Shown here: positions 1 through 64,000 of the stretch, one piece after another
Layout of the letters: every line of letters begins with the position of its first letter
How positions within the stretch are numbered: the stretch's first letter is position 1
Source of the DNA: Chryseobacterium camelliae
GTDB taxonomy: Bacteria > Bacteroidota > Bacteroidia > Flavobacteriales > Weeksellaceae
Direction: 5' to 3'
Length of the DNA: 64,000 nucleotides
Assembly (NCBI RefSeq): GCF_030818575.1
Contig: NZ_JAUTAL010000001.1
Span: 1,736,001-1,800,000, forward strand
Program-made: the position numbers and the translations under genes
Notes under the pieces: model-generated
Databases searched by the model: none
Told to the model about the DNA's origin: nothing
Seen by the model: only the letters and a program-made list of their open reading frames with translations

Positions 1-577
1 CCACCATGTCGGGAAGTTTATTGACCATTGACAGGTTGCTCACCGGACCGCCGTTGGAATGGTGGGCACGGTAAGGGTTCAGCCATACATGCAGTTCGAG
101 GCCTCTTTTGTGGGCTTCTTCAATCCAGAACTGCAGAGGATCGTAATTCGGATAAGGCGCACGGCCTGTCTGGCCGGTCAGGAAATATGACCAGGGTTCA
201 ATCTCACTGGTGTATAAAGCATCTGCTGAAGGACGGACCTGAAAGATCACCGCATTGAAATTATTGTCGGCAAGCATATCCAGCATCCCGATGGCTTCTG
301 CTTTTTGCTGGTCTACAGACAGATTATTCCTTGATGGCCAGTTGATGTTCGCCACACTGGCAACCCAGGCTCCACGGAATTCACGGCCGATCACCGGAAG
401 GTTGGTCCTGTAGGTTTCTTCCGGTTCTGCTTTTATAGGAGGAGGTTTAGGGAGAGAGGTTGCCTGCGGAACAGGCTTTTTACCCGTCTGAGATGTCACG
501 GCTTTCTGTGAGGAGCAAGACCCCATCGCAATAGCTGAGAAAAACAGGGCTGTATACGTAATGTTTCTGATGTTCAT
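1..577 (-). CDS. Family 10-like glycosyl hydrolase lipoprotein (GHL10/DUF187), 3' part missing
   Basis: Reading from the ATG at 577 towards the window edge gives a protein that starts MNIRNITYTALFFSAIAMG and then SCSS. This is a lipoprotein signal with the lipobox cysteine near residue 21. A proline-rich linker follows, then a segment containing REFRGAWVASVANINWPS, FNAVIFQVRPSADALY and LHVWLNPYRAH. These are hallmarks of the GHL10 (DUF187) family, a TIM-barrel hydrolase group thought to act on glycans or peptidoglycan at the cell surface. Only about 192 residues are inside the window, so the C-terminal half of the barrel is not visible. The substrate cannot be told from the sequence. The gene runs leftward out of the window. 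Confidence 0.85.
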   Translation of the reverse strand, partial: MNIRNITYTALFFSAIAMGSCSSQKAVTSQTGKKPVPQATSLPKPPPIKAEPEETYRTNLPVIGREFRGAWVASVANINWPSRNNLSVDQQKAEAIGMLDMLADNNFNAVIFQVRPSADALYTSEIEPWSYFLTGQTGRAPYPNYDPLQFWIEEAHKRGLELHVWLNPYRAHHSNGGPVSNLSMVNKLPDMV

Positions 578-669
578 AAAGCAAAAATAATGTTATTCAT
601 TTTTATTAGGAAACGCGACGCTTCCAAATTATGCGCTGAATATGAGTTAATGGATGATTTTTTTGATTT

Positions 670-1779
670 TCAAGGATCAAGTCTGTCCCGCAAAACAAAC
701 CCTTCCTTACCATCGTGAGTCCTTATGTGACACCACGATCCGCTTACCGCAAGAATCCGGACGCGTGTTTTGGTATCTGTTGTGGTTAAGATTTCATATT
801 GGGTTCCGGGACCTGCACGGAGGTTGGTTCCTGCTTTAGTGTGTTTTGATGCAGGAATGGCTGTTTTTGAATTCTGTTTGGGTACCGGCCGTATCCTGAT
901 GTAGGGATAAGGGTCAACTGCTCCGCCTGTGGTATAAATTCCGAAATGGAGATGCGTAGGCCCTCCTGCGGCATTACCGGTATTGCCTACCCAGCCGAGC
1001 GTGTCGCCGGTCTTTACATTTCTGCCGCTTTCGGTCAGGATGCTGTCCAGATGGGCATAGTAATAGGAATTCCCCAGCAAGGCATCACGCTGCCAAACCT
1101 GCTTCCCGCCCAATCCCTGATTTCCGGTACGGGTGATGAACCCATCGGCAACCGCAACCACAGGCGTTCTGCGGGAAGCAAAAATATCCACGCCTTCATG
1201 GCTCCTGCCGCCGCCGTCACGGCTCGCACCCCAGAAGCTCTGCACATTACGGTTTCCTTTCCCGGTTACCGGAAACGATAATGATGGCTGCGTGTAGAAC
1301 AGGAGCCCATAATTTTCAGAGAATTCTATTTCAGGCTGTATAACTACTTTGTATAAGCCGGTATTTTCTATAAAAGCGGAGAACCTGTTGTTGGTCATCA
1401 GGCTGCTTTCGGCATCATCGATGTTTGCACCCGGAGCCACAAGGTCTACAAAAATTTTTGCGTTAGGCTTATTTGTATTGCTTTCGATGATGAGTTGATC
1501 TCCTTTTTTGAGTTCCAGTGAATAGCCTATTGCATTCATCGCTGCGGAATCTGCCGCTACAACAAATGAAGTGCCTTCAGGAATGGTAAGCCGGTTGGCT
1601 ACCGCTGCAGAAAAACTGCCTTTCCAGTTAGCCATGGCACTATCAGATCCTGAAAAGCTGCGTTCATATTTCCTGCGTTCTGAGGTTTCAAAAATATGTT
1701 TTGGTACTTTCAGTCCGTCACAGGATAGGATTAGGAGCAGGATTGCAAAGAATAGTGATGCAGGTTTCAATGTACTCAT
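670..1779 (-). CDS. M23 family metallopeptidase lipoprotein with C-terminal SH3 domain
   Basis: The protein is 369 residues from the ATG at 1779. I chose this start because it puts a lipoprotein signal (SLFFAILLLILSC) directly at the N-terminus; an upstream ATG at 1839 would add 20 unlikely residues. The M23 (LytM) domain spans roughly residues 175-295. Its zinc ligands are visible as HEGVD (His194, Asp198) and HLHFG (His276, His278). The last ~50 residues (TNLRAGPGTQYEIL to the end) form a bacterial SH3 domain, which normally binds the cell wall. Known family role: cleavage of peptidoglycan cross-bridges. It is inferred to be a surface-anchored cell-wall hydrolase. It stands alone, in the same direction as the GHL10 gene. 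Confidence 0.9.
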   Translation of the reverse strand: MSTLKPASLFFAILLLILSCDGLKVPKHIFETSERRKYERSFSGSDSAMANWKGSFSAAVANRLTIPEGTSFVVAADSAAMNAIGYSLELKKGDQLIIESNTNKPNAKIFVDLVAPGANIDDAESSLMTNNRFSAFIENTGLYKVVIQPEIEFSENYGLLFYTQPSLSFPVTGKGNRNVQSFWGASRDGGGRSHEGVDIFASRRTPVVAVADGFITRTGNQGLGGKQVWQRDALLGNSYYYAHLDSILTESGRNVKTGDTLGWVGNTGNAAGGPTHLHFGIYTTGGAVDPYPYIRIRPVPKQNSKTAIPASKHTKAGTNLRAGPGTQYEILTTTDTKTRVRILAVSGSWCHIRTHDGKEGFVLRDRLDP

Positions 1780-1993
1780 GGCAGGGAAAATGCAAAAATG
1801 TGGCCGTAGCAATAAAGAAACGGATGATTGCATAAGCAATATCCTGGTTTAACTGTATGCTCTTATCCATATATGGCTGACTCAAACCTCACAGGTTTTG
1901 AAAACCCTTGAGGTTTATCTTTGTCGTTATTGAAAATAAAAAAACCTTCTTCCGCTTATTTTGCTTCAGGAAGATAATTCAAAACAAATTTCA

Positions 1994-2383
1994 TTATTCA
2001 TCTGAATTTCTGACCTTTTTAAAAATAAATTCACTGCTGTTTTTGATGACCAGTAATGTATCTCCTTCCGCTTTCTTTATGATTCTGAACGGAAGCTCAA
2101 CCTCTCTCCAATAGACCGGAAAATCACTATTCTGAACACTGCCGGGAATCAGCAATCTTCTTTCTTCAAAATTCCTGGGATAATACATGAAATTATATTG
2201 TTTATTAATATAACTTTCATCATTAATTATAAAGGAGTGTCCGATATTAAAAACTCCTTCCCCCGGAATCAGAACATCAAACTGGTACTCATCAAAATCT
2301 TTCAGCTCTGTTTCTTTAAGATGACACCCTACAATCATGAAACTGTACAAGATCAAAATAAAAATTCTATGATATTTTTTCAT
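1994..2383 (-). CDS. Hypothetical lipoprotein
   Basis: This is a 129-residue protein starting MKKYHRIFILILYSFMIVG and then C, a clear lipoprotein signal with the lipobox cysteine at residue 20. An ATG 18 bp further upstream (2401) is possible but moves the signal inward. The mature part is mostly short beta-type segments ending in a lysine-rich tail. I do not recognise a family. It is separated from typA by a terminator-like hairpin at 2431-2462, so it is probably its own transcription unit. Confidence 0.6.
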   Translation of the reverse strand: MKKYHRIFILILYSFMIVGCHLKETELKDFDEYQFDVLIPGEGVFNIGHSFIINDESYINKQYNFMYYPRNFEERRLLIPGSVQNSDFPVYWREVELPFRIIKKAEGDTLLVIKNSSEFIFKKVRNSDE

Positions 2384-2430
2384 ATTAACTCCTTTACTCA
2401 ACTCTTGATAACATTAAAAACTGAAACTAA

Positions 2431-2462
2431 AAAAAGCCTCCCGATAAATACGGAAGGCTTAT
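2431..2462 (-). terminator. Rho-independent terminator of typA
   Basis: On the minus strand the sequence AAGCCTTCCG, a short loop and a GGGAGGCTT arm are followed by a run of T. It lies about 40 bp after the typA stop codon, so it most likely ends the typA transcript. Confidence 0.75.
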
Positions 2463-2502
2463 ATAGTATCCTGAAACCATTAGTTTTCAGTGATTGTTGC
2501 AA

Positions 2503-4311
2503 TTAAGCTTTTGCAGATCTTTCCACTCTCTTTCTTTCTTCTTCAGAAAGGATTTTCTTTCTCATTCTGATGAAATTCGGTGTTACCTCAATAGCTTCGT
2601 CACCCTGGATGTATTCCATGCATTCTTCAAGTGAGAATAAGATTTTCGGAGCTACCCCGGTGTCTTTATCTTTTCCTGACGCTCTCATGTTATTCAGCTG
2701 CTTTGCTTCTACGATGTTTACCACAAGGTCTCCCGGTTTGTTCTGCTCACCGATGATCATTCCCGCATAGATTTCCTCACCCGGATCTACGAAGAACTTA
2801 CCTCTGTCCTGTAATTTAGCAATGGAATATTCCGTAGCAGGACCTTGGGTTTTGCTGATCAGTACCCCGTTGTTTCTTCCCGGAATAGCGCCTTTGAAAG
2901 GCTTGTACTCCGTGAAACGGTGTGCCATGATCGCTTCTCCTGCAGTAGCGGTAAGCATTTGGGAACGCAGTCCGATAAGACCTCTGGAAGGAATTTCGAA
3001 TTCCATGTGCTGCATTTCACCTTTGGTTTCCATGATGTGAAGGTCCCCTTTTCTCTGGGTAGCAAGATCGATTACTCTGGAAGCATATTCTTCCGGAACA
3101 TCTACCACCAAAGATTCATAAGGCTCCAATTTTTGTCCGTTTTCATCTTCTCTAAGGATTACCTGAGGCTGACCGATGGTCATTTCGTATCCTTCCCTTC
3201 TCATCGTTTCGATAAGAACCGATAAGTGAAGAATACCTCTACCGAATACCAGGAATGTGTTGGCATCATCCGTCTGCTGAACCTTCAAAGCAAGGTTTTT
3301 CTCCAATTCTTTGGTTAACCTTTCTTTCAGGTGGTTAGACGTTACATATTTACCGTCTTTCCCGAAGAACGGAGAGTTGTTGATGGAGAACGTCATGTTC
3401 AGCGTAGGCTCATCGATGGCCGTTCTTTCCAATGGCTCAGGATTTTCAAGGTCTACGAATGAATCACCGATCTGGAAGGCATCGAAACCTACTACGGCAC
3501 AGATATCACCGGCCTGTACTTCGGTTACTTTTTTCTTTCCTAATCCTTCAAAAACATATAATTCCTTTACTTTTCCTTTTACAATTTTTCCGTCTGCCTG
3601 GGCAAGACCGATCCACTGGGATTCTTTGATCTCCCCTCTGGTTACTTTCCCGATCGCGATCCTTCCTAGGAAAGAAGAGAAATCCAGGGAAGTAATCTGC
3701 ATCTGAAGGGTTCCTTCGCTCACTTTCGGAGCCGGAACGTATTGCAGGATACCATCCAGTAACGGTAAAATATCTTCTGTCTGCTCCAGTGAAGTGTTGA
3801 ACCATCCCTGTTTTGAAGATCCGTAGAACGTTGGGAAATCCAGTTGTTCTTCCGTAGCTTCCAGGTTGAAGAACAGGTCGAATACCTGATCGTGAACTTC
3901 ATCCGGACGACAGTTCGGTTTATCTACTTTGTTGATAACCACCAATGGTCTCAATCCCAGTTCCAGGGCTTTCTGAAGTACGAAACGCGTCTGTGGCATA
4001 GGACCTTCAAAAGCATCCACCAAAAGGATTACCCCATCGGCCATTTTCAGAACCCTTTCCACTTCGCCACCGAAATCGGCGTGACCGGGGGTATCGATTA
4101 CATTAATTTTTGTGTCTTTATAAGTAACAGAAATATTTTTGGACAAGATGGTGATCCCTCTTTCTCTTTCAAGATCATTGTTATCCATAATTAATTCCCC
4201 GCTCTCCTGATTTTCTCTGAAAATGTTGGTCGCGTGAATGATCTTGTCAACCAAAGTGGTCTTCCCGTGGTCAACGTGTGCGATAATCGCAATATTTCTA
4301 ATGTTTTGCAT
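2503..4311 (-). CDS. typA: Translational GTPase TypA/BipA
   Basis: The 602-residue protein matches the family's normal length (about 600-615). The GTPase motifs are all present: [13 protein letters not shown] (P-loop, residues ~11-23), RGITI (switch I), [12 protein letters not shown] (G3) and NKVDKPN (G4). EF-G-like domains III and V and the TypA-specific C-terminal domain ([30 protein letters not shown]) follow in order. TypA binds the 70S ribosome and helps assembly of the large subunit, especially in cold or stress. It is a single gene in this window, with a hairpin terminator just downstream. Confidence 0.98.
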
Positions 4312-4478
4312 ATAGGATTTTTACGGGTGCAAAAATAGTGATTTTAAACCAAATATAACGTATGATGCATAATTATTTAACAATTTAATAATGAGCGGAT
4401 TATTTAAACCAGATATGCACAAAGTTTAGGAAACGCTTTTTCCGGCAAAGTTCCGGACGGTTCCTTTCGGCTATATGT

Positions 4479-4507
4479 TAAGGCCCGGATCAAAGATCCG
4501 GGCCTTA
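4479..4507. terminator. Strong bidirectional hairpin after the PfpI-like gene
   Basis: A perfect 13-bp stem, TAAGGCCCGGATC / GATCCGGGCCTTA with a 3-nt loop, lies 36 bp downstream of the PfpI-like gene's stop codon. It most likely ends that leftward transcript and insulates it from typA. Confidence 0.75.
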
Positions 4508-4542
4508 ACTGACTTAATTTATATAGTTTAATTGCAGTATGC

Positions 4543-5091
4543 TTATACTGTCTGCTCTTCGTGTTTTCCTTCATTGATTTCTTCTACCAGCTTTTTATTG
4601 AAAGCGGGTAAATCTTCAGGAGTCCTGCTGGTAACCAATCCGTTGTCAGTTACTACCTCGCTGTCTTCCCAGTCTGCCCCAGCATTTTTCAGGTCTTTGC
4701 TGATGGATTTTACGGAAGTCATGTTTCTCCCCTGCACTACCTCTGCGTTGATCAGGATCTGTGGTCCGTGGCAAATGGCTCCTACCGGTTTATGCTGTTC
4801 AAAAAAGTCCCTTACAAAGCTTAATGCGGTATCATTGGTCCTTAAAGTATCCGGGTTGATCACTCCTCCAGGTAACATCAATGCATCATAATCAGAAGCG
4901 GAGGCTTCGTTCAACGTTTTATCTACAGGATATTCTTTCCCCCAGTCTTTTTCTGCCCATGCTTTGATGGTTCCCGCTTCCGGGCTGATGATATGGGCTG
5001 TCCAGCCTTGTTGTTCTAAATACTCTTTTGGTGATTTCAGTTCACTTTCTTCAAAACCGTGTGTTGCCAGAATGGCGATTTTCTTAGACAT
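4543..5091 (-). CDS. DJ-1/PfpI family protein (class I glutamine amidotransferase-like)
   Basis: The 182-residue protein begins MSKKIAILATHGFEESELKS, the typical first strand of the PfpI/YhbO subgroup. The nucleophile elbow AICHGPQIL (Cys near residue 104, followed by His) and the LMLPGGVINPDTLR loop are intact, so the Cys/His/Glu site of the family is present. Members of this group are stress proteins with reported deglycase, chaperone or weak protease activity; which one applies here cannot be decided. It is a single gene bounded by the hairpin at 4479-4507. Confidence 0.9.
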   Translation of the reverse strand: MSKKIAILATHGFEESELKSPKEYLEQQGWTAHIISPEAGTIKAWAEKDWGKEYPVDKTLNEASASDYDALMLPGGVINPDTLRTNDTALSFVRDFFEQHKPVGAICHGPQILINAEVVQGRNMTSVKSISKDLKNAGADWEDSEVVTDNGLVTSRTPEDLPAFNKKLVEEINEGKHEEQTV

Positions 5092-5177
5092 AATTTTTTG
5101 ATTTGGTGTTATACGGTTAATAACTAAGAAAAAATGATGCCGCCGAAAGCCTTTGAATGCTAAAAATTTGTTAAAAC

Positions 5178-5944
<767 letters not shown>

Positions 5945-5973
5945 TTTGCTCCGTTGAAAAAACAATGATGTAA

Positions 5974-7596
5974 TTATTTATTCTGTAGATTTTTACTTTC
6001 GATAAGATTTCCGATCCTATTCATCAGGCAGTCCAAAATTTCATCCATGATAAGCAGTTTCTCTCCCGGACAATGGTCGATGTTATCAGTGTATCGTAAT
6101 CCGGCATCTATGGTCCTGTAAAAATCGGGGCTTAGCTTACCGAACAGGAACTCGATTTTCTCCATCGAAGGGTCTGCGAAAACGCACAATTTCCAGATGC
6201 TGAATGCATTAAGGTAATGCGGCATATACGAATGCAGGGAACCATACAGGAAAACCCGGAAGGCTTTCATCACACACCGGGCAAAAACGGCTGCAAAGCC
6301 GTATCCTTTGTTGTCCTCAACATATTTCCGCATGGCAAAATATTTTGTGACATAGCCCTGTAAAGCGGCATAATATAAATCCATATCCCCATATTCTGTA
6401 CCATGCGGTTCCTCCCAGTGAATATCAGGATGCAGGTCATCGGTTGTGAAAATCCTGTTCCGGCCAGTCATGATCTGCCGCATCAGATGCTGGCCATTAA
6501 ATAATTGCTCCTGAATGGAAATCCTGCTGTGGCTTAGAATAACAACACCTGCTGAACCGCAGCTTTTCGCCTGTACCGAATCCTGGATCCGGATGATCTT
6601 CTCATTGCCCAGCCCCTCCCCGATCACCAGAAGGTAATACAGCCTGATCTTCCGGCTGTTCTCAAAAGTATCTGCCGTATGAAACAGGAAAATTTCCTCC
6701 GGATCAGCTGTTTTACAGACGGCATTGAAGATCATTTCCAGGTTTTTGTCGCCGGTTTTGGTTTCAGGAATTTCCGCTTCAACAGCTAAAACGGGAACAT
6801 CCGGCTCCAGCATGGTTTTCAGTTCTTTGAACCTGTGTTCTATCCGCTGGTATAATTCCGATTCCAGATGCTGTATTGCGCTGTACAGTTCTGTCCGGAT
6901 GTCCATTTCATCCCCCGATTCCGCAGCGTTTAGGGCAGCTTCCAGTTTTGAGATCAGGTAATAGGTATTTCCGTTTTTCCTGACCAGCAGTTTCCGTAAT
7001 AGCGGAATATGCAGGGTTAAATCTTTTATTCTCTGGTGTTTATTTTTGTGGTCCCTCCGGTCTCCCAGATACATATATTCCAGGTAATCCAGATCATGTT
7101 CAATCAGCCTGATGTACATCAAATAGGTGCTGATGGGTGAATACAAGGCGTGGAACCGGTCTGTTTCCGACTTCAGCAGGTCATGGTCGTGGTAAAATTC
7201 TTCCCTGAAAGAAGAATACCTTTTCATCCGATGTTTTCCGGCTTTATCCATATGGTGACAGGCCGGAACAGGATCTTTACTGTAGATCAACAGTGACGAA
7301 TGGGTATAGTAATACACCAAAGGATAGCCTTTCTTTAACTGATATTCTACCGTTTGCGGACAGGATACATATAATTTTGTCTGATGCTCCGAAAAGGCTT
7401 TGGTGACCCATTTTCTTTCGCGGATCAGTTCAGCATCCTTATGGGATTGAGTCATGAGGAAGAGATGGCTATAGCCTTTCTGATCCGCAGGATGGTAATA
7501 GATCTGTAGTATCAGATTATTCAGGCATTCCTGCCGCAGCTGATTCCGAAGGTATTCATTCTTCAGGGGAATCATCATTTTTTTTGTTGTGTCCAT
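5974..7596 (-). CDS. Large hypothetical protein, possibly nucleotidyltransferase-like with a HEPN-like C-terminus
   Basis: This is a 540-residue soluble protein with no signal peptide. I do not recognise the family with certainty. The first ~110 residues (LILQIYYHPADQKGYSHLFL, YPLVYYYTHSSLLIYS) and residues ~295-375 (EEIFLFHTADTF, YLLVIGEG, GVVILSHSRISIQEQL) look like two related alpha/beta units. This resembles the nucleotidyltransferase-like folds of other Bacteroidota proteins. The last ~130 residues are all helical (GYVTKYFAMRKYVEDNKGYG, FRVFLYGSLHSYMPHYLNAF) and could be a HEPN-type bundle. The classical R-x4-6-H catalytic motif of HEPN ribonucleases is not obvious. The gene lies next to the first palindromic repeat cluster. 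Confidence 0.6.
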   Translation of the reverse strand: MDTTKKMMIPLKNEYLRNQLRQECLNNLILQIYYHPADQKGYSHLFLMTQSHKDAELIRERKWVTKAFSEHQTKLYVSCPQTVEYQLKKGYPLVYYYTHSSLLIYSKDPVPACHHMDKAGKHRMKRYSSFREEFYHDHDLLKSETDRFHALYSPISTYLMYIRLIEHDLDYLEYMYLGDRRDHKNKHQRIKDLTLHIPLLRKLLVRKNGNTYYLISKLEAALNAAESGDEMDIRTELYSAIQHLESELYQRIEHRFKELKTMLEPDVPVLAVEAEIPETKTGDKNLEMIFNAVCKTADPEEIFLFHTADTFENSRKIRLYYLLVIGEGLGNEKIIRIQDSVQAKSCGSAGVVILSHSRISIQEQLFNGQHLMRQIMTGRNRIFTTDDLHPDIHWEEPHGTEYGDMDLYYAALQGYVTKYFAMRKYVEDNKGYGFAAVFARCVMKAFRVFLYGSLHSYMPHYLNAFSIWKLCVFADPSMEKIEFLFGKLSPDFYRTIDAGLRYTDNIDHCPGEKLLIMDEILDCLMNRIGNLIESKNLQNK

Positions 7597-7767
7597 TGCT
7601 GTGTTTTTTTAGATGGTGAAACGAATTTCCCATACCGGAGCAGATTATCCAAGTTTTTGTAAGACTATGAAAGCCGGAATAACGGATGTCCCATCCCTCC
7701 AGAACGGTTATTCTTCCTTTCTGCTTCTTTTTTAGTTTGCCAAACATAAAAGTGATCCTTTCAACAA

Positions 7768-8684
7768 GTTCTCGATACACTCCACTCCGTTCGTACTCGA
7801 ACTGACGGAGACGGAAATTAATCTCTGACAAACACTGCGGCACCGTCAGTTCGAGTGTTTTTCGCAGCAATGCGGAGAAAAATGTATCGAGAACCGGTGA
7901 TTAACAAACAAAAGTGGGATCCTTTTCAACAAGTTCCCGATACACTCCACTCCGTTCCGCACTCGAACTGACGGAGACGGAAATTAATCTCTGACAAACA
8001 CTGCGGCACCGTCAGTTCGAGTGTTTTTCGCAGCAATGCGGAGAAAAATGTATCGAGAACCAATGATTGACAAACAAAAGTGTGATTCTTTTCAAAAAGT
8101 TCTCGATACACTCCACTCCGTTCCGTACTCGAACTGACGGAGACGGAAATTAATCTCTGACAAACACTGCGGCCCCGTCAGTTCGAGTGTTTTTCGCAGC
8201 AACGCGGAGAAAAATGTATCGAGAACTGATGAGTAACAAACAAACGGAGGCTATCATCCGCACTAAGTTCTCGATACACTCCACTCCGTTCCGTACTCGA
8301 ACTGACGGAGACGGAAATTAATCTCTGACAAACACTGCGGCCCCGTCAGTTCGAGTGTTTTTCGCAGCAATGCGGAGAAAAATGTATCGAGAACCCGGTA
8401 ATTAACAAACAAAAGTGGGATTCTTTTCAACAAGTTCTCGATACACTCCACTTCGTTCCGTACTCGAACTGACGGAGACGAAAATCAATCTATGACAAAC
8501 ACTGCGGCACCGTCAGTTCGAGTGTTTTTCGCAGCAAGGCGGAGAAAAATGTATCGAGAACCGGTGATTAACAAACAAAAGTGGAATCCTTTTCAACAAG
8601 TTCTCGATACGCTCCACTCCGTTCCGCACTCGAACTGACGGAGACGGAAATTAATCTCTGGCAAACACTGCGGCCCCGTCAGTT
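7768..8684. repeat. Tandem array of ~165-bp palindromic repeats, cluster 1
   Basis: Six units begin with GTTCTCGATACACTCCACTC or a close variant at 7768, 7933, 8099, 8267, 8434 and 8600. Each unit is about 128 bp. It has an outer inverted repeat (GTTCTCGATACA / TGTATCGAGAAC) and an inner one (CTCGAACTGAC / GTCAGTTCGAG), joined by a ~39-bp variable linker (usually ending in AACAAACAAAAGTG...CAACAA). The last unit stops after the inner arm, at about 8684. Short translations from the region are only artefacts of the repeat. The cluster fills most of the gap between divergent genes at 7596 and 8914. The remaining bases 8685-8913 hold no gene I can support. Confidence 0.9.
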
Positions 8685-8913
8685 TTATCCATTAGTTTTT
8701 TCAGCATAGGATCGAAAGATGCATCAGAAAGTACATGGTTTTTCCTTCACTGTCAATTCATACCTTTCTGTACAAGGCATACCCATCAAAACTACATCCT
8801 GAAAGTGAGTACCATAGTCATTGGGTTAGGATTTTTACCGGATAATTTATACCTTTACTCGTCACACTTTTAAAAGATTGGCTGTATCTTTACGGCTTAG
8901 AAAAACAAAACAC

Positions 8914-9318
8914 ATGGAACAGAAAATACATCAGGGACGCAACGTCAAACGCTTCAGGGAAATGCTGGGCGTCAAACAGGAAGCCCTCGCCCTCGATTTA
9001 GGCGATGAATGGAACCAGAAGAAAGTTTCCCTCCTGGAACAAAAAGACGTCATCGAAGAAGCGATCCTTCAGAAAATCTCCGAAATACTGCATATTCCCG
9101 TAGAGGCATTTCAGAATTTTGATGAGGAACATGCAGTGAATGTAATTGCGAATACTTTTGGAGATAATGCTTGTGTCGGTAACCCGAACTCAACTTTCAA
9201 TTTTAATCCCATTGAAAAATGGATTGAGGCTTTGGAGGAGATTAAAAGGCTGAATACGGAGCTGCTGAAGTCTAAGGATGAGCAGATTAGAATGATGGAG
9301 AAGCTGATTGGAAAATAA
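8914..9318 (+). CDS. Helix-turn-helix (XRE-type) transcriptional regulator
   Basis: This is a 134-residue protein from the ATG at 8914 (MEQKIHQGRNVKRFREMLGV). An in-frame ATG at 8878 would add 12 residues from the leader. Residues ~8-65 form an XRE-type DNA-binding domain (KRFREMLGVKQEALALDLGD, QKKVSLLEQ, LQKISEILHIPVEAF). The C-terminal third is a coiled-coil-like helix (EKWIEALEEIKRLNTELLKS), probably for dimerisation. It is convergent with the McrBC operon and shares the hairpin at 9323-9346 with it. Whether it regulates the restriction genes is not shown by the sequence. Confidence 0.8.
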   Translation: MEQKIHQGRNVKRFREMLGVKQEALALDLGDEWNQKKVSLLEQKDVIEEAILQKISEILHIPVEAFQNFDEEHAVNVIANTFGDNACVGNPNSTFNFNPIEKWIEALEEIKRLNTELLKSKDEQIRMMEKLIGK

Positions 9319-9322
9319 TAGT

Positions 9323-9346
9323 AAAGCCTGAGAGTGCTCAGGCTTT
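9323..9346. terminator. Bidirectional terminator between the HTH gene and mcrC
   Basis: A perfect 10-bp stem, AAAGCCTGAG / CTCAGGCTTT with a 4-nt loop. The stop codon of mcrC, at 9338, lies inside the stem. It serves both converging transcripts. Confidence 0.75.
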
Positions 9347-10588
9347 GGTTATAAATGTATCTAATATTTTTTTCCCTATATCCTGATCGAGCTTTCCGTC
9401 TTTGTCCAAAACAGATATTTTACCTAAGCCACAGTGATGATGGCTATTATTTTTTAAAGGGACAAACTGATTGTAGACATTTGTATTATCCTGAACATTA
9501 TTCGCAGGATACAGCAAAAGTGAATTTCCGCTGTCCCAGTATTCATTATACACATACATTTGCCTAAGATCATGAGTAGATGGCTGTGACTGATCGATAT
9601 TTTTCCATTTGGTATCAATAATCAGCTTCACCTCACTCTCCTTTTCAACGACAATATCAGGGCGTATATAAATACCGTTCCAGAAAGGTTTAGAATTCTG
9701 TCCGTATATGCTAATTCCAGATCCTTCTGCAGCCTGTTTCAATTTCACTAAAACATATTCTTCCCAAAGACGGTTCATATCGAAAAGCAATGCCAGCATT
9801 TTTTCTGATCCATCGGAAACATTGGGTGCATAATTCAGAATAATTAATCGTGCTATGGACAATGCCGTTTCATAGGGTGCGGTCTTTCTTGATTTCGGAA
9901 TTTTTGAGAACGTATTGTCATTAGCTTTAATCAATTTTACCTCTGGAAAACCAAGTTGTACGGTTTTACATTTGCTATAAATATAAGTTCCTTTTGAAAA
10001 CTCAGCAATAATATTCAATGCCTGATTTAGAATCTGATGAATCAGATGGTCTTTTTTATATACCTGATGGGTTGTATAAAAACGTTCTTTATGAACAAGA
10101 TTTCTCTGAATATGCCCAGCAAATTCAAGTTTGCCTTTTAAAGCTTTTACATTTCCGGTTTGCCTGTAGTACTGTTTAATCAATCCCTGATGAATGAGCA
10201 GCCATAATTCATCTAAAAACCATTCAAAGTAAATATCCAGAAGGTGTATTGATTGCCGCGATACATTGGCCTGACCGACCTGTTGTATTTTCAATTTTCT
10301 GGTTGCTTTCAGCATTTGGATCAGTACGTTCTGCCATTTGCTTTTATTTTCTTCGGTATCGGATTCATAACGGTCTATTTTAGGAAGAATCTCAATTGAT
10401 AATCCATCGACTTGGATAACACCTACGTATTGTTTGAATACGACACCGTTGTGTTTCAAGTCGAAATATTGGTAATTATGCAAAGCATTGAGTTTGGATA
10501 ATGCCACAAAGTGATTGTTATTAAAGCCTTTGTCACCAGTTGCAAGAAAGCTGTGTTCGAAAACTTGGATGATATTTTTCTTTGTCAT
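9338..10588 (-). CDS. mcrC: McrC family nuclease subunit of a McrBC restriction system
   Basis: The 416-residue protein has the McrC layout. An N-terminal part binds the McrB motor (NGVVFKQYVGVIQVDGLSIE, LPKIDRYE, WLFLDELWLLI-like helices). A C-terminal PD-(D/E)xK nuclease contains GIYIRPDIVVEKESEV followed by LIIDTKWKN, with the Asp and the D-x-K pair present. In the known system McrC is recruited by the McrB ring and cuts DNA carrying modified cytosine. The gene starts 2 bp after the mcrB stop, so the two are co-transcribed and probably translationally coupled. Confidence 0.93.
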   Translation of the reverse strand: MTKKNIIQVFEHSFLATGDKGFNNNHFVALSKLNALHNYQYFDLKHNGVVFKQYVGVIQVDGLSIEILPKIDRYESDTEENKSKWQNVLIQMLKATRKLKIQQVGQANVSRQSIHLLDIYFEWFLDELWLLIHQGLIKQYYRQTGNVKALKGKLEFAGHIQRNLVHKERFYTTHQVYKKDHLIHQILNQALNIIAEFSKGTYIYSKCKTVQLGFPEVKLIKANDNTFSKIPKSRKTAPYETALSIARLIILNYAPNVSDGSEKMLALLFDMNRLWEEYVLVKLKQAAEGSGISIYGQNSKPFWNGIYIRPDIVVEKESEVKLIIDTKWKNIDQSQPSTHDLRQMYVYNEYWDSGNSLLLYPANNVQDNTNVYNQFVPLKNNSHHHCGLGKISVLDKDGKLDQDIGKKILDTFITKA

Positions 10589-10590
10589 TT

Positions 10591-12822
10591 TTACATAAGC
10601 AATGTTTCCAATGCATTCTCAAAATTAAATATCTTATCATCAAAAGGAATCAACTCATATGACTTTGAGATATCCATTTCATTTCTTGTTTCGAAATCAG
10701 CAAAAATATTTTGTTGGTTGACTTTTGAAATCTCTTTCTCCCTTATAAATCCTTTTCCTAAAATAAGTCCTATTCTACTGTAGTCATTGTAGAAATATTC
10801 CTGTAAAAGAGGAATAATTTCATTTTTAAAAGATGACTCGAAATCCTCCTTTATAAAATAAGAATGACCCAAAGTATGATTTCTATCAAGTAGTACTTCT
10901 ATTCTTATGTTTATCTTTTCCATAATTTCAGCTCTTTTGAAATTATCTAAAAATACTTTATTTTTTACCACATTAATATCAGGCATCATCTCAACAAAGC
11001 TGAATCGTCTTCTTAAAGCAGTATCTAAAGCTTCCACGCTTCGGTCTGCCGTATTCATTGTTCCAATGATATAGAGATTTGAAGGGACACCAAATTCTTT
11101 TTTTGAATATGGAAGTTTTATTTTTAACTCGTTCTTTTCACCAATTCTTTTATCACTTTCTATTAAAGTAATTAGTTCACCAAATATTGCAGAGACATTA
11201 CCTCGGTTGATCTCATCAATAAAAATGGCATAAGTATTATCTGGATCTGCGATAGCTTTTAAACATATTTTTTTAAATATCCCATCTTTAATTTCAAAAT
11301 TTAATTCATTATCTCCTTCGTCAAGTTTGGGTTTTATACCCTCAATAAAATCTTCGTAACTAAACGATTGATGAAAAGTTATAAATTCATAGTTTTTGAC
11401 TAACTTTCCTGCTTGTGGTTTAAAATTTTTAATTTTAATTAATAAATCTTCGGCTTCCGGATATGTATTTTTCAGAGCCTCTATATCAATAGACCAATTT
11501 GACTTTTCATCTTTAACAAAATAAAGAGGCTCTGATCTTTTTTCTACATTTACATATTTACAATGTAATACAGTATGAGATTGCAGTTGTCCCCAAATTG
11601 TAGGCATTACAGTTTTTGATAAAGAAAGGCGTTCTTTAATTTGTACTATTTCATGCTCGTAAATATTTCTAACTTTTCCAGAAACAATATCCAGCAAAGC
11701 AACCGTAATGACTTGCCACCAACTTAAATCTGCTACTATTCCTTCGATGTAAGATTCTCTAGTTAAGTCAGATTCTTCAACTGAAAACTTTGGAAAATAA
11801 TTCTTTTGCATTGAATAGGTTTTCCCCGTTCCAGGAGGACCATAAAGAATTTGATTAAGTGGTATAGAAACTTTATTCATTATTTCAGTTGGTATATATT
11901 CATCAGCAAAATCTTTTGTCTCATCAATAGATTGAAGGACCTGATAAAGTATATCCTGAGCAAATATTAAATTAGTAGTGTCAGCAAAAGATTCTTCAGT
12001 TAGAAACTCACTTTTAATGTCCAGCAATTGCTGGTCTTTAATGATATAATTAGAAATTAAATTATCAACTAATCTAAGGTAATGCAGATACTTTTTATTT
12101 TTGTTCTCGGGTAAAATTCCTAATTGATTACAGTAAGATTTATAAATAGAACTCTTATATAAAGTATATTTTTCCGGATATTTAAATGTTAGATAGGTAG
12201 AAATGGTACGTTCATCATGATGATGATTCAGACTTATTCCCATCCTTTTATATATGTCCGAAACTTTGCTTTGAAACTCTACAATCCTATTTTCCAATGA
12301 CAGATCTTCATCGAACAGAGTTTTAAAAGCATTGCGATAGTCTTCCGGAAATTCCCTAGCAATATGATTTCTTACTGCAATACCATTGTGATAAATTAAA
12401 TTGCCAAAATTAATTGAAGTTATTTCAGAGGCGAAATCAACAGCTGATACATCTGGCCGGCCATTATATCTATTGATTAAATTCCATTTATAAATTTCAT
12501 TTTTATTACCCTTTAAGACTATGTTCTTGTATTTATTAATTATGTTTAAATTAACGTCTTTAATTAATCTGTTTTTAATAACAAAGCCCATTTTTCTTAA
12601 TGGTTCATTGGTATGATCACCGCCATAAAATCTTTTTTTCTGCCAATCTTTGATGTTAGCTAATCTAGCCGCCCATCGAATAACTTCTTTAGGAGGAAAC
12701 GTTTTACCTTTATATTCAAGATCATATTTAGTAGATCCCTTTAGAAGAACATCATTGGTAGTAATAAATTCCAGAGCATTAACAACCTGTTCTTTTGTAA
12801 CCTGATTGGGTAGACTTGCCAT
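10591..12822 (-). CDS. mcrB: McrB-type AAA+ GTPase with a long N-terminal recognition region
   Basis: This is a 743-residue protein. The AAA+ motor occupies residues ~310-700. It has Walker A ILYGPPGTGKTYSMQ (~residue 325), Walker B YAIFIDEINRGNVSAIFGE (~535, the McrB signature) and the MNTADRSVEALDTALRRRF arginine-finger segment (~590). The N-terminal ~90 residues (KTFPPKEVIRWAARL, GGDHTNEPLRKMGFVI) look like the head domain found on several modified-DNA restriction enzymes such as ScoMcrA. A helical region (~110-290) follows, of a type often fused to McrB motors. These parts probably choose the target DNA, so the recognised modification may differ from that of E. coli McrBC. Together with mcrC it forms a two-gene operon. 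Confidence 0.92.
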   Translation of the reverse strand: MASLPNQVTKEQVVNALEFITTNDVLLKGSTKYDLEYKGKTFPPKEVIRWAARLANIKDWQKKRFYGGDHTNEPLRKMGFVIKNRLIKDVNLNIINKYKNIVLKGNKNEIYKWNLINRYNGRPDVSAVDFASEITSINFGNLIYHNGIAVRNHIAREFPEDYRNAFKTLFDEDLSLENRIVEFQSKVSDIYKRMGISLNHHHDERTISTYLTFKYPEKYTLYKSSIYKSYCNQLGILPENKNKKYLHYLRLVDNLISNYIIKDQQLLDIKSEFLTEESFADTTNLIFAQDILYQVLQSIDETKDFADEYIPTEIMNKVSIPLNQILYGPPGTGKTYSMQKNYFPKFSVEESDLTRESYIEGIVADLSWWQVITVALLDIVSGKVRNIYEHEIVQIKERLSLSKTVMPTIWGQLQSHTVLHCKYVNVEKRSEPLYFVKDEKSNWSIDIEALKNTYPEAEDLLIKIKNFKPQAGKLVKNYEFITFHQSFSYEDFIEGIKPKLDEGDNELNFEIKDGIFKKICLKAIADPDNTYAIFIDEINRGNVSAIFGELITLIESDKRIGEKNELKIKLPYSKKEFGVPSNLYIIGTMNTADRSVEALDTALRRRFSFVEMMPDINVVKNKVFLDNFKRAEIMEKINIRIEVLLDRNHTLGHSYFIKEDFESSFKNEIIPLLQEYFYNDYSRIGLILGKGFIREKEISKVNQQNIFADFETRNEMDISKSYELIPFDDKIFNFENALETLLM

Positions 12823-12844
12823 ATAGTTTATTTACCTATTTTTT

Positions 12845-13123
12845 TTAAAAGTTCCCTGCCTGTTCCAGCACATTCTTATACACATCATCCTGTTTAATGG
12901 GCGGATAGCCGTATTCATGAAGCTTTACAATGATCTCCATTTTCAACTGGGCTTTAATGTCTTCTCTGTCATTATAGTCGGGGAATCTGGCGGTGTTATC
13001 TACTATTTTTTTTATTTCCCGCGCTAAGTCCCGCATTTTTTCTTTGTCGTAATCAAACCCATATTGTTTACTAACGGAATCCAGAATATCATAAAACGCT
13101 TTTTCTTCATAATCAATTTCCAA
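12845..13123 (-). pseudogene. C-terminal fragment of a type I restriction HsdR subunit
   Basis: The 92-residue reading frame (IDYEEKAFYDILDSVSKQYG, REIKKIVDNTARFPDYNDRE, LKMEIIVKLHEYGYPPIKQD, VLEQAGNF) matches the extreme C-terminal helical domain (DUF3387 region) of HsdR proteins, which are normally about 1,000 residues. Nothing of the motor or nuclease remains. There is no ATG: the frame opens at a TTG (13123) four codons after a TAG stop. It sits 22 bp before mcrB, and a TAnnTTTG element at 13158-13165 lies just upstream, so it is probably transcribed with mcrBC. It is most simply a relic of a lost type I system, but a retained small protein cannot be excluded. Confidence 0.75.
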
Positions 13124-13157
13124 GATCCTTGAAATCTACTCTTGATCTATTAAAACA

Positions 13158-13165
13158 CAAATATA
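13158..13165 (-). promoter_or_regulatory. Probable -7 element of the McrBC operon promoter
   Basis: On the minus strand this reads TATATTTG, an exact match to the Bacteroidota -7 consensus TAnnTTTG, about 35 bp before the HsdR fragment and 335 bp before mcrB. No TTG is found at the usual -33 distance, so the assignment is moderate. Confidence 0.5.
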
Positions 13166-13244
13166 TCGGTATTCTATGATACTTCCGAAAGGAAAAATCA
13201 AATTTTCAGATGGATGATTATATTCTATTTTTTCAACTTATAAC

Positions 13245-13475
13245 CTATTGACTTTTCTCATCTATCGCATTTACCACATAATCAAACTTCCAGTTGCTGC
13301 CGTCTTCATTTTTAACTTTCGTATTCTCAAAGAACGAAGTCGCCTGCCCGTAATCAATAGACACGATCACCTTAGTACTGAGGAATCTCGATTCACCGAC
13401 GATCTCGGCATAAACGAATTTGGGAGTCACCTGTGCAAAAGAAAAGACTGCACAGCAGAGCATGTGTTTTTTCAT
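13245..13475 (-). CDS. Small secreted protein, probably truncated
   Basis: This is a 76-residue protein. It starts MKKHMLCCAVFSFAQ, a very short signal-like segment, and continues VTPKFVYAEIVGESRFLSTK and VIVSIDYGQATSFF. From memory, this resembles a family of flavobacterial secreted proteins (FVYCEIVG...LSTKV...DFGQ) that run on for another ~30 residues with a tryptophan-rich end. That end is missing here, and the signal peptide is shorter than usual, so the gene may be decaying. The function is unknown. Confidence 0.5.
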   Translation of the reverse strand: MKKHMLCCAVFSFAQVTPKFVYAEIVGESRFLSTKVIVSIDYGQATSFFENTKVKNEDGSNWKFDYVVNAIDEKSQ

Positions 13476-13610
13476 GGGTTAAAGTTTTGTCAAATATAGC
13501 TAAAAAATCAATTTCTATTAGATGGGAAGCTGTAAAAATAAATTCCGGCTGTTATGTTCTATTGCAACTCATAGCTACCATAATACAACTTCTTAACATA
13601 CTCCATAAAA

Positions 13611-13632
13611 ATACCCGGCAAAAACCGGGCAT
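13611..13632 (-). terminator. Terminator of the FMN reductase gene
   Basis: A hairpin, ATGCCCGGT / GCCGGGTAT on the minus strand, is followed by TTTTTATGG, about 60 bp after the stop of the NADPH-dependent FMN reductase gene. Confidence 0.65.
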
Positions 13633-13693
13633 TTGATCAGCAAAGATTTATAATTCTGTTTGTGGTTTTTATATCAAAACCCTACTCCTGTAT

Positions 13694-14254
13694 TTAAGCC
13701 TCCGCATTCTTTTCAAACCAGGCAATATACGCTTCCACTGCTTCTGCAATGAACTTTTTGGTTTCGCCTTCTTTCAGGGCTCCGCTGTCATCGAACAATT
13801 CATTGGCTTTGGCGATATAAACTTCCGGCTGCTGCATAGCGGGCATATTCAGGAACACGAGGCTCTGCCTCAAATGGTGATTGGCCCCGAATGCGGAAAT
13901 ATTTCCCGGAGAATTGCTGAAGATCGCCGCGGGCTTTTTGTCCCAGACACTTTTACCGGCCGGCCGGGAACCGATGTCGAGGGCATTTTTCAGGACGCCG
14001 GGTACCGAACGGTTGTATTCGGGTGTGATGAAGATGACCCCATCTACCTTCTGCATTTCTTCCCGGAAAGCTTTGTACGATTCCGGGACCTGGTTGTGGT
14101 CGTCAAAATCCTGGTTGTAGACTTCCAGCCCGTCTAATGAAACAATCTGAAACCGGTAACCTTCCGGTGCCATCGGTACAATGGCTTGTGCAATTTTCTT
14201 TGAAAACGATTCTTTACGCAGGCTTCCTGCAAGAATTCCAATTACTTTATCCAT
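13694..14254 (-). CDS. NAD(P)H-dependent FMN reductase (ChrR/YieF-like)
   Basis: The 186-residue protein has a flavodoxin-like fold. GILAGSLRKESFSKKIAQA at the N-terminus is the FMN phosphate-binding loop, and ITPEYNRSVPGVLKNALDIG (~residues 77-96) is the signature of the NADPH-dependent FMN reductase/quinone reductase family. These enzymes reduce quinones, chromate or azo compounds and protect against oxidative stress. The start at 14254 fits the family. It is a single gene lying just outside the degenerate end of the CRISPR array. Confidence 0.93.
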   Translation of the reverse strand: MDKVIGILAGSLRKESFSKKIAQAIVPMAPEGYRFQIVSLDGLEVYNQDFDDHNQVPESYKAFREEMQKVDGVIFITPEYNRSVPGVLKNALDIGSRPAGKSVWDKKPAAIFSNSPGNISAFGANHHLRQSLVFLNMPAMQQPEVYIAKANELFDDSGALKEGETKKFIAEAVEAYIAWFEKNAEA

Positions 14255-14370
14255 ATCGATATAATTTAGTGGTATCTGTGCAACGGATCAGGCGGTATCC
14301 CGATCCCGCACAACAGTACAAGTATCTTGCCGCAGCGTATAGGCAGTGATTTTGGGGAGCTTTAAAAACT

Positions 14371-14433
14371 GTTTTGAACTAAATTTATTTTACCGTACCT
14401 TTTAGGCATAAAATCTTCGTGATACAACACAAC
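14371..14433 (+). repeat. Degenerate terminal CRISPR repeat with a 16-bp insertion
   Basis: The first 29 bases (GTTTTGAACT...TACCGTACC) align with the 5' two thirds of the repeat, and the last 19 (CTTCGTGATACAACACAAC) match its 3' end exactly. The two parts are separated by about 16 extra bases around TTTTAGGCATAAAAT. The next repeat (14464) shares the TTTTACCGTA variant, which links the two as the oldest end of the array. Confidence 0.8.
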
Positions 14434-15049
14434 TTTTGTTTTGTAAGCAACGAGTTCATTTGTGTTGTGAATTGCTTTCATTTTACCGTATCTTCGTGAT
14501 ACAACACAACCAGTTGCGCCGGCTCCATCCGTTTTGGCAAGTTGTGAATTGCTTTCATTTAATCGTATCTTCGTGATACAACACAACGAAGCTAATACGG
14601 CAATCAATTACATCAGAGTTGTGAATTGCTTTCATTTAATCGTATCTTCGTGATACAACACAACCCCATGCTCCGAATTGGAATCCCTTCGCTTGTTGTG
14701 AATTGCTTTCATTTAATCGTATCTTCGTGATACAACACAACAGTAATCTGAATACACAGATCAAAGATCTGGTTGTGAATTGCTTTCATTTAATCGTATC
14801 TTCGTGATACAACACAACTAAACACCAGAAGGCTACATAATATAGACAGTTGTGAATTGCTTTCACTTAATCGTATCTTCGTGATACAACACAACCAATG
14901 GTATTATAGGAATGCAGTTCAGTGCGTTGTGAATTGCTTTCATTTAATCGTATCTTCGTGATACAACACAACTTCTAAAAATTGTCATATTGGAAATGCA
15001 TCGTTGTGAATTGCTTTCATTTAATCGTATCTTCGTGATACAACACAAC

Positions 15050-15357
15050 CCTGTATAGTTATGATTCAATACATCGCAAGTTGTGAATTGCTTTCATTTA
15101 ATCGTATCTTCGTGATACAACACAACACGGGACGTTATCAGACCAGCTTTGGGACAGTTGTGAATTGCTTTTATTTAATCGTATCTTCGTGATACAACAC
15201 AACCCTGTATAGTTATGATTCAATACATCGCAAGTTGTGAATTGCTTTCATTTAATCGTATCTTCGTGATACAACACAACACGGGACGTTATCAGACCAG
15301 CTTTGGGACAGTTGTGAATTGCTTTTATTTAATCGTATCTTCGTGATACAACACAAC
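15050..15357 (+). repeat. Tandem duplication of two spacer-repeat units inside the array
   Basis: The 154-bp block 15050-15203 (spacer starting CCTGTATAGTT, repeat, spacer starting ACGGGACGTT, repeat) is repeated exactly at 15204-15357. The second repeat of each copy carries the same rare variant (GCTTTTATTT instead of GCTTTCATTT), so this is a copied segment and not independent spacer uptake. Confidence 0.95.
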
Positions 15358-15444
15358 CAATATTTTGAACGGATAACGAAGCCGTTGGTTGTGAATTGCT
15401 TTCATTTAATCGTATCTTCGTGATACAACACAACCTCAATATTT

Positions 15445-15467
15445 AACCCACTGAATTGCAGTGGGTT
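15445..15467. terminator. Hairpin between the array and cas2
   Basis: AACCCACTG / CAGTGGGTT with a 5-nt loop lies 10 bp beyond the last repeat and 25 bp from the cas2 stop. T-rich DNA follows on the plus strand. It probably ends the array transcript, and it may also end the cas transcript. Confidence 0.65.
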
Positions 15468-15492
15468 TATTTGTTATTTAGAATTTAAAAAA

Positions 15493-15834
<342 letters not shown>

Positions 15835-15874
15835 TTATTTGTAAAATGTACAATGTAAAAAGTAATTTAATTCA

Positions 15875-16755
15875 TCAGATTAGTTCAGGATAAGAGATCA
15901 GTCGCTTTTCACCCGTGTAACATTTATAAAGCGATGAAGCTGTATATTTTACAGCCATCAACAAGGGTCTTGTTTTATTGTCAATCAGCACATCCTTAGT
16001 CGCGATCTGAAGAATATGCGCTTTGAATTCTTTGGTCAGGTCTTCCGTCTCCGAATTTACTTTTAGCCACTGCATGACCAAAAGGTCCAAGAAAGGACGA
16101 TAAGGTTCCATTAAATCATCTGCGAGACAGTAGGGATTGTATTTGTTTTTATGAAAGATTCCGAGAACCGGAAGCAGTCCTGTTTCAACAATAGCCCTTG
16201 CCACAATACTCCGAAGTACGGCATACCCAAAATTAAAAAAAATGGTTGGGCGAATCCCCGAACCGCTGTCTCAAAAAATCTAGGGTGATCAGGTATTTCC
16301 AGTAATGCTGAGCAGCAATGCCTTCCATATTGGTAACATCGCCGGATTTTACATTCCGCTGGTATTCAATCATAGGTTCATAATAATTCCCCAGTTTCAT
16401 CAGCACATTTTTCTGGTTTTCAATCTTGCATTCCACCGTTTGCTTCCAGAGCTGTTTCTTTAGGGGTTCACTGGCTTCCAACTGCTCTTTTACCTGGTCC
16501 GAATGTTCAGTATGACCGTGCAACGGCAGCATGATTCCATGGGGTAGATGATGCGCATCACAACTTACCACCACCACATTATTGCCCATCATTTTCTGGA
16601 TCAGGTTATGGGAAATGGTCCAGCATCAGCAATCCCAAATCTTCCACCGGGACACTCCCCTTTTCCGCTTTGGTTTCCGGACAGATGATTTTCATCTGCT
16701 CGTCTTTGAGTTTAAGATAAGCGGGATTGCCGATGTAAATGGAGCGGGTGATCAC
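15875..16755 (-). pseudogene. cas1: Cas1 integrase, disrupted by two frameshifts
   Basis: Three consecutive frames together spell a Cas1 protein. Frame one runs from GTG 16755 (ITRSIYIGNPAYLKLKDEQM, VEDLGLLMLDH) to a stop at 16606. Frame two is TISHNLIQKMMGNNVVVVSC, HHLPHGIMLPLHGHTEHSDQ ... QRFGDSPNHFF, then a stop at 16233. Frame three is NFGYAVLRSIVARAIVETGL, LADDLMEPYRPFLDLLVMQW ... SYPELI. The first break lacks about 14 nt between conserved DH and TISH; the remaining junction ACCAT suggests deletion between short direct repeats. The second is one extra base in a run of eight A (16233-16242 on the plus strand). The gene starts 10 bp after cas9. Known role: spacer integration. The product is probably not functional. 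Confidence 0.88.
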
Positions 16756-16765
16756 TTTTAAAGTT

Positions 16766-19700
16766 TTAATATTCTCCTACCTGAACGATTTTTCCCAGAT
16801 GATTCAAACGGACTTTCCAAACATTCTTTAATCCGCTCAATCCTTCCCTTCTCCAGGTAATTCCTTTCAGTGCAGAATTATCTTCGACTGTAGTTTCCAA
16901 ATGATGCCTAAAGAAATAGTCTTTTGTTGCAATTTTCTGCACTCTGAAAAGATTTTTTGAAATAAAACTCAGATTCTTTTCATCAAATAAATCAACTTCT
17001 TTCGGATCAAAATCTTCTGATGGAAATAAAAACATTTCATTTTGTTTCATGGTAAAAAGAAATTTCCAGCCTGATGCGGAATTATATTCTTTATCAATAG
17101 CCGGTAATTTTTGGTTCACTCTTTCTACAGCTTCATAAAAACTCACAACTTTTTCCTGTAAATTTCCATTTTCATCTTCATAAATGGCAACGTGATGGTT
17201 ATTTCCTGTACTTACAAAATCAACGGCTATCCTTTGACCATCTTCATCTAAAATATCTTTTCCTAAGTGATCTTTTTTGTAATGCAGAGCTTCGGCATTA
17301 TTAATTCCTGTAATAGTAACCGCCTTTATTGAAATCCCTTTTGATTTATTAAGCCAGATCGGGTTCTTTTCCAAATCAGAAAAGGCTTCCTTAGAGTTTC
17401 CATTAAATTCTTTTAATCTTTCGGTCAGAATATCACGAATTCCTTTATCAATAACTTTTTCAATATTTTTAAAATCTTTAAAATTATCAGGATTTACCGC
17501 TTTTCTGATCGTATAGCCCGTTTCATACCAGGCTAAAGTTACGGTTTCGGGTAAATGGTCCGTTCTTTCAGCATCAAGAAATATTGGATTTTTAGAAATT
17601 ATATTTTTCCCGGTAAATGCTTTTTTCGGATCTCCGCCAAACTCTTGCAGCCTATTCAGCAAAGCATTTCTGTATCGTTCATTCTGAACTTTTTGAATGG
17701 TTTCTACATCGAATTTTCCCGACACCTTTTCTTCTTTTGTTTTAAGAAATTTTGAACTTCCGTAAATTGTCTCTTTATGAAGTTGTCCTCTAGGAGTCAG
17801 TTCTGCTTTTTCAATTACGCTTCCTTTTTTCTTAATTTTATTGATATTTCTGGTAACGACTTTATTTTTAGCTTTGTGAGAAATTAATATTTCATCCAAA
17901 TGTTTTTTGGCTTCTGCTCTAAGATTTTTAACAGGTTCTTTAAATCTTCTCTGCTTTGAACCATTTTTCTTTTCAATGACTTCTGTAATGTTATTTTCAA
18001 TATTGGTAATTATTTTATGCGCTTTATGAGCTTCATTTTTTCTTGCATTTAAGTAATTGAGATACTGTATATGATTGTGCGTTGTAAAAGCAACCGTTAA
18101 AGCGTCCATTGCGTGGTGACGGTGGTCATTTCTTTTAGTCCAGTTTATAATTCTCTGCTTCTCTTCTCCTTTTGAATTGATGACCGTTTCTGTAAGCCCT
18201 AGTTTTCTGTATTTTTCCAGATTAAGCTCTTTCATTGTATTGACAAGATTCCAGTCTTCACGGAGCTTTTCGGTTATCCGTCCTGAGGTTGGGGTTACAT
18301 AATTTGTAATTCCTAAAAGGATTTCTTTAGCTTTTTTTGCAATATATTGTGTATTTCGCAAATCTCTTTCAATAAAGCCATCTCCTATTTCGACACCTTT
18401 TTTTTGCAGTTTTTCAAATTTGGCTTTGGTAATTGCTCCCTTGTCATACAGATCTTTTATGATGTTTAAAAACTTTTCTAATTTGTCTTTTCCTTCAATC
18501 TCAAGATAATCGAATGCCGTAAAATTTCCTTTTTTAAGATTAGCGCTTCTTGGAACCAAGACTTTATTGGAAAAACTATCATCAAAAAATCGGGATTGTG
18601 GTATGATGTGATCAATATCATATTTCTCGGTAAATAAGTTTCCTCTTTCAATTTTCACATCCGTATACAAATCCTTGAAGCCGTTATTTGCCAGTTCTAA
18701 GTATAATTTGTAACGAATGATATCATTTCTGGATGGAGCAGGAATATTAAATTCCTTTTTCAAAATTTCGGCATATTTCTGATGCTGTATTGTCGCCTTA
18801 TTAATTTCGGAAGTCATTATAGCGCGTTCTTCCGCACTAAATTTGAGCTCTCTTGCCAATTCAATTATTATTTCATCAGGTCTTCCGTATTCTTTTGAAA
18901 CTTCATTCACAAGATTGATCATCTGATTCAAAATCTTTTCAACTACCGGATTTCGTAAAGAATTTTTGGGAAGGATCTCCAACTGTTCCTTTAAAGGCCG
19001 GTTTTCTAATTGCTCTTTTGTTAACGAATTTTTAGAATGATTATACCCTGCATAATTACAGGCTGTACTGTATTTATGCTCTTTAATATAGGGATAAATC
19101 TTTCGCATCGCCTTAGAACTCAGACTTCCATAATCCTGAGGAAAAACAATTTCCGCTAATATTTTGGAATGCTCTTTTCTGAACCCGAATTTCTTTTGCA
19201 GTAACTCATACAGTTTTTCATTTCCTGACGGAGAATCATCACCTTCATAAGAATACAGCAGATGCCACAGCTGGTAAGAAGATTGTTTTTCAAAATCATT
19301 TCCATCCAATTCCGGATTGAAGTCCAGAACAGAAGTATCAATTCCCAAGCCTGACAGCTTTTCCTTAACAAATAATTGTATGATTTCTGAAGAAGCATTG
19401 ATCTTAGAAACTCTAATTTCATCATCAATGGTCAACTTAAATTCTTTTGGAAATGCTATTCCTTCACTGGCTATAATTTTCAGAAAAGCATTGTATAGAT
19501 TTTCATTGGTATAATTTCCTTCAATCTCTTTGAAATTAGTCTTCCATTCTTTCCCCGAATAACCAATAAGATCCAAAACATCCTTTGCAGAAAGTTTTCC
19601 TTTCACATTCACCTCATTGAAAATTGATTGCTTACAATCTAAAACTATTGGAAAAACTTCTTGGTTATCTACATTCTGAAACTGTAAATTATTCAGAACC

Positions 19701-20956
19701 TGCCAGATTTTAAATTCCTGAAACAAAGGAGAAGACTTTGGTGCAACCTTTAGTCCTAATGTTTTCTTTTTTGTTTTTCCGTTTTCTGTAATTTCTATTT
19801 CTCTGTTTTCAAACTCACAGATGCTGATCAAACCTTTCTGTGATTTTAGTTTCCTCTGATAGAAAATAATAATATCCCGAACCTCTCCTTTTAATTCCTG
19901 CGTTAATTCTTTATGATACTTAGATTGAGTTTCCCATATTTTCTCAAATTCATCCAAATAATCCTGTCTGTAGAAAACCTGATTTTTAAGTTTCGTATGA
20001 GGGTTTACTTTTAACTGATGAAATAAATATTCCCCGACTGTCTGATTTTTAAAATACAATTCCTTGCTTCGGTCACTGATTGCTCCTAAATAACCGCTTG
20101 AATTATTCAGATTACTGTTGATTTCCTGAAACACAATAGCCAAACTTTCGAAATCCAGCTGTTTTTTAACCGCTTCACTTCTCCAAAAGTATTTTTCAGC
20201 TTTTTTCTCCTGCATCGTTCCGGTTTGCTTGATTCCTACAAGGGAAAATGGAATCTCTAATTCTTTCCAGGTTGCATTCCTATTTTTACCCTGAAGTCTT
20301 CCATAGAGTTCATGAGAAAAAATTTCAGGATTGAATTGTTTCTGAAAATCCCAAATCTTATCAAATTCAGCCTGTAAATCTGAACGGTAAAAATCTGGCA
20401 ATTGCTTTTTGCCTTGCTGTAAAAGTTGGTATGAATATTCTCCGGGGGTTAAATTTTCCTCATACAATTTTTTAGCTACAGCCATTCCGTCCACAATTTG
20501 CCCTTCCTCATCGTTTTTAGCTTTGCGGCTGCTCCTGTACCCTCTTTTTTTATTGATTAAAAGTAAAACCCTGGCAAATTCTGAAAGCTCTATTTGTTCT
20601 TTTGCCGCCTTTGCCCTTAATTCCTGAGTTTGAAAGGTTGAGTTTTTCCCAACTTCCGCAAGCAGGTCTGTTTCTTTGAGAATATTATTTTTCTTTAGAA
20701 CATCAATGAGATTGGATCTTCTCAATTTAAACCTTTGAAGATTTCTTCTCGCACTTCTGGCCAAAGTTCTTCCGGCATTGGTTGTAATGGGTTTTCCTTT
20801 TTCGAAATTCAGCTGCTCATCAACAGTCAGCGGATTTACACGGACTCCAAGTTTGATGATTTTATTATTTTCAGGATTTTTAGAATCTTCCTGAACATAG
20901 GCCCATCCTATCGAAGAAATACCTAAGTCTAATCCCAATATTTTATTTACGTTCAT
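16766..20956 (-). CDS. cas9: Type II-C Cas9 RNA-guided DNA nuclease
   Basis: The protein is 1,396 residues from the ATG at 20956 (MNVNKILGLDLGISSIGWAY); a further in-frame ATG at 20998 would lie inside the mapped promoter, so I reject it. The nuclease motifs are intact: RuvC-I ILGLDLGISSIGWAY with Asp10, the arginine-rich bridge helix (RTLARSARRNLQRFKLRR, ~residues 58-75), RuvC-II IIIELAREL (~698), HNH YDIDHIIPQSRFFDDSFSNK (~780) and RuvC-III HHAMDALTVAFT (~948). The recognition lobe and a PAM-interacting C-terminus fill the rest. About 1,400 residues is normal for Bacteroidota II-C enzymes. It is the first gene of cas9-cas1-cas2, behind the promoter at 20984-21017. Confidence 0.97.
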   Translation of the reverse strand: MNVNKILGLDLGISSIGWAYVQEDSKNPENNKIIKLGVRVNPLTVDEQLNFEKGKPITTNAGRTLARSARRNLQRFKLRRSNLIDVLKKNNILKETDLLAEVGKNSTFQTQELRAKAAKEQIELSEFARVLLLINKKRGYRSSRKAKNDEEGQIVDGMAVAKKLYEENLTPGEYSYQLLQQGKKQLPDFYRSDLQAEFDKIWDFQKQFNPEIFSHELYGRLQGKNRNATWKELEIPFSLVGIKQTGTMQEKKAEKYFWRSEAVKKQLDFESLAIVFQEINSNLNNSSGYLGAISDRSKELYFKNQTVGEYLFHQLKVNPHTKLKNQVFYRQDYLDEFEKIWETQSKYHKELTQELKGEVRDIIIFYQRKLKSQKGLISICEFENREIEITENGKTKKKTLGLKVAPKSSPLFQEFKIWQVLNNLQFQNVDNQEVFPIVLDCKQSIFNEVNVKGKLSAKDVLDLIGYSGKEWKTNFKEIEGNYTNENLYNAFLKIIASEGIAFPKEFKLTIDDEIRVSKINASSEIIQLFVKEKLSGLGIDTSVLDFNPELDGNDFEKQSSYQLWHLLYSYEGDDSPSGNEKLYELLQKKFGFRKEHSKILAEIVFPQDYGSLSSKAMRKIYPYIKEHKYSTACNYAGYNHSKNSLTKEQLENRPLKEQLEILPKNSLRNPVVEKILNQMINLVNEVSKEYGRPDEIIIELARELKFSAEERAIMTSEINKATIQHQKYAEILKKEFNIPAPSRNDIIRYKLYLELANNGFKDLYTDVKIERGNLFTEKYDIDHIIPQSRFFDDSFSNKVLVPRSANLKKGNFTAFDYLEIEGKDKLEKFLNIIKDLYDKGAITKAKFEKLQKKGVEIGDGFIERDLRNTQYIAKKAKEILLGITNYVTPTSGRITEKLREDWNLVNTMKELNLEKYRKLGLTETVINSKGEEKQRIINWTKRNDHRHHAMDALTVAFTTHNHIQYLNYLNARKNEAHKAHKIITNIENNITEVIEKKNGSKQRRFKEPVKNLRAEAKKHLDEILISHKAKNKVVTRNINKIKKKGSVIEKAELTPRGQLHKETIYGSSKFLKTKEEKVSGKFDVETIQKVQNERYRNALLNRLQEFGGDPKKAFTGKNIISKNPIFLDAERTDHLPETVTLAWYETGYTIRKAVNPDNFKDFKNIEKVIDKGIRDILTERLKEFNGNSKEAFSDLEKNPIWLNKSKGISIKAVTITGINNAEALHYKKDHLGKDILDEDGQRIAVDFVSTGNNHHVAIYEDENGNLQEKVVSFYEAVERVNQKLPAIDKEYNSASGWKFLFTMKQNEMFLFPSEDFDPKEVDLFDEKNLSFISKNLFRVQKIATKDYFFRHHLETTVEDNSALKGITWRREGLSGLKNVWKVRLNHLGKIVQVGEY

Positions 20957-20983
20957 TTTCAATGGTTTATAATTAAAAACATA

Positions 20984-21017
20984 CAAATATAAAAACAATT
21001 ACCGTTTTAGTTATCAA
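20984..21017 (-). promoter_or_regulatory. cas9 promoter
   Basis: On the minus strand a TTG (21017-21015) lies 23 bp before TATATTTG (20991-20984), which together fit the Bacteroidota -33 TTG / -7 TAnnTTTG promoter. Transcription would begin near 20977, leaving a leader of about 20 nt before the cas9 ATG. The TTG sits inside AGTTGATAACTA (21019-21008), the same 12 bases as the guide end of the crRNA-like RNA at 21147-21158. Confidence 0.75.
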
Positions 21018-21034
21018 CTAAAATGATAAATTTA

Positions 21035-21042
21035 TATCTTTG
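21035..21042 (+). promoter_or_regulatory. -7 element for the crRNA-like RNA
   Basis: The plus strand reads TATCTTTG, an exact TAnnTTTG, divergent from the cas9 promoter and about 115 bp before the degenerate repeat. Transcription would start near 21049. I see no TTG at the expected -33 distance, so a helper or a weak promoter is possible. Confidence 0.6.
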
Positions 21043-21048
21043 TTCATA

Positions 21049-21212
21049 GAAAAAGATTATTTCTGAAGAGAAATCGTTATTAAGGTCCAAACTTAATTCT
21101 AAAATCCCCCAAGGTTTTTTGCTTTTTCTATACAATGGTTATTTACAGTTGATAACTATTGTGAATTGTTTTCATTTCAATCCTAATAAGTTAATTCTTA
21201 TTAGGATTTCTT
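21049..21212 (+). ncRNA. crRNA-like regulatory RNA with a degenerate CRISPR repeat, aimed at the cas9 promoter
   Basis: The element reads as follows. Bases 21047-21056 (ATAGAAAAAG) can pair perfectly with 21122-21131 (CTTTTTCTAT) and fold the leader away. Next is a guide-like segment, about 21128-21157. Then a copy of the first ~24 nt of the CRISPR repeat (21158 on: ATTGTGAATTGTTTTCATTT), which differs from the true repeat at position 1 and by C to T at position 12, and carries one extra C just after position 20. A terminator ends it. The repeat part can pair with the tracrRNA anti-repeat over 17 bp, with one G-U. The 12 bases AGTTGATAACTA at the guide-repeat junction equal the cas9 sense strand at its -33 element. 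Inference: with tracrRNA it makes Cas9 repress cas9. Precedents of this type are scaRNA and long-form tracrRNA in other type II systems. Confidence 0.75.
21181..21212 (+). terminator. Terminator of the crRNA-like RNA
   Basis: A perfect 10-bp stem, TCCTAATAAG / CTTATTAGGA with a 6-nt loop, is followed by TTTCTTTTTT. It directly follows the degenerate repeat, so the RNA cannot contain a full repeat. Confidence 0.9.
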
Positions 21213-21299
21213 TTTTATAACAATAAACTTCTGAAAGATATGCTTAAATTTTTTTATTAAAATACGGAAAACCATAAACCGGATAAAAAATTATTTTTC

Positions 21300-21307
21300 T
21301 ACATTTG
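21300..21307 (+). promoter_or_regulatory. -7 element of the tracrRNA promoter
   Basis: TACATTTG matches TAnnTTTG exactly. It places the start of transcription near 21313, at the very beginning of the anti-repeat. No clear -33 TTG is present. Confidence 0.65.
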
Positions 21308-21310
21308 TAC

Positions 21311-21388
21311 ATGAAAGCAATTCACAATAAGGATTATTCCGTTGTGAAAACATTTAGCGCCTCGCCTATCTGTGGGGCATTTTTTATA
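21311..21388 (+). ncRNA. tracrRNA of the type II-C system
   Basis: The 5' end, ATGAAAGCAATTCACAA (21311-21327), is a perfect 17-nt complement of repeat positions 2-18. It is followed by the nexus-like hairpin GGATTATTCC, the linker GTTGTGAAAAC and a terminal hairpin (GCCTC / GGGGC) that runs into TTTTTT near 21387. The anti-repeat fixes the array's direction as the plus strand. The tracrRNA holds Cas9 and the crRNA together; the same anti-repeat also fits the degenerate repeat at 21158. The gene is divergent from cas9 and about 350 bp from its start. Confidence 0.92.
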
Positions 21389-21470
21389 TCTGAATGTCAA
21401 GGCGTAAGTCTTCCTCTATAAAATTATACAGTCGTTATCATAAATCATCGATAACAGGAAGCCAAAAAAA

Positions 21471-21494
21471 AGCCACCCCTAAAAGAGGCAGCTT
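21471..21494 (-). terminator. Terminator of the yceI-like gene
   Basis: On the minus strand AAGCTGCCTC, a TTTTA-type loop and GGGGTGGCTT are followed by a run of T, about 25 bp after the stop codon of the YceI gene. Confidence 0.7.
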
Positions 21495-21516
21495 TACAAG
21501 ATTATATCTAACAATA

Positions 21517-22194
21517 TTATTTTTTCGCTTTTACATCAACGCCAATTTCGATGTCTTTGCTGATCATCCATTCTGCAGGATCGGTTTCGGAAGTTCCGAA
21601 TTTGATGCCCCAATCAGCTCTGTTTACGGTGAACTTCGCCTGGATGGATGCAGCATTATCCGCTACCTCTACTTTAGCCGGGAACGTTACGTTCATCGTT
21701 TTTCCGGAAAGCGTAAGGTTTCCGCTCACGGTTTTGTTGGCTCCGGCAACTGCATCTTTGGAAGCATCCTTAAGATCGGTTACAGCAGTGATCTTGAACT
21801 CTGAGGTCGGGTTTTTAGCGGTGTCGAAGAAATCAGGAGTTTTCAGGTGTGCTTCCAGGTCGGTATATTTTTTATCCTTTTCCGTTACGGAAGCCGGGTC
21901 TACTTTCAGGGAGTTCATATCTATAACGAAGTTTCCTGCCGTTAACTGGCCGTTTTCAACGCTAAGGTCTCCTGACTGCACCTTAAGGGTTCCCCAACGA
22001 GGTGCCATACCGCCTTTGTGGAATGCCTTCCAGTTCACCACTGATGCAGCAGTATCTACCGCTAGCTTTTCTCCTTTTCCTTCAGCAACCGTCTGCTCCT
22101 GAGCTGTTGCAGCATCTCCGGCCGCTTTGTCTTTGTTACAAGATGTTGCCACCAATCCGATAGCCATTAATGCAATGACACTGAGTTTTTTCAT
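21517..22194 (-). CDS. YceI family lipoprotein
   Basis: The 225-residue protein starts MKKLSVIALMAIGLVATSC, a lipoprotein signal with the lipobox cysteine at residue 19, followed by an Ala/Glu-rich linker. The YceI domain (VDTAASVVNWKAFHKGG, FVIDMNSLKVD, LEAHLKTPDFFDTAKNPTSE, VNRADWGIKFG) covers the remaining residues, about 45-225. YceI proteins are lipocalin-like barrels that bind isoprenoids or other long hydrophobic molecules in the periplasm. Here it would be anchored to a membrane. It is a single gene. Upstream, an ACAGCA-N8-TGCTGT inverted repeat at 22239-22258 may be an operator, but I cannot assign it. Confidence 0.93.
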   Translation of the reverse strand: MKKLSVIALMAIGLVATSCNKDKAAGDAATAQEQTVAEGKGEKLAVDTAASVVNWKAFHKGGMAPRWGTLKVQSGDLSVENGQLTAGNFVIDMNSLKVDPASVTEKDKKYTDLEAHLKTPDFFDTAKNPTSEFKITAVTDLKDASKDAVAGANKTVSGNLTLSGKTMNVTFPAKVEVADNAASIQAKFTVNRADWGIKFGTSETDPAEWMISKDIEIGVDVKAKK

Positions 22195-22420
22195 ATTATG
22201 TATTGTTTAAAAGTTGTTATTCAATCAAAAAATAAAATACAGCATGTATTTCTGCTGTAGAAGCGTCAAAATTAAAGAACTTCGCCGGTTGATTTCTTAT
22301 CATACGTCAAGAAACGATTTTAACCATATCTTAATATTCAGGTTAAAATAAGGAAAAGTTGTGACCATAGACTATGCCGTCCATAAGAAAAATACTTATT
22401 TTAGCCGTTTAATTTTTACC

Positions 22421-24544
22421 ATGAACGCTACAAGCTTTATACAACAATCCTCTAATATTTCCGAAAAAAGCATTAAGGCTACCCTTCAATTGTTAGCTGA
22501 AGACTGTACCATCCCATTCATTTCCCGGTACCGTAAAGATGCCACGGGAAATCTGGATGAAACCCAGATCGAACAGATATCCAAGCTCAGCCAGCAGTTT
22601 GAGGACATTGTAAAACGCAAAGAAAGCATCCTGAAATCCATGGAAGAACAGGGTGTGCTGACTGCCGAGCTCCAGCAGAGGATACAGGACAGCTTCAGCC
22701 TTCAGGAACTGGAGGACCTGTACCTGCCGTATAAAAAAAGAAGGAAAACCAGAGCAGATGCGGCCAAAGAAAAAGGCCTTGAACCTTTAGCCAGGATCAT
22801 CATGAGCCAGAAAGGCAATGACCTGATGTCGCTGGCCGGAAAATACCTCAATGACCAGGTAGCTTCCGAAGAGGAAGCACTCCAGGGTGCAAGGGATATT
22901 ATGGCCGAATGGATCAATGAAAATATGTACGTCCGCAAAAACCTGCGCCGGATGTTCCAGCGTAAAGCCGTTATTTCATCAAAAGCCGTAAAAGCCAAAC
23001 TGGAAGATGAAGGAGCCCAGAAATTTGCCCAGTATTTCGACTGGGAGGAGCAGTTGGGCAAAATGCCTTCCCATAGGCTTTTAGCCATGCTGAGGGCAGA
23101 ATCCGAAGGTTTTGTGAAAGTGAATACGGGCATTGATAAGGAAGAAGCGATCGATTTCATAGAACAGGCGGTTATCAAATCCAGGAATGAATGTTCGGAA
23201 CAGATTGCCTTAGCCATCAAAGACAGCTATAAAAGGCTCCTGGAGCCTGCAATTTCCAATGAAACCTTGCAGGAAGCCAAGGAGAAAGCTGACCGTAAAG
23301 CCATTGAAGTGTTTTCTGAAAACCTGAAACAGCTCCTTCTGGCTCCGCCGTTGGGAGAAAAAAGGATCCTTGCAATAGATCCTGGATACAGAAGCGGATG
23401 CAAAGTAGTATGCCTGGATGAAAAAGGAGACCTGCTCCATAATGAAACCATCTATCCCCACGCGCCGCAGCATGAAACCGGAATGGCCATCAAGAAAATC
23501 CGGTCTATGGTGAACGCCTATGGCATTGAAGCAATCTCTATCGGTAATGGAACCGCGAGCCGCGAAACGGAATTCTTCATCAAAAAAATTGCATTCGACA
23601 GGCCGTTGCAGGTTTTTGTGGTTTCGGAAGCGGGTGCATCGGTCTATTCTGCCAGCAGAATTGCGCGGGAAGAGTTTCCCGGATATGATGTAACGGTCCG
23701 AGGTTCTGTATCGATTGGAAGGAGGCTTGCTGACCCGCTCGCTGAACTGGTAAAAATAGACCCGAAATCTATTGGTGTGGGACAATATCAGCATGATGTG
23801 GATCAGACGCAGCTGAAGAGCGAGCTGGATGCCACGGTCATGAAATGCGTAAACGCTGTCGGGATCAACCTGAATACAGCCAGCAAATCACTGTTGTCCT
23901 ATGTTTCGGGGATCGGAGAAAAGATGGCTGAAAACATTGTAAACTACCGCAGTGAACACGGCGCGTTTGAAGACCGGAAGCAGCTGAAAAAAGTTCCCAG
24001 GCTGGGCGAAAAAGCATTCCAGCAGGCCGCTGCATTTGTCAGGGTCCCGGGCAGCAAAAATCCTTTGGATAATTCGGCTGTTCATCCTGAAGCTTACGGG
24101 CTCGTGGAGAAAATGGCTAAGGACCTCGGGATTAAAACCCATGAACTGATTGCCAACAAAGAGAAAATCGCTGCCATTAAACCTGAACAATATGTAACCG
24201 ATACCATCGGTATTTTAGGGATCAGGGATATCCTGAAAGAATTGGAAAAACCGGGACTGGACCCAAGGAAAGCGGCCAAAATATTTGAATTTGACCCGAA
24301 TGTAAAAAGCATCAAAGACCTAAAAGCCGGTATGGTCCTTCCGGGTATCGTCAACAATATTACAGCTTTCGGATGTTTTGTTGACCTGGGCATCAAAGAA
24401 AGCGGCCTGGTCCATATTTCCCAGCTGAAAGACGGTTTTGTATCCGACGTCAACGAAGTGGTTAAAATGCACCAGCATGTGCAGGTAAAAGTGACCGATG
24501 TAGATGAAGCCAGGAAGAGGATTCAGCTGAGCATGATTCTGTAA
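22421..24544 (+). CDS. tex: Tex family RNA-binding transcription accessory protein
   Basis: The protein is 707 residues from the ATG at 22421 (MNATSFIQQSSNISEKSIKA). I prefer this start to the one at 22361, which would add 20 residues with no family match. The Tex order is clear: an N-terminal HTH-like helical region (TIPFISRYRKDATGNLDE), a YqgF/RNase H-like domain (RILAIDPGYRSGCKVVCLDE), a helix-hairpin-helix pair (NLNTASKSLLSYVSGIGEKM) and a C-terminal S1 domain (PGIVNNITAFGCFVDLGIKE). Tex resembles eukaryotic Spt6 and binds nucleic acid during transcription. The last stop is followed by the hairpin at 24563. Confidence 0.97.
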   Translation: MNATSFIQQSSNISEKSIKATLQLLAEDCTIPFISRYRKDATGNLDETQIEQISKLSQQFEDIVKRKESILKSMEEQGVLTAELQQRIQDSFSLQELEDLYLPYKKRRKTRADAAKEKGLEPLARIIMSQKGNDLMSLAGKYLNDQVASEEEALQGARDIMAEWINENMYVRKNLRRMFQRKAVISSKAVKAKLEDEGAQKFAQYFDWEEQLGKMPSHRLLAMLRAESEGFVKVNTGIDKEEAIDFIEQAVIKSRNECSEQIALAIKDSYKRLLEPAISNETLQEAKEKADRKAIEVFSENLKQLLLAPPLGEKRILAIDPGYRSGCKVVCLDEKGDLLHNETIYPHAPQHETGMAIKKIRSMVNAYGIEAISIGNGTASRETEFFIKKIAFDRPLQVFVVSEAGASVYSASRIAREEFPGYDVTVRGSVSIGRRLADPLAELVKIDPKSIGVGQYQHDVDQTQLKSELDATVMKCVNAVGINLNTASKSLLSYVSGIGEKMAENIVNYRSEHGAFEDRKQLKKVPRLGEKAFQQAAAFVRVPGSKNPLDNSAVHPEAYGLVEKMAKDLGIKTHELIANKEKIAAIKPEQYVTDTIGILGIRDILKELEKPGLDPRKAAKIFEFDPNVKSIKDLKAGMVLPGIVNNITAFGCFVDLGIKESGLVHISQLKDGFVSDVNEVVKMHQHVQVKVTDVDEARKRIQLSMIL

Positions 24545-24562
24545 TCTGATTTGAAATAAACG

Positions 24563-24595
24563 AAAGGCGGCCCAAAGTTTTTGAGCCGCCTTTTT
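24563..24595 (+). terminator. Terminator of tex
   Basis: AAGGCGGC and GCCGCCTT arms separated by a loop are followed by TTTTTATTTA, 19 bp after the tex stop. It is oriented for the plus strand but may also serve the converging GLPGLI gene. Confidence 0.8.
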
Positions 24596-24611
24596 ATTTA
24601 TGTTCCTGATC

Positions 24612-25451
24612 TCATTTTGGATAGCGTATCGCCTGATCCAGTTCTATGGGATTGTTGTATTGCCGGATGGCCGTTTTCAGCCTTTCATCCACTTCCCGAG
24701 CGTTGTTTGACCCGACCAGTGTTCCGTCATTCAGGTAAAACGCTTCTTTTGACTGGGTCCCGCCTGATGAATTCCTGAGGTAGCCAACCGGCGAATTATA
24801 ATATTTAAGCTTTGCTTCCTTATATTGTCTATCATTTACGGCAACACTCCTTGCAATCATATAATCGATGTATTGATTGGTATAAGGCCTGGAAAGCTTC
24901 AGGCTTTTAACCAGCTCAAAACGGTAATTGTCTTTGTCGTCATAAAGCTCTACAATAAGTCCCGGAAGGCCGTGGAATTTGTACGGCCCCTCCTGAAAAG
25001 GAATATCGGGAGTAAACCATGCCATCCAATTTCTTCCTCCCCATGTAGTTGTTGCCTTCTGTACTGCAAGATCTCCTATATTCTTCTTCTCTCCCGTCAG
25101 TTTCCATTTCTGCGGAGATCTGGAAGAATGCTTAAGAATTACATTTTCCAAAACATCATAATGATTGTAATCCTCTGATCCTGGCTGATGGGAAATGATC
25201 TCCGAGGTGTTGAACTTCTGATTTTTGGGAATAGGGATATTGTTCGCGGCAAGGGAATCCCCGACATAAAAATCCCTTGGATAATACCTGATTTCTCTAT
25301 CGCCGATATCCAGATGGTAATTTTCCTTTGTCATAAGGTGCTGCGCGGAATCTTTCCGGTATTGTACATCATAGATAAAGCGGTGGGTCTGAGTCTGGGC
25401 CTGGGTCCACAATACAGCCGTCATAAAGGCTGAAAGAAGCATTGTTTTCAT
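24612..25451 (-). CDS. GLPGLI family secreted protein
   Basis: The 279-residue protein has a signal peptide (MKTMLLSAFMTAVLWTQAQT) and contains the family's namesake motif in FHGLPGLIVELYDDKDNYRF (~residue 160), plus the usual upstream block WMAWFTPDIPFQEGPYKFHG. GLPGLI proteins are confined to Bacteroidota and are often next to carboxypeptidase-regulatory-like proteins, as here. Their function is unknown; an envelope role is likely. It is the second gene of a pair with the gene at 25482-26627, from which it is separated by 30 bp. Confidence 0.93.
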   Translation of the reverse strand: MKTMLLSAFMTAVLWTQAQTQTHRFIYDVQYRKDSAQHLMTKENYHLDIGDREIRYYPRDFYVGDSLAANNIPIPKNQKFNTSEIISHQPGSEDYNHYDVLENVILKHSSRSPQKWKLTGEKKNIGDLAVQKATTTWGGRNWMAWFTPDIPFQEGPYKFHGLPGLIVELYDDKDNYRFELVKSLKLSRPYTNQYIDYMIARSVAVNDRQYKEAKLKYYNSPVGYLRNSSGGTQSKEAFYLNDGTLVGSNNAREVDERLKTAIRQYNNPIELDQAIRYPK

Positions 25452-25481
25452 ATGTAAGAGGATTGTGTAATTTTGTACGGT

Positions 25482-26627
25482 TCAATTCCCATTGATAAAG
25501 GCCTGCTCCTTTTCAGAAAGCAGTATTCCGGCTTCCTTATCTTCTTTCACAGGAACATTTTCCCAAATGCTTTTACTAAAGTCAACCTTAGAAACCAGAC
25601 CCTTTCTGTCTGATTTTGTGAAGGTATGATAGATAATCTCCGTATCGAATTTTCGTTCATCGGTTATTCCGTCATGGATAATTTTGAATCGGTCTCCGGA
25701 CATCTTTTTTAAAGCAGGAATATAGCTTCCGTCTTTCTTATAAAAATCATAGACGATCTGTACATCACCCAACTGGTAATCATACTCTTTTCCGGCTGTA
25801 TTGGTCCTTTTATAAGAAGGATATCCGGACTGCTGGTAATAGACGTCGTACATGGCTACAGCCTTATCTTTTTTATTGTACTGCATCTCCCCTTCTATAG
25901 TGATCCCGCTTCCTGAAAGGATTTTAATCCCGATCGTCTGCATATCTCCGTTTTCAGACAGAAGCCTTCCGGAAGTCTTCGTATTTTTCATCTTCAGATT
26001 AGCCAGAACCCTGTGCACTTCAAAACTGAAGAAGAAGTCACCCATATCTGAATGTGAGAACTCATTGCTTTTCGCATTGAATACAGATTCCTCATTTTTT
26101 TTAAAATACCTGACCTTATTCAGCTGCATCTGTAAAATTTCATCATAGTTTTTGCGGTAGCCATCCCTGAAATCGTAGGAATTGCTCTTGCTCCATAGTT
26201 TGGCTTCTGCAATTACAAGGAAAAACAGGCTATCATTATTGAACCCCCTGGATTTAAACGTAATATCGTATAGGGACGGTTCATCATAATACCTTTTGTG
26301 GTAATTTTTCTGAAGGTCTTCAAAGAGTTTCTGAAGATCCACATTGATGATCTTCACCTCTTCAATATCTTTTACTGAAGGTTTCAGCAGTACGGTATTT
26401 TTAAAATGACTTTCTTTCTGAGCCTGGTATCCTGGGGCAGATACTTCAAAGCTTCCGGAATCGGCTGCTACGGGAGCATACCCGTCTTCATTGGTGTACA
26501 CCAGCTGACCCGGCAGGATGATCCTCGCTCCTGCAACAGGTTGGTTATTTTCAGCATCAATAACCTGTATTTTCTGCGAATAAAAAAGAACGGAAGAGAA
26601 TAAGGAGAGAATAAAAATCTGTTTCAT
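25482..26627 (-). CDS. Secreted protein with N-terminal carboxypeptidase-regulatory-like domain
   Basis: The 381-residue protein has a signal peptide (MKQIFILSLFSSVLFYSQ) directly followed by an immunoglobulin-like CarboxypepD-regulatory domain (QVIDAENNQPVAGARIILPG, VYTNEDGYAPVAADSG, ~residues 20-90). The remaining ~290 residues (YYDEPSLYDITFKSRGFNND, SGITIEGEMQYNKKDKAVAM) are beta-rich and of unknown function. It is probably co-transcribed with the GLPGLI gene, and together they look like an envelope protein pair. No TonB-dependent receptor domain follows, unlike in larger relatives. Confidence 0.8.
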   Translation of the reverse strand: MKQIFILSLFSSVLFYSQKIQVIDAENNQPVAGARIILPGQLVYTNEDGYAPVAADSGSFEVSAPGYQAQKESHFKNTVLLKPSVKDIEEVKIINVDLQKLFEDLQKNYHKRYYDEPSLYDITFKSRGFNNDSLFFLVIAEAKLWSKSNSYDFRDGYRKNYDEILQMQLNKVRYFKKNEESVFNAKSNEFSHSDMGDFFFSFEVHRVLANLKMKNTKTSGRLLSENGDMQTIGIKILSGSGITIEGEMQYNKKDKAVAMYDVYYQQSGYPSYKRTNTAGKEYDYQLGDVQIVYDFYKKDGSYIPALKKMSGDRFKIIHDGITDERKFDTEIIYHTFTKSDRKGLVSKVDFSKSIWENVPVKEDKEAGILLSEKEQAFINGN

Positions 26628-26788
26628 GTATAGCTTTTAAGTGAGACAAATATAACCTCAAAAAAAAGCACAATTCAACATATTTTGAAATATTTAATAG
26701 TATTTAAATATTTTTAACCTTTGAAACGTTGAAATGATAAGGATATCTACGGTATGAAAGTTTGATTCAGCAAGGGCCTGGAACAACA

Positions 26789-26810
26789 AAGCCGGCTGAA
26801 CAGCCGGCTT
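26789..26810 (-). terminator. Terminator of the Hc1-like gene
   Basis: A 10-bp perfect stem, AAGCCGGCTG / CAGCCGGCTT, lies just 6 bp after the stop codon of the Hc1-like gene on the minus strand and is followed by T-rich bases. Confidence 0.75.
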
Positions 26811-26815
26811 CATTA

Positions 26816-26992
26816 TTATTTTTTAGATTCTTCAACAGAAACTTTTCTGAAATCTTTGAACAGTTTGCTAAGTTCTAAAGCTGACTTACGGGCTCTTGTC
26901 CCTGCTGCTTTGTTTCCTTTTTCTGCCTGTTGGTTTGCTTCAGTAGTAAAAGCTTCAAATTCCGCGTTGATTTTTTCAATTAATTCTTTCAT
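26816..26992 (-). CDS. Histone H1-like Hc1 family protein
   Basis: This 58-residue reading frame is short but well supported: MKELIEKINAEFEAFTTEAN, QQAEKGNKAAGTRARKSALE, LSKLFKDFRKVSVEESKK. It has an N-terminal helix and a lysine/arginine-rich C-terminal half (GTRARKSALELSKL) typical of the small Bacteroidota histone H1-like proteins. These bind DNA and are thought to compact the chromosome. The gene stands alone between a terminator and a long gene-free region. Confidence 0.85.
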   Translation of the reverse strand: MKELIEKINAEFEAFTTEANQQAEKGNKAAGTRARKSALELSKLFKDFRKVSVEESKK

Positions 26993-27804
26993 TATTTATA
27001 AAATTTAGGCTGCAAATATAGGTTTTATGGTGATTCCAGCCTAATGGTAATGCGAAAATTTAGCATAATTAATAAAATTTAATGCATGTTTCAGGTCATT
27101 TTTTGAAAAGTGACCAGTTATGACCGAAACCAGCCGCTCAAAATTGCAAAAAAATCATAATTTTTATGGAATGCCAATTAATCTCAATTTATCATCTTAA
27201 AAATTATTCCGGGTATTTTAACAAATTATATACAATGCATTGCTTTTGTTAAAATTGAGTTCATATCATAAAAGTAAAACCTACAAAGATTACTAAAAAC
27301 GACCTTTTCTTAAAATAATATTAAAAGTAATTTTCACAGTATTTATGGCACAATTTTGACATGTTATCATATACTCATGTTTAATTTGAGTTTTCATGGT
27401 TATTAGTTTTTATCCCCGGTTCTCCGGGGATTTTTATTTGGCAGTCACCATGCATTAAAATGGTCATTCTTTTAGAATATCGATAAATCTTGATGATATC
27501 CGTAAAAGATAACCTATACTTAATCTATTACGATGAGTAATCTATTGAAAGGGGTGTTGAAAAGGATTATTGTTTAAAGACAATACAAGAAAGTGATGCT
27601 TACGTAAGAACCAATCACCTGTGAATATCCCATATAAAATCTGCCTGGTTGTAAACAAGTCCAAAGTGACATTACATCCGGATTGGAAATGTCTGATCCA
27701 GGATATCAGTAAAGAAAAACAGAAGAAAGGATATTAAAGTTTTTTCCGATTCTTGTCAATTTGTATTTATTCAAAACGATCAGGCTAATTTTTCTTTGAT
27801 GAGA
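26993..27804. other. Gene-free stretch
   Basis: About 810 AT-rich bases with no coding region I can support. The only clear structure is a terminator hairpin at 27413-27430. A frame reading VNKSKVTLHPDWKCLIQDIS and ending KEKQKKGY at about 27738 has no start or family match and may be a gene remnant. A small RNA ending at the hairpin is possible but unproven. Confidence 0.6.
27413..27435 (+). terminator. Orphan Rho-independent terminator
   Basis: TCCCCGG, a 4-nt loop and CCGGGGA are followed by TTTTT. No coding region precedes it on the plus strand for about 1.5 kb of divergent or empty sequence, so it could end an unannotated small RNA. Confidence 0.65.
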
Positions 27805-28383
27805 TCAGACCGCCTGCTGATCGAACTTTATTTTATCCAGTTCCAGTTTAAAACATCCGAGGATAAATTCGCTGTAGTACAATTGCGCTTTTAAGGGCAA
27901 AGTGCGGGAGTGCAGGTCAAGTTTTTCCGAAAGGATTATTTTACCGTGCCTTGATATGGAAAAGAATGCATAGAGTTTATTCTGGGATTCTTTAACAGGA
28001 ACCGTATAGCCTGTTACTGCAATCGACCAGTCACTTTCGTATCTGGAGGCTACTTCCAAAGCCATTACCTCAGCAATATTGGGAGATACTCCGTTACAGA
28101 AGGAAGCTTCATCATCACTGATGTGGAAAAGGCTGATGTTCTCGTCAAGTGTATATGCCGTCATTCCTCCTTTAAAGAAACGGCCTGCATCTTTAACCTG
28201 TGAAAAAGAGAACTGTAAAAATCCTGAAGTTACGCTTTCCGCAACGGAAACCGTCTCATTCAGGGCAGTGAGCTCCTCTCCTATGAATTCCAGCAGATTT
28301 TGCAGCTCTACAAGAAAATGAACAAAAGATTTCACATGAATCTGTTCAATGGTTAAATCGATTTTGGAAGGTTTTAAAATCAT
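27805..28383 (-). CDS. CinA C-terminal domain family protein
   Basis: This 192-residue protein resembles the C-terminal (nicotinamide mononucleotide deamidase-type) domain of CinA. AESVTSGFLQFSFSQVKDAG replaces the usual AES-x-TGG motif; FFKGGMTAYTLDENISLFHI, SPNIAEVMALEVASRYESDW and IAVTGYTVPV correspond to the later family motifs. The second residue of the usual TGG, and the TGIAGP stretch, are altered, so catalytic activity is uncertain. An extra ~45-residue N-terminal helix is present. It is a single gene; stand-alone domains of this kind are common in flavobacteria. Confidence 0.8.
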   Translation of the reverse strand: MILKPSKIDLTIEQIHVKSFVHFLVELQNLLEFIGEELTALNETVSVAESVTSGFLQFSFSQVKDAGRFFKGGMTAYTLDENISLFHISDDEASFCNGVSPNIAEVMALEVASRYESDWSIAVTGYTVPVKESQNKLYAFFSISRHGKIILSEKLDLHSRTLPLKAQLYYSEFILGCFKLELDKIKFDQQAV

Positions 28384-28621
28384 ACAGCTAACGTTTTATT
28401 GTACCGTTTCTTTTTCATTTGACATGCTCCATATTTCAGTTACAATATCCTGCAGATAGTTAACAGAGCGGAAATACAGCTATTTGTGTTGTAGTAGAGG
28501 CACCATCTAAAATCAAGCCATTATTTCTTAAAAAAAGAATAATTGGCGAAGCATTGAACACCTGTTACCCATCATCTTAACCATGATTTTTCACAGCCGA
28601 GGCTGAAGATTTATTTAAACT

Positions 28622-28792
28622 TTAAATCTTAAGCTTTTTCCGGATGCTCAGGGAATGGATAAGCTGGGTAATTATAACAATGACTACGGGGACCGCGATA
28701 ATCATAAGGATATCGGAAATGCATTGTAACGTTGAAGGATCTATATGGAATGGCTTTATATCTTGCATGGGAATGATCATTGGTTTCATCAT
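28622..28792 (-). CDS. Small single-pass membrane protein
   Basis: This 56-residue reading frame is MMKPMIIPMQDIKPFHIDPS, then TLQCISDILMIIAVPVVIVI and ITQLIHSLSIRKKLKI. One strong hydrophobic segment (~residues 27-46) is followed by a basic tail, as in a single-span inner-membrane protein with the tail in the cytoplasm. A second start 3 bp later (28789) is equally possible. No family is recognised. Confidence 0.45.
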   Translation of the reverse strand: MMKPMIIPMQDIKPFHIDPSTLQCISDILMIIAVPVVIVIITQLIHSLSIRKKLKI

Positions 28793-29053
28793 TTTTACTT
28801 TCTTAAATGTTTTATGAGGCTAAAAAAGCACCCGTAAAAAATTTACACCAGATATAAATCAAAATTTCCGCCAAAATATTTCATTATTGATGATTGCAGG
28901 TACAATCGTCAGAAAAAAGCAGATTATCAGATGTATTATTATTGATCTGACGGAATAATCATCGTGAACATATAATATTCCAAACGTGAAAACCTCCTGA
29001 CAGCCTGTTGTCATTACACTGCTTTACCTTTGAGGAAATTAAAATGTCAGATT

Positions 29054-29473
29054 ATGAATTTAGTATCCATACGCATCATTACGGCAGATATCGATGCATT
29101 ACTCCGTTTTTATGAGCGGATTACAGGAGTTGAGGCCATCAGGTATACGCCTGATTTTGCAGAATTAAAAACACCGACCGCCACTCTTGCGATCGGCAGT
29201 ACGAGGACCCTCCAGTTTTTCGGTGGAGAAAACGTTGCAAAGCCTGCAGAGAACCGGACAGCAATCATAGAATTTATGGTTAATGACGTTGAGCGGATAT
29301 TTGAGCACTTACGGCCGTTTTTGGATTCTTACCTGATACAGAAACCTACGATAATGCCCTGGGGAAATAAATCGCTATTGTTCAGAGATCCGGATGGTAA
29401 TCTGGTCAACTTTTTTAGCCCTGTAACAGAAGCAGCTGCTGAAAAATTCAGGCATTATGCAATAGGAGAATAG
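29054..29473 (+). CDS. VOC superfamily (glyoxalase/bleomycin resistance-type) protein
   Basis: The protein is 139 residues from the ATG at 29054 (MNLVSIRIITADIDALLRFY); the upstream ATG at 29030 adds 8 residues with no match. The two beta-alpha-beta-beta-beta modules of a VOC fold are visible: RIITADIDALLRFYERITGV and then IIEFMVNDVERIFEHLRPFL, ending with SLLFRDPDGNLVNFFSPV. Family members bind a metal or a small ligand in the cleft between the modules. The substrate is not evident from the sequence. It is a single gene. Confidence 0.88.
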   Translation: MNLVSIRIITADIDALLRFYERITGVEAIRYTPDFAELKTPTATLAIGSTRTLQFFGGENVAKPAENRTAIIEFMVNDVERIFEHLRPFLDSYLIQKPTIMPWGNKSLLFRDPDGNLVNFFSPVTEAAAEKFRHYAIGE

Positions 29474-29574
29474 TAGTTTTATCTGTGACAGATGATTACT
29501 AATTAAAATCATCTGCTTTATCAGGCAGATGGTTTTAAAAGGAAATTTGACCATAGAACCGCAAATCTACCATC

Positions 29575-30171
29575 TTATTTTTTATTTTTACTGTCGTTGC
29601 GCTTATTCAGGTAATTGTTTCCTAAAGGAGATACTTCATAACCGATCGTATGGCTTATGGTCAGACCCATATTTTTCAGTTTCCTGATATTAAGCTTCAG
29701 CCATTCCTTTTCAAAACCTGTCAGATTTGCAAGACCTGCAGCAGGCAGATTGGGGTGATCCCGGATGCTTAGTAAAACTTTATTCGTCCAATGTCCATTC
29801 TTGCTGTACTGATCTAAGCGCGCTAACTTTTCTGTTACAGCATCAAACTGCTGATCTGAGTAATCTGTTTGCTCTCTGAGCTTAATCCGTGGGTCTTCAG
29901 AATAATAATGGATGGATATTTTGAAAATTTCTCCTGTGTGCTTATGACTAAATGATTTTAACAGCTGTTTTTTATCCGTGAATCCTGCCTGTTTCGCATC
30001 TTTGTCTGTGATATCACTTTCATTAACCGTTTCAATGCTGTCAATTTCCAATAATCCGACAGATGTATTCAGAAGGCTTCCCTTTTTAACGGATGCCTTT
30101 TGCCATTTACGAAATGCCAGTGTAATTTTTCCTGCTCTGATATCTTGTAGATGTACTTCCTTGAAAAGCAT
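29575..30171 (-). CDS. ASCH domain-containing protein
   Basis: The 198-residue protein begins with an ASCH fold: MLFKEVHLQDIRAGKITLAF and RKWQKASVKKGSLLNTSVGL, with the LEIDSIETV strand and the ITDKDAKQAGFTDKKQLLKS loop. ASCH domains are related to PUA and bind RNA or modified nucleosides. The second half (QFDAVTEKLARLDQYSKNGH, LKLNIRKLKNMGLTISHTIG) looks like a winged helix and may bind nucleic acid as well. It is probably a cytoplasmic RNA-related protein; the exact role is unknown. Confidence 0.82.
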   Translation of the reverse strand: MLFKEVHLQDIRAGKITLAFRKWQKASVKKGSLLNTSVGLLEIDSIETVNESDITDKDAKQAGFTDKKQLLKSFSHKHTGEIFKISIHYYSEDPRIKLREQTDYSDQQFDAVTEKLARLDQYSKNGHWTNKVLLSIRDHPNLPAAGLANLTGFEKEWLKLNIRKLKNMGLTISHTIGYEVSPLGNNYLNKRNDSKNKK

Positions 30172-30237
30172 AATAGTATTTTTTAATCACATCCATTTTA
30201 ATACTGGCCATTCATAAACTGCACTATCGGTCTTCAT

Positions 30238-31380
30238 TCATGGCATGCTCATCCTGCTTTCTTTGTTGGCATTAACAACAGGATTGGCATACATCGCCAG
30301 AAAGCTCTTTTTCAGTTCAGTATCCGAGCTATTGATCCGCATCTCAAGACGGCGTTCAAAAAGCTGTTTTTCCTCTTCTGTGTAATGCCCTGAATATTGA
30401 CCAGAATTATTCAGCAAATCGAAAGCAATGTAATTCGTCGGCCACAGCCTGTAATGCTGGATAATAGAATGGTCTATCAATTTTGCAATCGCCTGAAGCT
30501 GCTTGTTCTTACCTTCAGATGTGCATTCCAGCTGATCTAACTCTGAATCCAGGACCTTACCGGCATGCAGATGAATGCGTTTTTTCTGGCCCAGTATTCC
30601 GCTCAGCATGGTTTTGAAGTCTTCACCGCTGCTCTTAATATAGACTTCATTTTTGAATTGAGCCATAATCTGTGGCATTTTCAGTGCGTCGGTGGGATCA
30701 TATTCATAGGAAATGGATAGCGGCACAATTTTAAGCTTTTTAAAGAACTGGGTCAGCGGCTGTTCACATGCTGCCATAGCCAGCATTTTTAAAACGCCCT
30801 GCTGTGTAGCATCATTTCCGTCTTTGGTACGGCCTTCCCGCTGTGCAATCCAGACTGAACGATTTTCTGAATGCAGCAAATGGTCTATATATTCTGACAT
30901 CAGCTTTGAGCTTTCCAGCTGTTCCCGAACGGATAAGCCCCTCTGAACCAAAAAATTACGGTTCAGTTTGGCCAGGACATGTAAAAATGTCTTTTGAACC
31001 AGATTGTCGCCGATAGCGGAAGAAGTCATAATCAGTCCATGATCCAGCAAAACAAGATTCAGCAGCGAAGTATCCAGAACGATATCCCTGTGATTGGAAA
31101 TGAAAAGATAAGCCGTATTTTTATCCAGCTGATCGAATCCTGACGTGGATAAACCCTCCGAACTTTGCCTGATGATCTGCCGGACGGTCTGCGATATAAA
31201 ACGGTGCTGGAACTCGCTTATGGAATGGATGCCTTTAAACTGACTTAGCCAAAACCCTTCTTCTTCATCCGGAAATGTGAACTGCATCAGTGCTTTCATC
31301 ATGGGATGCCTTGCTACACCGTTCAAAGCAGCATTCACTTCGTGATCATGATAGGGCCTGATCTCATCGAATTTCGACAT
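30238..31380 (-). CDS. 1-acyl-glycerol-3-phosphate acyltransferase family protein
   Basis: The 380-residue protein has the acyltransferase H-x4-D motif in FISNHRDIVLDTSLLNLVLL (~residues 91-110) and a second block VWIAQREGRTKDGNDATQQG (~175-195) that supplies the glycerol-phosphate-binding arginine/glycine element. The N-terminal ~80 residues and the C-terminal ~130 are extra to the core domain, as in several flavobacterial members. There is no membrane segment, so it is probably peripheral. Family role: acylation of glycerophosphate or a similar lipid precursor. Confidence 0.85.
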   Translation of the reverse strand: MSKFDEIRPYHDHEVNAALNGVARHPMMKALMQFTFPDEEEGFWLSQFKGIHSISEFQHRFISQTVRQIIRQSSEGLSTSGFDQLDKNTAYLFISNHRDIVLDTSLLNLVLLDHGLIMTSSAIGDNLVQKTFLHVLAKLNRNFLVQRGLSVREQLESSKLMSEYIDHLLHSENRSVWIAQREGRTKDGNDATQQGVLKMLAMAACEQPLTQFFKKLKIVPLSISYEYDPTDALKMPQIMAQFKNEVYIKSSGEDFKTMLSGILGQKKRIHLHAGKVLDSELDQLECTSEGKNKQLQAIAKLIDHSIIQHYRLWPTNYIAFDLLNNSGQYSGHYTEEEKQLFERRLEMRINSSDTELKKSFLAMYANPVVNANKESRMSMP

Positions 31381-31640
31381 AGTTATATTTAAAAATTTAA
31401 TGGTTTGTAAAATAACAAAAAATTTGCCGGGTAAACAGGTTAATTCATATTTAATTAATCCTGATTTTTATCCCTGCCATACAGTATGCTCAGCACAATA
31501 TTTGATGCAAAAAATCTAAAGGCCTCTTCAAAATTATCAATAAGCTAAAAATCAGTATCTTTATATCTGAGATTTAATTAAATGAGGATCAAACCTTATT
31601 GTACAGACTCATTAATCAGCCACAAATAAAAACACATATA

Positions 31641-32408
31641 ATGGAACTTATCAAGATCAACGGTATTGAGCTGAATACCGAAATTAAAGGAAGCGGAAAA
31701 CCCCTGCTGCTTATTCATGGCATCGGCGGAAATCTTAAACAACTGGATATTATTGCCAATCCGCTGTCGGAACTATTCAGGACAATCTCATTTGACCTCC
31801 GCGGTCACGGAGCAAGCAGTAAACCACGCGAGTATACATTACAGGACCATATTCAGGATGTTCTGGCCGTTATGGATTATTACAGTGATGAAACGGCTTA
31901 CATACTCGGAGGTTCTATGGGCAGCTACATTGCTCAGGGCGTAGCGATCGCAGCACCGGAACGTATCACAAAAATGGTTCTGACAGTCCCTAAATCGCAC
32001 GGAGCTACATCATCCGTACAAAGGCTGCTCACGGAGCATAAAAAGGAAATTGAAGGCAAAAGCTTTCATGATTCGGTCTTAGCCCTTCTTAAATATTGCG
32101 TGTATGACCCGGAAAAGATGAAAGACCATATAGACCTTCTGGAAACGGGTTTAACTCCTGAAGAATTTGCCGCCGCCAATAAGGCGATAGCCGGTTTTGA
32201 TTTTAGAAAGGACCTGCCTAAAGTAAGGGCAGAAACACTCGTAATCAGCGGTGCATACGATGGGTTAAATCCTGTGGAAGAAGGAAGAGAAGTCGCCTCG
32301 CTGATCCCGAATGCCCGATTTATAGAAATGAAATTCTCTGGTCATGCCCCTATGTATGAGGAACCGGAATTATACCTGACTTATGTGAAGGATTTTCTTT
32401 TATCGTGA
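31641..32408 (+). CDS. Alpha/beta hydrolase
   Basis: The protein is 255 residues from the ATG at 31641 (MELIKINGIELNTEIKGSGK). The hydrolase features are PLLLIHGIGGNLKQLDIIAN (oxyanion loop), ISFDLRGHGASSKP, the nucleophile elbow GGSMGSYIAQG (Ser near residue 93), the acid near VISGAYDGLNPVEE and the final MKFSGHAPMYEEPELY histidine. All three catalytic residues are present. The substrate is unknown; esterase, lactonase and haloperoxidase relatives share this fold. It stands alone on the plus strand. Confidence 0.9.
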   Translation: MELIKINGIELNTEIKGSGKPLLLIHGIGGNLKQLDIIANPLSELFRTISFDLRGHGASSKPREYTLQDHIQDVLAVMDYYSDETAYILGGSMGSYIAQGVAIAAPERITKMVLTVPKSHGATSSVQRLLTEHKKEIEGKSFHDSVLALLKYCVYDPEKMKDHIDLLETGLTPEEFAAANKAIAGFDFRKDLPKVRAETLVISGAYDGLNPVEEGREVASLIPNARFIEMKFSGHAPMYEEPELYLTYVKDFLLS

Positions 32409-32590
32409 TGTATCTGGAATCTCAATGCTATCAGGATGATTTAGGCAAGCGGTCCGTGACAGACTGATAGCGATACTATAAAAATGATCTTCTTATTCCA
32501 GGATGCTGTATTACAGAAGATATGCAGGTGTTTTTAAACCGTATTATATACTGCTTTCATCTACTCATGACCAATATAATGAAAATAAAA

Positions 32591-32617
32591 GGGACAGTCC
32601 CTATTAAAGACTGTCCC
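32591..32617 (-). terminator. Terminator of the tRNA gene
   Basis: On the minus strand GGGACAGTC and GACTGTCCC arms separated by a 9-nt loop are followed by TTTTATTTTC, 3 bp downstream of the tRNA-Arg. Confidence 0.8.
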
Positions 32618-32620
32618 AAG

Positions 32621-32694
32621 TGACCCCGGAGGGATTCGAACCCCCAACCGTTGGAGCCGAAATCCAATATTCTATCCAGTTGAACTACGGAGCC
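32621..32694 (-). tRNA. tRNA-Arg (anticodon TCG)
   Basis: The minus strand folds into a complete 74-nt tRNA. The acceptor stem is GGCTCCG / CGGGGTC (with G-U pairs), the anticodon stem TTGGA / TCCAA holds the loop TTTCGGC with anticodon TCG, and the T arm is TTGGGGGTTCGAATCCC. The CCA end is not encoded, as is usual in this group. It reads CGA codons. Confidence 0.95.
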
Positions 32695-32762
32695 ATTTTT
32701 TTATAAATGATGATTGATGATTTATAAATGATCATTCATCAATCATCATCTATCAATTATAT

Positions 32763-34544
32763 CTAGAATGTAATCTTCACCCCTCCCAGTACCTGTGCAC
32801 CTAAAACTTTGTAGCCTTTGTACGTCTGGTACTTTGAGCTCAGAAGATTATTTCCGAGTGCAAAAATACTAAAATTTTTGTGAATTTTGTACTCTGCGGA
32901 AAGATTTAAATCAGCATAACCGCCAACTTTATCATTCCGGTCTTCCGTACTGCTGAAGATCATGCCGGAAGGAGCCAATGGAGTCTGCACTGCTTCTATA
33001 GCATAAGAATTTGTAGTTCTGTCACTTGCAAAAATTCCCTTGAAGCCTAATAAGAGTTTTTTATCCAGCATCGTATACTTTGCTCCTATGCTTGCAGTAA
33101 GCAAAGGAACGTTATAAATATCTTCATAATTTTTCAGATCATACTTCTGGAAGCGGATCTCTCCGTCTAAACTCAGGTTGGCCAGCGGGAAATACTGTAC
33201 ACTTCCCTTAATATCGCTCACATTTCCGTCATCATATACAGCCGAAAAAGTATTGGCGAAATTATATGCCGAGCGGTTCAGGGTATAATCGTTGTCGAAA
33301 AGGCCGTTGGCCTGGAAGAACATCATATTTCTTATTTTGCCGTAGCCTGCAGAGAAATCATATTTTACGGTTTCATCAAAATCCCCTCTTAGACCTGCAT
33401 AAAAATGATATTGGGTTTCTGTCGGCCTCAGATACTGGTCAGAAAGAATAAAAGGGTTCTGTTGCAGCAGGTCTGAATAGGTATTGAGCTTCAGGCCGCC
33501 GTCTACCCCACCGTAAAACTTGAATTCTTCTGATGCGGCAAGCTGAAATTCAGCCTGCGGGAACCAGTAGGCTTTGTTATTCTTCATCTGCTCGGCCATA
33601 AGAGTATTATTGTTTTTCGCATTCAGGAACGTAAATGATGAACCGAGCATTAAATAGGATTCTCCTTTCCTGAACGTCAATTTCGGAGTCAGGTTCGTAT
33701 TGAAAAAGTTGGATGAATTCTGATTCCTGATCGCAAAATCTGTCTTTACGGCTTCCAGTCCTACACCAAGGTCTGCATTCATCACGATGCCGGATTTGCC
33801 GAGATCCACAGCGTGCTTTGAAAAATTAGCCAGGATGGAAACCTGGTTTTCCTGAGCATCGAAATGGTCTTTTAGGAAAGAAGATTTCACCCGTACATCG
33901 TTCAGGATCTCATTGGAATAAAAATCATAATATCCGTTGACCTTGAACTGATTGACTTTCTGCTTCAGGTCCACATCCGCAGAGGGCTGTAATGCGTAAA
34001 TACCGTAATAATTGTAGTTATCGAGACCATACTCCGCATTAAGATTAAATTTACCTTTATCCCCGTATGAATTCAGGAATGCGCCTATGGTAGCGGTACT
34101 CTGCCCGGACTTCCAGTCGTAATCTTTCTTCAGTCCATTGGTAGAGAGAACATGTACATCCCCTCCCACTTCCAGTTTATTATCCAGTGTCTTGGAAATA
34201 TTGGCGTCACCAAGGATTTTACCGTAATTCCCCATTCCGAACTGGAAATAATTGTTCTGTGCCGTAGCATCAAATTTTGGGGCTACGTCTTCCCCTTGGA
34301 TGGTTGAGGTCTTAAAGTCTGAAACTGTAGGGACATCCGTAATCGTATACCGTACCGGATTCTGGGATTTTTCTTCCGGCGGATAATTTTTAATCACTTC
34401 CACCGAAGTCTTCTTTTTTTCGATCTTTTTTACTTCCGGTTCTCTTTTTTTATTAAGAATCAGTTTTTCTTCCTTGATCTGGGAAAAGGCCACGGATGAA
34501 ATCCCTAAAAATATGATGGATAAAAATTGAATTTTTCTGTTCAT
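32763..34544 (-). CDS. Outer-membrane beta-barrel protein (TonB-dependent receptor-like)
   Basis: The 593-residue protein has a signal peptide (MNRKIQFLSIIFLGISSVAF then SQ), a lysine/proline-rich linker (~residues 25-70) and a long series of amphipathic beta strands that alternate with acidic turns. It ends in NLLSSKYQTYKGYKVLGAQV and LGGVKITF, with the aromatic terminal residue of barrel proteins. There is no plug domain like that of full TonB receptors, so transport function is uncertain. It is the gene after the large TPR protein and is probably in one operon with it. Such pairs are common in flavobacteria; the partnership is inferred. Confidence 0.82.
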   Translation of the reverse strand: MNRKIQFLSIIFLGISSVAFSQIKEEKLILNKKREPEVKKIEKKKTSVEVIKNYPPEEKSQNPVRYTITDVPTVSDFKTSTIQGEDVAPKFDATAQNNYFQFGMGNYGKILGDANISKTLDNKLEVGGDVHVLSTNGLKKDYDWKSGQSTATIGAFLNSYGDKGKFNLNAEYGLDNYNYYGIYALQPSADVDLKQKVNQFKVNGYYDFYSNEILNDVRVKSSFLKDHFDAQENQVSILANFSKHAVDLGKSGIVMNADLGVGLEAVKTDFAIRNQNSSNFFNTNLTPKLTFRKGESYLMLGSSFTFLNAKNNNTLMAEQMKNNKAYWFPQAEFQLAASEEFKFYGGVDGGLKLNTYSDLLQQNPFILSDQYLRPTETQYHFYAGLRGDFDETVKYDFSAGYGKIRNMMFFQANGLFDNDYTLNRSAYNFANTFSAVYDDGNVSDIKGSVQYFPLANLSLDGEIRFQKYDLKNYEDIYNVPLLTASIGAKYTMLDKKLLLGFKGIFASDRTTNSYAIEAVQTPLAPSGMIFSSTEDRNDKVGGYADLNLSAEYKIHKNFSIFALGNNLLSSKYQTYKGYKVLGAQVLGGVKITF

Positions 34545-34638
34545 TTCTCTGGTTGTATTAATGTATCATGTGAGAAGTACCATATATGCAGTCATTGATT
34601 TCATGCGGTACATTCTGCCTGGTACAGGGTACAATTTT

Positions 34639-37603
34639 TTACTTTTTAATCTGTTTTTTTACTTCCCGGGCTTCCGCTACAATATCAGGGAAATCTTTGT
34701 AGTTCTCAATGATCTGGTCACAGGTATAGCTCGCCTGGTAATTGTCTTTCAGACCCAGGTAATTCTTCGCCATGATAACGAGCGCTTTTGCTCCCCAATA
34801 TTCTTCAGAAGCATAATTATTTGCCAGTTTGAAGATGGTTTCATTGGATGATTTAAAAGCTTTTGCTTTATTCTGGTAGTAAGCCTTTGCATACAGTGAT
34901 TCTGCTGCGACGGAAGTATTGGAAGATTTTTCAAGGGCTGCATAAGCGGTTTGTGCATCTTTATCTTTCCCGGCATTCATCAGGCTTCTGGCCTTAATGG
35001 CTTTGGCAGTTTCGATGACCGCTGCTGAGTTTTTCGCATTTCCGATAACGGCATCAGCCAGTTTTTCCGCCTGAGAGAAATCTTTTTCATCAGCGTAGAT
35101 CTTCATCAGCTCTACATTAGCATAGTTCCTGATGCTTACATCTGAAGAATTCCTGATGCTTTCCAGGTATTTTTTGGCTTCAGCCGTATTTCCCTGAGCC
35201 ATGTAGATCTGGGCGAGACGGGTTTGTGCATCATCCTGATAGTCGTTCGGAACGCTGCCTATTTCCTGAAGCACCAGCAATGCTTTAGTACTGTTGTTGG
35301 TCTGGTAATAACTTTCGCCCAACTCATATTTAGCCTGGTACAGGCCTTCTCCTGTAGGATTCTGGGTCAGATACTTCTCGTAATACTGAATCGCATTTTT
35401 ATAATCCTTTTTCGTGAAGTATTGTTTGGCTGTAGACAGGTTGATTTCATCAATTTCAGAAGCGTCTACATTCACACCCAGGTTTCTGGCAAAGGCTTCA
35501 TAGCCTGATACGTCACCGTTCTTTGTGAATATAGGTTTCGCTGCCTGTACGATTTTCTCCGCGTAAGCTGTATTTTTATACTGTTCTCCCAAAGCTTTCA
35601 ATTCGGAAAGTGCCTTATCATTCTGGTTCAGGTCAACATAGTTCTGTGCCCTGTAGATGGATGCATTGGCGACCAGGTCCCTGTCAGAGGATGTTTTGAT
35701 GACCCTTCCGAAGTAGTCATTGGCATTGGTGAAATCATCCTGCGCTGCGTAAGCGGTTCCAATTTCATATAATGCATCATCATAATACTCGGAATCCGGA
35801 TATTTTGACAGCAGGTTTTTCATGCTGTTGATCTTCGCCTGGGTATCGCCTTTAAAGCCGAGTGCCATAGATTTCTGGAAGAGCGTATAGTCTGTGGCAT
35901 CTTCTGTTTTATCGTAAATGGCAATGGCGTCATTCAGGTCATTATTGGCATAATAGATGTCTGCCAGGCGGAGTTCTGCATCGTTTTTAAAACTCCGGCT
36001 TCGGGTTAGTGAGGTATTGCTTGAAATAGGTCTGTGCCAGATCGAATTTTTTCGCTTTAAAATAAGCATAACCCAAATCATACGGCAATTGCTGTTTCTC
36101 CGGGAAATTTTCATTCAGGAGCTTTTCGTACCTTGAAATCGCAGAAGGATAGTTGCCCTGCTGGTAGTATACCTGGGCCAGCCAATACAAAGCCCTGTTA
36201 TAAAATTCTTTATTGATGTTGAATTCCAGGCTCCTTAAAAAGTACTTTTCGGCTTCATCATAGTTGCCTTTGTTAAATTCTTCCGTACCCAAGAGATAGG
36301 ATACTTCCTGATCAATCTTATCGATATCGCGGGATGAATTCTGCAGCCTGTCGATGGCATTCAATGTTTCCTTATAATTCCCGGAATACAGGTATGATTT
36401 TACCAGCATGGACCTCATTTCAGCCAGGTTGGACGCATTCGGGTTCTGGGTAATATAATTCTGTATAACCGTTGAAGCGCTTTCAAACGGATTACCGATA
36501 TCGTAACTTAATTTGGCATACTGCTCATGGGCCAGCCTTTTCACTTTGGCATCATAGTCCATCTGGTAAGAAGAACGGAATGCGGAAAGGGCTTCCTGCT
36601 TCTTGTCTACGGCGAGATAAGCATTTCCCAGCTGGTAATAAGCATTCTGGGCCAGCGCGGAATTGCTGTTGATCAGCTGATTGTAATAGGAAACCGCTTC
36701 GTCATACTTTTTAAGCTGTGCGGCTACAAAACCCATTTCGTACAAATCGTTTTCAGAAGGATTCTGCTGAACACTCAGGTAATCCTTCAGGTGTGGGTAG
36801 GCTTCAGCATATTCATTTTTCATGAAGTAGCTCTCTCCTATGATCTTGTGGACCTCTGCTTTGTAGGATTCCGAAATATCCTCGTTAAGCAATGCATTTC
36901 CTTCTGCAATGGCTTTGTCATAATCCTTATCATTATAGTACATCTGTACATAATACGGACGCACCAGTTTAGAATATTTCGGCTGGTCTTTGATGGAATC
37001 AAAATATCGGAAAGCCTGGTCGTTCTGGCGGTTGGAATAATATAAATGCCCAAGCATATAGGCAATATCGCCCCTCTGGGATTCGTCAGCAGACTTATAT
37101 GCTTCTTCCAGGGCATCTGTAGCGCCTTTGGAATCTCCGGTCATGAATTTCGCATATCCAAGCTTCAGGATATACTGGGTATTCTCTTCTTTGGATAACT
37201 GGTACTGGTTTACTTTGCCTAAAGTTTCCAGGGCTTTATCGAAATCTTTTTTAGCCAGGTAATAATCTGCAAGCGGAAGATTGGCCTGGGCAAAATAGGC
37301 TGAGTTGGGATATTCCTTGATAAAGGCGGTCAGTCCTTCTTCCGCATGGTTTTTCTGAAGGATAACGCCAATGACCTGATCAAAAAACTGAGCTGCCTCT
37401 TTTTTGGACCGCGACAGATTCTGATTGTAGAAATACTGTCTTGCATATTCATACTGGGAAGCATTGTATATCTTGGTCTGGTAAAGGTTTTCTGCTAAAT
37501 TGAAGCGGTAGTTTTCTCTTTGCGCAAAGTACTGAGACTGTTGCGCCCCGGCGATTCCGAAATAGAATACGGCAGCCGCTAGAAGTATTTTTTCTGATTT
37601 CAT
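34639..37603 (-). pseudogene. Long secreted tetratricopeptide-repeat protein, interrupted by one frameshift
   Basis: A signal peptide (MKSEKILLAAAVFYFGIAGA then QQSQYF) starts a chain of many TPR-like helix pairs, including YFAQANLPLADYYLAKKDFD and AYYQLGNAYLAVDKKQEALS. The first frame stops at 35987 after LTNPKPEF, and the family continues in the next frame as KNDAELRLADIYYANN. The break is one base in TTTTAAAAA: with one T less, EF and KNDA join. The rebuilt protein would be about 988 residues, a normal size for this flavobacterial family. It is either an assembly error or a recent mutation. The gene leads the pair with the barrel protein. Confidence 0.8.
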
Positions 37604-37773
37604 TCTTTTCTGAATAAAAAAATTAGTCTGTTATGTCAACGAAAGTATTGAAAACTTATTGTTTAAACAAGCGCGATGAAGGATTTAAAGGAAAAAAGGA
37701 GAAAATTTAGCTATTTTTTAACATACTTTTGCCATGAATCATTACATTTGTTTTTTTCAAACAAAATTAGGTA

Positions 37774-39450
37774 TTGATGGGTCATCTTTTTAAGAGAAAA
37801 GTTTATTCGGAGACCGATACATCCACTCATTTATCGAGGGTTCTGGGTGTTTGGGACATCGTTTTTTTCGGCATTGCAGCCATTATCGGAGCAGGGAGTT
37901 TCAGCAGTCTGGGAGAAGCTGTTTTCCGAGGAGGGCCCGGGGTGATTCTACTCTACCTGATCTGCGGTTTTGCCTGCGGCTTTACCGCGCTGTGCTATGC
38001 AGAATTTGCCAGCAGGATCCCTACCGCAGGATCAGCTTATACCTATGCTTATGCCAGTTTCGGTGAACTGATTGCCTGGATCATCGGCTGGGCCCTGATC
38101 ATGGAATATTCTTTCGGAAATATCTATGTGGCCTTTTCATGGTCAGATTATTTTACCAGCTTCCTGGAACGCCTCGGCATGCATATCCCTGATTATTTAA
38201 CGTGCAGCTATACCGAAGCCAGAAAAGCATTCATGAACGGTTCTGAAAACCAGGAACTGGTCAACGCATGGAAGACAGCCCCGCTCATCGGCAGCCTGAA
38301 ATGTATTGTAGATGTTCCCGCACTGGTCATTAACGGTCTGATTACCTGGCTATGCTATGTAGGTGTAAAGGAAAGTAAGAATTTTAACAATACCCTGGTT
38401 ATCCTGAAACTGGCCGTGATTATCCTTGTGGTACTGGTAGGTTTTGCCTATATCAACACCGATAACTGGACACCGATGAATCCGCAGACGCATGTGGAGT
38501 CTTTTATGCCGAACGGTTTTGCCGGGGTGATGAGTGCAGTTTCCGGAGTGTTTTTTGCCTATATCGGTTTTGATGCACTGAGCGTGCTTTCAGAAGAAAC
38601 CAAAGATCCTCAGAAAACCCTGCCGAAAGGGATGATCATCTCTCTGGTTCTATGTACCGTAATTTATATCGCCCTGACTCTGGTTCTTACCGGAATGGTA
38701 GACTACAGAAAGTTTGACGGAGTGGGTGATCCGCTATCCTTCATTTTTGAGAAAGGAAATGCCAATGTAGCCTGGATGGAACTTACGGTGTCGTTTGTTG
38801 CTATCGTTGCCATTACCACCGTATTGCTGGTATTCCAGATGGGACAGCCGAGAATATGGTATGTGATGAGCCGGGACGGACTGATGCCTAAGAAATTCCA
38901 GACCGTGCATCCCAAATATAAAACGCCTTCTTTTGCTACCATAATCACCGGGATTGTTGTCGGAATACCTATATTATTTACCGATAAGAGCTTTATCCTT
39001 GACTTTACCAGTATAGGAACCATATTCGCTTTTGTACTGGTTTGTGCAGGTGTCCTGATGCTGCCTGCAAAACAGAAGATCAAAGGGAGATTCCATCTTC
39101 CGTACATTAACGGCCGGTTTATCTTTCCGGTGATATTCATCGGCGGGCTGGTCGGTTTCTATATCCTGCAGCCTTCTTTCTTTGAAAAACTTATGGATTG
39201 GAAAGATCCATCGGAAGGGGAATTTAGAGCCTCAATATTTTTCTTTATCCTGATCAATCTGGTGCTGTGCGTGATTGCATTTGTAAAAAAACTTTCATTA
39301 ATCCCTCTGATCGGGTTAAGTTCATGCCTGTATCTCCTTACGGGAATGAGCCATGACAACTGGTTCTGGTTCGGGCTTTGGTTTGCCATCGGACTGGTGA
39401 TCTACTTCTGCTATGGGTACCGGAACAGCAAGCTGGGACAACAGTCTTAA
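37774..39450 (+). CDS. Amino acid permease, APC superfamily
   Basis: The 558-residue membrane protein has about 14 hydrophobic segments. It starts with a cytoplasmic stretch and the APC signature VWDIVFFGIAAIIGAGSFSS (unwound TM1 GAGSF), then EFASRIPTAGSAYTYAYASF (TM3), and a QMGQPRIWYVMSRDGLMPKK loop (TM8). This is the layout of the cationic amino acid transporter branch of the superfamily. The energy source is probably a proton. Substrate choice cannot be read from the sequence. It is a single gene. Confidence 0.93.
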   Translation: MMGHLFKRKVYSETDTSTHLSRVLGVWDIVFFGIAAIIGAGSFSSLGEAVFRGGPGVILLYLICGFACGFTALCYAEFASRIPTAGSAYTYAYASFGELIAWIIGWALIMEYSFGNIYVAFSWSDYFTSFLERLGMHIPDYLTCSYTEARKAFMNGSENQELVNAWKTAPLIGSLKCIVDVPALVINGLITWLCYVGVKESKNFNNTLVILKLAVIILVVLVGFAYINTDNWTPMNPQTHVESFMPNGFAGVMSAVSGVFFAYIGFDALSVLSEETKDPQKTLPKGMIISLVLCTVIYIALTLVLTGMVDYRKFDGVGDPLSFIFEKGNANVAWMELTVSFVAIVAITTVLLVFQMGQPRIWYVMSRDGLMPKKFQTVHPKYKTPSFATIITGIVVGIPILFTDKSFILDFTSIGTIFAFVLVCAGVLMLPAKQKIKGRFHLPYINGRFIFPVIFIGGLVGFYILQPSFFEKLMDWKDPSEGEFRASIFFFILINLVLCVIAFVKKLSLIPLIGLSSCLYLLTGMSHDNWFWFGLWFAIGLVIYFCYGYRNSKLGQQS

Positions 39451-39553
39451 AATACAGGAAACTTCCTTACAAAACAGAACAGCAATTTTATTCCGCTGAT
39501 TCATTTTTGGCTGACTTATTGCACTTATAATTGAGAATTATAATACTACTGTC

Positions 39554-39916
39554 ATGTCTGGAAGAATACAAACCTATAAAGAGTTTTATCAGTTTTACCT
39601 CTCTGAGCATCATAAAACCGGTACAAGGATATTCCATTTCATTGGTATACTGCTGTTTTTTTTCGTCATCGGATATGTGATCAGCTCAGGAAAAGAACGG
39701 TTTTTGTGGTATGTACCGATATTCGGATACGGCTTTGCATGGTTCAGCCATGCGGTCATTGAGAGAAATAAACCTGCTACATTCAGGTATCCTGTATGGT
39801 CTCTTATTTCTGATTTCAGGCTGTTTTTTGAACTGCTGATCGGAAAACAGAAATTTAACGCCGGCCATGAGACACCAAAGGATACGGTAAGGCATGTTGA
39901 AGCGTATGCAGATTAA
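39554..39916 (+). CDS. DUF962/Mpo1-like membrane protein
   Basis: The 120-residue protein has the DUF962 features: IQTYKEFYQFYLSEHHKTGT and RIFHFIGILLFFFVIGYVIS (first His and first membrane pair), YGFAWFSHAVIERNKPATFR, then YPVWSLISDFRLFFELLIGK. The conserved histidines are those that bind iron in yeast Mpo1, a fatty-acid alpha-dioxygenase. A similar reaction here is an inference. It stands alone on the plus strand, between the permease and a strong terminator. Confidence 0.9.
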   Translation: MSGRIQTYKEFYQFYLSEHHKTGTRIFHFIGILLFFFVIGYVISSGKERFLWYVPIFGYGFAWFSHAVIERNKPATFRYPVWSLISDFRLFFELLIGKQKFNAGHETPKDTVRHVEAYAD

Positions 39917-39944
39917 TAATGCATTAAAAATAATATATAAAACG

Positions 39945-39971
39945 GTCCGGGTTTGCTTTGCAAACCCGGAC
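39945..39971 (+). terminator. Terminator of the DUF962 gene
   Basis: A perfect 12-bp stem, GTCCGGGTTTGC / GCAAACCCGGAC with a 3-nt loop, is followed by TTTT, 29 bp after the stop codon. Confidence 0.88.
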
Positions 39972-40068
39972 TTTTCATTTATCATACATTCTTATTTAAA
40001 GTCTTTAATGCCTATACGAATTTAGAACTGAGCACCCTGAAGCCTATTCAAATTTTAAAGAATAAAGA

Positions 40069-40098
40069 AATGGCTGGCCATACATAAGGCCAACCATT
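40069..40098 (-). terminator. Terminator of the DUF3857 gene
   Basis: On the minus strand AATGGTTGGCC and GGCCAGCCATT arms with a short loop are followed by TCTTTATTCTTT, about 25 bp after the stop codon at 40123. Confidence 0.65.
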
Positions 40099-40122
40099 AT
40101 ATTCTACTATGATAACTGTAAT

Positions 40123-42144
40123 TTACTTAAAGTGTTTTTTAAAACCGAATTTCAGCATATTCATGAAGCCGGGTTCAATAATATCCAGCCCTAAACCGAA
40201 ATTACTGTCTGCTACTATATGATGGGCCTTCCTGAACTGCTCAAAATCTTCGGCCGGAATTTCAAGGTTAATCAGAGGCTGATACTCTATATATACCGTT
40301 CCGCCGCTCTTAGTGATATTTTTACGGCTGGTATAACTGAAATACGGGTTATTGATATTGCTTTCCTGCACGGTATATTTTTCTGCCGTATCAATTTTCT
40401 GATCGGTAGAAAGATGGATTTCATACTTCTCACTGTCGAAGTTATGCCAGAACAGGAAATCCTTGTGTGTATAATCCCTGACTGCGGATTTTAAGATGCT
40501 ACGGTCAAAATACATCAGGAAACGGTTATTCTGGGCATCGGTAAAATAAGGATTATCGATGGTCGCGGTATACCGGATTTTCAATTCATTCTGCACCTTA
40601 TCATCACTTATAATCTCAATTGCTGCATCACGGAAAATGCCTCTTACATCCGTCCCGTTCCGGTCACCGGAATAATTCAGGGTGTAAAACAGGGAGTTAT
40701 TCCAGGAATCAATGATTTCCCTTTTATTGGTGTGCTTAAAATACCTTCTCAGGCTGTTGGCCCGGTTTCCTCTATAGGTAGTATCCATCTCTAACGTTCC
40801 GGTATTCCCTTTAACACTGAAATCTACTTTTTCATCAATGCAGTAATACGGGAAACGATAGGATTTCCTCTGCTGAAGCTCCAATCCGGGTTTTACTTCC
40901 AGGTAATACAGGAAGTAAATAAATCCCCGTTTTTCAATCCTTCCGAATTCATCGCGCATGGTAGCATCCACAAAATAATCTTCCCCTTTATAGCTGATCT
41001 TATTGATGACATGATTAAAGGAAAGCAGGGATGGCAGGTAATATTTCATGTAGTAATCTACCCGGAAATTCACCAGTACAACGGAAGATTCAACACCAAT
41101 GTAGTCGAGGATCACTTTCAGCAATACGGATTTGGCTTTGCAGTCCCCCTGTTTGTTCTGATAGGTAATCGCCGGGTCCTGTGGCCGGTGCCCGTTCATT
41201 TCATCGGCATTGAAGATATAATAAATGTTATTCTGCACATATTCAATGGCAAACTGCAACTTTTCGTCCTGGTCACTGATGGCATTCAGCTTTTGTACAA
41301 GGTCCGGCGCAAATGCTTCCAGGGAAGCCGTGTCAAAAATTTCCTGGTAAATGCCTGCAATATAATCCGAAAGATCTTTCCAGGTGCTTTCTGTCGCAAA
41401 ATCAATAAAAGGAAAAATTTCCCTTCCTGAGTCTACGGTATTGATATAATGTTCAGCTTCAAAAATAAAACGTTCTCCTTTTTTAAGCTGATTCAGCTCC
41501 GGTTCTATTACATGGCCCTGTTCATCCCGAAAAAACATTTTCTTATAGGCTACCGGTTCCTCACGTTCATTGATGAAGGTAAACCTGTAATTTCCGTATC
41601 CCCAATAATTATCCGGGCTTACCCAAACATATTTTGAAAACTTTTTACGCATGAAATCACGTTCAGTAAAAACCTTTACCCGTGAGTCTTCCAGAACCAG
41701 AATGTCATACAACCTGAGGTCCTTGATGGTAACATTGATTTTTTTATTGCTGCTCAGGATTCCGCCGCTGCTTTCATTCTCGCTGTCCAGGACCTTGATC
41801 TTCATATCCGGGATCTTATCGATCAGGACACCATCCCTAATGACACTGATCCTGTGGATCTGGTACACTTCGTTCTCCTCTACTACGATCTCCATCACCG
41901 AAGCCCGCTCCAGATTGGAAGGTTCATTCAGCGTATAGGCCATGCAGCTGTATTCACTGTTCTCCTGATTGGTAGTATAATGGATTCGATTGAGAAAATA
42001 ACAGTAATCCCTACCTTCACTCATCTGTTTCTGTGCAAAATCAGAATCTTTGATTGCTGCAACAATTTCCTGATCTTCCATACTTCCCGCCCACACCGCA
42101 GGTTTTACAATGCTGTAATTTTCCGTCACCATTTGATTTTCCAT
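40123..42144 (-). CDS. DUF3857 and transglutaminase-like domain protein
   Basis: This is a 673-residue protein. The N-terminal ~250 residues form a DUF3857 beta domain (EVYQIHRISVIRDGVLIDKI, MKIKVLDSENESSGGILSSN). A transglutaminase core follows, with the Cys in YQNKQGDCKAKSVLLKVILD (~residue 335), the His in SLLSFNHVINKISYKGEDYF and the Asp in VDATMRDEFGRI, so the Cys-His-Asp triad is intact. The remaining C-terminal beta domain is typical. No signal peptide is seen from this start. Family proteins of this kind are widespread in Bacteroidota, with no proven function. Confidence 0.88.
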   Translation of the reverse strand: MENQMVTENYSIVKPAVWAGSMEDQEIVAAIKDSDFAQKQMSEGRDYCYFLNRIHYTTNQENSEYSCMAYTLNEPSNLERASVMEIVVEENEVYQIHRISVIRDGVLIDKIPDMKIKVLDSENESSGGILSSNKKINVTIKDLRLYDILVLEDSRVKVFTERDFMRKKFSKYVWVSPDNYWGYGNYRFTFINEREEPVAYKKMFFRDEQGHVIEPELNQLKKGERFIFEAEHYINTVDSGREIFPFIDFATESTWKDLSDYIAGIYQEIFDTASLEAFAPDLVQKLNAISDQDEKLQFAIEYVQNNIYYIFNADEMNGHRPQDPAITYQNKQGDCKAKSVLLKVILDYIGVESSVVLVNFRVDYYMKYYLPSLLSFNHVINKISYKGEDYFVDATMRDEFGRIEKRGFIYFLYYLEVKPGLELQQRKSYRFPYYCIDEKVDFSVKGNTGTLEMDTTYRGNRANSLRRYFKHTNKREIIDSWNNSLFYTLNYSGDRNGTDVRGIFRDAAIEIISDDKVQNELKIRYTATIDNPYFTDAQNNRFLMYFDRSILKSAVRDYTHKDFLFWHNFDSEKYEIHLSTDQKIDTAEKYTVQESNINNPYFSYTSRKNITKSGGTVYIEYQPLINLEIPAEDFEQFRKAHHIVADSNFGLGLDIIEPGFMNMLKFGFKKHFK

Positions 42145-42302
42145 AATAGTTGATTCTTGTTGATGTTGATTTTAAATTATTAAATTAATCAATAAAAAAA
42201 TAAAAACCAAACGCCAGCCGAAGTATCTTATTAAAAAATGATGATGATCATGCAAACAATTATGATCCGGAAGGTTTCAGCGGCTATCTGCACGAATCAA
42301 CT

Positions 42303-43505
42303 TTAAATATGGACAGGAAAAGGGTCTTCAAAATTTAGATTCTGTTCAAACAGGTATTTTTCATCCTCCTTCAACAGGCAGTCTTCCAGGTCTGCAATCA
42401 TCTTTTCCGGGTTCAGATCCTGCCCGATGAATACCATTTCATTCTGCCGGTCTCCCCAGTCTTTATCCCACTTGCTTTCTATAAGTTTCTGGTTCTCTGC
42501 AAAGGAAGCATACATCGCACGCTGGCTCATCGGCATGCTGCACCACCATACACCTGCTTTTTCCAGCCGGAAAGATCCGCCGGCCTGGGAAAAATTCAAT
42601 GCATCTCCCGGCCTGGAAGCCAACCAGAAAAGTCCTTTTGCACGGATGACACCGGTAGGATATTCCGTGTTCAGGTAATTCCAGAAACGCATGGGATGGA
42701 ATGGTTTTTTATGCCTGAATACAAAAGATCCTATTCCGTATTCCTCTGTCTCAGGCGTGTGATGGTCATTCCGGAGTTCCTTTTGCCAGCCGGCAGAGCT
42801 CTGGGCGGTTTCAAAATCGAAAAGACCTGTGTTCAGGATTTCTCTTGGGTCTACCTTTCCGAATTCGGATGTAATGAATTTTGCCCCCGGATTAAGCTTT
42901 CGCAGAGCGGCTCTTAGGAAATCCACTGTTTGTCCGTTGACCAGATCGGTTTTATTAAGGATGATGACGTTGGCAAATTCCACCTGGTCAGTCAGCAGGT
43001 TAACAATAGTCCTGTAATCGCCTTCCATATCAGTCAGCTCCCGGTCCATCAGCAGCTCATCCGAACCGAAATCCTTGAAGAAATTAAGGCAGTCTACCAC
43101 CGTGACCATCGTGTCGATATAACTGAACCTTGACAGGTCAATTCCGCTTTCTTCATCAATATAGGAAAAAGTCTGGGCAATAGGGACAGGCTCAGCGATT
43201 CCTGTTCCTTCGATCAGGAGATAATCAAAACGGTTTTCACGTGAAAGGCGCTCAACTTCAAGCAGAAGGTCGTCCCGTAGCGTGCAGCAGATACAGCCGT
43301 TGCTCATTTCAACGAGTTTTTCTTCCGTTCTCGAAAGTGAATTCTCATTTTTGACAAGCTGTGCATCGATATTCACTTCACTCATATCATTGACGATAAC
43401 GGCTACTTTCAGGTTATCTTTGTTATGAAGGATGTGATTGAGAAGGGTTGTTTTCCCGGCACCAAGGAAACCGCTCAGCACGGTTACAGGAATTCTTTTT
43501 TGCAT
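42303..43505 (-). CDS. CobW/COG0523 family GTP-binding metal chaperone
   Basis: The 400-residue protein has the P-loop [20 protein letters not shown] (~residues 8-27), the metal-binding CxCC in [15 protein letters not shown] (~residue 72), the GTPase motif NKTDL (~163) and a CobW C-terminal domain ([34 protein letters not shown]). This is the subgroup linked to zinc supply. A promoter with a Zur-like palindrome at 43630-43670 supports zinc control. Known role of the family: GTP-driven delivery of metal to client enzymes when the metal is scarce. It is a single gene. Confidence 0.92.
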
Positions 43506-43629
43506 CGTTAGGGGTTGATTTTGTTTACAATTTATCCATCACTGCCCCCACAGCTGAAGGACAGAGTTTAGGAAATGATCCCGGCATTATAAGCCCTTCT
43601 GATTTCAGTTTGGGAGAAGTAATTAACGG

Positions 43630-43670
43630 CAAAAATAAAGATTAATTATAATTAATGCAACTAAGTTGCA
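43630..43670 (-). promoter_or_regulatory. Promoter of the CobW-type gene with overlapping Zur-like operator
   Basis: A perfect 7-1-7 palindrome, TGCAACT A AGTTGCA, spans 43656-43670. On the minus strand its second half supplies the TTG of a promoter whose -7 element TATTTTTG lies 20 bp further on (43637-43630). A repressor bound there would cover the -33 element. The sequence fits the kind of GC-poor palindrome used by Fur/Zur-type regulators. That it is Zur, and zinc, is inferred from the gene behind it. Confidence 0.6.
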
Positions 43671-43848
43671 ATTATTTTTTTTAACCCTCTTATGATACTG
43701 CAAGCACAGATTGACCAGGATCACATAACTGGATCATCCTTTAAAAGCATTATACTAGTAGCAGAACTGCATTGCCAATGAAGAATTGATGCTATCGTGT
43801 TCAAGTCTGACAATCCCATACCGGCAAATCTTTCATCCGGATGACCTG

Positions 43849-44298
43849 TTATTTAACCACGAAAAAATAAGTCCATACAATAAGGAGCAGTTGAAACGGG
43901 ATGCGGAACCAGAGGTATGAAAGCCCTTTTCCGTCGAATGTACCTGTTTCATAATTCAGATGCCTTATCGCTGCGAAAATGTTGGCGGGAAGGATCAGAA
44001 TAAAAAATACGATCAGCAGTATCCCGGTAATGGGTTTTAGGGCAGGAACGAAAATTCCTATGGCCGCTGCCATTTCAATGATGCCCGTGAGATAGACCAG
44101 TCCCGTGCGGAACGGCATGGCTTCAGGCAGCATCATAGCCATTCCTTTAGCATACAGGAAATGTCCGGCTGAGGTGAACAGCAGCATGACTGCCAGGGCC
44201 ACTTTGCCCGAGAGCTTATAATCAAAATTATGCTTTAAGATCCTTGTTGCAATTAAAGACAAGGCAAATACACCGGCTAAAACAAATAATGGTTTCAT
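43849..44298 (-). CDS. DoxX-like membrane protein
   Basis: The 149-residue protein has four hydrophobic segments: MKPLFVLAGVFALSLIATRI, LAVMLLFTSAGHFLYAKGMA, TGLVYLTGIIEMAAAIGIFV and ITGILLIVFFILILPANIFA, with a last one at LLIVWTYFFVV. This is a DoxX/SURF4-type layout with the conserved ASGHF-like step (TSAGHFLYAK). Members act in redox or membrane processes, mostly undefined. It lies next to the Crp/Fnr gene and is transcribed in the same direction, so a shared regulation is likely. Confidence 0.85.
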   Translation of the reverse strand: MKPLFVLAGVFALSLIATRILKHNFDYKLSGKVALAVMLLFTSAGHFLYAKGMAMMLPEAMPFRTGLVYLTGIIEMAAAIGIFVPALKPITGILLIVFFILILPANIFAAIRHLNYETGTFDGKGLSYLWFRIPFQLLLIVWTYFFVVK

Positions 44299-44357
44299 TG
44301 TACGTCATTTTATCCGCAAAATTAGGCTCGCGGCAGACGGTAGTCAATGAACAAATG

Positions 44358-44942
44358 TTAACAAATTTGTTTGCGGATGCGGCTCAGCGACTGGGGGCGC
44401 ACACCAATGTAGGAAGCCAGGTATTTAAGCGGTATATTCCGTATCAATTCCGGCTGTTCCCGGATCAGGTCAAGATACCTCTGTTTTGCGGTATCTTCAA
44501 GCAGGGAGATTTCCCGTTTCATTTTTTTGAGGTAGATGTTTTCAGCCACTTTCCTTCCGATCCTGTCGCCTATCCGGGTATTTTCATAAATCCCATTCAG
44601 GTCAGTGTAGGAGATCTGCCATAAAACACAGTCGGAAATCGCTTCAACATTGTACAGGCAGGACTTACGGGTCAGGAAAGAATCGTAGGCACTGACGAAA
44701 GCATTCTCGAAGGCAAAAGCAAAAGTAAGGTCATAATCCGGTTTGGGTATATTGAACCTTAATATCCCTTTTTCTATAAAGGACAGGTAATTTTCCGTTT
44801 TGCCACTTTCCAGGATGACGGATTTTCGGGGAAACTCTGCCCTCTGCAATTTTGAGCAGAACAAAAGCAGGTCCTGATCAGAAATATCCGTCAATTCCCT
44901 GAAGTACTGCTGAATGGCGGCCATATGTACCACATCATCCAT
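44358..44942 (-). CDS. Crp/Fnr family transcriptional regulator
   Basis: The 194-residue protein has a cyclic-nucleotide-binding-type barrel (LLLFCSKLQRAEFPRKSVIL, SFIEKGILRFNIPKP) and a C-terminal helix-turn-helix (PLKYLASYIGVRPQSLSRIR). The arginine and glutamate needed for cAMP binding are not evident, as in most Bacteroidota members, so its signal is unknown. An alternative start at 44924 would shorten it by 6 residues. It precedes the DoxX gene by 59 bp and probably controls it. Confidence 0.9.
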   Translation of the reverse strand: MDDVVHMAAIQQYFRELTDISDQDLLLFCSKLQRAEFPRKSVILESGKTENYLSFIEKGILRFNIPKPDYDLTFAFAFENAFVSAYDSFLTRKSCLYNVEAISDCVLWQISYTDLNGIYENTRIGDRIGRKVAENIYLKKMKREISLLEDTAKQRYLDLIREQPELIRNIPLKYLASYIGVRPQSLSRIRKQIC

Positions 44943-45013
44943 GATCCTACAGATTAAAGTTTGAAACAGTTAACCCTTTTTTATCCCACGGATAAACTGA
45001 CAGCCATCCCATA

Positions 45014-45952
45014 TTATTTTTCATGATCCTTTTTTTCAGGTGCGGGATAATTGCCTTTACTGGCTTCTCCTACTGTAGTCGCCGTTGTCATGGCCACCAC
45101 AAGGTCATTCAGCATATTGCTGGCAGCTGTAGGTGAATTCGGAAGCAATACCAGGTTGCTTCGGCTGCTTGCACCTACTGCCTGTAAAGTGTCATAATGC
45201 TGCGTAACGAGGATTAATGCAGAGGCTTCATGTGAATTGATGTTGACGCTGTTCAGTACGCGTACGGATTCTTCAAGCCCTCTGGCGATTTCCCTGCGTT
45301 GATCTGCAATCCCCTGCCCCTGCAGTTTTTTGGATTCGGCTTCTGCTTTTGCTACCGCTACAATCCGGATTCTTTGTGCTTCAGACTCATATTCGGCGGC
45401 TGTTTTTTCTCTTTCAGCAGCATTGATCCTGTTCATAGCATGCTTTACCTGCTCATCCGGATCTATATCTGTTACCAGGGCCTTGATGATATCATACCCA
45501 TAACTCTGCATGGCATCCTGCAGTTCGCTTTTTACAGCAATGGCAATATCATCTTTTCTTACAAAAACGTCATCCAGCTTTGTTTTCGGGACTTCAGCAC
45601 GTACCACATCAAAGACGTAGGAAGTAATCTGGTTTTCGGGATTTTCCAGGCGGTAATACGCATCTTTCACATTTTCACGGATCACCTGGTACTGAACGGA
45701 AACTTTCATTTTGATGAAAACATTATCCAGTGTCTTGGTATCAATGATCACATCCAGCTGCTGGATCCTCAGGTTAAGCCTTTTTGCAATCTGGTCAATG
45801 ATCGGGATTTTAAGGTGCAGGCCGGAATGCCTTACAGCCAGAAATTTACCGAAGCGTTCCACAATAGCTGCGGTTTCCTGCTTTACCACAAAAAAAGAAG
45901 CAAAGAAAATAATGAGTCCGAAAAAAAGGACAGGTACTAAAAGGTAAGTCAT
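45014..45952 (-). CDS. SPFH/Band 7 (stomatin-type) membrane protein
   Basis: The 312-residue protein has an N-terminal membrane anchor (TYLLVPVLFFGLIIFFASFF), a Band 7 domain (QETAAIVERFGKFLAVRHSG, LRIQQLDVIIDTKTLDNVFI, ~residues 28-200), then a coiled-coil (AAEREKTAAEYESEAQRIRI, ~210-245) and a tail. Such proteins form large membrane rings and organise lipid microdomains or shield membrane proteases. No NfeD-type partner gene is adjacent. It is a single gene. Confidence 0.93.
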   Translation of the reverse strand: MTYLLVPVLFFGLIIFFASFFVVKQETAAIVERFGKFLAVRHSGLHLKIPIIDQIAKRLNLRIQQLDVIIDTKTLDNVFIKMKVSVQYQVIRENVKDAYYRLENPENQITSYVFDVVRAEVPKTKLDDVFVRKDDIAIAVKSELQDAMQSYGYDIIKALVTDIDPDEQVKHAMNRINAAEREKTAAEYESEAQRIRIVAVAKAEAESKKLQGQGIADQRREIARGLEESVRVLNSVNINSHEASALILVTQHYDTLQAVGASSRSNLVLLPNSPTAASNMLNDLVVAMTTATTVGEASKGNYPAPEKKDHEK

Positions 45953-46015
45953 AATCTGAATTTTGGATTAAAATAATGTATGCTCCCTAAAGATACCTAT
46001 TTTATTTTAAAATTT

Positions 46016-47374
46016 TTATACCGTCATTCCGATATCTATTCCTTTGATCTTCCGGTACAGGTCTGTCGCATAATTATCAGTCATCCCGGAAACGAAATCA
46101 ATGACCCCAAGCACTTTCTGGTAGTCTGTGCCTTCCTGGTAGATGAACTGTTTCGGGATGAGCTTCAGTGCCTTTGCATCGTAAGACTTGAGCTGATGGG
46201 CAGGTTTGACGATAGACGGGATGAAGTGGTCAAGAAGTTCATACATAACGTTGTAGCCCGCATTTTCAATTTCCACCACTGCTTTATGATTGTAAATCTT
46301 TTCTATTGAAAAGCTTTCTATATCCTTCAGGCTGTTGTTTTCGGATTTATACATATCCAGCAATGCCTTATCCAGTGTTCCGGACAGGATGGCCTCAAAG
46401 TTTTGCTTGTAGCTTTCAATCGATTTATTAATGAGTGCGTTGATGACTTTTGCACGGAGATAGGAAATCTGCTCGTTCTCATTGGAAATAGAGCCCAGCT
46501 TCCGCTCTATTCTTTCTACATCATCGGTTTCAGACCTCACCAGTTCAAAAAAGAGGTTTTTACAGTCTGCGGTGGAAACAATACCCAGCCTGTGGGCATC
46601 TTCCATATCAATAATATTATAGCAGATATCATCTGCTGCCTCTACCAGCCAGACAAACGGATGCCTTTTGAAAATATATGGTTCCTCGTTTTCCGTAATC
46701 AGGTGTACTGCTTTTGCAATATCGAGAAACATCTCTTTTTCATTCTGGAAAAACCCGAATTTCTTCCTGTGGAGGATTTTCTTATCACGGGCCACTGCCT
46801 CGCAAGGATATTTGGCGATACTGGCCAGAGTGGCAAAAGTAAGCTGGATCCCTCCGGCATCCTTACCCTGTTGCTGCTGTCCCAGCACCCTGATGGCATT
46901 GGCATTTCCTTCAAAATTTACCAGATCGGCCCATTCTTTTTCCGAAAACAGAGGCTTCAGGCTGCTTTCATTGCGTTCAAAATAACTGGCAATTGCATCT
47001 TCACCGGAATGTCCGAATGCAGGATTGCCCACATCATGGCAAAGGCACCCGGCAGCGATAACGTTCCCTAAATTATGAAGGTAAAAGCTTTTGGATTCTT
47101 CCGTAAGTTCAGAAGTATAATGTTCGGCGATGAACTCACCTATCACACTTCCCAAGCTCCTCCCCACCGAAGACACTTCAAGCGAATGGGTAAGACGGTT
47201 ATGGACGAAGACACTCCCGGGAAGCGGGAATACCTGCGTCTTGTTCTGCAACCTCCGGAAAGGAGATGAAAAAATAATTCTGTCAAAATCCCTCTGAAAG
47301 TCTGTCCTGGACGCTTTTGTATGCGGGTTGTTTCCGGTACGCTGATTGGTGAAAATCTGGTTTAAATTCATCAT
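46016..47374 (-). CDS. dgt: Deoxyguanosinetriphosphate triphosphohydrolase (dGTPase)
   Basis: The 452-residue protein has the dGTPase/HD signature FRRLQNKTQVFPLPGSVFVH, then RLTHSLEVSSVGRSLGSVIG with the first His, and CHDVGNPAFGHSGEDAIASY with the HD pair (~residues 115-130). KRHPFVWLVEAADDICYNII contains the second metal Asp. Length is normal. The enzyme splits dGTP into deoxyguanosine and triphosphate and so adjusts dNTP pools. It stands alone and diverges from the methyltransferase gene. Confidence 0.95.
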   Translation of the reverse strand: MMNLNQIFTNQRTGNNPHTKASRTDFQRDFDRIIFSSPFRRLQNKTQVFPLPGSVFVHNRLTHSLEVSSVGRSLGSVIGEFIAEHYTSELTEESKSFYLHNLGNVIAAGCLCHDVGNPAFGHSGEDAIASYFERNESSLKPLFSEKEWADLVNFEGNANAIRVLGQQQQGKDAGGIQLTFATLASIAKYPCEAVARDKKILHRKKFGFFQNEKEMFLDIAKAVHLITENEEPYIFKRHPFVWLVEAADDICYNIIDMEDAHRLGIVSTADCKNLFFELVRSETDDVERIERKLGSISNENEQISYLRAKVINALINKSIESYKQNFEAILSGTLDKALLDMYKSENNSLKDIESFSIEKIYNHKAVVEIENAGYNVMYELLDHFIPSIVKPAHQLKSYDAKALKLIPKQFIYQEGTDYQKVLGVIDFVSGMTDNYATDLYRKIKGIDIGMTV

Positions 47375-47567
47375 TGTTCAAAAATACTTTAAATTTTAAT
47401 CGTACGGAATAGTAATTATATTTTTGTTAACCAAATATGCCGTAAAAAATCAATTTTAACAGTCTTCTTTAGACTTGAAAACTTAAAGAAATATTCTACC
47501 TTTGATAGTACTAAATCACTAAAGAATTTTCCTTATTTTTCTTCATACAACTTTAAATTCTTTTACA

Positions 47568-48197
47568 ATGAATGACAACACGTGGCTCAACAGGTGGGAT
47601 GAAAGATACAGCAACGAAGAGTTTGCCTATGGCACAAAACCTAATAATTACCTGCGGGAGCAACTGGTTACATTAAAACCCGGTACCCTATTGTTCCCTG
47701 CAGAAGGCGAAGGACGAAATGCAATTTTTGCAGCAACCCAGGGATGGACTGTTTCTGCTTTTGATATCAGTGCAAATGGCAGGAAAAAAGCCTTACAGCT
47801 TGCTGAACAGCAAGGAATCACGATTGATTATCGCGTCGGGGAACTTTCTGATTTGGATTATCACGAAGACCAGTTTGATGCCATTGCTCTTATTTACGCT
47901 CATTTTCCGGCAGCAGTTAAATCATCCATACACCAGATGCTCAGCCGGTATCTCCGTAAAGGCGGATATATTATTTTTGAAGCTTTCAGTAAAAATCATC
48001 TTGAATATATCGCAAGAAATGAGAAGGTTGGCGGACCCAAAGATGTTGAGTCACTATTTTCTATTGACGAAATAAAAGCGGATTTCCCGGATTATACTAT
48101 TATAGAATTAAAAGAAACAGAAATCGAACTCAATGAAGGCTTATTCCATAACGGAACAGGTTCTGTTATTCGTTTCGTAGGCCAAAAGCCCTATTGA
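47568..48197 (+). CDS. Class I SAM-dependent methyltransferase
   Basis: The 209-residue protein has [20 protein letters not shown] at the N-terminus (TehB/thiopurine-type entry). The SAM-binding motif I is [20 protein letters not shown] (~residues 44-63), motif II is [20 protein letters not shown], and motif IV is [20 protein letters not shown]. The substrate is unknown; relatives detoxify tellurite or methylate small molecules. The gene diverges from dgt. It is a single gene of normal length. Confidence 0.88.
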
Positions 48198-48271
48198 CCC
48201 TATTAATCTCTGCATAGAATAGAGATTATGATAATGGAACACTATTTGAATTTTTGTGGAAAAACCAGATC

Positions 48272-49009
48272 ATGCCAGAAGGTCCTACCATATTACTGAT
48301 GAAAGAAAGCCTGCAACCCTTTAAAGGTAAAACCGTTACCGAGGCGGGCGGCGATGCTAAATTTGATAAAGAGCCTTTAACAGGCCAAACGTTGAAAGAC
48401 ATCAAAACATTCGGGAAACAAACATACCTGGTATTTGATAGCATGGTGATCCGAATCCACCTGCTGATGTTCGGTTCTTTCAGCGTTGAAGAACAGATCC
48501 GGCCGGATACACGCCTGAGGCTGTCTTTATTTTTCGGAAAAGATTCCGTTTATTTTTATACCTGCTCCGTCAAACTGGTCGACCCTGAATTTCTGGATAC
48601 GATAGACTGGGAAGCGGACGTAATGAGCGATGCATGGAATCCTGCCAGTACCAAAAAGAAACTGAAGTCCAATCCTGATATGATGGTCTGTGATGCCCTA
48701 ATGGACCAGGACATCTTTTCAGGGGTAGGCAACATCATTAAAAATGAAGTGCTGTTCCGCATCGGTGTACAGCCTGAAAGCCTGCTGGGAAAAATGCCAG
48801 ATAAAAAACTGAAAGAACTGATTGAAGAAGCCCGGAATTACAGTTTTGATTTCCTGCGCTGGAAAAGAGATTCTGTCCTGAAACAGCACTGGTTGGCTCA
48901 TACTAAGAAAACCTGTCCGAAATGCGGCGAAAAAATGGTCAATAAACAGACCGGTGTAGGTAAAAGAAGAAGCTTTTACTGTGAGAAAGACCAGAAGCTG
49001 TATCATTAA
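48272..49009 (+). CDS. nei: Endonuclease VIII/Fpg family DNA glycosylase
   Basis: The protein is 245 residues from the ATG at 48272. This start gives the active PEGPTI N-terminus: Pro2 is the catalytic residue, and a start at 48254 would bury it. The helix-two-turn-helix block DQDIFSGVGNIIKNEVLFRI lies around residue 150. The C-terminal zinc finger is CPKCGEKMVNKQTGVGKRRS, closing with FYCEKDQK, with three Cys visible plus one further ligand. The protein removes oxidised bases from DNA and cuts the backbone. The split between Nei and Fpg is not certain. Confidence 0.87.
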   Translation: MPEGPTILLMKESLQPFKGKTVTEAGGDAKFDKEPLTGQTLKDIKTFGKQTYLVFDSMVIRIHLLMFGSFSVEEQIRPDTRLRLSLFFGKDSVYFYTCSVKLVDPEFLDTIDWEADVMSDAWNPASTKKKLKSNPDMMVCDALMDQDIFSGVGNIIKNEVLFRIGVQPESLLGKMPDKKLKELIEEARNYSFDFLRWKRDSVLKQHWLAHTKKTCPKCGEKMVNKQTGVGKRRSFYCEKDQKLYH

Positions 49010-49117
49010 ATTCCAGAACTGATCTTTTATTTCTTCTTACTTTAAGCCCATATCTTATTTTCATGTATTGTAGCTAAAATATAGATGGATTCATTATTGT
49101 ATCATATATGATTCTGC

Positions 49118-49459
49118 TTAAGATCCATGCGTTCCCATTTTAGAGAATACATTAATGATGATGACGCCGATAACAATCAGTGCCATGCCAAGAATTGCAG
49201 GCCAGTCCGGTGTCTGCTTAAATACAACAATACCAATGACCGTAATGGCTACGATACCCACTCCGGACCAGATTGCATAGGTGATTCCGACCGGAATCTG
49301 ACGAAGCGTAAGACTCAGGAAATAAAATGCCGCTGAATATCCGATAATAGTTATTACAGAAGGAACCAGCCGTGTGAATTCCGAAGATTTTTTCAGAAAG
49401 GTTGTGGCAATAATTTCAAAGACAATAGCCAGCATCAGGTATATATAACTTTTTCCCAT
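49118..49459 (-). CDS. Small multidrug resistance (SMR) transporter
   Basis: The 113-residue protein has four membrane helices. The essential glutamate is present in YLMLAIVFEIIATTFLKKSS (Glu14-15 region), and GITYAIWSGVGIVAITVIGI is the family's third-helix motif. EmrE/QacE-type dimers exchange protons for cationic drugs. It is a single gene. It could also be a guanidinium exporter (Gdx), which cannot be separated by eye. Confidence 0.92.
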   Translation of the reverse strand: MGKSYIYLMLAIVFEIIATTFLKKSSEFTRLVPSVITIIGYSAAFYFLSLTLRQIPVGITYAIWSGVGIVAITVIGIVVFKQTPDWPAILGMALIVIGVIIINVFSKMGTHGS

Positions 49460-49843
49460 ATTGATTTCTTCCTGACAAAATTAAGCAATTTCCTGAAGGA
49501 AAATACAACCACAATGCATTGAGAAGCCATTTTTACCTTCAAGCGTACATCACTGCCATAGGAATCAATAATAAATTTTGTTCACATTATCTGCCTGATT
49601 TGCATATAAAACATGATTTTTATCAACTTATAGTGATACTATTTCTTTAAATCCGGATAAATCCAAATTATCAATTATCAAATGCAGAACGCAGAACCGT
49701 TGAAAGGTTGATAATTTTTTACAGATAAATCAATATAAGTGTAAATAAATTCACAATAATATATTAAATTAATGTAAACAAAATGCATTGCATATCAACA
49801 TTAACAAAGCGTAATAAACTGATATACATCAGCATTATAGGTT
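49460..49843. other. Gene-free stretch
   Basis: About 380 bases of very AT-rich sequence with no coding region, RNA or repeat that I can support. It ends at the promoter of the small reading frame at 49924. Confidence 0.6.
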
Positions 49844-49873
49844 TTGGTATTCCGTTTGAAAGCTGTAGTTTTG
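49844..49873 (+). promoter_or_regulatory. Strong promoter upstream of the 26-residue reading frame
   Basis: TTG at 49844-49846, a 19-bp spacer and TAGTTTTG at 49866-49873 fit the Bacteroidota promoter consensus very well. Transcription would start near 49880, about 45 bp before the ATG. Confidence 0.65.
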
Positions 49874-49923
49874 CCATTGAAAAAATGATAAAAAAAAAGT
49901 CAAATAATTAAAAATTAATCAAA

Positions 49924-50004
49924 ATGATCACTTACATCGGAATCGCAACTTGTTTAGTAGTTTTTGCTTCTTATTTTACAACCGTAAGAAGAGAGGGGAA
50001 CTAG
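49924..50004 (+). CDS. Possible 26-residue membrane peptide
   Basis: The reading frame MITYIGIATCLVVFASYFTT then VRREGN has one membrane span and a charged C-terminus. Because a well-formed promoter lies directly upstream, it may be expressed. I do not recognise a family. Its shape recalls very small inner-membrane subunits such as KdpF, but no Kdp genes are near, so I give no name. Downstream, a hairpin at 50083-50103 and a terminator at 50154-50189 are present. Confidence 0.45.
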   Translation: MITYIGIATCLVVFASYFTTVRREGN

Positions 50005-50082
50005 TGAGCTTTTCTTAAGTATATCTTAAGGATCTCCAAATGAAATTATATTGTTAATGTTTTAGCCTTTACGGCGGCTGCT

Positions 50083-50103
50083 CTTTTACTCAGTGAGTAA
50101 AAG
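50083..50103 (+). other. Hairpin downstream of the 26-residue reading frame
   Basis: CTTTTACT and AGTAAAAG arms with a 5-nt loop. No T run follows, so it is more likely an RNA structure than a terminator. Confidence 0.5.
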
Positions 50104-50153
50104 GGCATATAAAACATAGCAAGAGACCCATACAGAACAATTTTAATTTTTAT

Positions 50154-50189
50154 AGCCGTAAGGTCGGATCCCAGGTCCGGCTTTTTTTA
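50154..50189 (+). terminator. Terminator before the AAA ATPase gene
   Basis: AGCCG and CGGCT arms enclose an inner GGTCGGATCC-containing loop and are followed by TTTTTTT. It probably ends the short transcript that starts near 49880. Confidence 0.65.
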
Positions 50190-50225
50190 TTTCCGCTTAT
50201 CTTTGTACTTCAATATTTTTATTCA

Positions 50226-50939
50226 ATGAACCTGTACAATCTCATCATCCAGGATAAGGAAGAAGTAGCATTAGATGAAGTATTTCTGAGCGAAAGCAAT
50301 TATGAGCAATTCCGGCAACTGATCAAGGAGCACACCTATATCAATGAGCTCCGGGAATATGGCCTTCCGGTCAACAACAAAGTGCTTCTGGAGGGCAGTT
50401 CGGGCTGCGGGAAGACGATGACGGCCAAAGCTATAGCCCATGCCCTGGGCAAAAGCATCATTATCCTGAATTTAAGCAATATCGTATCATCCAGGATCGG
50501 CGAAACTTCCCAGAATATCAAAATGATATTTGATAAAGCATCCCGGGAAAGGTCTGTTTTGTTCCTTGATGAGCTCGACCAGATCGGGAAAGCCAGAGGA
50601 AGTGATGATAAGGATGTAGGTGAAATGAGGCGATTGGTCAATACGCTGCTTCAGCTAATCGATTATTATCCTGAAAATGCCCTGCTGATCTGTGCAACCA
50701 ATCATGCGGACATCATCGATACTGCGCTTTTAAGGCGTTTTCAGTTAAAAATCACATACCAACTACCGTCAGAGGAATTTCTGAACCGTTATTACGACTA
50801 TATTTTAGCCCAATTTCCTGAAGACTTAAGAGCCGTTGACCGGAAATACAATATTTCCTTTGCAGAAGCCAGAGACCATGCCCTGACTTCAGTAAAAGGA
50901 AATCTCATCCGTAATCTGGAGGAAAAAAGCATCTTCTAG
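50226..50939 (+). CDS. AAA family ATPase
   Basis: The 237-residue protein is a single AAA+ module: Walker A LLEGSSGCGKTMTAKAIAHA (~residues 56-75), the pore-type LNLSNIVSSRIGETSQNIKM, Walker B SVLFLDELDQIGKARGSDD (~115) and sensor/arginine finger ICATNHADIIDTALLRRFQL. It resembles the ATPase part of ClpX/FtsH-type proteins but has no other domain. The partner or substrate is unknown. Confidence 0.85.
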   Translation: MNLYNLIIQDKEEVALDEVFLSESNYEQFRQLIKEHTYINELREYGLPVNNKVLLEGSSGCGKTMTAKAIAHALGKSIIILNLSNIVSSRIGETSQNIKMIFDKASRERSVLFLDELDQIGKARGSDDKDVGEMRRLVNTLLQLIDYYPENALLICATNHADIIDTALLRRFQLKITYQLPSEEFLNRYYDYILAQFPEDLRAVDRKYNISFAEARDHALTSVKGNLIRNLEEKSIF

Positions 50940-51078
50940 CGGTTGTTTTTAATTCAGATCCTGTCAATTATATTCCTGCAGCGGATTATTTCCCGATTGC
51001 CTTCATGAATGGCAGGATATTTATTGATACTACCTGTCTTTTATATCCGTAAGTTTACGGCCGATTATTACAACAGCA

Positions 51079-52899
51079 ATGAAAACATTACTCAAATATT
51101 TAAAGCCTCATCAGTGGCTGCTGATCCTATCTCTTGTTTTAGCAACCGTGAACCAGGTATTCTCTTTATTTGGCCCTGCCATTACCGGAAAGATCCTGGA
51201 CCAACTTGTGACGCATCCCAATTTTTTTGATAAGGAAAGAAGCCTTCCCAGGACCCTGAATGAATACCTGTACGGTACGGATCTCTATCACGGTGTATTT
51301 TATTTTCTCGGGCTTCTTATTGCGACAGCTATGGTAAGCAGGATTGCCAAGGCTTTTCAGGATTACGTGGTGAATGTGATCACCCAGAAATTCGGTGCCA
51401 GCATCTTCACAGACGGACTCAAGCACTCAATGGCACTTCCCTATCAGGAATTTGAAGACCAGAGAAGCGGAGAAACGCTTTCGGTGTTAACGAAGGTAAG
51501 AGAAGACGGTGTTAAATTCATTACCAACTTCATCAATATCTTTTTCGGGATTCTCGTAAGTATCATTTTCGTATCCATTTATGCGATCCGCCTTCACTGG
51601 TCGATTATGCCGGTCTATGTGGTAGGAATTTTCCTGATTGCGTTCATCACCAACCTATTGAGCAAGAGAATCAAAAATATCCAGAAGACCATAGTTTCTG
51701 AAACCACCGCACTCGCCGGGAGTACCACTGAGAGCTTGCGGAATATCGAAATTGTAAAAAGCCTGGGACTGACCCAGCAGGAAATCAGGCGGCTGAACAA
51801 TAATACTTATAAGATCCTCGGTCTCGAACTTAGAAAAGTGAAAAGCATCCGGTCTTTGAGCTTTATCCAGGGAACCATGGTAAATTTCCTTCAGCAGCTG
51901 ATCACCCTGACCCTGCTGCTTCTGATCTTTAAAAATATCGTAACTCCGGGAGAATACCTGTCGCTGATGTTTTATGGTTTTTTCATTTTCGGCCCTATGC
52001 AGGAAATCGGGAACATTATTATTTCTTACCGTGAAGCGGAAGCATCACTGAATAATTTCGATCGTCTGATGAAAAAAGATGTTGAAGAAAAACCACTTGC
52101 TCCAAAAAAAATCGGAGCGATCAGGGAGCTGGAATTCCAGGGGGTATCTTTTCAGCACCAGACGGCATCTTACAAAGCGCTGAATGCCATTTCCTTTGAA
52201 GTGAAGAATGGGGAAACCATAGCGTTCGTAGGTCCGAGCGGATCCGGGAAAAGCACACTGGTCAAGCTCCTGGTAGGTCTCTACCGGCCAAAGGAAGGAT
52301 CTATTTTTTATAATCATATCAACGGCAATGCATTTGATTTTGATGAACTGCGAAACCAGATTGGTTTTGTGACCCAGGATACCCAGCTCTTTGCAGGTAC
52401 CATTAAGGAAAATCTTTTATTCGTGAATCCGGATGCCACGGAAACTGACCTTCAGCTGGCCTTGGAACGCTCAAGCAGTACAGCGCTTATCAGAAGGGCC
52501 GAAAAAGGTATTGACACCGTTATCGGCGAAGGAGGCCTTAAACTGAGCGGTGGTGAAAAGCAGAGGATTGCCATTGCCAGGGCACTTCTAAGAAAGCCGC
52601 ATCTCCTTATTTTTGATGAAGCAACATCTGCTCTGGACAGTATTACCGAAGAAGCTATTACCTCAACTATTAAAGAAATCTCCCGGGAAAAAGACCAGAT
52701 CACCGTACTCATTGCCCATCGTCTGAGCACCATTATGCACGCAGACCGTATTTACGTCCTTGAACGCGGGCAGATCATCGAAACCGGATCCCATGACAGT
52801 CTGCTGGCTTTAAATGGTCTGTATTATGCCATGTGGCGGCAGCAGATCGGGGAACGTAAAACTTCAGATTCAGGTATCGATCAAAATATCATATCTTAA
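51079..52899 (+). CDS. ABC transporter, fused permease and ATPase
   Basis: The 606-residue protein has six membrane segments in residues ~15-320 and an ATPase domain after ~340. The latter holds Walker A IAFVGPSGSGKSTLVKLLVG (~382), the Q-loop near QIGFVTQDTQLFAG, signature LKLSGGEKQRIAIARALLRK (~490), Walker B HLLIFDEATSALDS and the H-loop LIAHRLSTI. This is an exporter half-transporter of the MsbA/LmrA type that would work as a dimer. Substrate unknown; lipid or drug export are the usual choices. It starts about 140 bp after the AAA ATPase gene and ends in a shared terminator. Confidence 0.93.
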   Translation: MKTLLKYLKPHQWLLILSLVLATVNQVFSLFGPAITGKILDQLVTHPNFFDKERSLPRTLNEYLYGTDLYHGVFYFLGLLIATAMVSRIAKAFQDYVVNVITQKFGASIFTDGLKHSMALPYQEFEDQRSGETLSVLTKVREDGVKFITNFINIFFGILVSIIFVSIYAIRLHWSIMPVYVVGIFLIAFITNLLSKRIKNIQKTIVSETTALAGSTTESLRNIEIVKSLGLTQQEIRRLNNNTYKILGLELRKVKSIRSLSFIQGTMVNFLQQLITLTLLLLIFKNIVTPGEYLSLMFYGFFIFGPMQEIGNIIISYREAEASLNNFDRLMKKDVEEKPLAPKKIGAIRELEFQGVSFQHQTASYKALNAISFEVKNGETIAFVGPSGSGKSTLVKLLVGLYRPKEGSIFYNHINGNAFDFDELRNQIGFVTQDTQLFAGTIKENLLFVNPDATETDLQLALERSSSTALIRRAEKGIDTVIGEGGLKLSGGEKQRIAIARALLRKPHLLIFDEATSALDSITEEAITSTIKEISREKDQITVLIAHRLSTIMHADRIYVLERGQIIETGSHDSLLALNGLYYAMWRQQIGERKTSDSGIDQNIIS

Positions 52900-52908
52900 A
52901 GATAAAGT

Positions 52909-52937
52909 AAAACGCCGGACTCTCTGTCCGGCGTTTT
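52909..52937. terminator. Bidirectional terminator after the ABC exporter
   Basis: A perfect 12-bp stem, AAAACGCCGGAC / GTCCGGCGTTTT with a 5-nt loop. It separates the ABC exporter from the converging HTH gene. Confidence 0.88.
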
Positions 52938-52960
52938 ACATTTTATTCATCACCGCTGAA

Positions 52961-53293
52961 TCAGCTTTTGTTTTCAAGCATTTTTTTCCATCTGGTTACC
53001 GTATTCCTGCTGAGCCTGAAATGGGTAGCCAGTTGCCTGTTGTTATATCCGTATTCTTTCTGGAACTGAAGAATATCCCTGATAGCTTTTAAATCGTAAG
53101 CCTTCAGTTTCTGATTGTTCCTGATCTGTTCAGTATCTGTGTTTTCTGACAGAATTTCATCCAGCCGGATGATATCCATAATCTGTATCTGGCTTTTATT
53201 CAAAATAGGCTTGCAAAGCGATGCCTTATCAGGATATTTCAAAGCAATCATATCCCTGTAAATTTTCTTGTAATCCGGTGTATTTTTCATCAT
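52961..53293 (-). CDS. Helix-turn-helix protein, transposase-OrfA-like
   Basis: The 110-residue protein has a C-terminal homeodomain-like helix-turn-helix (AIRDILQFQKEYGYNNRQLA and THFRLSRNTVTRWKKMLENK, residues ~70-108), as in OrfA proteins of IS3-type elements. The N-terminal 65 residues are specific (YRDMIALKYPDKASLCKPIL). There is no transposase catalytic gene nearby and no flanking inverted repeat, so I read it as a domesticated regulator and not an insertion sequence. It starts 8 bp after the end of the related gene at 53302 and is probably in one operon. Confidence 0.7.
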   Translation of the reverse strand: MMKNTPDYKKIYRDMIALKYPDKASLCKPILNKSQIQIMDIIRLDEILSENTDTEQIRNNQKLKAYDLKAIRDILQFQKEYGYNNRQLATHFRLSRNTVTRWKKMLENKS

Positions 53294-53301
53294 TTAAAAT
53301 A

Positions 53302-53733
53302 TTACCTGTTTTTACTGATCCACTTGTATAAAGTGGTTTTGGGAATCTTGTATTCTTCTATGACCTGTTGGGGAGTCTTTTTTCCGGTTTCAATCTGTTC
53401 GAGGATAAAACTGATCATCTGCTGGGTATAGATATTCTTCCTGAATACAGGTAAGCCCGATGCGGAAGTATTGTGCGACGCGGCCTTCTTTTTAGCCGCT
53501 CCGGAGGTTGGGGCATAAAGGATCAGGTGCTGGCTGTAGAGCCTGAAGAAATCATATTCCAGAAGTTTGCTCCAACGGAGCAGGATCCCCGTTTCCAGAT
53601 CCCGGGATTCGTACATTTCTAAAATTTCCGCTTCTGTTTTTTTCAGGAAATTCATGATCCTGGGCATCTCTATACCGCTTTCACGGACTCTCCCCACGAT
53701 CAGCTTGCCGATGTGAATGTCTTTGAACATCAT
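53302..53733 (-). CDS. Two-domain HTH protein (XRE-like N-terminus, transposase-like C-terminus)
   Basis: The 143-residue protein has an N-terminal XRE-like part (IHIGKLIVGRVRESGIEMPR then IMNFLKKTEAEILEMYE, ending near LEYDFFRLYSQHLI). A linker follows, then a C-terminal OrfA-type helix-turn-helix (ISFILEQIETGKKTPQQVIE, EYKIPKTTLYKWISKNR). It is a member of a family that is expanded in Chryseobacterium-type genomes, to my knowledge. It is the first gene of a pair with the shorter HTH protein at 52961. Target genes are unknown; the two secreted proteins upstream are possible ones. Confidence 0.7.
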   Translation of the reverse strand: MMFKDIHIGKLIVGRVRESGIEMPRIMNFLKKTEAEILEMYESRDLETGILLRWSKLLEYDFFRLYSQHLILYAPTSGAAKKKAASHNTSASGLPVFRKNIYTQQMISFILEQIETGKKTPQQVIEEYKIPKTTLYKWISKNR

Positions 53734-53810
53734 TTGTGTTTTAAATGTTTAACAGATGCAAGTTAACATTTTGACCGTCAAAAAGGAAATTTTTTGATGT
53801 GATTTTCCTA

Positions 53811-55262
53811 TTATCTCACAATCCCTACGTTGCCATTTTTATCCGTCCGGACTAACCAGAAATCGAACCCGCCCTGCTTATTTGTTCCTGCCTGGTTACC
53901 GGTATTGAATGAGCCTTCTTCGGAAAAACCACCGAACAGATAGCCATCCGGCGTTTCGGAAATGCTGTACAGGAAATCATCGGAAGCACCGCCATATCTC
54001 TTCTGCCACTGAATGATTCCTGAACTGTCAGTCTTCAAAATCCAGTAATCGTTTCCTCCATATCCGGGGGAGCCTGCCTGAAGGCCTGTACTGGCAGAAT
54101 TAGCATCAGAGAAACCTCCGATGATAAATCCTCCGTCTGAAGTCTGCCGGATCGCATAACAGTAATTATAGGATGATCCGCCATACCTGTTCTGCCATTG
54201 GATATCACCAGTACTGCTGATTTTTACAATCCAGTAATCGTACGGGCCATAAGCATTTAGATTAGATTGATCACCAGAAAGGAAAAGGCCATAGTTTGAA
54301 TGTCCTGCTATAATATATCCACCATCATTGGTTTTGATAACATCATATAAGATATCCTGAGCCATAGATCCGTAATTTCTCTGCCACTGTATTGTCCCAG
54401 CATTATTAACCTTGATCAGCCAATAATCGATGCTTCCTCGGCTTGATGATCCCGCCTGGATACCACCACCTTCAAAATCAGAATTTCCCGCGATAATATA
54501 TCCTCCGTCCTGTGTCTGTTTAACAGAATATAAAAAATCATCGTAGCCAGCTCCATACCTTTTCTGCCACTGGATTATACCTGACGCATCAGTTTTCAGA
54601 ACCCAGTAATCATATCCTCCATAATTGGAGCTTCCTGTCTGGTCTTCTGTATTGGCTGATGCTGCAACGGAATAACCTCCGATAAAAAAACCTCCGTCAG
54701 CGGTCTGCACAATGGAATTAGCACCATTGACAATATCATCCCCAGATCCGCCGTATCTTTTCTGCCACTGGATATTTCCGGAAGAATCAATCTTAATGAG
54801 CCAATAATCTATCCCTCCCTTACCTGCAATTCCAGCCTGGTCTCCGGTAGATGCAGAAGCCGCTTCTGATCTTCCCAGCAGGACATATCCGTTATCGCTG
54901 GTCTGAACAACACCGTAGAGCTGGTCATCACCGGTTCCCCCGTATCGTTTCTGCCACTGAATGTTTCCGGTATTATCCGCTTTTACCACCCAGTAATCCC
55001 GTCCTCCTTTTCCGGTGATGCCTGCCTGGTCTGCTGACCCGGCTGATGCCGAAGCCGAGTAACCTCCCATAATAAAGCCCCCGTCTGAGGTATTGTTGAC
55101 GGAATATAAATAATCCTGATCGGTTCCGCCGTACCTGGCCGTAACTGCATAGAAAGACATTGGCGGACTCCCGGCCATCTGCGCTTTAAGGTTAACCGTT
55201 ACTACCAACATAACACAAAAGATGAAGGTAAGGATATACTTTTTTATCATATTATTTTTCAT
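53811..55262 (-). CDS. Secreted seven-repeat protein, probably a beta-propeller
   Basis: The 483-residue protein has a signal peptide (KKYILTFIFCVMLVVTVNLK then AQ) and seven repeats of ~62 residues. Each begins with RYGG or a variant (RYGGTDQDYLYSV, RYGGTGDDQLYGV and so on), continues with DGGFIMGGYS and ends DYWVVKAD-GNIQWQK. The seven-fold repetition fits a seven-bladed propeller, which is an inference. There is no C-terminal type IX secretion sorting domain; the chain ends WLVRTDKNGNVGIVR. It starts 2 bp after the end of the YadA-head-like protein, so the two are one operon. Confidence 0.82.
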   Translation of the reverse strand: MKNNMIKKYILTFIFCVMLVVTVNLKAQMAGSPPMSFYAVTARYGGTDQDYLYSVNNTSDGGFIMGGYSASASAGSADQAGITGKGGRDYWVVKADNTGNIQWQKRYGGTGDDQLYGVVQTSDNGYVLLGRSEAASASTGDQAGIAGKGGIDYWLIKIDSSGNIQWQKRYGGSGDDIVNGANSIVQTADGGFFIGGYSVAASANTEDQTGSSNYGGYDYWVLKTDASGIIQWQKRYGAGYDDFLYSVKQTQDGGYIIAGNSDFEGGGIQAGSSSRGSIDYWLIKVNNAGTIQWQRNYGSMAQDILYDVIKTNDGGYIIAGHSNYGLFLSGDQSNLNAYGPYDYWIVKISSTGDIQWQNRYGGSSYNYCYAIRQTSDGGFIIGGFSDANSASTGLQAGSPGYGGNDYWILKTDSSGIIQWQKRYGGASDDFLYSISETPDGYLFGGFSEEGSFNTGNQAGTNKQGGFDFWLVRTDKNGNVGIVR

Positions 55263-55264
55263 TT

Positions 55265-56575
55265 CTAGAATCCTGAAATCATATGAACATATACCGTGCT
55301 TCCCATTACCATAAAAGTATAAAGGGTCTCCTTATCAGCTATTGTTGCTGTATTGTGTACGTATTTTACTGTAAACCAATTAGCTGTAAATGCTGATGTT
55401 CCTGAGGTGGTTCCTCTTACACTTAAGGTATACGTTCCGCCATCCTTGATATTCTGAAGCGTAAAGTTTCCTGCAGAAGCCGAAGTATAGGCCAGGTTAC
55501 TTTTGCTGTAATCAATGGTGGTACTGCTTCCTGCATTATAAGCAGATTTGTTGGTGGAAGCACCGTCAATTTCCAATTTTGAGGCAGGAGATGTGGTTCC
55601 GATCCCTACGTTGACTGCTAATGACCCCGTACCGCCTAATACAAGGCTGTTGCTGGCGCTTACTACTGCTCCATAACCGATCGCAGTAGCATTAGTAAGA
55701 TTGTTGGCAGATGCGTCCGAACCATTTCCAACAAAAGTATTGTTACTACCAGTAGTAATCGCTTTTCCTGCCAAGTTCCCCACAGCAACATTTCTTACCC
55801 CTGTAGTATTGCCTACACCAGCCTGATAACCTACGAAAGCATTATATCCTCCGGAAGTATTAGCATTTCCGGCCCAGGTTCCTAAAAAAGTATTGGCATC
55901 ACCGGTTGTACTGCTTCCGGAATTATACCCCATCAGTACATTAGAGTTGCCGCCGACATTGGAAGTTCCTGAATAAGATCCGACAAATACATTGGAGCTC
56001 CCTACCGTGTTGGCAGAGCCTGCATTATTTCCCAAGAAAACATTCAGATTGCCTGTCGTATTGGCTTTCCCTGCATCAACACCTAAAGCAAGATTATCGG
56101 AGGCTGCTGTCCCAATATAACCAGCTAAATTATTATTAGTCTTGATAACGAATGAATGCGCGTCAGTCGTTCCGATGAATTTTGTTCCCAGAGCATTGAG
56201 CGCCGTAGCGTCAGTACCACTGTTTCCTGTCAGCGCCCAGGCCGGGATGCTCTGCCAAGTAGCAAGTCCGCTGGCATCAGAAGTCAGTACTTTCCCGCTT
56301 CCCTGTGTACCGTCTGCTATTTTTAAAGCTCCGCTGGTTGTTCCGTTATTAATGTCTAACCTCGCGGACGGTGAAATGGTTCCTATACCGACAAATCCAG
56401 CAGCGGTAACCACTACGTCATCTGACTGCTGGATTACAGAAGGCGTACCGGAGGAAGGATTATTCTTGCCGCCATCTACGTGAAAGGTTCCCTGTGGATT
56501 GGTGGTATTTATTCCAACCTGGGAAAATGCAGTAACCGGTACGGCCACTGCTAGTGTGAGTAATTTTTTTTTCAT
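55265..56575 (-). CDS. Secreted protein with YadA-head-like repeats
   Basis: The 436-residue protein has a signal peptide (MKKKLLTLAVAVPVTAFSQ) and the block VGINTTNPQGTFHVDGG, common in flavobacterial surface proteins. Residues ~165-305 hold about eight short repeats of the type NVFLGNNAGSANTVGSS and NAFVGYQAGVGNTTGVR. They resemble the left-handed helical head of trimeric adhesins. The C-terminal region has no membrane anchor or sorting signal that I can see. Probable role: surface or secreted fibre. It is the first gene of the pair with the propeller protein. Confidence 0.8.
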   Translation of the reverse strand: MKKKLLTLAVAVPVTAFSQVGINTTNPQGTFHVDGGKNNPSSGTPSVIQQSDDVVVTAAGFVGIGTISPSARLDINNGTTSGALKIADGTQGSGKVLTSDASGLATWQSIPAWALTGNSGTDATALNALGTKFIGTTDAHSFVIKTNNNLAGYIGTAASDNLALGVDAGKANTTGNLNVFLGNNAGSANTVGSSNVFVGSYSGTSNVGGNSNVLMGYNSGSSTTGDANTFLGTWAGNANTSGGYNAFVGYQAGVGNTTGVRNVAVGNLAGKAITTGSNNTFVGNGSDASANNLTNATAIGYGAVVSASNSLVLGGTGSLAVNVGIGTTSPASKLEIDGASTNKSAYNAGSSTTIDYSKSNLAYTSASAGNFTLQNIKDGGTYTLSVRGTTSGTSAFTANWFTVKYVHNTATIADKETLYTFMVMGSTVYVHMISGF

Positions 56576-56643
56576 TCCTGTAAGGATTTGATGATACGCG
56601 GATGACCACCCTGATCATCCGCATTAGAAAGTTGTATCAAGAA

Positions 56644-56976
56644 CTATTTGTCTATGAATCCGAAACGGTTTTCAAACATATGCCCGATAACCGGGAACGG
56701 CTTCTCCTCCTCATTGGCCGCATTGATGATGCCCATAATCAGCAGGATTAAAAAAATGATCCCGATAAAATTGATGAAACCAACTGAAGGGACTATAGCC
56801 ACGACTACCGACATAAGAATATTGACGATAAAAGATACAATAAAAAGGCCCAATCCCTGTTTCAGGTGGTATACCGCCAGGTCACTTTTAGGATTGAGGT
56901 CCTTGCTTTTCACATACGCGATGATCCAACCTATAATGGTGACATAAGATAAGATCGCTACAGTTTTGTTGCTCAT
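56644..56976 (-). CDS. DUF4870 family membrane protein
   Basis: The protein is 110 residues from the ATG at 56976 (MSNKTVAILSYVTIIGWIIA); a start at 57000 adds eight residues with no match. It has three or four membrane segments and the DUF4870 motif AVYHLKQGLGLFIVSFIVNI. The function of the family is unknown. It is a single gene facing away from repeat cluster 2. Confidence 0.88.
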   Translation of the reverse strand: MSNKTVAILSYVTIIGWIIAYVKSKDLNPKSDLAVYHLKQGLGLFIVSFIVNILMSVVVAIVPSVGFINFIGIIFLILLIMGIINAANEEEKPFPVIGHMFENRFGFIDK

Positions 56977-57270
56977 ACTATTGCTTTTTATTTGCGGCAA
57001 AATTATGAAGAGCTATAAGGAGTTTTCCGGATAATTGATATTCCGGCATTTTGATTTGGTATTTATGAAAGATGACCTGATATTTTGATTTTTCCGTGTT
57101 GTTCCGGTATTCAGCCGGCTCATTTATTTTTACCGATTGGTCAGGTTCTCTTGATTGAGGCGATAAATGCTTGCATCAGAGCAGAAAATAATTGCTGATT
57201 GAGAACGGGCGGTTGCTTAATGAAACAGGGATTGATGTTTAGCATTGTTATACACTTAAGCATAAGAAGA

Positions 57271-58094
57271 ATCAATTATCTGACAAACACTGCGGCGCCG
57301 TCAGTTCGAGTGTTTTTCGCAGCAAAGCGAAGAAAAATGTATCGAGAACCAATGATCGACAAACAAAAAAGTGCTTCTTTTCAAAAAGTTCTCGATACAC
57401 TCCACTCCGTTCCGCACTCGAACTGACGGAGACGGAAATCAATCTCTGACAAACACTGCAGCCACGTCAGTTCGAGTGTTTTTCGCAGCAAAGCGAAGAA
57501 AAATATATCGAGAACCAATGATTGACAAACAAAAAAGTGCTTCTTTTCAAAAGTTCTCGATACACTCCACTCCGTTCCGCACTCGAACTGACGGAGACGG
57601 AAATTAATATCTGACAAACACTGCAGCCACGTCAGTTCGAGTGTTTTTCGTAGTAAAACGGAGAAAAATGTATCGAGAACTGATGATTAACAAACAAAGG
57701 TTACCATCCGCAACAAGTTCCCTACACACTCCACTTCGTTCCGCACTCGAACTGATGGAGACGGAAATTAATCTCTGACAAACACTGCGGCCACGTCAGT
57801 TCGAGCGTTTTTCGCAGCAACGCGGAGAAAAATGTATCGAGAACCGGTGATTGACAAACAAAAGTGTGATTCTTTTCAAAAAGTTCTCGATACACTCCAC
57901 TCCGTTCCGTACTCGAACTGACCGAGACGGAAATTAATCTCTGACAAACATTACAGCGCCGTCAGTTCGAGTGTTTTTCGCAGCAAAGCGAAGAAAAATA
58001 TATTGAGAACTGGTGATTGATAAACAAAAGAAGGTTACCGTCCGCACTAAGTTCTCGATACACTCCACTCCGTTCCGCACTCGAACTGACGGAG
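57271..58094. repeat. Tandem array of ~165-bp palindromic repeats, cluster 2
   Basis: The repeat is the same as in cluster 1. Left arms (GTTCTCGATACACTCC or variants) begin at 57389, 57553, 57717, 57883 and 58051, a period of 164-168 bp. The cluster starts with a right half (GTCAGTTCGAGTG ... TATCGAGAAC) and ends with a left half, so the unit boundary is reversed relative to cluster 1. It fills the space between the divergent DUF4870 and AraC genes; no gene is present from 57001 to 58288. Confidence 0.9.
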
Positions 58095-58288
58095 AATCAT
58101 TTAATCAATGAAGAGACATTGCAACTTATTAAAACTCATTTTAACATCATTATAATTCGTATTGTGTCATTCAGAAGAGTCAGATGTTATCCAGAAAGCA
58201 AATTTTCATGTATCGCTGTATATTTTTATCTTTACGTTTTACGTTTTCATTAATTATGAATCAATAATCCATTAAACGAAATACAACA

Positions 58289-59116
58289 ATGCAGGAAAAT
58301 GATGGAGAATATAAGAGCAATCGAATAGAAGTCCCGGAAGAATTCAGCGAAGTTTTCTCCCACTTTTACCATGCAGAAAATGCTTCGTCTGAAACCATTT
58401 CAAGGATCCTGCTACCCTCTTTTCAGACCATTTTGATTTTTAGTTTCGGACTGCAACCCACGACGATCCATACATTTAATGATACTCAAGTAGATATTGA
58501 CAGCTGCCTTGTCTTAGGTCCGGTAAAGAAAGCATTCCAATATTCCCTTCCTCCAGGCTCAACCATCCTTGTGGCCAATTTTAAGAATGATGCTTTTTTC
58601 CGCTTCTTCGGGCAGGGTGCTATTTGGGAACATTTTTCCGTACATCCAGATCAGCTCCTGGACGAAAACTGCTTTACCGCTTTATGGAAAGAACTCAACA
58701 ACCTCAATGACACTCATCAAAGAATCAATTATATCCTTGAGTATTGCAGGCCATACCTCAGGCCCAGGAATACCGTTGCAGAAGCCCTGTCTAACTTTGA
58801 TCATGAAGCACTCGACACGGTTAAATCAATAGCTTCCCTTCAAAACCAGACGGAAAGAACGGTACAGCTCAGCCATAAAAAATATTTGGGCTATACTTCC
58901 AAAGAAGCCAGCCGTTATCGCCGGTTCCTGAAAGCGGTTATGCATATTCAGGATGTATTGGAAGCTTCAGGCAACGTGGAATGGTTTGACATTGTGTCAG
59001 AATGTGGCTATTATGACCAGAGCCAACTCATTCACGATTTCAATTACTACCTTCATATCAGCCCTACCCAATACCTGAAGTTCCAGGAGGATATCTGTAT
59101 CTCCGAAAACCGGTAA
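58289..59116 (+). CDS. AraC family transcriptional regulator
   Basis: The 275-residue protein has an N-terminal ligand-type domain (RIEVPEEFSEVFSHFYHAEN, RILLPSFQTILIFSFGLQPT, residues ~1-150) and a C-terminal AraC DNA-binding domain. The latter is seen as TERTVQLSHKKYLGYTSKEA (first HTH) and FDIVSECGYYDQSQLIHDFN with YLHISPTQYLKF (second HTH). It lies 74 bp before an NAD(P)H oxidoreductase on the same strand, which it probably controls. The pair is bracketed by repeat clusters 2 and 3. Confidence 0.9.
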   Translation: MQENDGEYKSNRIEVPEEFSEVFSHFYHAENASSETISRILLPSFQTILIFSFGLQPTTIHTFNDTQVDIDSCLVLGPVKKAFQYSLPPGSTILVANFKNDAFFRFFGQGAIWEHFSVHPDQLLDENCFTALWKELNNLNDTHQRINYILEYCRPYLRPRNTVAEALSNFDHEALDTVKSIASLQNQTERTVQLSHKKYLGYTSKEASRYRRFLKAVMHIQDVLEASGNVEWFDIVSECGYYDQSQLIHDFNYYLHISPTQYLKFQEDICISENR

Positions 59117-59190
59117 TCCGTTTCGTTTTCTTACAATTTTACCTCTGATTGCCATTTTATCTTTGTCCTGTACCAATAAAAAACAGAACA

Positions 59191-59766
59191 ATGAGACATT
59201 TAGTTATTTATAGTCATCCGAATGACCAGAGTTTAAACCACCATCTCCTTCAGACCGTCACAGAAATCCTGAAAGCACAGAACCAAGAGATCAGAATCAG
59301 GGATTTATACGAACTTGATTTCAATCCTGTTCTGTCCCTGCAAGACCTTAAAGATCAAAGGTCCGGCCAACTGTCACAGGATATTAGAGAGGAACAGGAG
59401 CATATTTTATGGGCAGAGCACATTACTTTTATTTATCCGATCTGGTGGACCGGAATGCCTGCCATGATGAAAGGTTTCATCGATCGTGTCTTCAGTTATG
59501 GCTTTGCCTACCGTTATGACCAGGGCATCCAGAAAGGCTTGCTCAAAGGTAAAAAGACAATCATCATCAATACACATGGAAAATCCAAGGCTGAATACGC
59601 AAGCATAGGAATGGACCAGGCACTGAGCCTGACCTCTGATAAGGGTATCTATACCTATTGCGGCCTGGAGATCAGTCAACACCTGTTTTTAGACAGGGCA
59701 GATAAAGCCACTGAAGAAATGATTCAGGAATGGAAGCGAAGTATTAAGGAGGCTTATTTGGATTGA
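59191..59766 (+). CDS. NAD(P)H-dependent oxidoreductase, flavodoxin-like (NQO/MdaB/KefF type)
   Basis: The protein is 191 residues from the ATG at 59191 (MRHLVIYSHPNDQSLNHHLL). The FMN site is SHPNDQSLNHHL, and the family motif ITFIYPIWWTGMPAMMKGFI is followed by DRVFSYGFAYRYD. Enzymes of this group reduce quinones by two electrons and avoid semiquinone radicals. It is probably regulated by the AraC gene in front of it. An upstream in-frame ATG at 59149 would reach into the leader. Confidence 0.9.
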   Translation: MRHLVIYSHPNDQSLNHHLLQTVTEILKAQNQEIRIRDLYELDFNPVLSLQDLKDQRSGQLSQDIREEQEHILWAEHITFIYPIWWTGMPAMMKGFIDRVFSYGFAYRYDQGIQKGLLKGKKTIIINTHGKSKAEYASIGMDQALSLTSDKGIYTYCGLEISQHLFLDRADKATEEMIQEWKRSIKEAYLD

Positions 59767-59853
59767 TTCCCTGATGATTTGTTAAAACAGAAATTACTCA
59801 AAAGACTTGTATCGGAGAGCCAGTGATTATCAAAAGCGAGATCCTATTCAACA

Positions 59854-61088
59854 AGTTCTCGATACGCTCCACTTCGTTCCGCACTTGAACGACGAAACCG
59901 GGAATTAATCTCTGACAAACACTGCGGCCCCGTCAGTTCGAGTGTTTTTCGCAGCAAGGCGGAGAAAAATGTATCGAGAACCGGTAAGTAACAAACAAAA
60001 GTGGAATCCTTTTCAACAAGTTCTCGATACACTCCACTGCGTTCCGTACTCGAACTGACGGAGACGGAAATTAATCTATGACAAACACTGCGGCACCGTC
60101 AGTTCGAGTGTTTTTCGCAGCAAGGCGGAGAAAAATGTATCGAGAACCCGGTGATTGACAAACAAAAGAGTGCTTTTTTTCAACAAGTTCTCGATACGCT
60201 GCACTTTGTTCCGCACTCGAACTGACGGAGATGGAAATTAGTCTCTGACAAACATTGTGGCCACGTCAGTTCGAGTGTTTTTCGTAGCAAAGCGGAGAAA
60301 AATTTATCGAGAACCGATGATTGATAAACAAAGGTTACCATCCGCAACAAGTTCTCGATACGCTCCACTCCGTTCCGCACTCGAACTGACAAAGAATCGA
60401 TTGTCTAGCAATAAGTGCGGCCACGTCAGTTCGAGTGTTTTTCGCAGCAAAGCGGAGAAAAATGTATCGAGAACCCGGTGATTGACAAATAAAAGAGTGC
60501 TTCTTTTCAACAAGTTCTCGATACACTCCACTTCGTTTCGCACTCGAACTGACGGAGACGGAAATTAATCTATGACAAACACTGCGGCCACGTCAGTTCG
60601 AGTGTTTTTCGTAGCAAAGCGAAGAAAAATGTATCGAGAACTGGTGAGTATCAAACAAACGTAGTTACCATTTGCAAAAAGTTCTCGATACGCTCCACTC
60701 CGTTCCGTACTCGAACTGACGGAACCGGGAATTAATCTCTGACAAACACTGCGGCACCGTCAGTTCGAGTGTTTTTCGCAGCAATGCGGAGAAAAATGTA
60801 TCGAGAACTGGTGAGTATCAAACAAACGTAGTTACCATTTGCAAAAAGTTCTCGATACGCTCCACTCCGTTCCGCACTCGAACTGACGGAGATGGAAATT
60901 AGTCTCTGACAAACATTGTGGCCACGTCAGTTCGAGTGTTTTTCGCAGCAACGCGGAGAAAAATGTATCGAGAACCGGTGATTAACAAACAAAAGAGTGC
61001 TTCTTTTCAACAAGTTCTCGATACACTCCACTTTGTTCCGCACTCGAACTGACGGAGACGGAAATTAATCTCTGACAAACACTGCGGC
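59854..61088. repeat. Tandem array of ~165-bp palindromic repeats, cluster 3
   Basis: This is the largest cluster. Left arms begin at 59854, 60020, 60187, 60351, 60514, 60681, 60848 and 61014, a period of 163-167 bp. Arm variants (ACTCC, GCTCC, GCTGC after GTTCTCGATAC) show independent drift of units. The last unit is cut off after its left half. The cluster lies between the convergent oxidoreductase and gcvP genes. No coding region is supported from 59767 to 61158. Confidence 0.9.
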
Positions 61089-61108
61089 TCTGTTATTCAG
61101 ATCAAAAA

Positions 61109-61138
61109 AAAATCCCTTTCATTGCTGAAAGGGATTTT
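61109..61138 (-). terminator. Terminator of gcvP
   Basis: AAAATCCCTTTC and GAAAGGGATTTT arms with a 6-nt loop. On the minus strand it is followed by more T. It lies 21 bp after the gcvP stop. Confidence 0.85.
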
Positions 61139-61158
61139 CTATATTAAATCAGATTGAA

Positions 61159-64000
61159 TTACATATAAGCTTCAATCGGTTCACAGGTACATACCAGGTT
61201 TCGGTCTCCGTAAGCTTCGTCTACTCTGGAAACGGAAGCAAAGAATTTATGATCTCTTACCCACTCCAGCGGGTAAGCTGCTTTTTCCCTGCTGTATGGC
61301 TTGTCCCAAGAATCAGAAATAACCGTCTGCTCGGTGTGCGGAGCATTTTTCAGGACATTGTTTTCCCTGTCGGCTTCTCCGTTGGCAATTTCATCAATCT
61401 CATGATTGATCGCGATCAATGCTTCTGCAAAGCGGTCGATTTCAGATTTGCTTTCAGATTCTGTAGGCTCAATCATCAGGGTTCCTGCTACCGGGAAAGA
61501 AACCGTTGGTGCGTGGAATCCGTAATCCATTAATCTTTTCGCCACATCAGCCACTTCAATACCTAATGACTTGAACTGTCTGAAATCTACGATACATTCA
61601 TGTGCTACTTTTCCGTTTTCGTTGGAATATAAGATCGGGAAATGCTCGGCAAGGATTTCTTTCAGGTAGTTCGCATTCAGGATGGCGTGTTCTGTTGCTT
61701 TTTTCAGTCCGGAAGTTCCCAGCATTTTGATGTAGGCATAGGAAATGTTCAAGATCAATCCGGAACCGTAAGGTGCTGCTGAAATACCTTCAATAGAATC
61801 CTTAGAACCTACTCTGATGTTTGCATTGGAAGGCAGGAATGGAACCAGATGCTTAGCCACGCAGATCGGGCCCACACCAGGACCTCCTCCTCCGTGAGGA
61901 ATGGCGAATGTCTTGTGCAGGTTGAGGTGGCAAACGTCTGCTCCAATGTTCCCCGGGCTGGTGTAGCCTACCTGAGCGTTCATATTGGCTCCGTCCATGT
62001 ATACCTGTCCGCCGTGCTCGTGGATCAGGGCAGTAATTTCTTTGATGTTGGCATCAAAGAATCCGTATGTAGACGGATATGTGATCATAACACATGAAAG
62101 GTTTTCAGAATGCTGTTCTGTTTTGGCTTTCAGGTCTTCGAAATCGATCTCTCCGTTCTCCAGGTTTTTCACGACTACGATTTTCATTCCGGCCATTGCT
62201 GCAGAAGCAGGGTTGGTACCGTGTGCCGACTGAGGAATCAGTACTACATTCCTGTGGCCTTCACCTCTTGAGATGTGGTATTGTCTGATGACCATCAGTC
62301 CGGCATATTCCCCTTGGGCTCCGGAATTCGGCTGAAGGGAAGTTCCTGCGAAACCAGTGATTTCAGCTAGGTCTTTTTCCAGCTCACGGATCATTTCCTG
62401 GTATCCTCCGGCCTGGTCAACCGGTACAAAAGGATGGATTGCACCCCAGTTATCCCATGAAAGCGGCAGCATTTCTGTTGCTGCATTCAGCTTCATGGTA
62501 CATGATCCCAAAGAGATCATGGAATGGGTCAGCGATAAGTCTTTTCTTTCCAGACGCTTGATGTAACGCATCAGCTCTGTTTCTGTATGGTATTTGTTGA
62601 ATACTTCTTCGGTAAGGATTTCGTCTTTTCTCAAATTCTCTTCCGGAATACTGTATCCTTCTTTGATTTCTAATTTGAAAGTCTGCTTGTCTTTGAATTG
62701 GGCAAAAGATGCCATCAGATAATTCAGTTTATCCAATGTTGTACTTTCGTTGATTGCGATGCTCACAACGCCTTCCGTGAAATAATTCAGGTTCAGCTTG
62801 TGGTCCAGCATCATTCTCATCAGCCTCTTCTTGTCGTCTTCATTAACGGTAATCTTTACCGTATCAAAGATCGGCTCTTCCACGATATCATATCCTAAAG
62901 CTTTAAGACCTCCTTTCAGGGCATTCGCTTTAAAATGGATCTGGTCTGCAATATAGTTCAACCCTTTAGGACCGTGATAAACGGCATACATTCCTGCCAT
63001 TACGGCTAAAAGCACCTGAGCGGTACAGATGTTTGAAGTCGCTCTTTCTCTTTTGATGTGCTGTTCCCTGGTCTGCAGTGCCATTCTTAAAGCACGTCTT
63101 CCGTACATATCCTGGGAAACCCCGATGATCCTTCCAGGAATATCTCTTTTATATTCTTCTTTACAGGAGAAGAATGCAGCATGAGGACCTCCGTAGCCTA
63201 ACGGAATCCCGAATCTCTGCGTTGTTCCTACAGCACAGTCGGCACCCATGGAAGCCGGAGATTTCAACTTTACCAACGCCATCGGGTCACAGGCCACAAC
63301 AACCTGAAGGTCAGATTTTTTATATTCTGCAATATCTTCCGTATAATCTAACACAATTCCGTTTTTACCCGGATACTGCAACAGAACTCCGTAGTAAGAT
63401 CCATCAAATGTGTGGGTTTTATGGTCGCCTTCCACGATTTCAATTTCCAGCCCTTCAGCTTTGGTTTTAAGAACGGCAACCGTCTGAGGCAATACCAGGT
63501 CTGAAACAAAGAACTTATTGGCTCCTGCCTTCTTCTGTTCTTTGGTCCTGTTGTTAAAAAACATGTGCATCGCTTCTGCGGCGGCAGTAGATTCATCAAG
63601 CAATGAAGCATTCGCCAGAGCAAAACCGGTGAGGTCACATATTACAGTCTGGAAATTCAGAAGTGCTTCCAGCCTTCCCTGTGCAATTTCCGCCTGATAG
63701 GGTGTATAAGCAGTATACCAGCTCGGGTTTTCAAAAATATTCCTCTGGATTGCTGCCGGAAGTATGGTATTGTGATAACCGAAACCTATGTAGCTTGTGT
63801 AATCCGCATTTTTAGTAGCCAGTTCTTTCGAGTGGTTCAGCATTTCGTATTCTGAAAGCGGCTCGGAAATGTTCAGGTCTTTTTCTAAACGGATGGAGGA
63901 AGGAATAGTCTGAGAAATTAACTCTTCGATGCTTGAAACGCCCACTTTTTCCAGCATGGCCTGCTTATCAGCTTCATTCAGGGAAATGTGACGGCTCACA
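61159..64000 (-). CDS. gcvP: Glycine dehydrogenase (decarboxylating), P protein of the glycine cleavage system, 5' end missing
   Basis: About 946 residues are inside the window. The first codon in view is a GTG reading VSRHISLNEADKQAMLEKVG, but family members have a few residues before this point, so the true start is beyond 64000. The pyridoxal-phosphate lysine lies in HLNLHKTFAIPHGGGGPGVG (~residue 690), and other family blocks include SMISLGSCTMKLNAATEMLP and LQPNSGAQGEYAGLMVIRQY. The enzyme decarboxylates glycine and passes the aminomethyl group to the H protein. The other gcv genes are not in this window. Confidence 0.96.
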   Translation of the reverse strand, partial: VSRHISLNEADKQAMLEKVGVSSIEELISQTIPSSIRLEKDLNISEPLSEYEMLNHSKELATKNADYTSYIGFGYHNTILPAAIQRNIFENPSWYTAYTPYQAEIAQGRLEALLNFQTVICDLTGFALANASLLDESTAAAEAMHMFFNNRTKEQKKAGANKFFVSDLVLPQTVAVLKTKAEGLEIEIVEGDHKTHTFDGSYYGVLLQYPGKNGIVLDYTEDIAEYKKSDLQVVVACDPMALVKLKSPASMGADCAVGTTQRFGIPLGYGGPHAAFFSCKEEYKRDIPGRIIGVSQDMYGRRALRMALQTREQHIKRERATSNICTAQVLLAVMAGMYAVYHGPKGLNYIADQIHFKANALKGGLKALGYDIVEEPIFDTVKITVNEDDKKRLMRMMLDHKLNLNYFTEGVVSIAINESTTLDKLNYLMASFAQFKDKQTFKLEIKEGYSIPEENLRKDEILTEEVFNKYHTETELMRYIKRLERKDLSLTHSMISLGSCTMKLNAATEMLPLSWDNWGAIHPFVPVDQAGGYQEMIRELEKDLAEITGFAGTSLQPNSGAQGEYAGLMVIRQYHISRGEGHRNVVLIPQSAHGTNPASAAMAGMKIVVVKNLENGEIDFEDLKAKTEQHSENLSCVMITYPSTYGFFDANIKEITALIHEHGGQVYMDGANMNAQVGYTSPGNIGADVCHLNLHKTFAIPHGGGGPGVGPICVAKHLVPFLPSNANIRVGSKDSIEGISAAPYGSGLILNISYAYIKMLGTSGLKKATEHAILNANYLKEILAEHFPILYSNENGKVAHECIVDFRQFKSLGIEVADVAKRLMDYGFHAPTVSFPVAGTLMIEPTESESKSEIDRFAEALIAINHEIDEIANGEADRENNVLKNAPHTEQTVISDSWDKPYSREKAAYPLEWVRDHKFFASVSRVDEAYGDRNLVCTCEPIEAYM

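Follow-up and report, generated by a model that had tools for sequence, protein, structure and literature searches.

A solitary crRNA-like gene beside cas9 in Chryseobacterium camelliae, a probable guide of Cas9 to its own promoter region

Organization of the locus

The window, meaning the whole 64,000-nt stretch of the Chryseobacterium camelliae genome (4,187,050 bases) that was analysed, contains a CRISPR-Cas locus whose cas9 gene (16766..20956, minus strand) encodes a type II Cas9 of 1396 aa, matched by TIGR01865 at 500.8 bits. This Cas9 is called type II-C from its Bacteroidota relatives and its gene neighbours, a call made without any csn2 or cas4 model. The cas2 gene (15493-15831) is also on the minus strand, and cas1 (15875-16592) is split into at least two frames, with ORFs at 16233-16592, which gives a partial Cas1 match, and at 15875-16204. 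Unless the split reflects a sequencing error, spacer acquisition may have been lost in this strain owing to the broken cas1.

The CRISPR array, at about 14464-15434 on the plus strand, consists of 47-nt repeats (GTTGTGAATTGCTTTCATTTAATCGTATCTTCGTGATACAACACAAC) and 30-nt spacers, with an additional partial repeat end upstream. Within it, at 15050-15357, a two-spacer unit of 154 nt, repeats included, is present twice in tandem. In the type II-C systems of Neisseria, each repeat carries a promoter. The array repeats of the window and its relatives contain a TTG followed 21 nt on by TATCTTCG, or by TATCTTTG in relatives, and from these motifs every repeat may contain a promoter of its own. The tracrRNA gene (21311..21378, plus strand) includes an anti-repeat at 21311-21334 and a terminator-like hairpin at 21359-21378, and is preceded by a putative -7 box (TACATTTG, 21300..21307, plus strand). 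A palindrome (TACGGAAAACCATA, 21263..21276) lies 59 nt upstream of the anti-repeat core.

The solitary guide gene

Between cas9 and the tracrRNA gene sits a solitary repeat unit on the plus strand. It begins with a putative -7 box (TATCTTTG, 21035..21042), followed by a conserved, structured leader (21044..21133), a guide region of 24 nt (21134..21157), a lone, degenerate copy of the array repeat's 5' portion (21158..21181) and a terminator-like hairpin of 12 pairs (21179..21208), after which a T run extends to about 21215. A guide of 24 nt is of the usual length for type II-C. The preliminary description, made from the sequence, had pointed to a lone degenerate repeat from 21158, beside cas9 and before a terminator, and the sequence is indeed as described there. 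Outside the array and the anti-repeat, no place in the genome other than the solitary repeat matches TTGTGAATTGYTTTCA perfectly. With one mismatch, two repeat-like 16-mers occur elsewhere, at G000:C1:297151-297166 and 442139-442154.

The final 11 nt of the guide (21147-21157) are identical to a target site on the cas9 sense strand (21009..21019, minus strand), adjoined by a PAM-like flank, AAAAC (21004..21008, minus strand). This had been described as a 12-nt match at the guide-repeat junction. Both places of the 12-mer are confirmed (21147-21158 on the plus strand, 21008-21019 on the minus strand), but since the array repeat begins with G, base 21158, an A in place of this G, is repeat position 1, and the flank starts at 21008. 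The match proper is therefore 11 nt. No third copy of the 12-mer exists in the whole 4,187,050-base genome, and 9 nt of the seed with AAAC (TTGATAACTNAAAC) or NAAAC occur a single time, at the cas9 site. None of 2000 dinucleotide shuffles of the interval attains an 11-nt match anchored at the 3' end, which bears out the earlier view that a chance match is very unlikely; with one mismatch allowed, 2 of 100 window-wide dinucleotide shuffles give at least two matches to the 12-mer. The repeat part is predicted to pair with the anti-repeat through 18 pairs (-22.5 kcal/mol), one more than first counted, of which one is the G-U pair already noted.

Occurrence in related genomes

Cas9 was searched for in 173 genomes of the genus and 320 of the family, where at least the matches listed are present, and a scan of named genomes contributed the best 80 of 193 loci. 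From the listed matches, 120 stretches were picked by hand to span the Cas9 types listed. After removal of redundancy, 173 cas9 loci remained, 166 with an anti-repeat within 900 nt of cas9 and seven without; two pairs still share sequence (L049 and L054, with an identical cas9 stretch, and L208 and L229, with identical 100 nt upstream), and none of these is type A.

Loci are called type A here if the cas9-tracrRNA interval holds a solitary repeat that points away from cas9, and they were picked by repeat and position, independently of any guide match. They make up 11 of the 166 loci with an anti-repeat, so the usual control of cas9 is a different one. These eleven are the window locus (L033) and its counterparts in C. 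jejuense (L034), Paenimyroides aquimaris (L117) and Niabella drilacis (L125), together with L173, L183, L185, L188, L196, L198 and L210. Four of them (L173, L185, L196 and L198) belong to one lineage and are not independent. The cas9-tracrRNA interval measures 334-580 nt in type A, against a median of 118 nt in the 151 loci that are neither type A nor type B (described below). A pattern search in a sample of 395 genomes of the order gave one new type A locus (G158); L173 stems from this search. In a phylum sample of 395 genomes it gave none, an absence that means little as the patterns span some spacings only.

Several weaker repeat-like matches were initially excluded from the eleven: in L144, L151, L154, L155 and L171 (two), plus-strand matches that lie in the interval from cas9 to the anti-repeat and have three mismatches, and in L041, L044 and L045, matches past the anti-repeat. 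In all nine the guide match is only 4-8 nt. Also not counted as type A are plus-strand matches past the anti-repeat in L128, L184, L193, L214, L225, L228 and L232, and minus-strand matches outside types B and C, e.g. in L063, L064 and L182; the copy in L064 has no match of 8 nt or more. L073 and L171 have long intervals with no clear solitary repeat.

A palindrome resembling that of the window (TACGGNNNNCCGTA, up to two mismatches) is found in 94 of the 151 loci without a solitary guide and in 10 of the 11 type A loci, mostly 57-68 nt upstream of the anti-repeat. Where the guide gene is absent, it is perhaps an operator common to cas9 and the tracrRNA gene.

Co-variation of guide and target site

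In all eleven type A loci the guide matches its own cas9-upstream region, exactly in ten (10-13 nt) and in 11 of 12 positions in the other. The exact match, anchored at the 3' end, is 13 nt in L034, 12 nt in L185 and L198, 11 nt in L033, L173, L188 and L196, and 10 nt in L117, L125 and L210. In L183 the longest exact match is 6 nt, and the 11 of 12 include one seed mismatch that a G-U pair would tolerate; none of 500 simple shuffles equals it. Among 2000 dinucleotide shuffles for each of the other loci, the observed length is attained by none in seven loci, by one each in L117 and L125, and by nine in L210. As two sites each are present in L196 and L198, the sites total 13, and all 13 are on the cas9 sense strand.

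A table of every guide against every interval gives the same picture. Guides fit their own interval, and the intervals of other loci give 3-8 nt; the exception is the lineage of L173, L185, L196 and L198, within which 8-12 nt are found and in which guide and site have been altered jointly (GTGCAGAGTTA, GTACAGAGTTA). About eight unrelated guide sequences occur among the eleven loci, each matching its own locus, and guide and site therefore co-vary. Co-variation between the guide end and the cas9 promoter of relatives is what the preliminary description had named as support for its reading. Array spacers served as a control: two of 1,267 match at least 10 nt of the 180 nt upstream of their own cas9, one of them over 13 nt within the tracrRNA part of L045, and when spacers are compared with the eleven type A intervals, 28 of 13,937 pairs share at least 10 nt. 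Past the seed, guide and site agree at about 40% of positions (51/128), so that the match breaks off sharply at 10-13 nt. The repeat parts of all eleven loci are predicted to pair with their own anti-repeats, at -16.5 to -27.3 kcal/mol.

Sequences flanking the sites

Two Cas9 clades each have consistent flanks at their sites. Those of the clade that includes the window Cas9 are AAAAC (window) and GAAAC (C. jejuense), or NAAAC; in the 34%-identity Cas9 clade they are TAAAAT, ATAAAT or AGAAAT, or NNAAAT, at eight of eight sites and with three unrelated guides. This consistency is what a PAM would produce, and the flanks may be read as one. Deviating flanks are found in L117 (GAGTT), L125 (GGGTT) and L210 (AGTTC), each once among the type A loci.

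Searches with array spacers bear on the same point. A comparison of 56 of the 755 clade spacers with phages gave no protospacer, 1,267 spacers compared with the examined cas9 loci gave no PAM support, and four exact viral scans with spacers gave partial matches only. One spacer matches viral DNA at 28 of 30 positions, in a repetitive stretch flanked by GTGCC, which is either evidence against the PAM reading or a product of chance. In a term search of a Cas9 catalogue (PMC7606464), Chryseobacterium is not named.

Promoters around the sites

Bacteroidota promoters have the consensus TTG-N19-21-TAnnTTTG. A putative cas9 -7 box of this type (TATATTTG) is located at 20984..20991 on the minus strand, and the target site of the window lies on the putative -33 zones of both the cas9 and the small RNA promoters. 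The preliminary description had the site covering the TTG of the cas9 promoter; the assignment of this cas9 -33 element is weak, with a spacing of 23 nt between the TTG and the -7 box.

The geometry is more regular with respect to the RNA gene. At all 13 sites, 22-31 nt separate the PAM-proximal edge from the start of the gene's putative -7 box, so that each site falls on the RNA's own -33 zone. This box has one mismatch in L188, and clear TTG elements are mostly missing across the sites. On the cas9 side, the site overlaps a cas9 -7 box or lies 14-25 nt upstream of one in nine type A loci; in L196 the cas9 -7 box is present only with one mismatch, and L198 has no clear one at the cas9-proximal site. 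In both L196 and L198, promoter, site and leader are tandemly duplicated upstream of one guide.

The simplest reading of this layout would be one Cas9-bound operator between two back-to-back promoters. As each site covers the -33 zone of the RNA promoter, a single bound Cas9 should repress both of the divergent promoters, and from the near-constant spacing to the -7 box of that promoter it is probable that the RNA represses its own gene along with cas9.

The structured leader

A leader of about 85 nt is common to nine type A loci and is missing from L117 and L125. It was not seen in the preliminary description. The predicted fold is a four-way junction, and the window copy scores 81.3 bits with the corresponding covariance model, R1. 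Eleven copies were aligned, as two loci have a duplicate; the alignment shows no variation in the loop cores UGA-GA, UCC-A and CCAA, and double compensatory changes in 23 of the 26 pairs in the stems. Pairing is possible in 87.7% of cells, against 63.1% in shuffles, of which none of 500 equals the observed value; if partners are slid by 1-3 columns, pairing falls to only 35-47%. The alignment was not fitted to the structure, though the structure was derived from the alignment.

At an E value of 0.001, model R1 detects exactly the nine source genomes and no other among 171 genomes of the genus. Among 316 family genomes it yields one extra weak match only, in G187, which was rejected because it lies inside a coding frame. 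Another weak match, in L125 (20.4 bits, E 0.019), is located beyond cas9, outside the RNA gene. Rfam gives no match at gathering score for the window and the seven other leader-locus stretches compared, together all leader loci but L034. Identity as a tRNA was rejected: the spacing of the junction is wrong for one, and ARAGORN predicts no such gene in L033 or L034.

For the window RNA (21044-21215), the predicted fold has z = -4.97. The predicted mean probability of the guide seed being unpaired is about 0.27 in the eleven type A loci and 0.52 in 120 array crRNA windows, with mean z values of -2.2 and -1.1, so pairing of the seed is predicted to be more frequent than in array crRNAs, a modest effect. 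The window guide would be partly masked in a predicted hairpin with the start of the repeat, which could hinder use of the guide.

Related solitary guides

Two further kinds of solitary guide are found among the surveyed loci. Type C (L035, L037, L039, L042 and L046) is located about 400 nt past the tracrRNA gene on the opposite strand. In all five of these loci, which form one lineage, the guide has a 9-10 nt match just upstream of its own putative promoter and away from cas9; 0-6 of 1000 simple shuffles equal the match. Four of the five sites, which belong to the first Cas9 clade, are flanked by NAAAC, the flanks being TAAAC (three), GAAAC (one) and GAAAT (one). Downstream of the solitary repeat is a 35-codon ORF, closely similar in all five loci and with the sequence MDLKNLICFRSFKHWRSKKIVHLSKPFCFYCKKRK in L035 and L037. 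Type C is a candidate for a Cas9-controlled unit resembling CrePA or CreTA.

In type B (L066, L071, L114, L126 and L189), the solitary repeat directly follows a tRNA gene, Ile(TAT) or Phe(GAA), and points in the direction of cas9. All type B guides end in AAATCA, and the four compared have 8-11 nt matches near promoter-like boxes of the tRNA unit, equalled by 0-43 of 1000 simple shuffles, with the L126 match being weak. The idea that the type B tRNA is an antisense RNA against a native tRNA was rejected, as the L071 tRNA has a single match in each of G093 and G064, which is the type B copy; no second copy of this tRNA was found in either genome. The type B and type C sites are treated here as leads and not as proofs.

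Proposed function and alternatives

The most probable reading, and one that can be held with considerable confidence, is that the solitary guide RNA leads Cas9 to repress cas9 and the guide's own gene. If transcribed as predicted, the RNA would form a duplex with tracrRNA and be loaded into Cas9, which would then block two divergent promoters, the putative one of cas9 and the RNA's own. A match of 10-13 nt is expected to be too short for cutting, and Cas9 would thus bind without cleavage. Feedback would follow: free Cas9-tracrRNA would load the guide and lower transcription of cas9 and of the guide, and occupation of Cas9 by array crRNAs or by an anti-CRISPR would relieve the repression. The preliminary description had already proposed a natural Cas9 guide that blocks cas9 transcription, and the co-variation in 11 of 11 loci, with about eight unrelated guides, argues for that proposal.

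A rather unlikely alternative, though one that several observations favour, is that the guide mainly represses its own promoter, exposing the leader or other cargo when Cas9 is missing, and that cas9 is affected only incidentally, as the promoters stand back to back. The distance of the site is near constant with respect to the RNA's -7 box (22-31 nt, 13 of 13) and variable with respect to that of cas9. All five type C guides, which are closely related, match upstream of their own putative promoter and away from cas9, the four type B guides compared match 8-11 nt near the promoter-like boxes of the tRNA unit, and L196 and L198 retain a second site at the duplicated RNA promoter. However, all eleven type A genes are placed divergently at cas9, and in nine loci the site overlaps the cas9 -7 box or lies 14-25 nt upstream of it. 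L117 and L125, moreover, have no leader, so no cargo besides cas9 is evident there.

That the RNA is a decoy or competitor titrating tracrRNA or Cas9 in the manner of Racr, with an irrelevant promoter match, would suit a solitary repeat with strong predicted anti-repeat pairing and a seed predicted to be masked; but a guide would be superfluous in a decoy, and co-variation of guide and promoter in all eleven loci, with flanks shared in two clades, makes this reading very improbable. Chance, a functionless short duplication of the promoter or a palindromic operator for a protein would be in keeping with AT-rich DNA, with the near-palindromic window site (TTTTAGTTATCAACTAAAA, 8 of 9 symmetric pairs) and with the hairpin arm of L117, which repeats the site. 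The shuffle, cross-locus and spacer controls, the abrupt end of the match at 10-13 nt and the far lower symmetry of the other ten sites (best 38-71%) make such an origin exceedingly improbable. A post-transcriptional role is known for a II-C scaRNA from excerpts of PMC13431127, in which the meningococcal RNA acts on efeO mRNA, but antisense pairing with cas9 mRNA is barely conceivable here: at all 13 sites the guide has the same sense as cas9 and so cannot pair with the cas9 mRNA at the site.

Beyond repression of cas9 by the type A guide, a wider reading can be offered, tentatively and at somewhat less than even likelihood, that covers all three types as one. In it, Bacteroidota II-C loci would carry self-locking guide genes, in which a solitary crRNA guides Cas9 to its own promoter and the cargo sharing that promoter would be freed by loss or saturation of Cas9 or by an anti-CRISPR that blocks it. 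As cargo, type A would have cas9 and the four-way-junction RNA, type B an extra tRNA and type C the 35-codon ORF.

Relation to known systems

Cas-regulating RNAs (CreR) were reportedly introduced by Liu et al. in Cell Host Microbe in 2023. Excerpts of reviews describe them as crRNA-like RNAs encoded outside the array, with short complementarity to a cas promoter and with feedback on Cas levels (PMC12737573, PMC13131331, PMC12948488), and name them for types I-B, I-E and V-A (PMC13131331) or for type I and V-A. The guide RNA described here, known from its sequence, is likewise encoded outside the array with partial complementarity to a cas promoter region. Unlike CreR as portrayed in those excerpts, it belongs to a Cas9 of type II-C, has a single repeat and a terminator-like hairpin instead of a mini-CRISPR, would depend on a tracrRNA in trans, and is combined with a shared divergent promoter and a structured leader.

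The nearest mechanistic parallel is in type II-A. According to the available text of PMC11417352, the S. pyogenes tracr-L leads Cas9 to Pcas by a match of about 11 nt and represses it, and S. pyogenes Cas9 with the short tracrRNA also represses this promoter when the crRNA matches it over only 11 nt. The match at the cas9-upstream region is also about 11 nt here, with a PAM-like flank suggested by the shared flanks. However, tracr-L is a long tracrRNA isoform serving as a single guide in that account, whereas the present loci have a separate crRNA-like gene upstream, with its own terminator-like hairpin, and an ordinary tracrRNA.

Solitary repeat-like genes near cas genes with predicted tracrRNA pairing also recall scaRNA of the II-B system of F. 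novicida. The targets reported for scaRNA in the excerpts seen are a lipoprotein operon and efeO, whereas the guide here would be directed at the region upstream of cas9 and its 12-mer has no further genome site. Pairs of scaRNA and tracrRNA have been predicted in II-A and II-C, the latter in Neisseria and Pasteurella, with target prediction left open in the text available (PMC6199352). That part of the 2018 study shows no promoter co-variation for its II-C predictions, unlike the present loci. In CreTA and CrePA an ectopic degenerate-repeat guide represses a neighbouring promoter (excerpts of PMC9458426 and PMC12737573), and types B and C are similar in this respect; CreTA uses type I Cascade in those excerpts and has a toxin under the repressed promoter, for which the type A leader, the type B tRNA and the type C ORF are candidates only. 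Racr RNA anti-CRISPRs share the solitary repeat unit but are described in the available part of PMC10651486 as phage-encoded repeat mimics, whereas the gene here is chromosomal and its guide co-varies with a site. The accessible part of a survey of structured RNAs in CRISPR operons (PMC9067536) includes II-C tracrRNA and no such leader.

The suggestion that this arrangement may be undescribed thus holds in part. Solitary genes of the scaRNA type had already been predicted in II-C (the consulted text of PMC6199352), and a literature search for a II-C guide aimed at the cas9 promoter found none. What appears to be new, as a prediction from sequence, is a tracrRNA-dependent guide gene for cas9 feedback in type II-C. 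It would extend the RNA-guided self-control of CRISPR effectors to this type, and would add a natural way of turning Cas9 into a repressor, through an ordinary tracrRNA and a dedicated crRNA gene. Such Cas9 feedback is open to direct test by swaps of seed and site. As natural guides with fixed short matches, these genes also point to likely PAMs (NAAAC, NNAAAT) of uncharacterised Cas9s, and the leader adds a covariation-supported RNA structure. The self-locking family, if true, would be for Cas9 what CreR and CreTA are elsewhere, combined in a single design.
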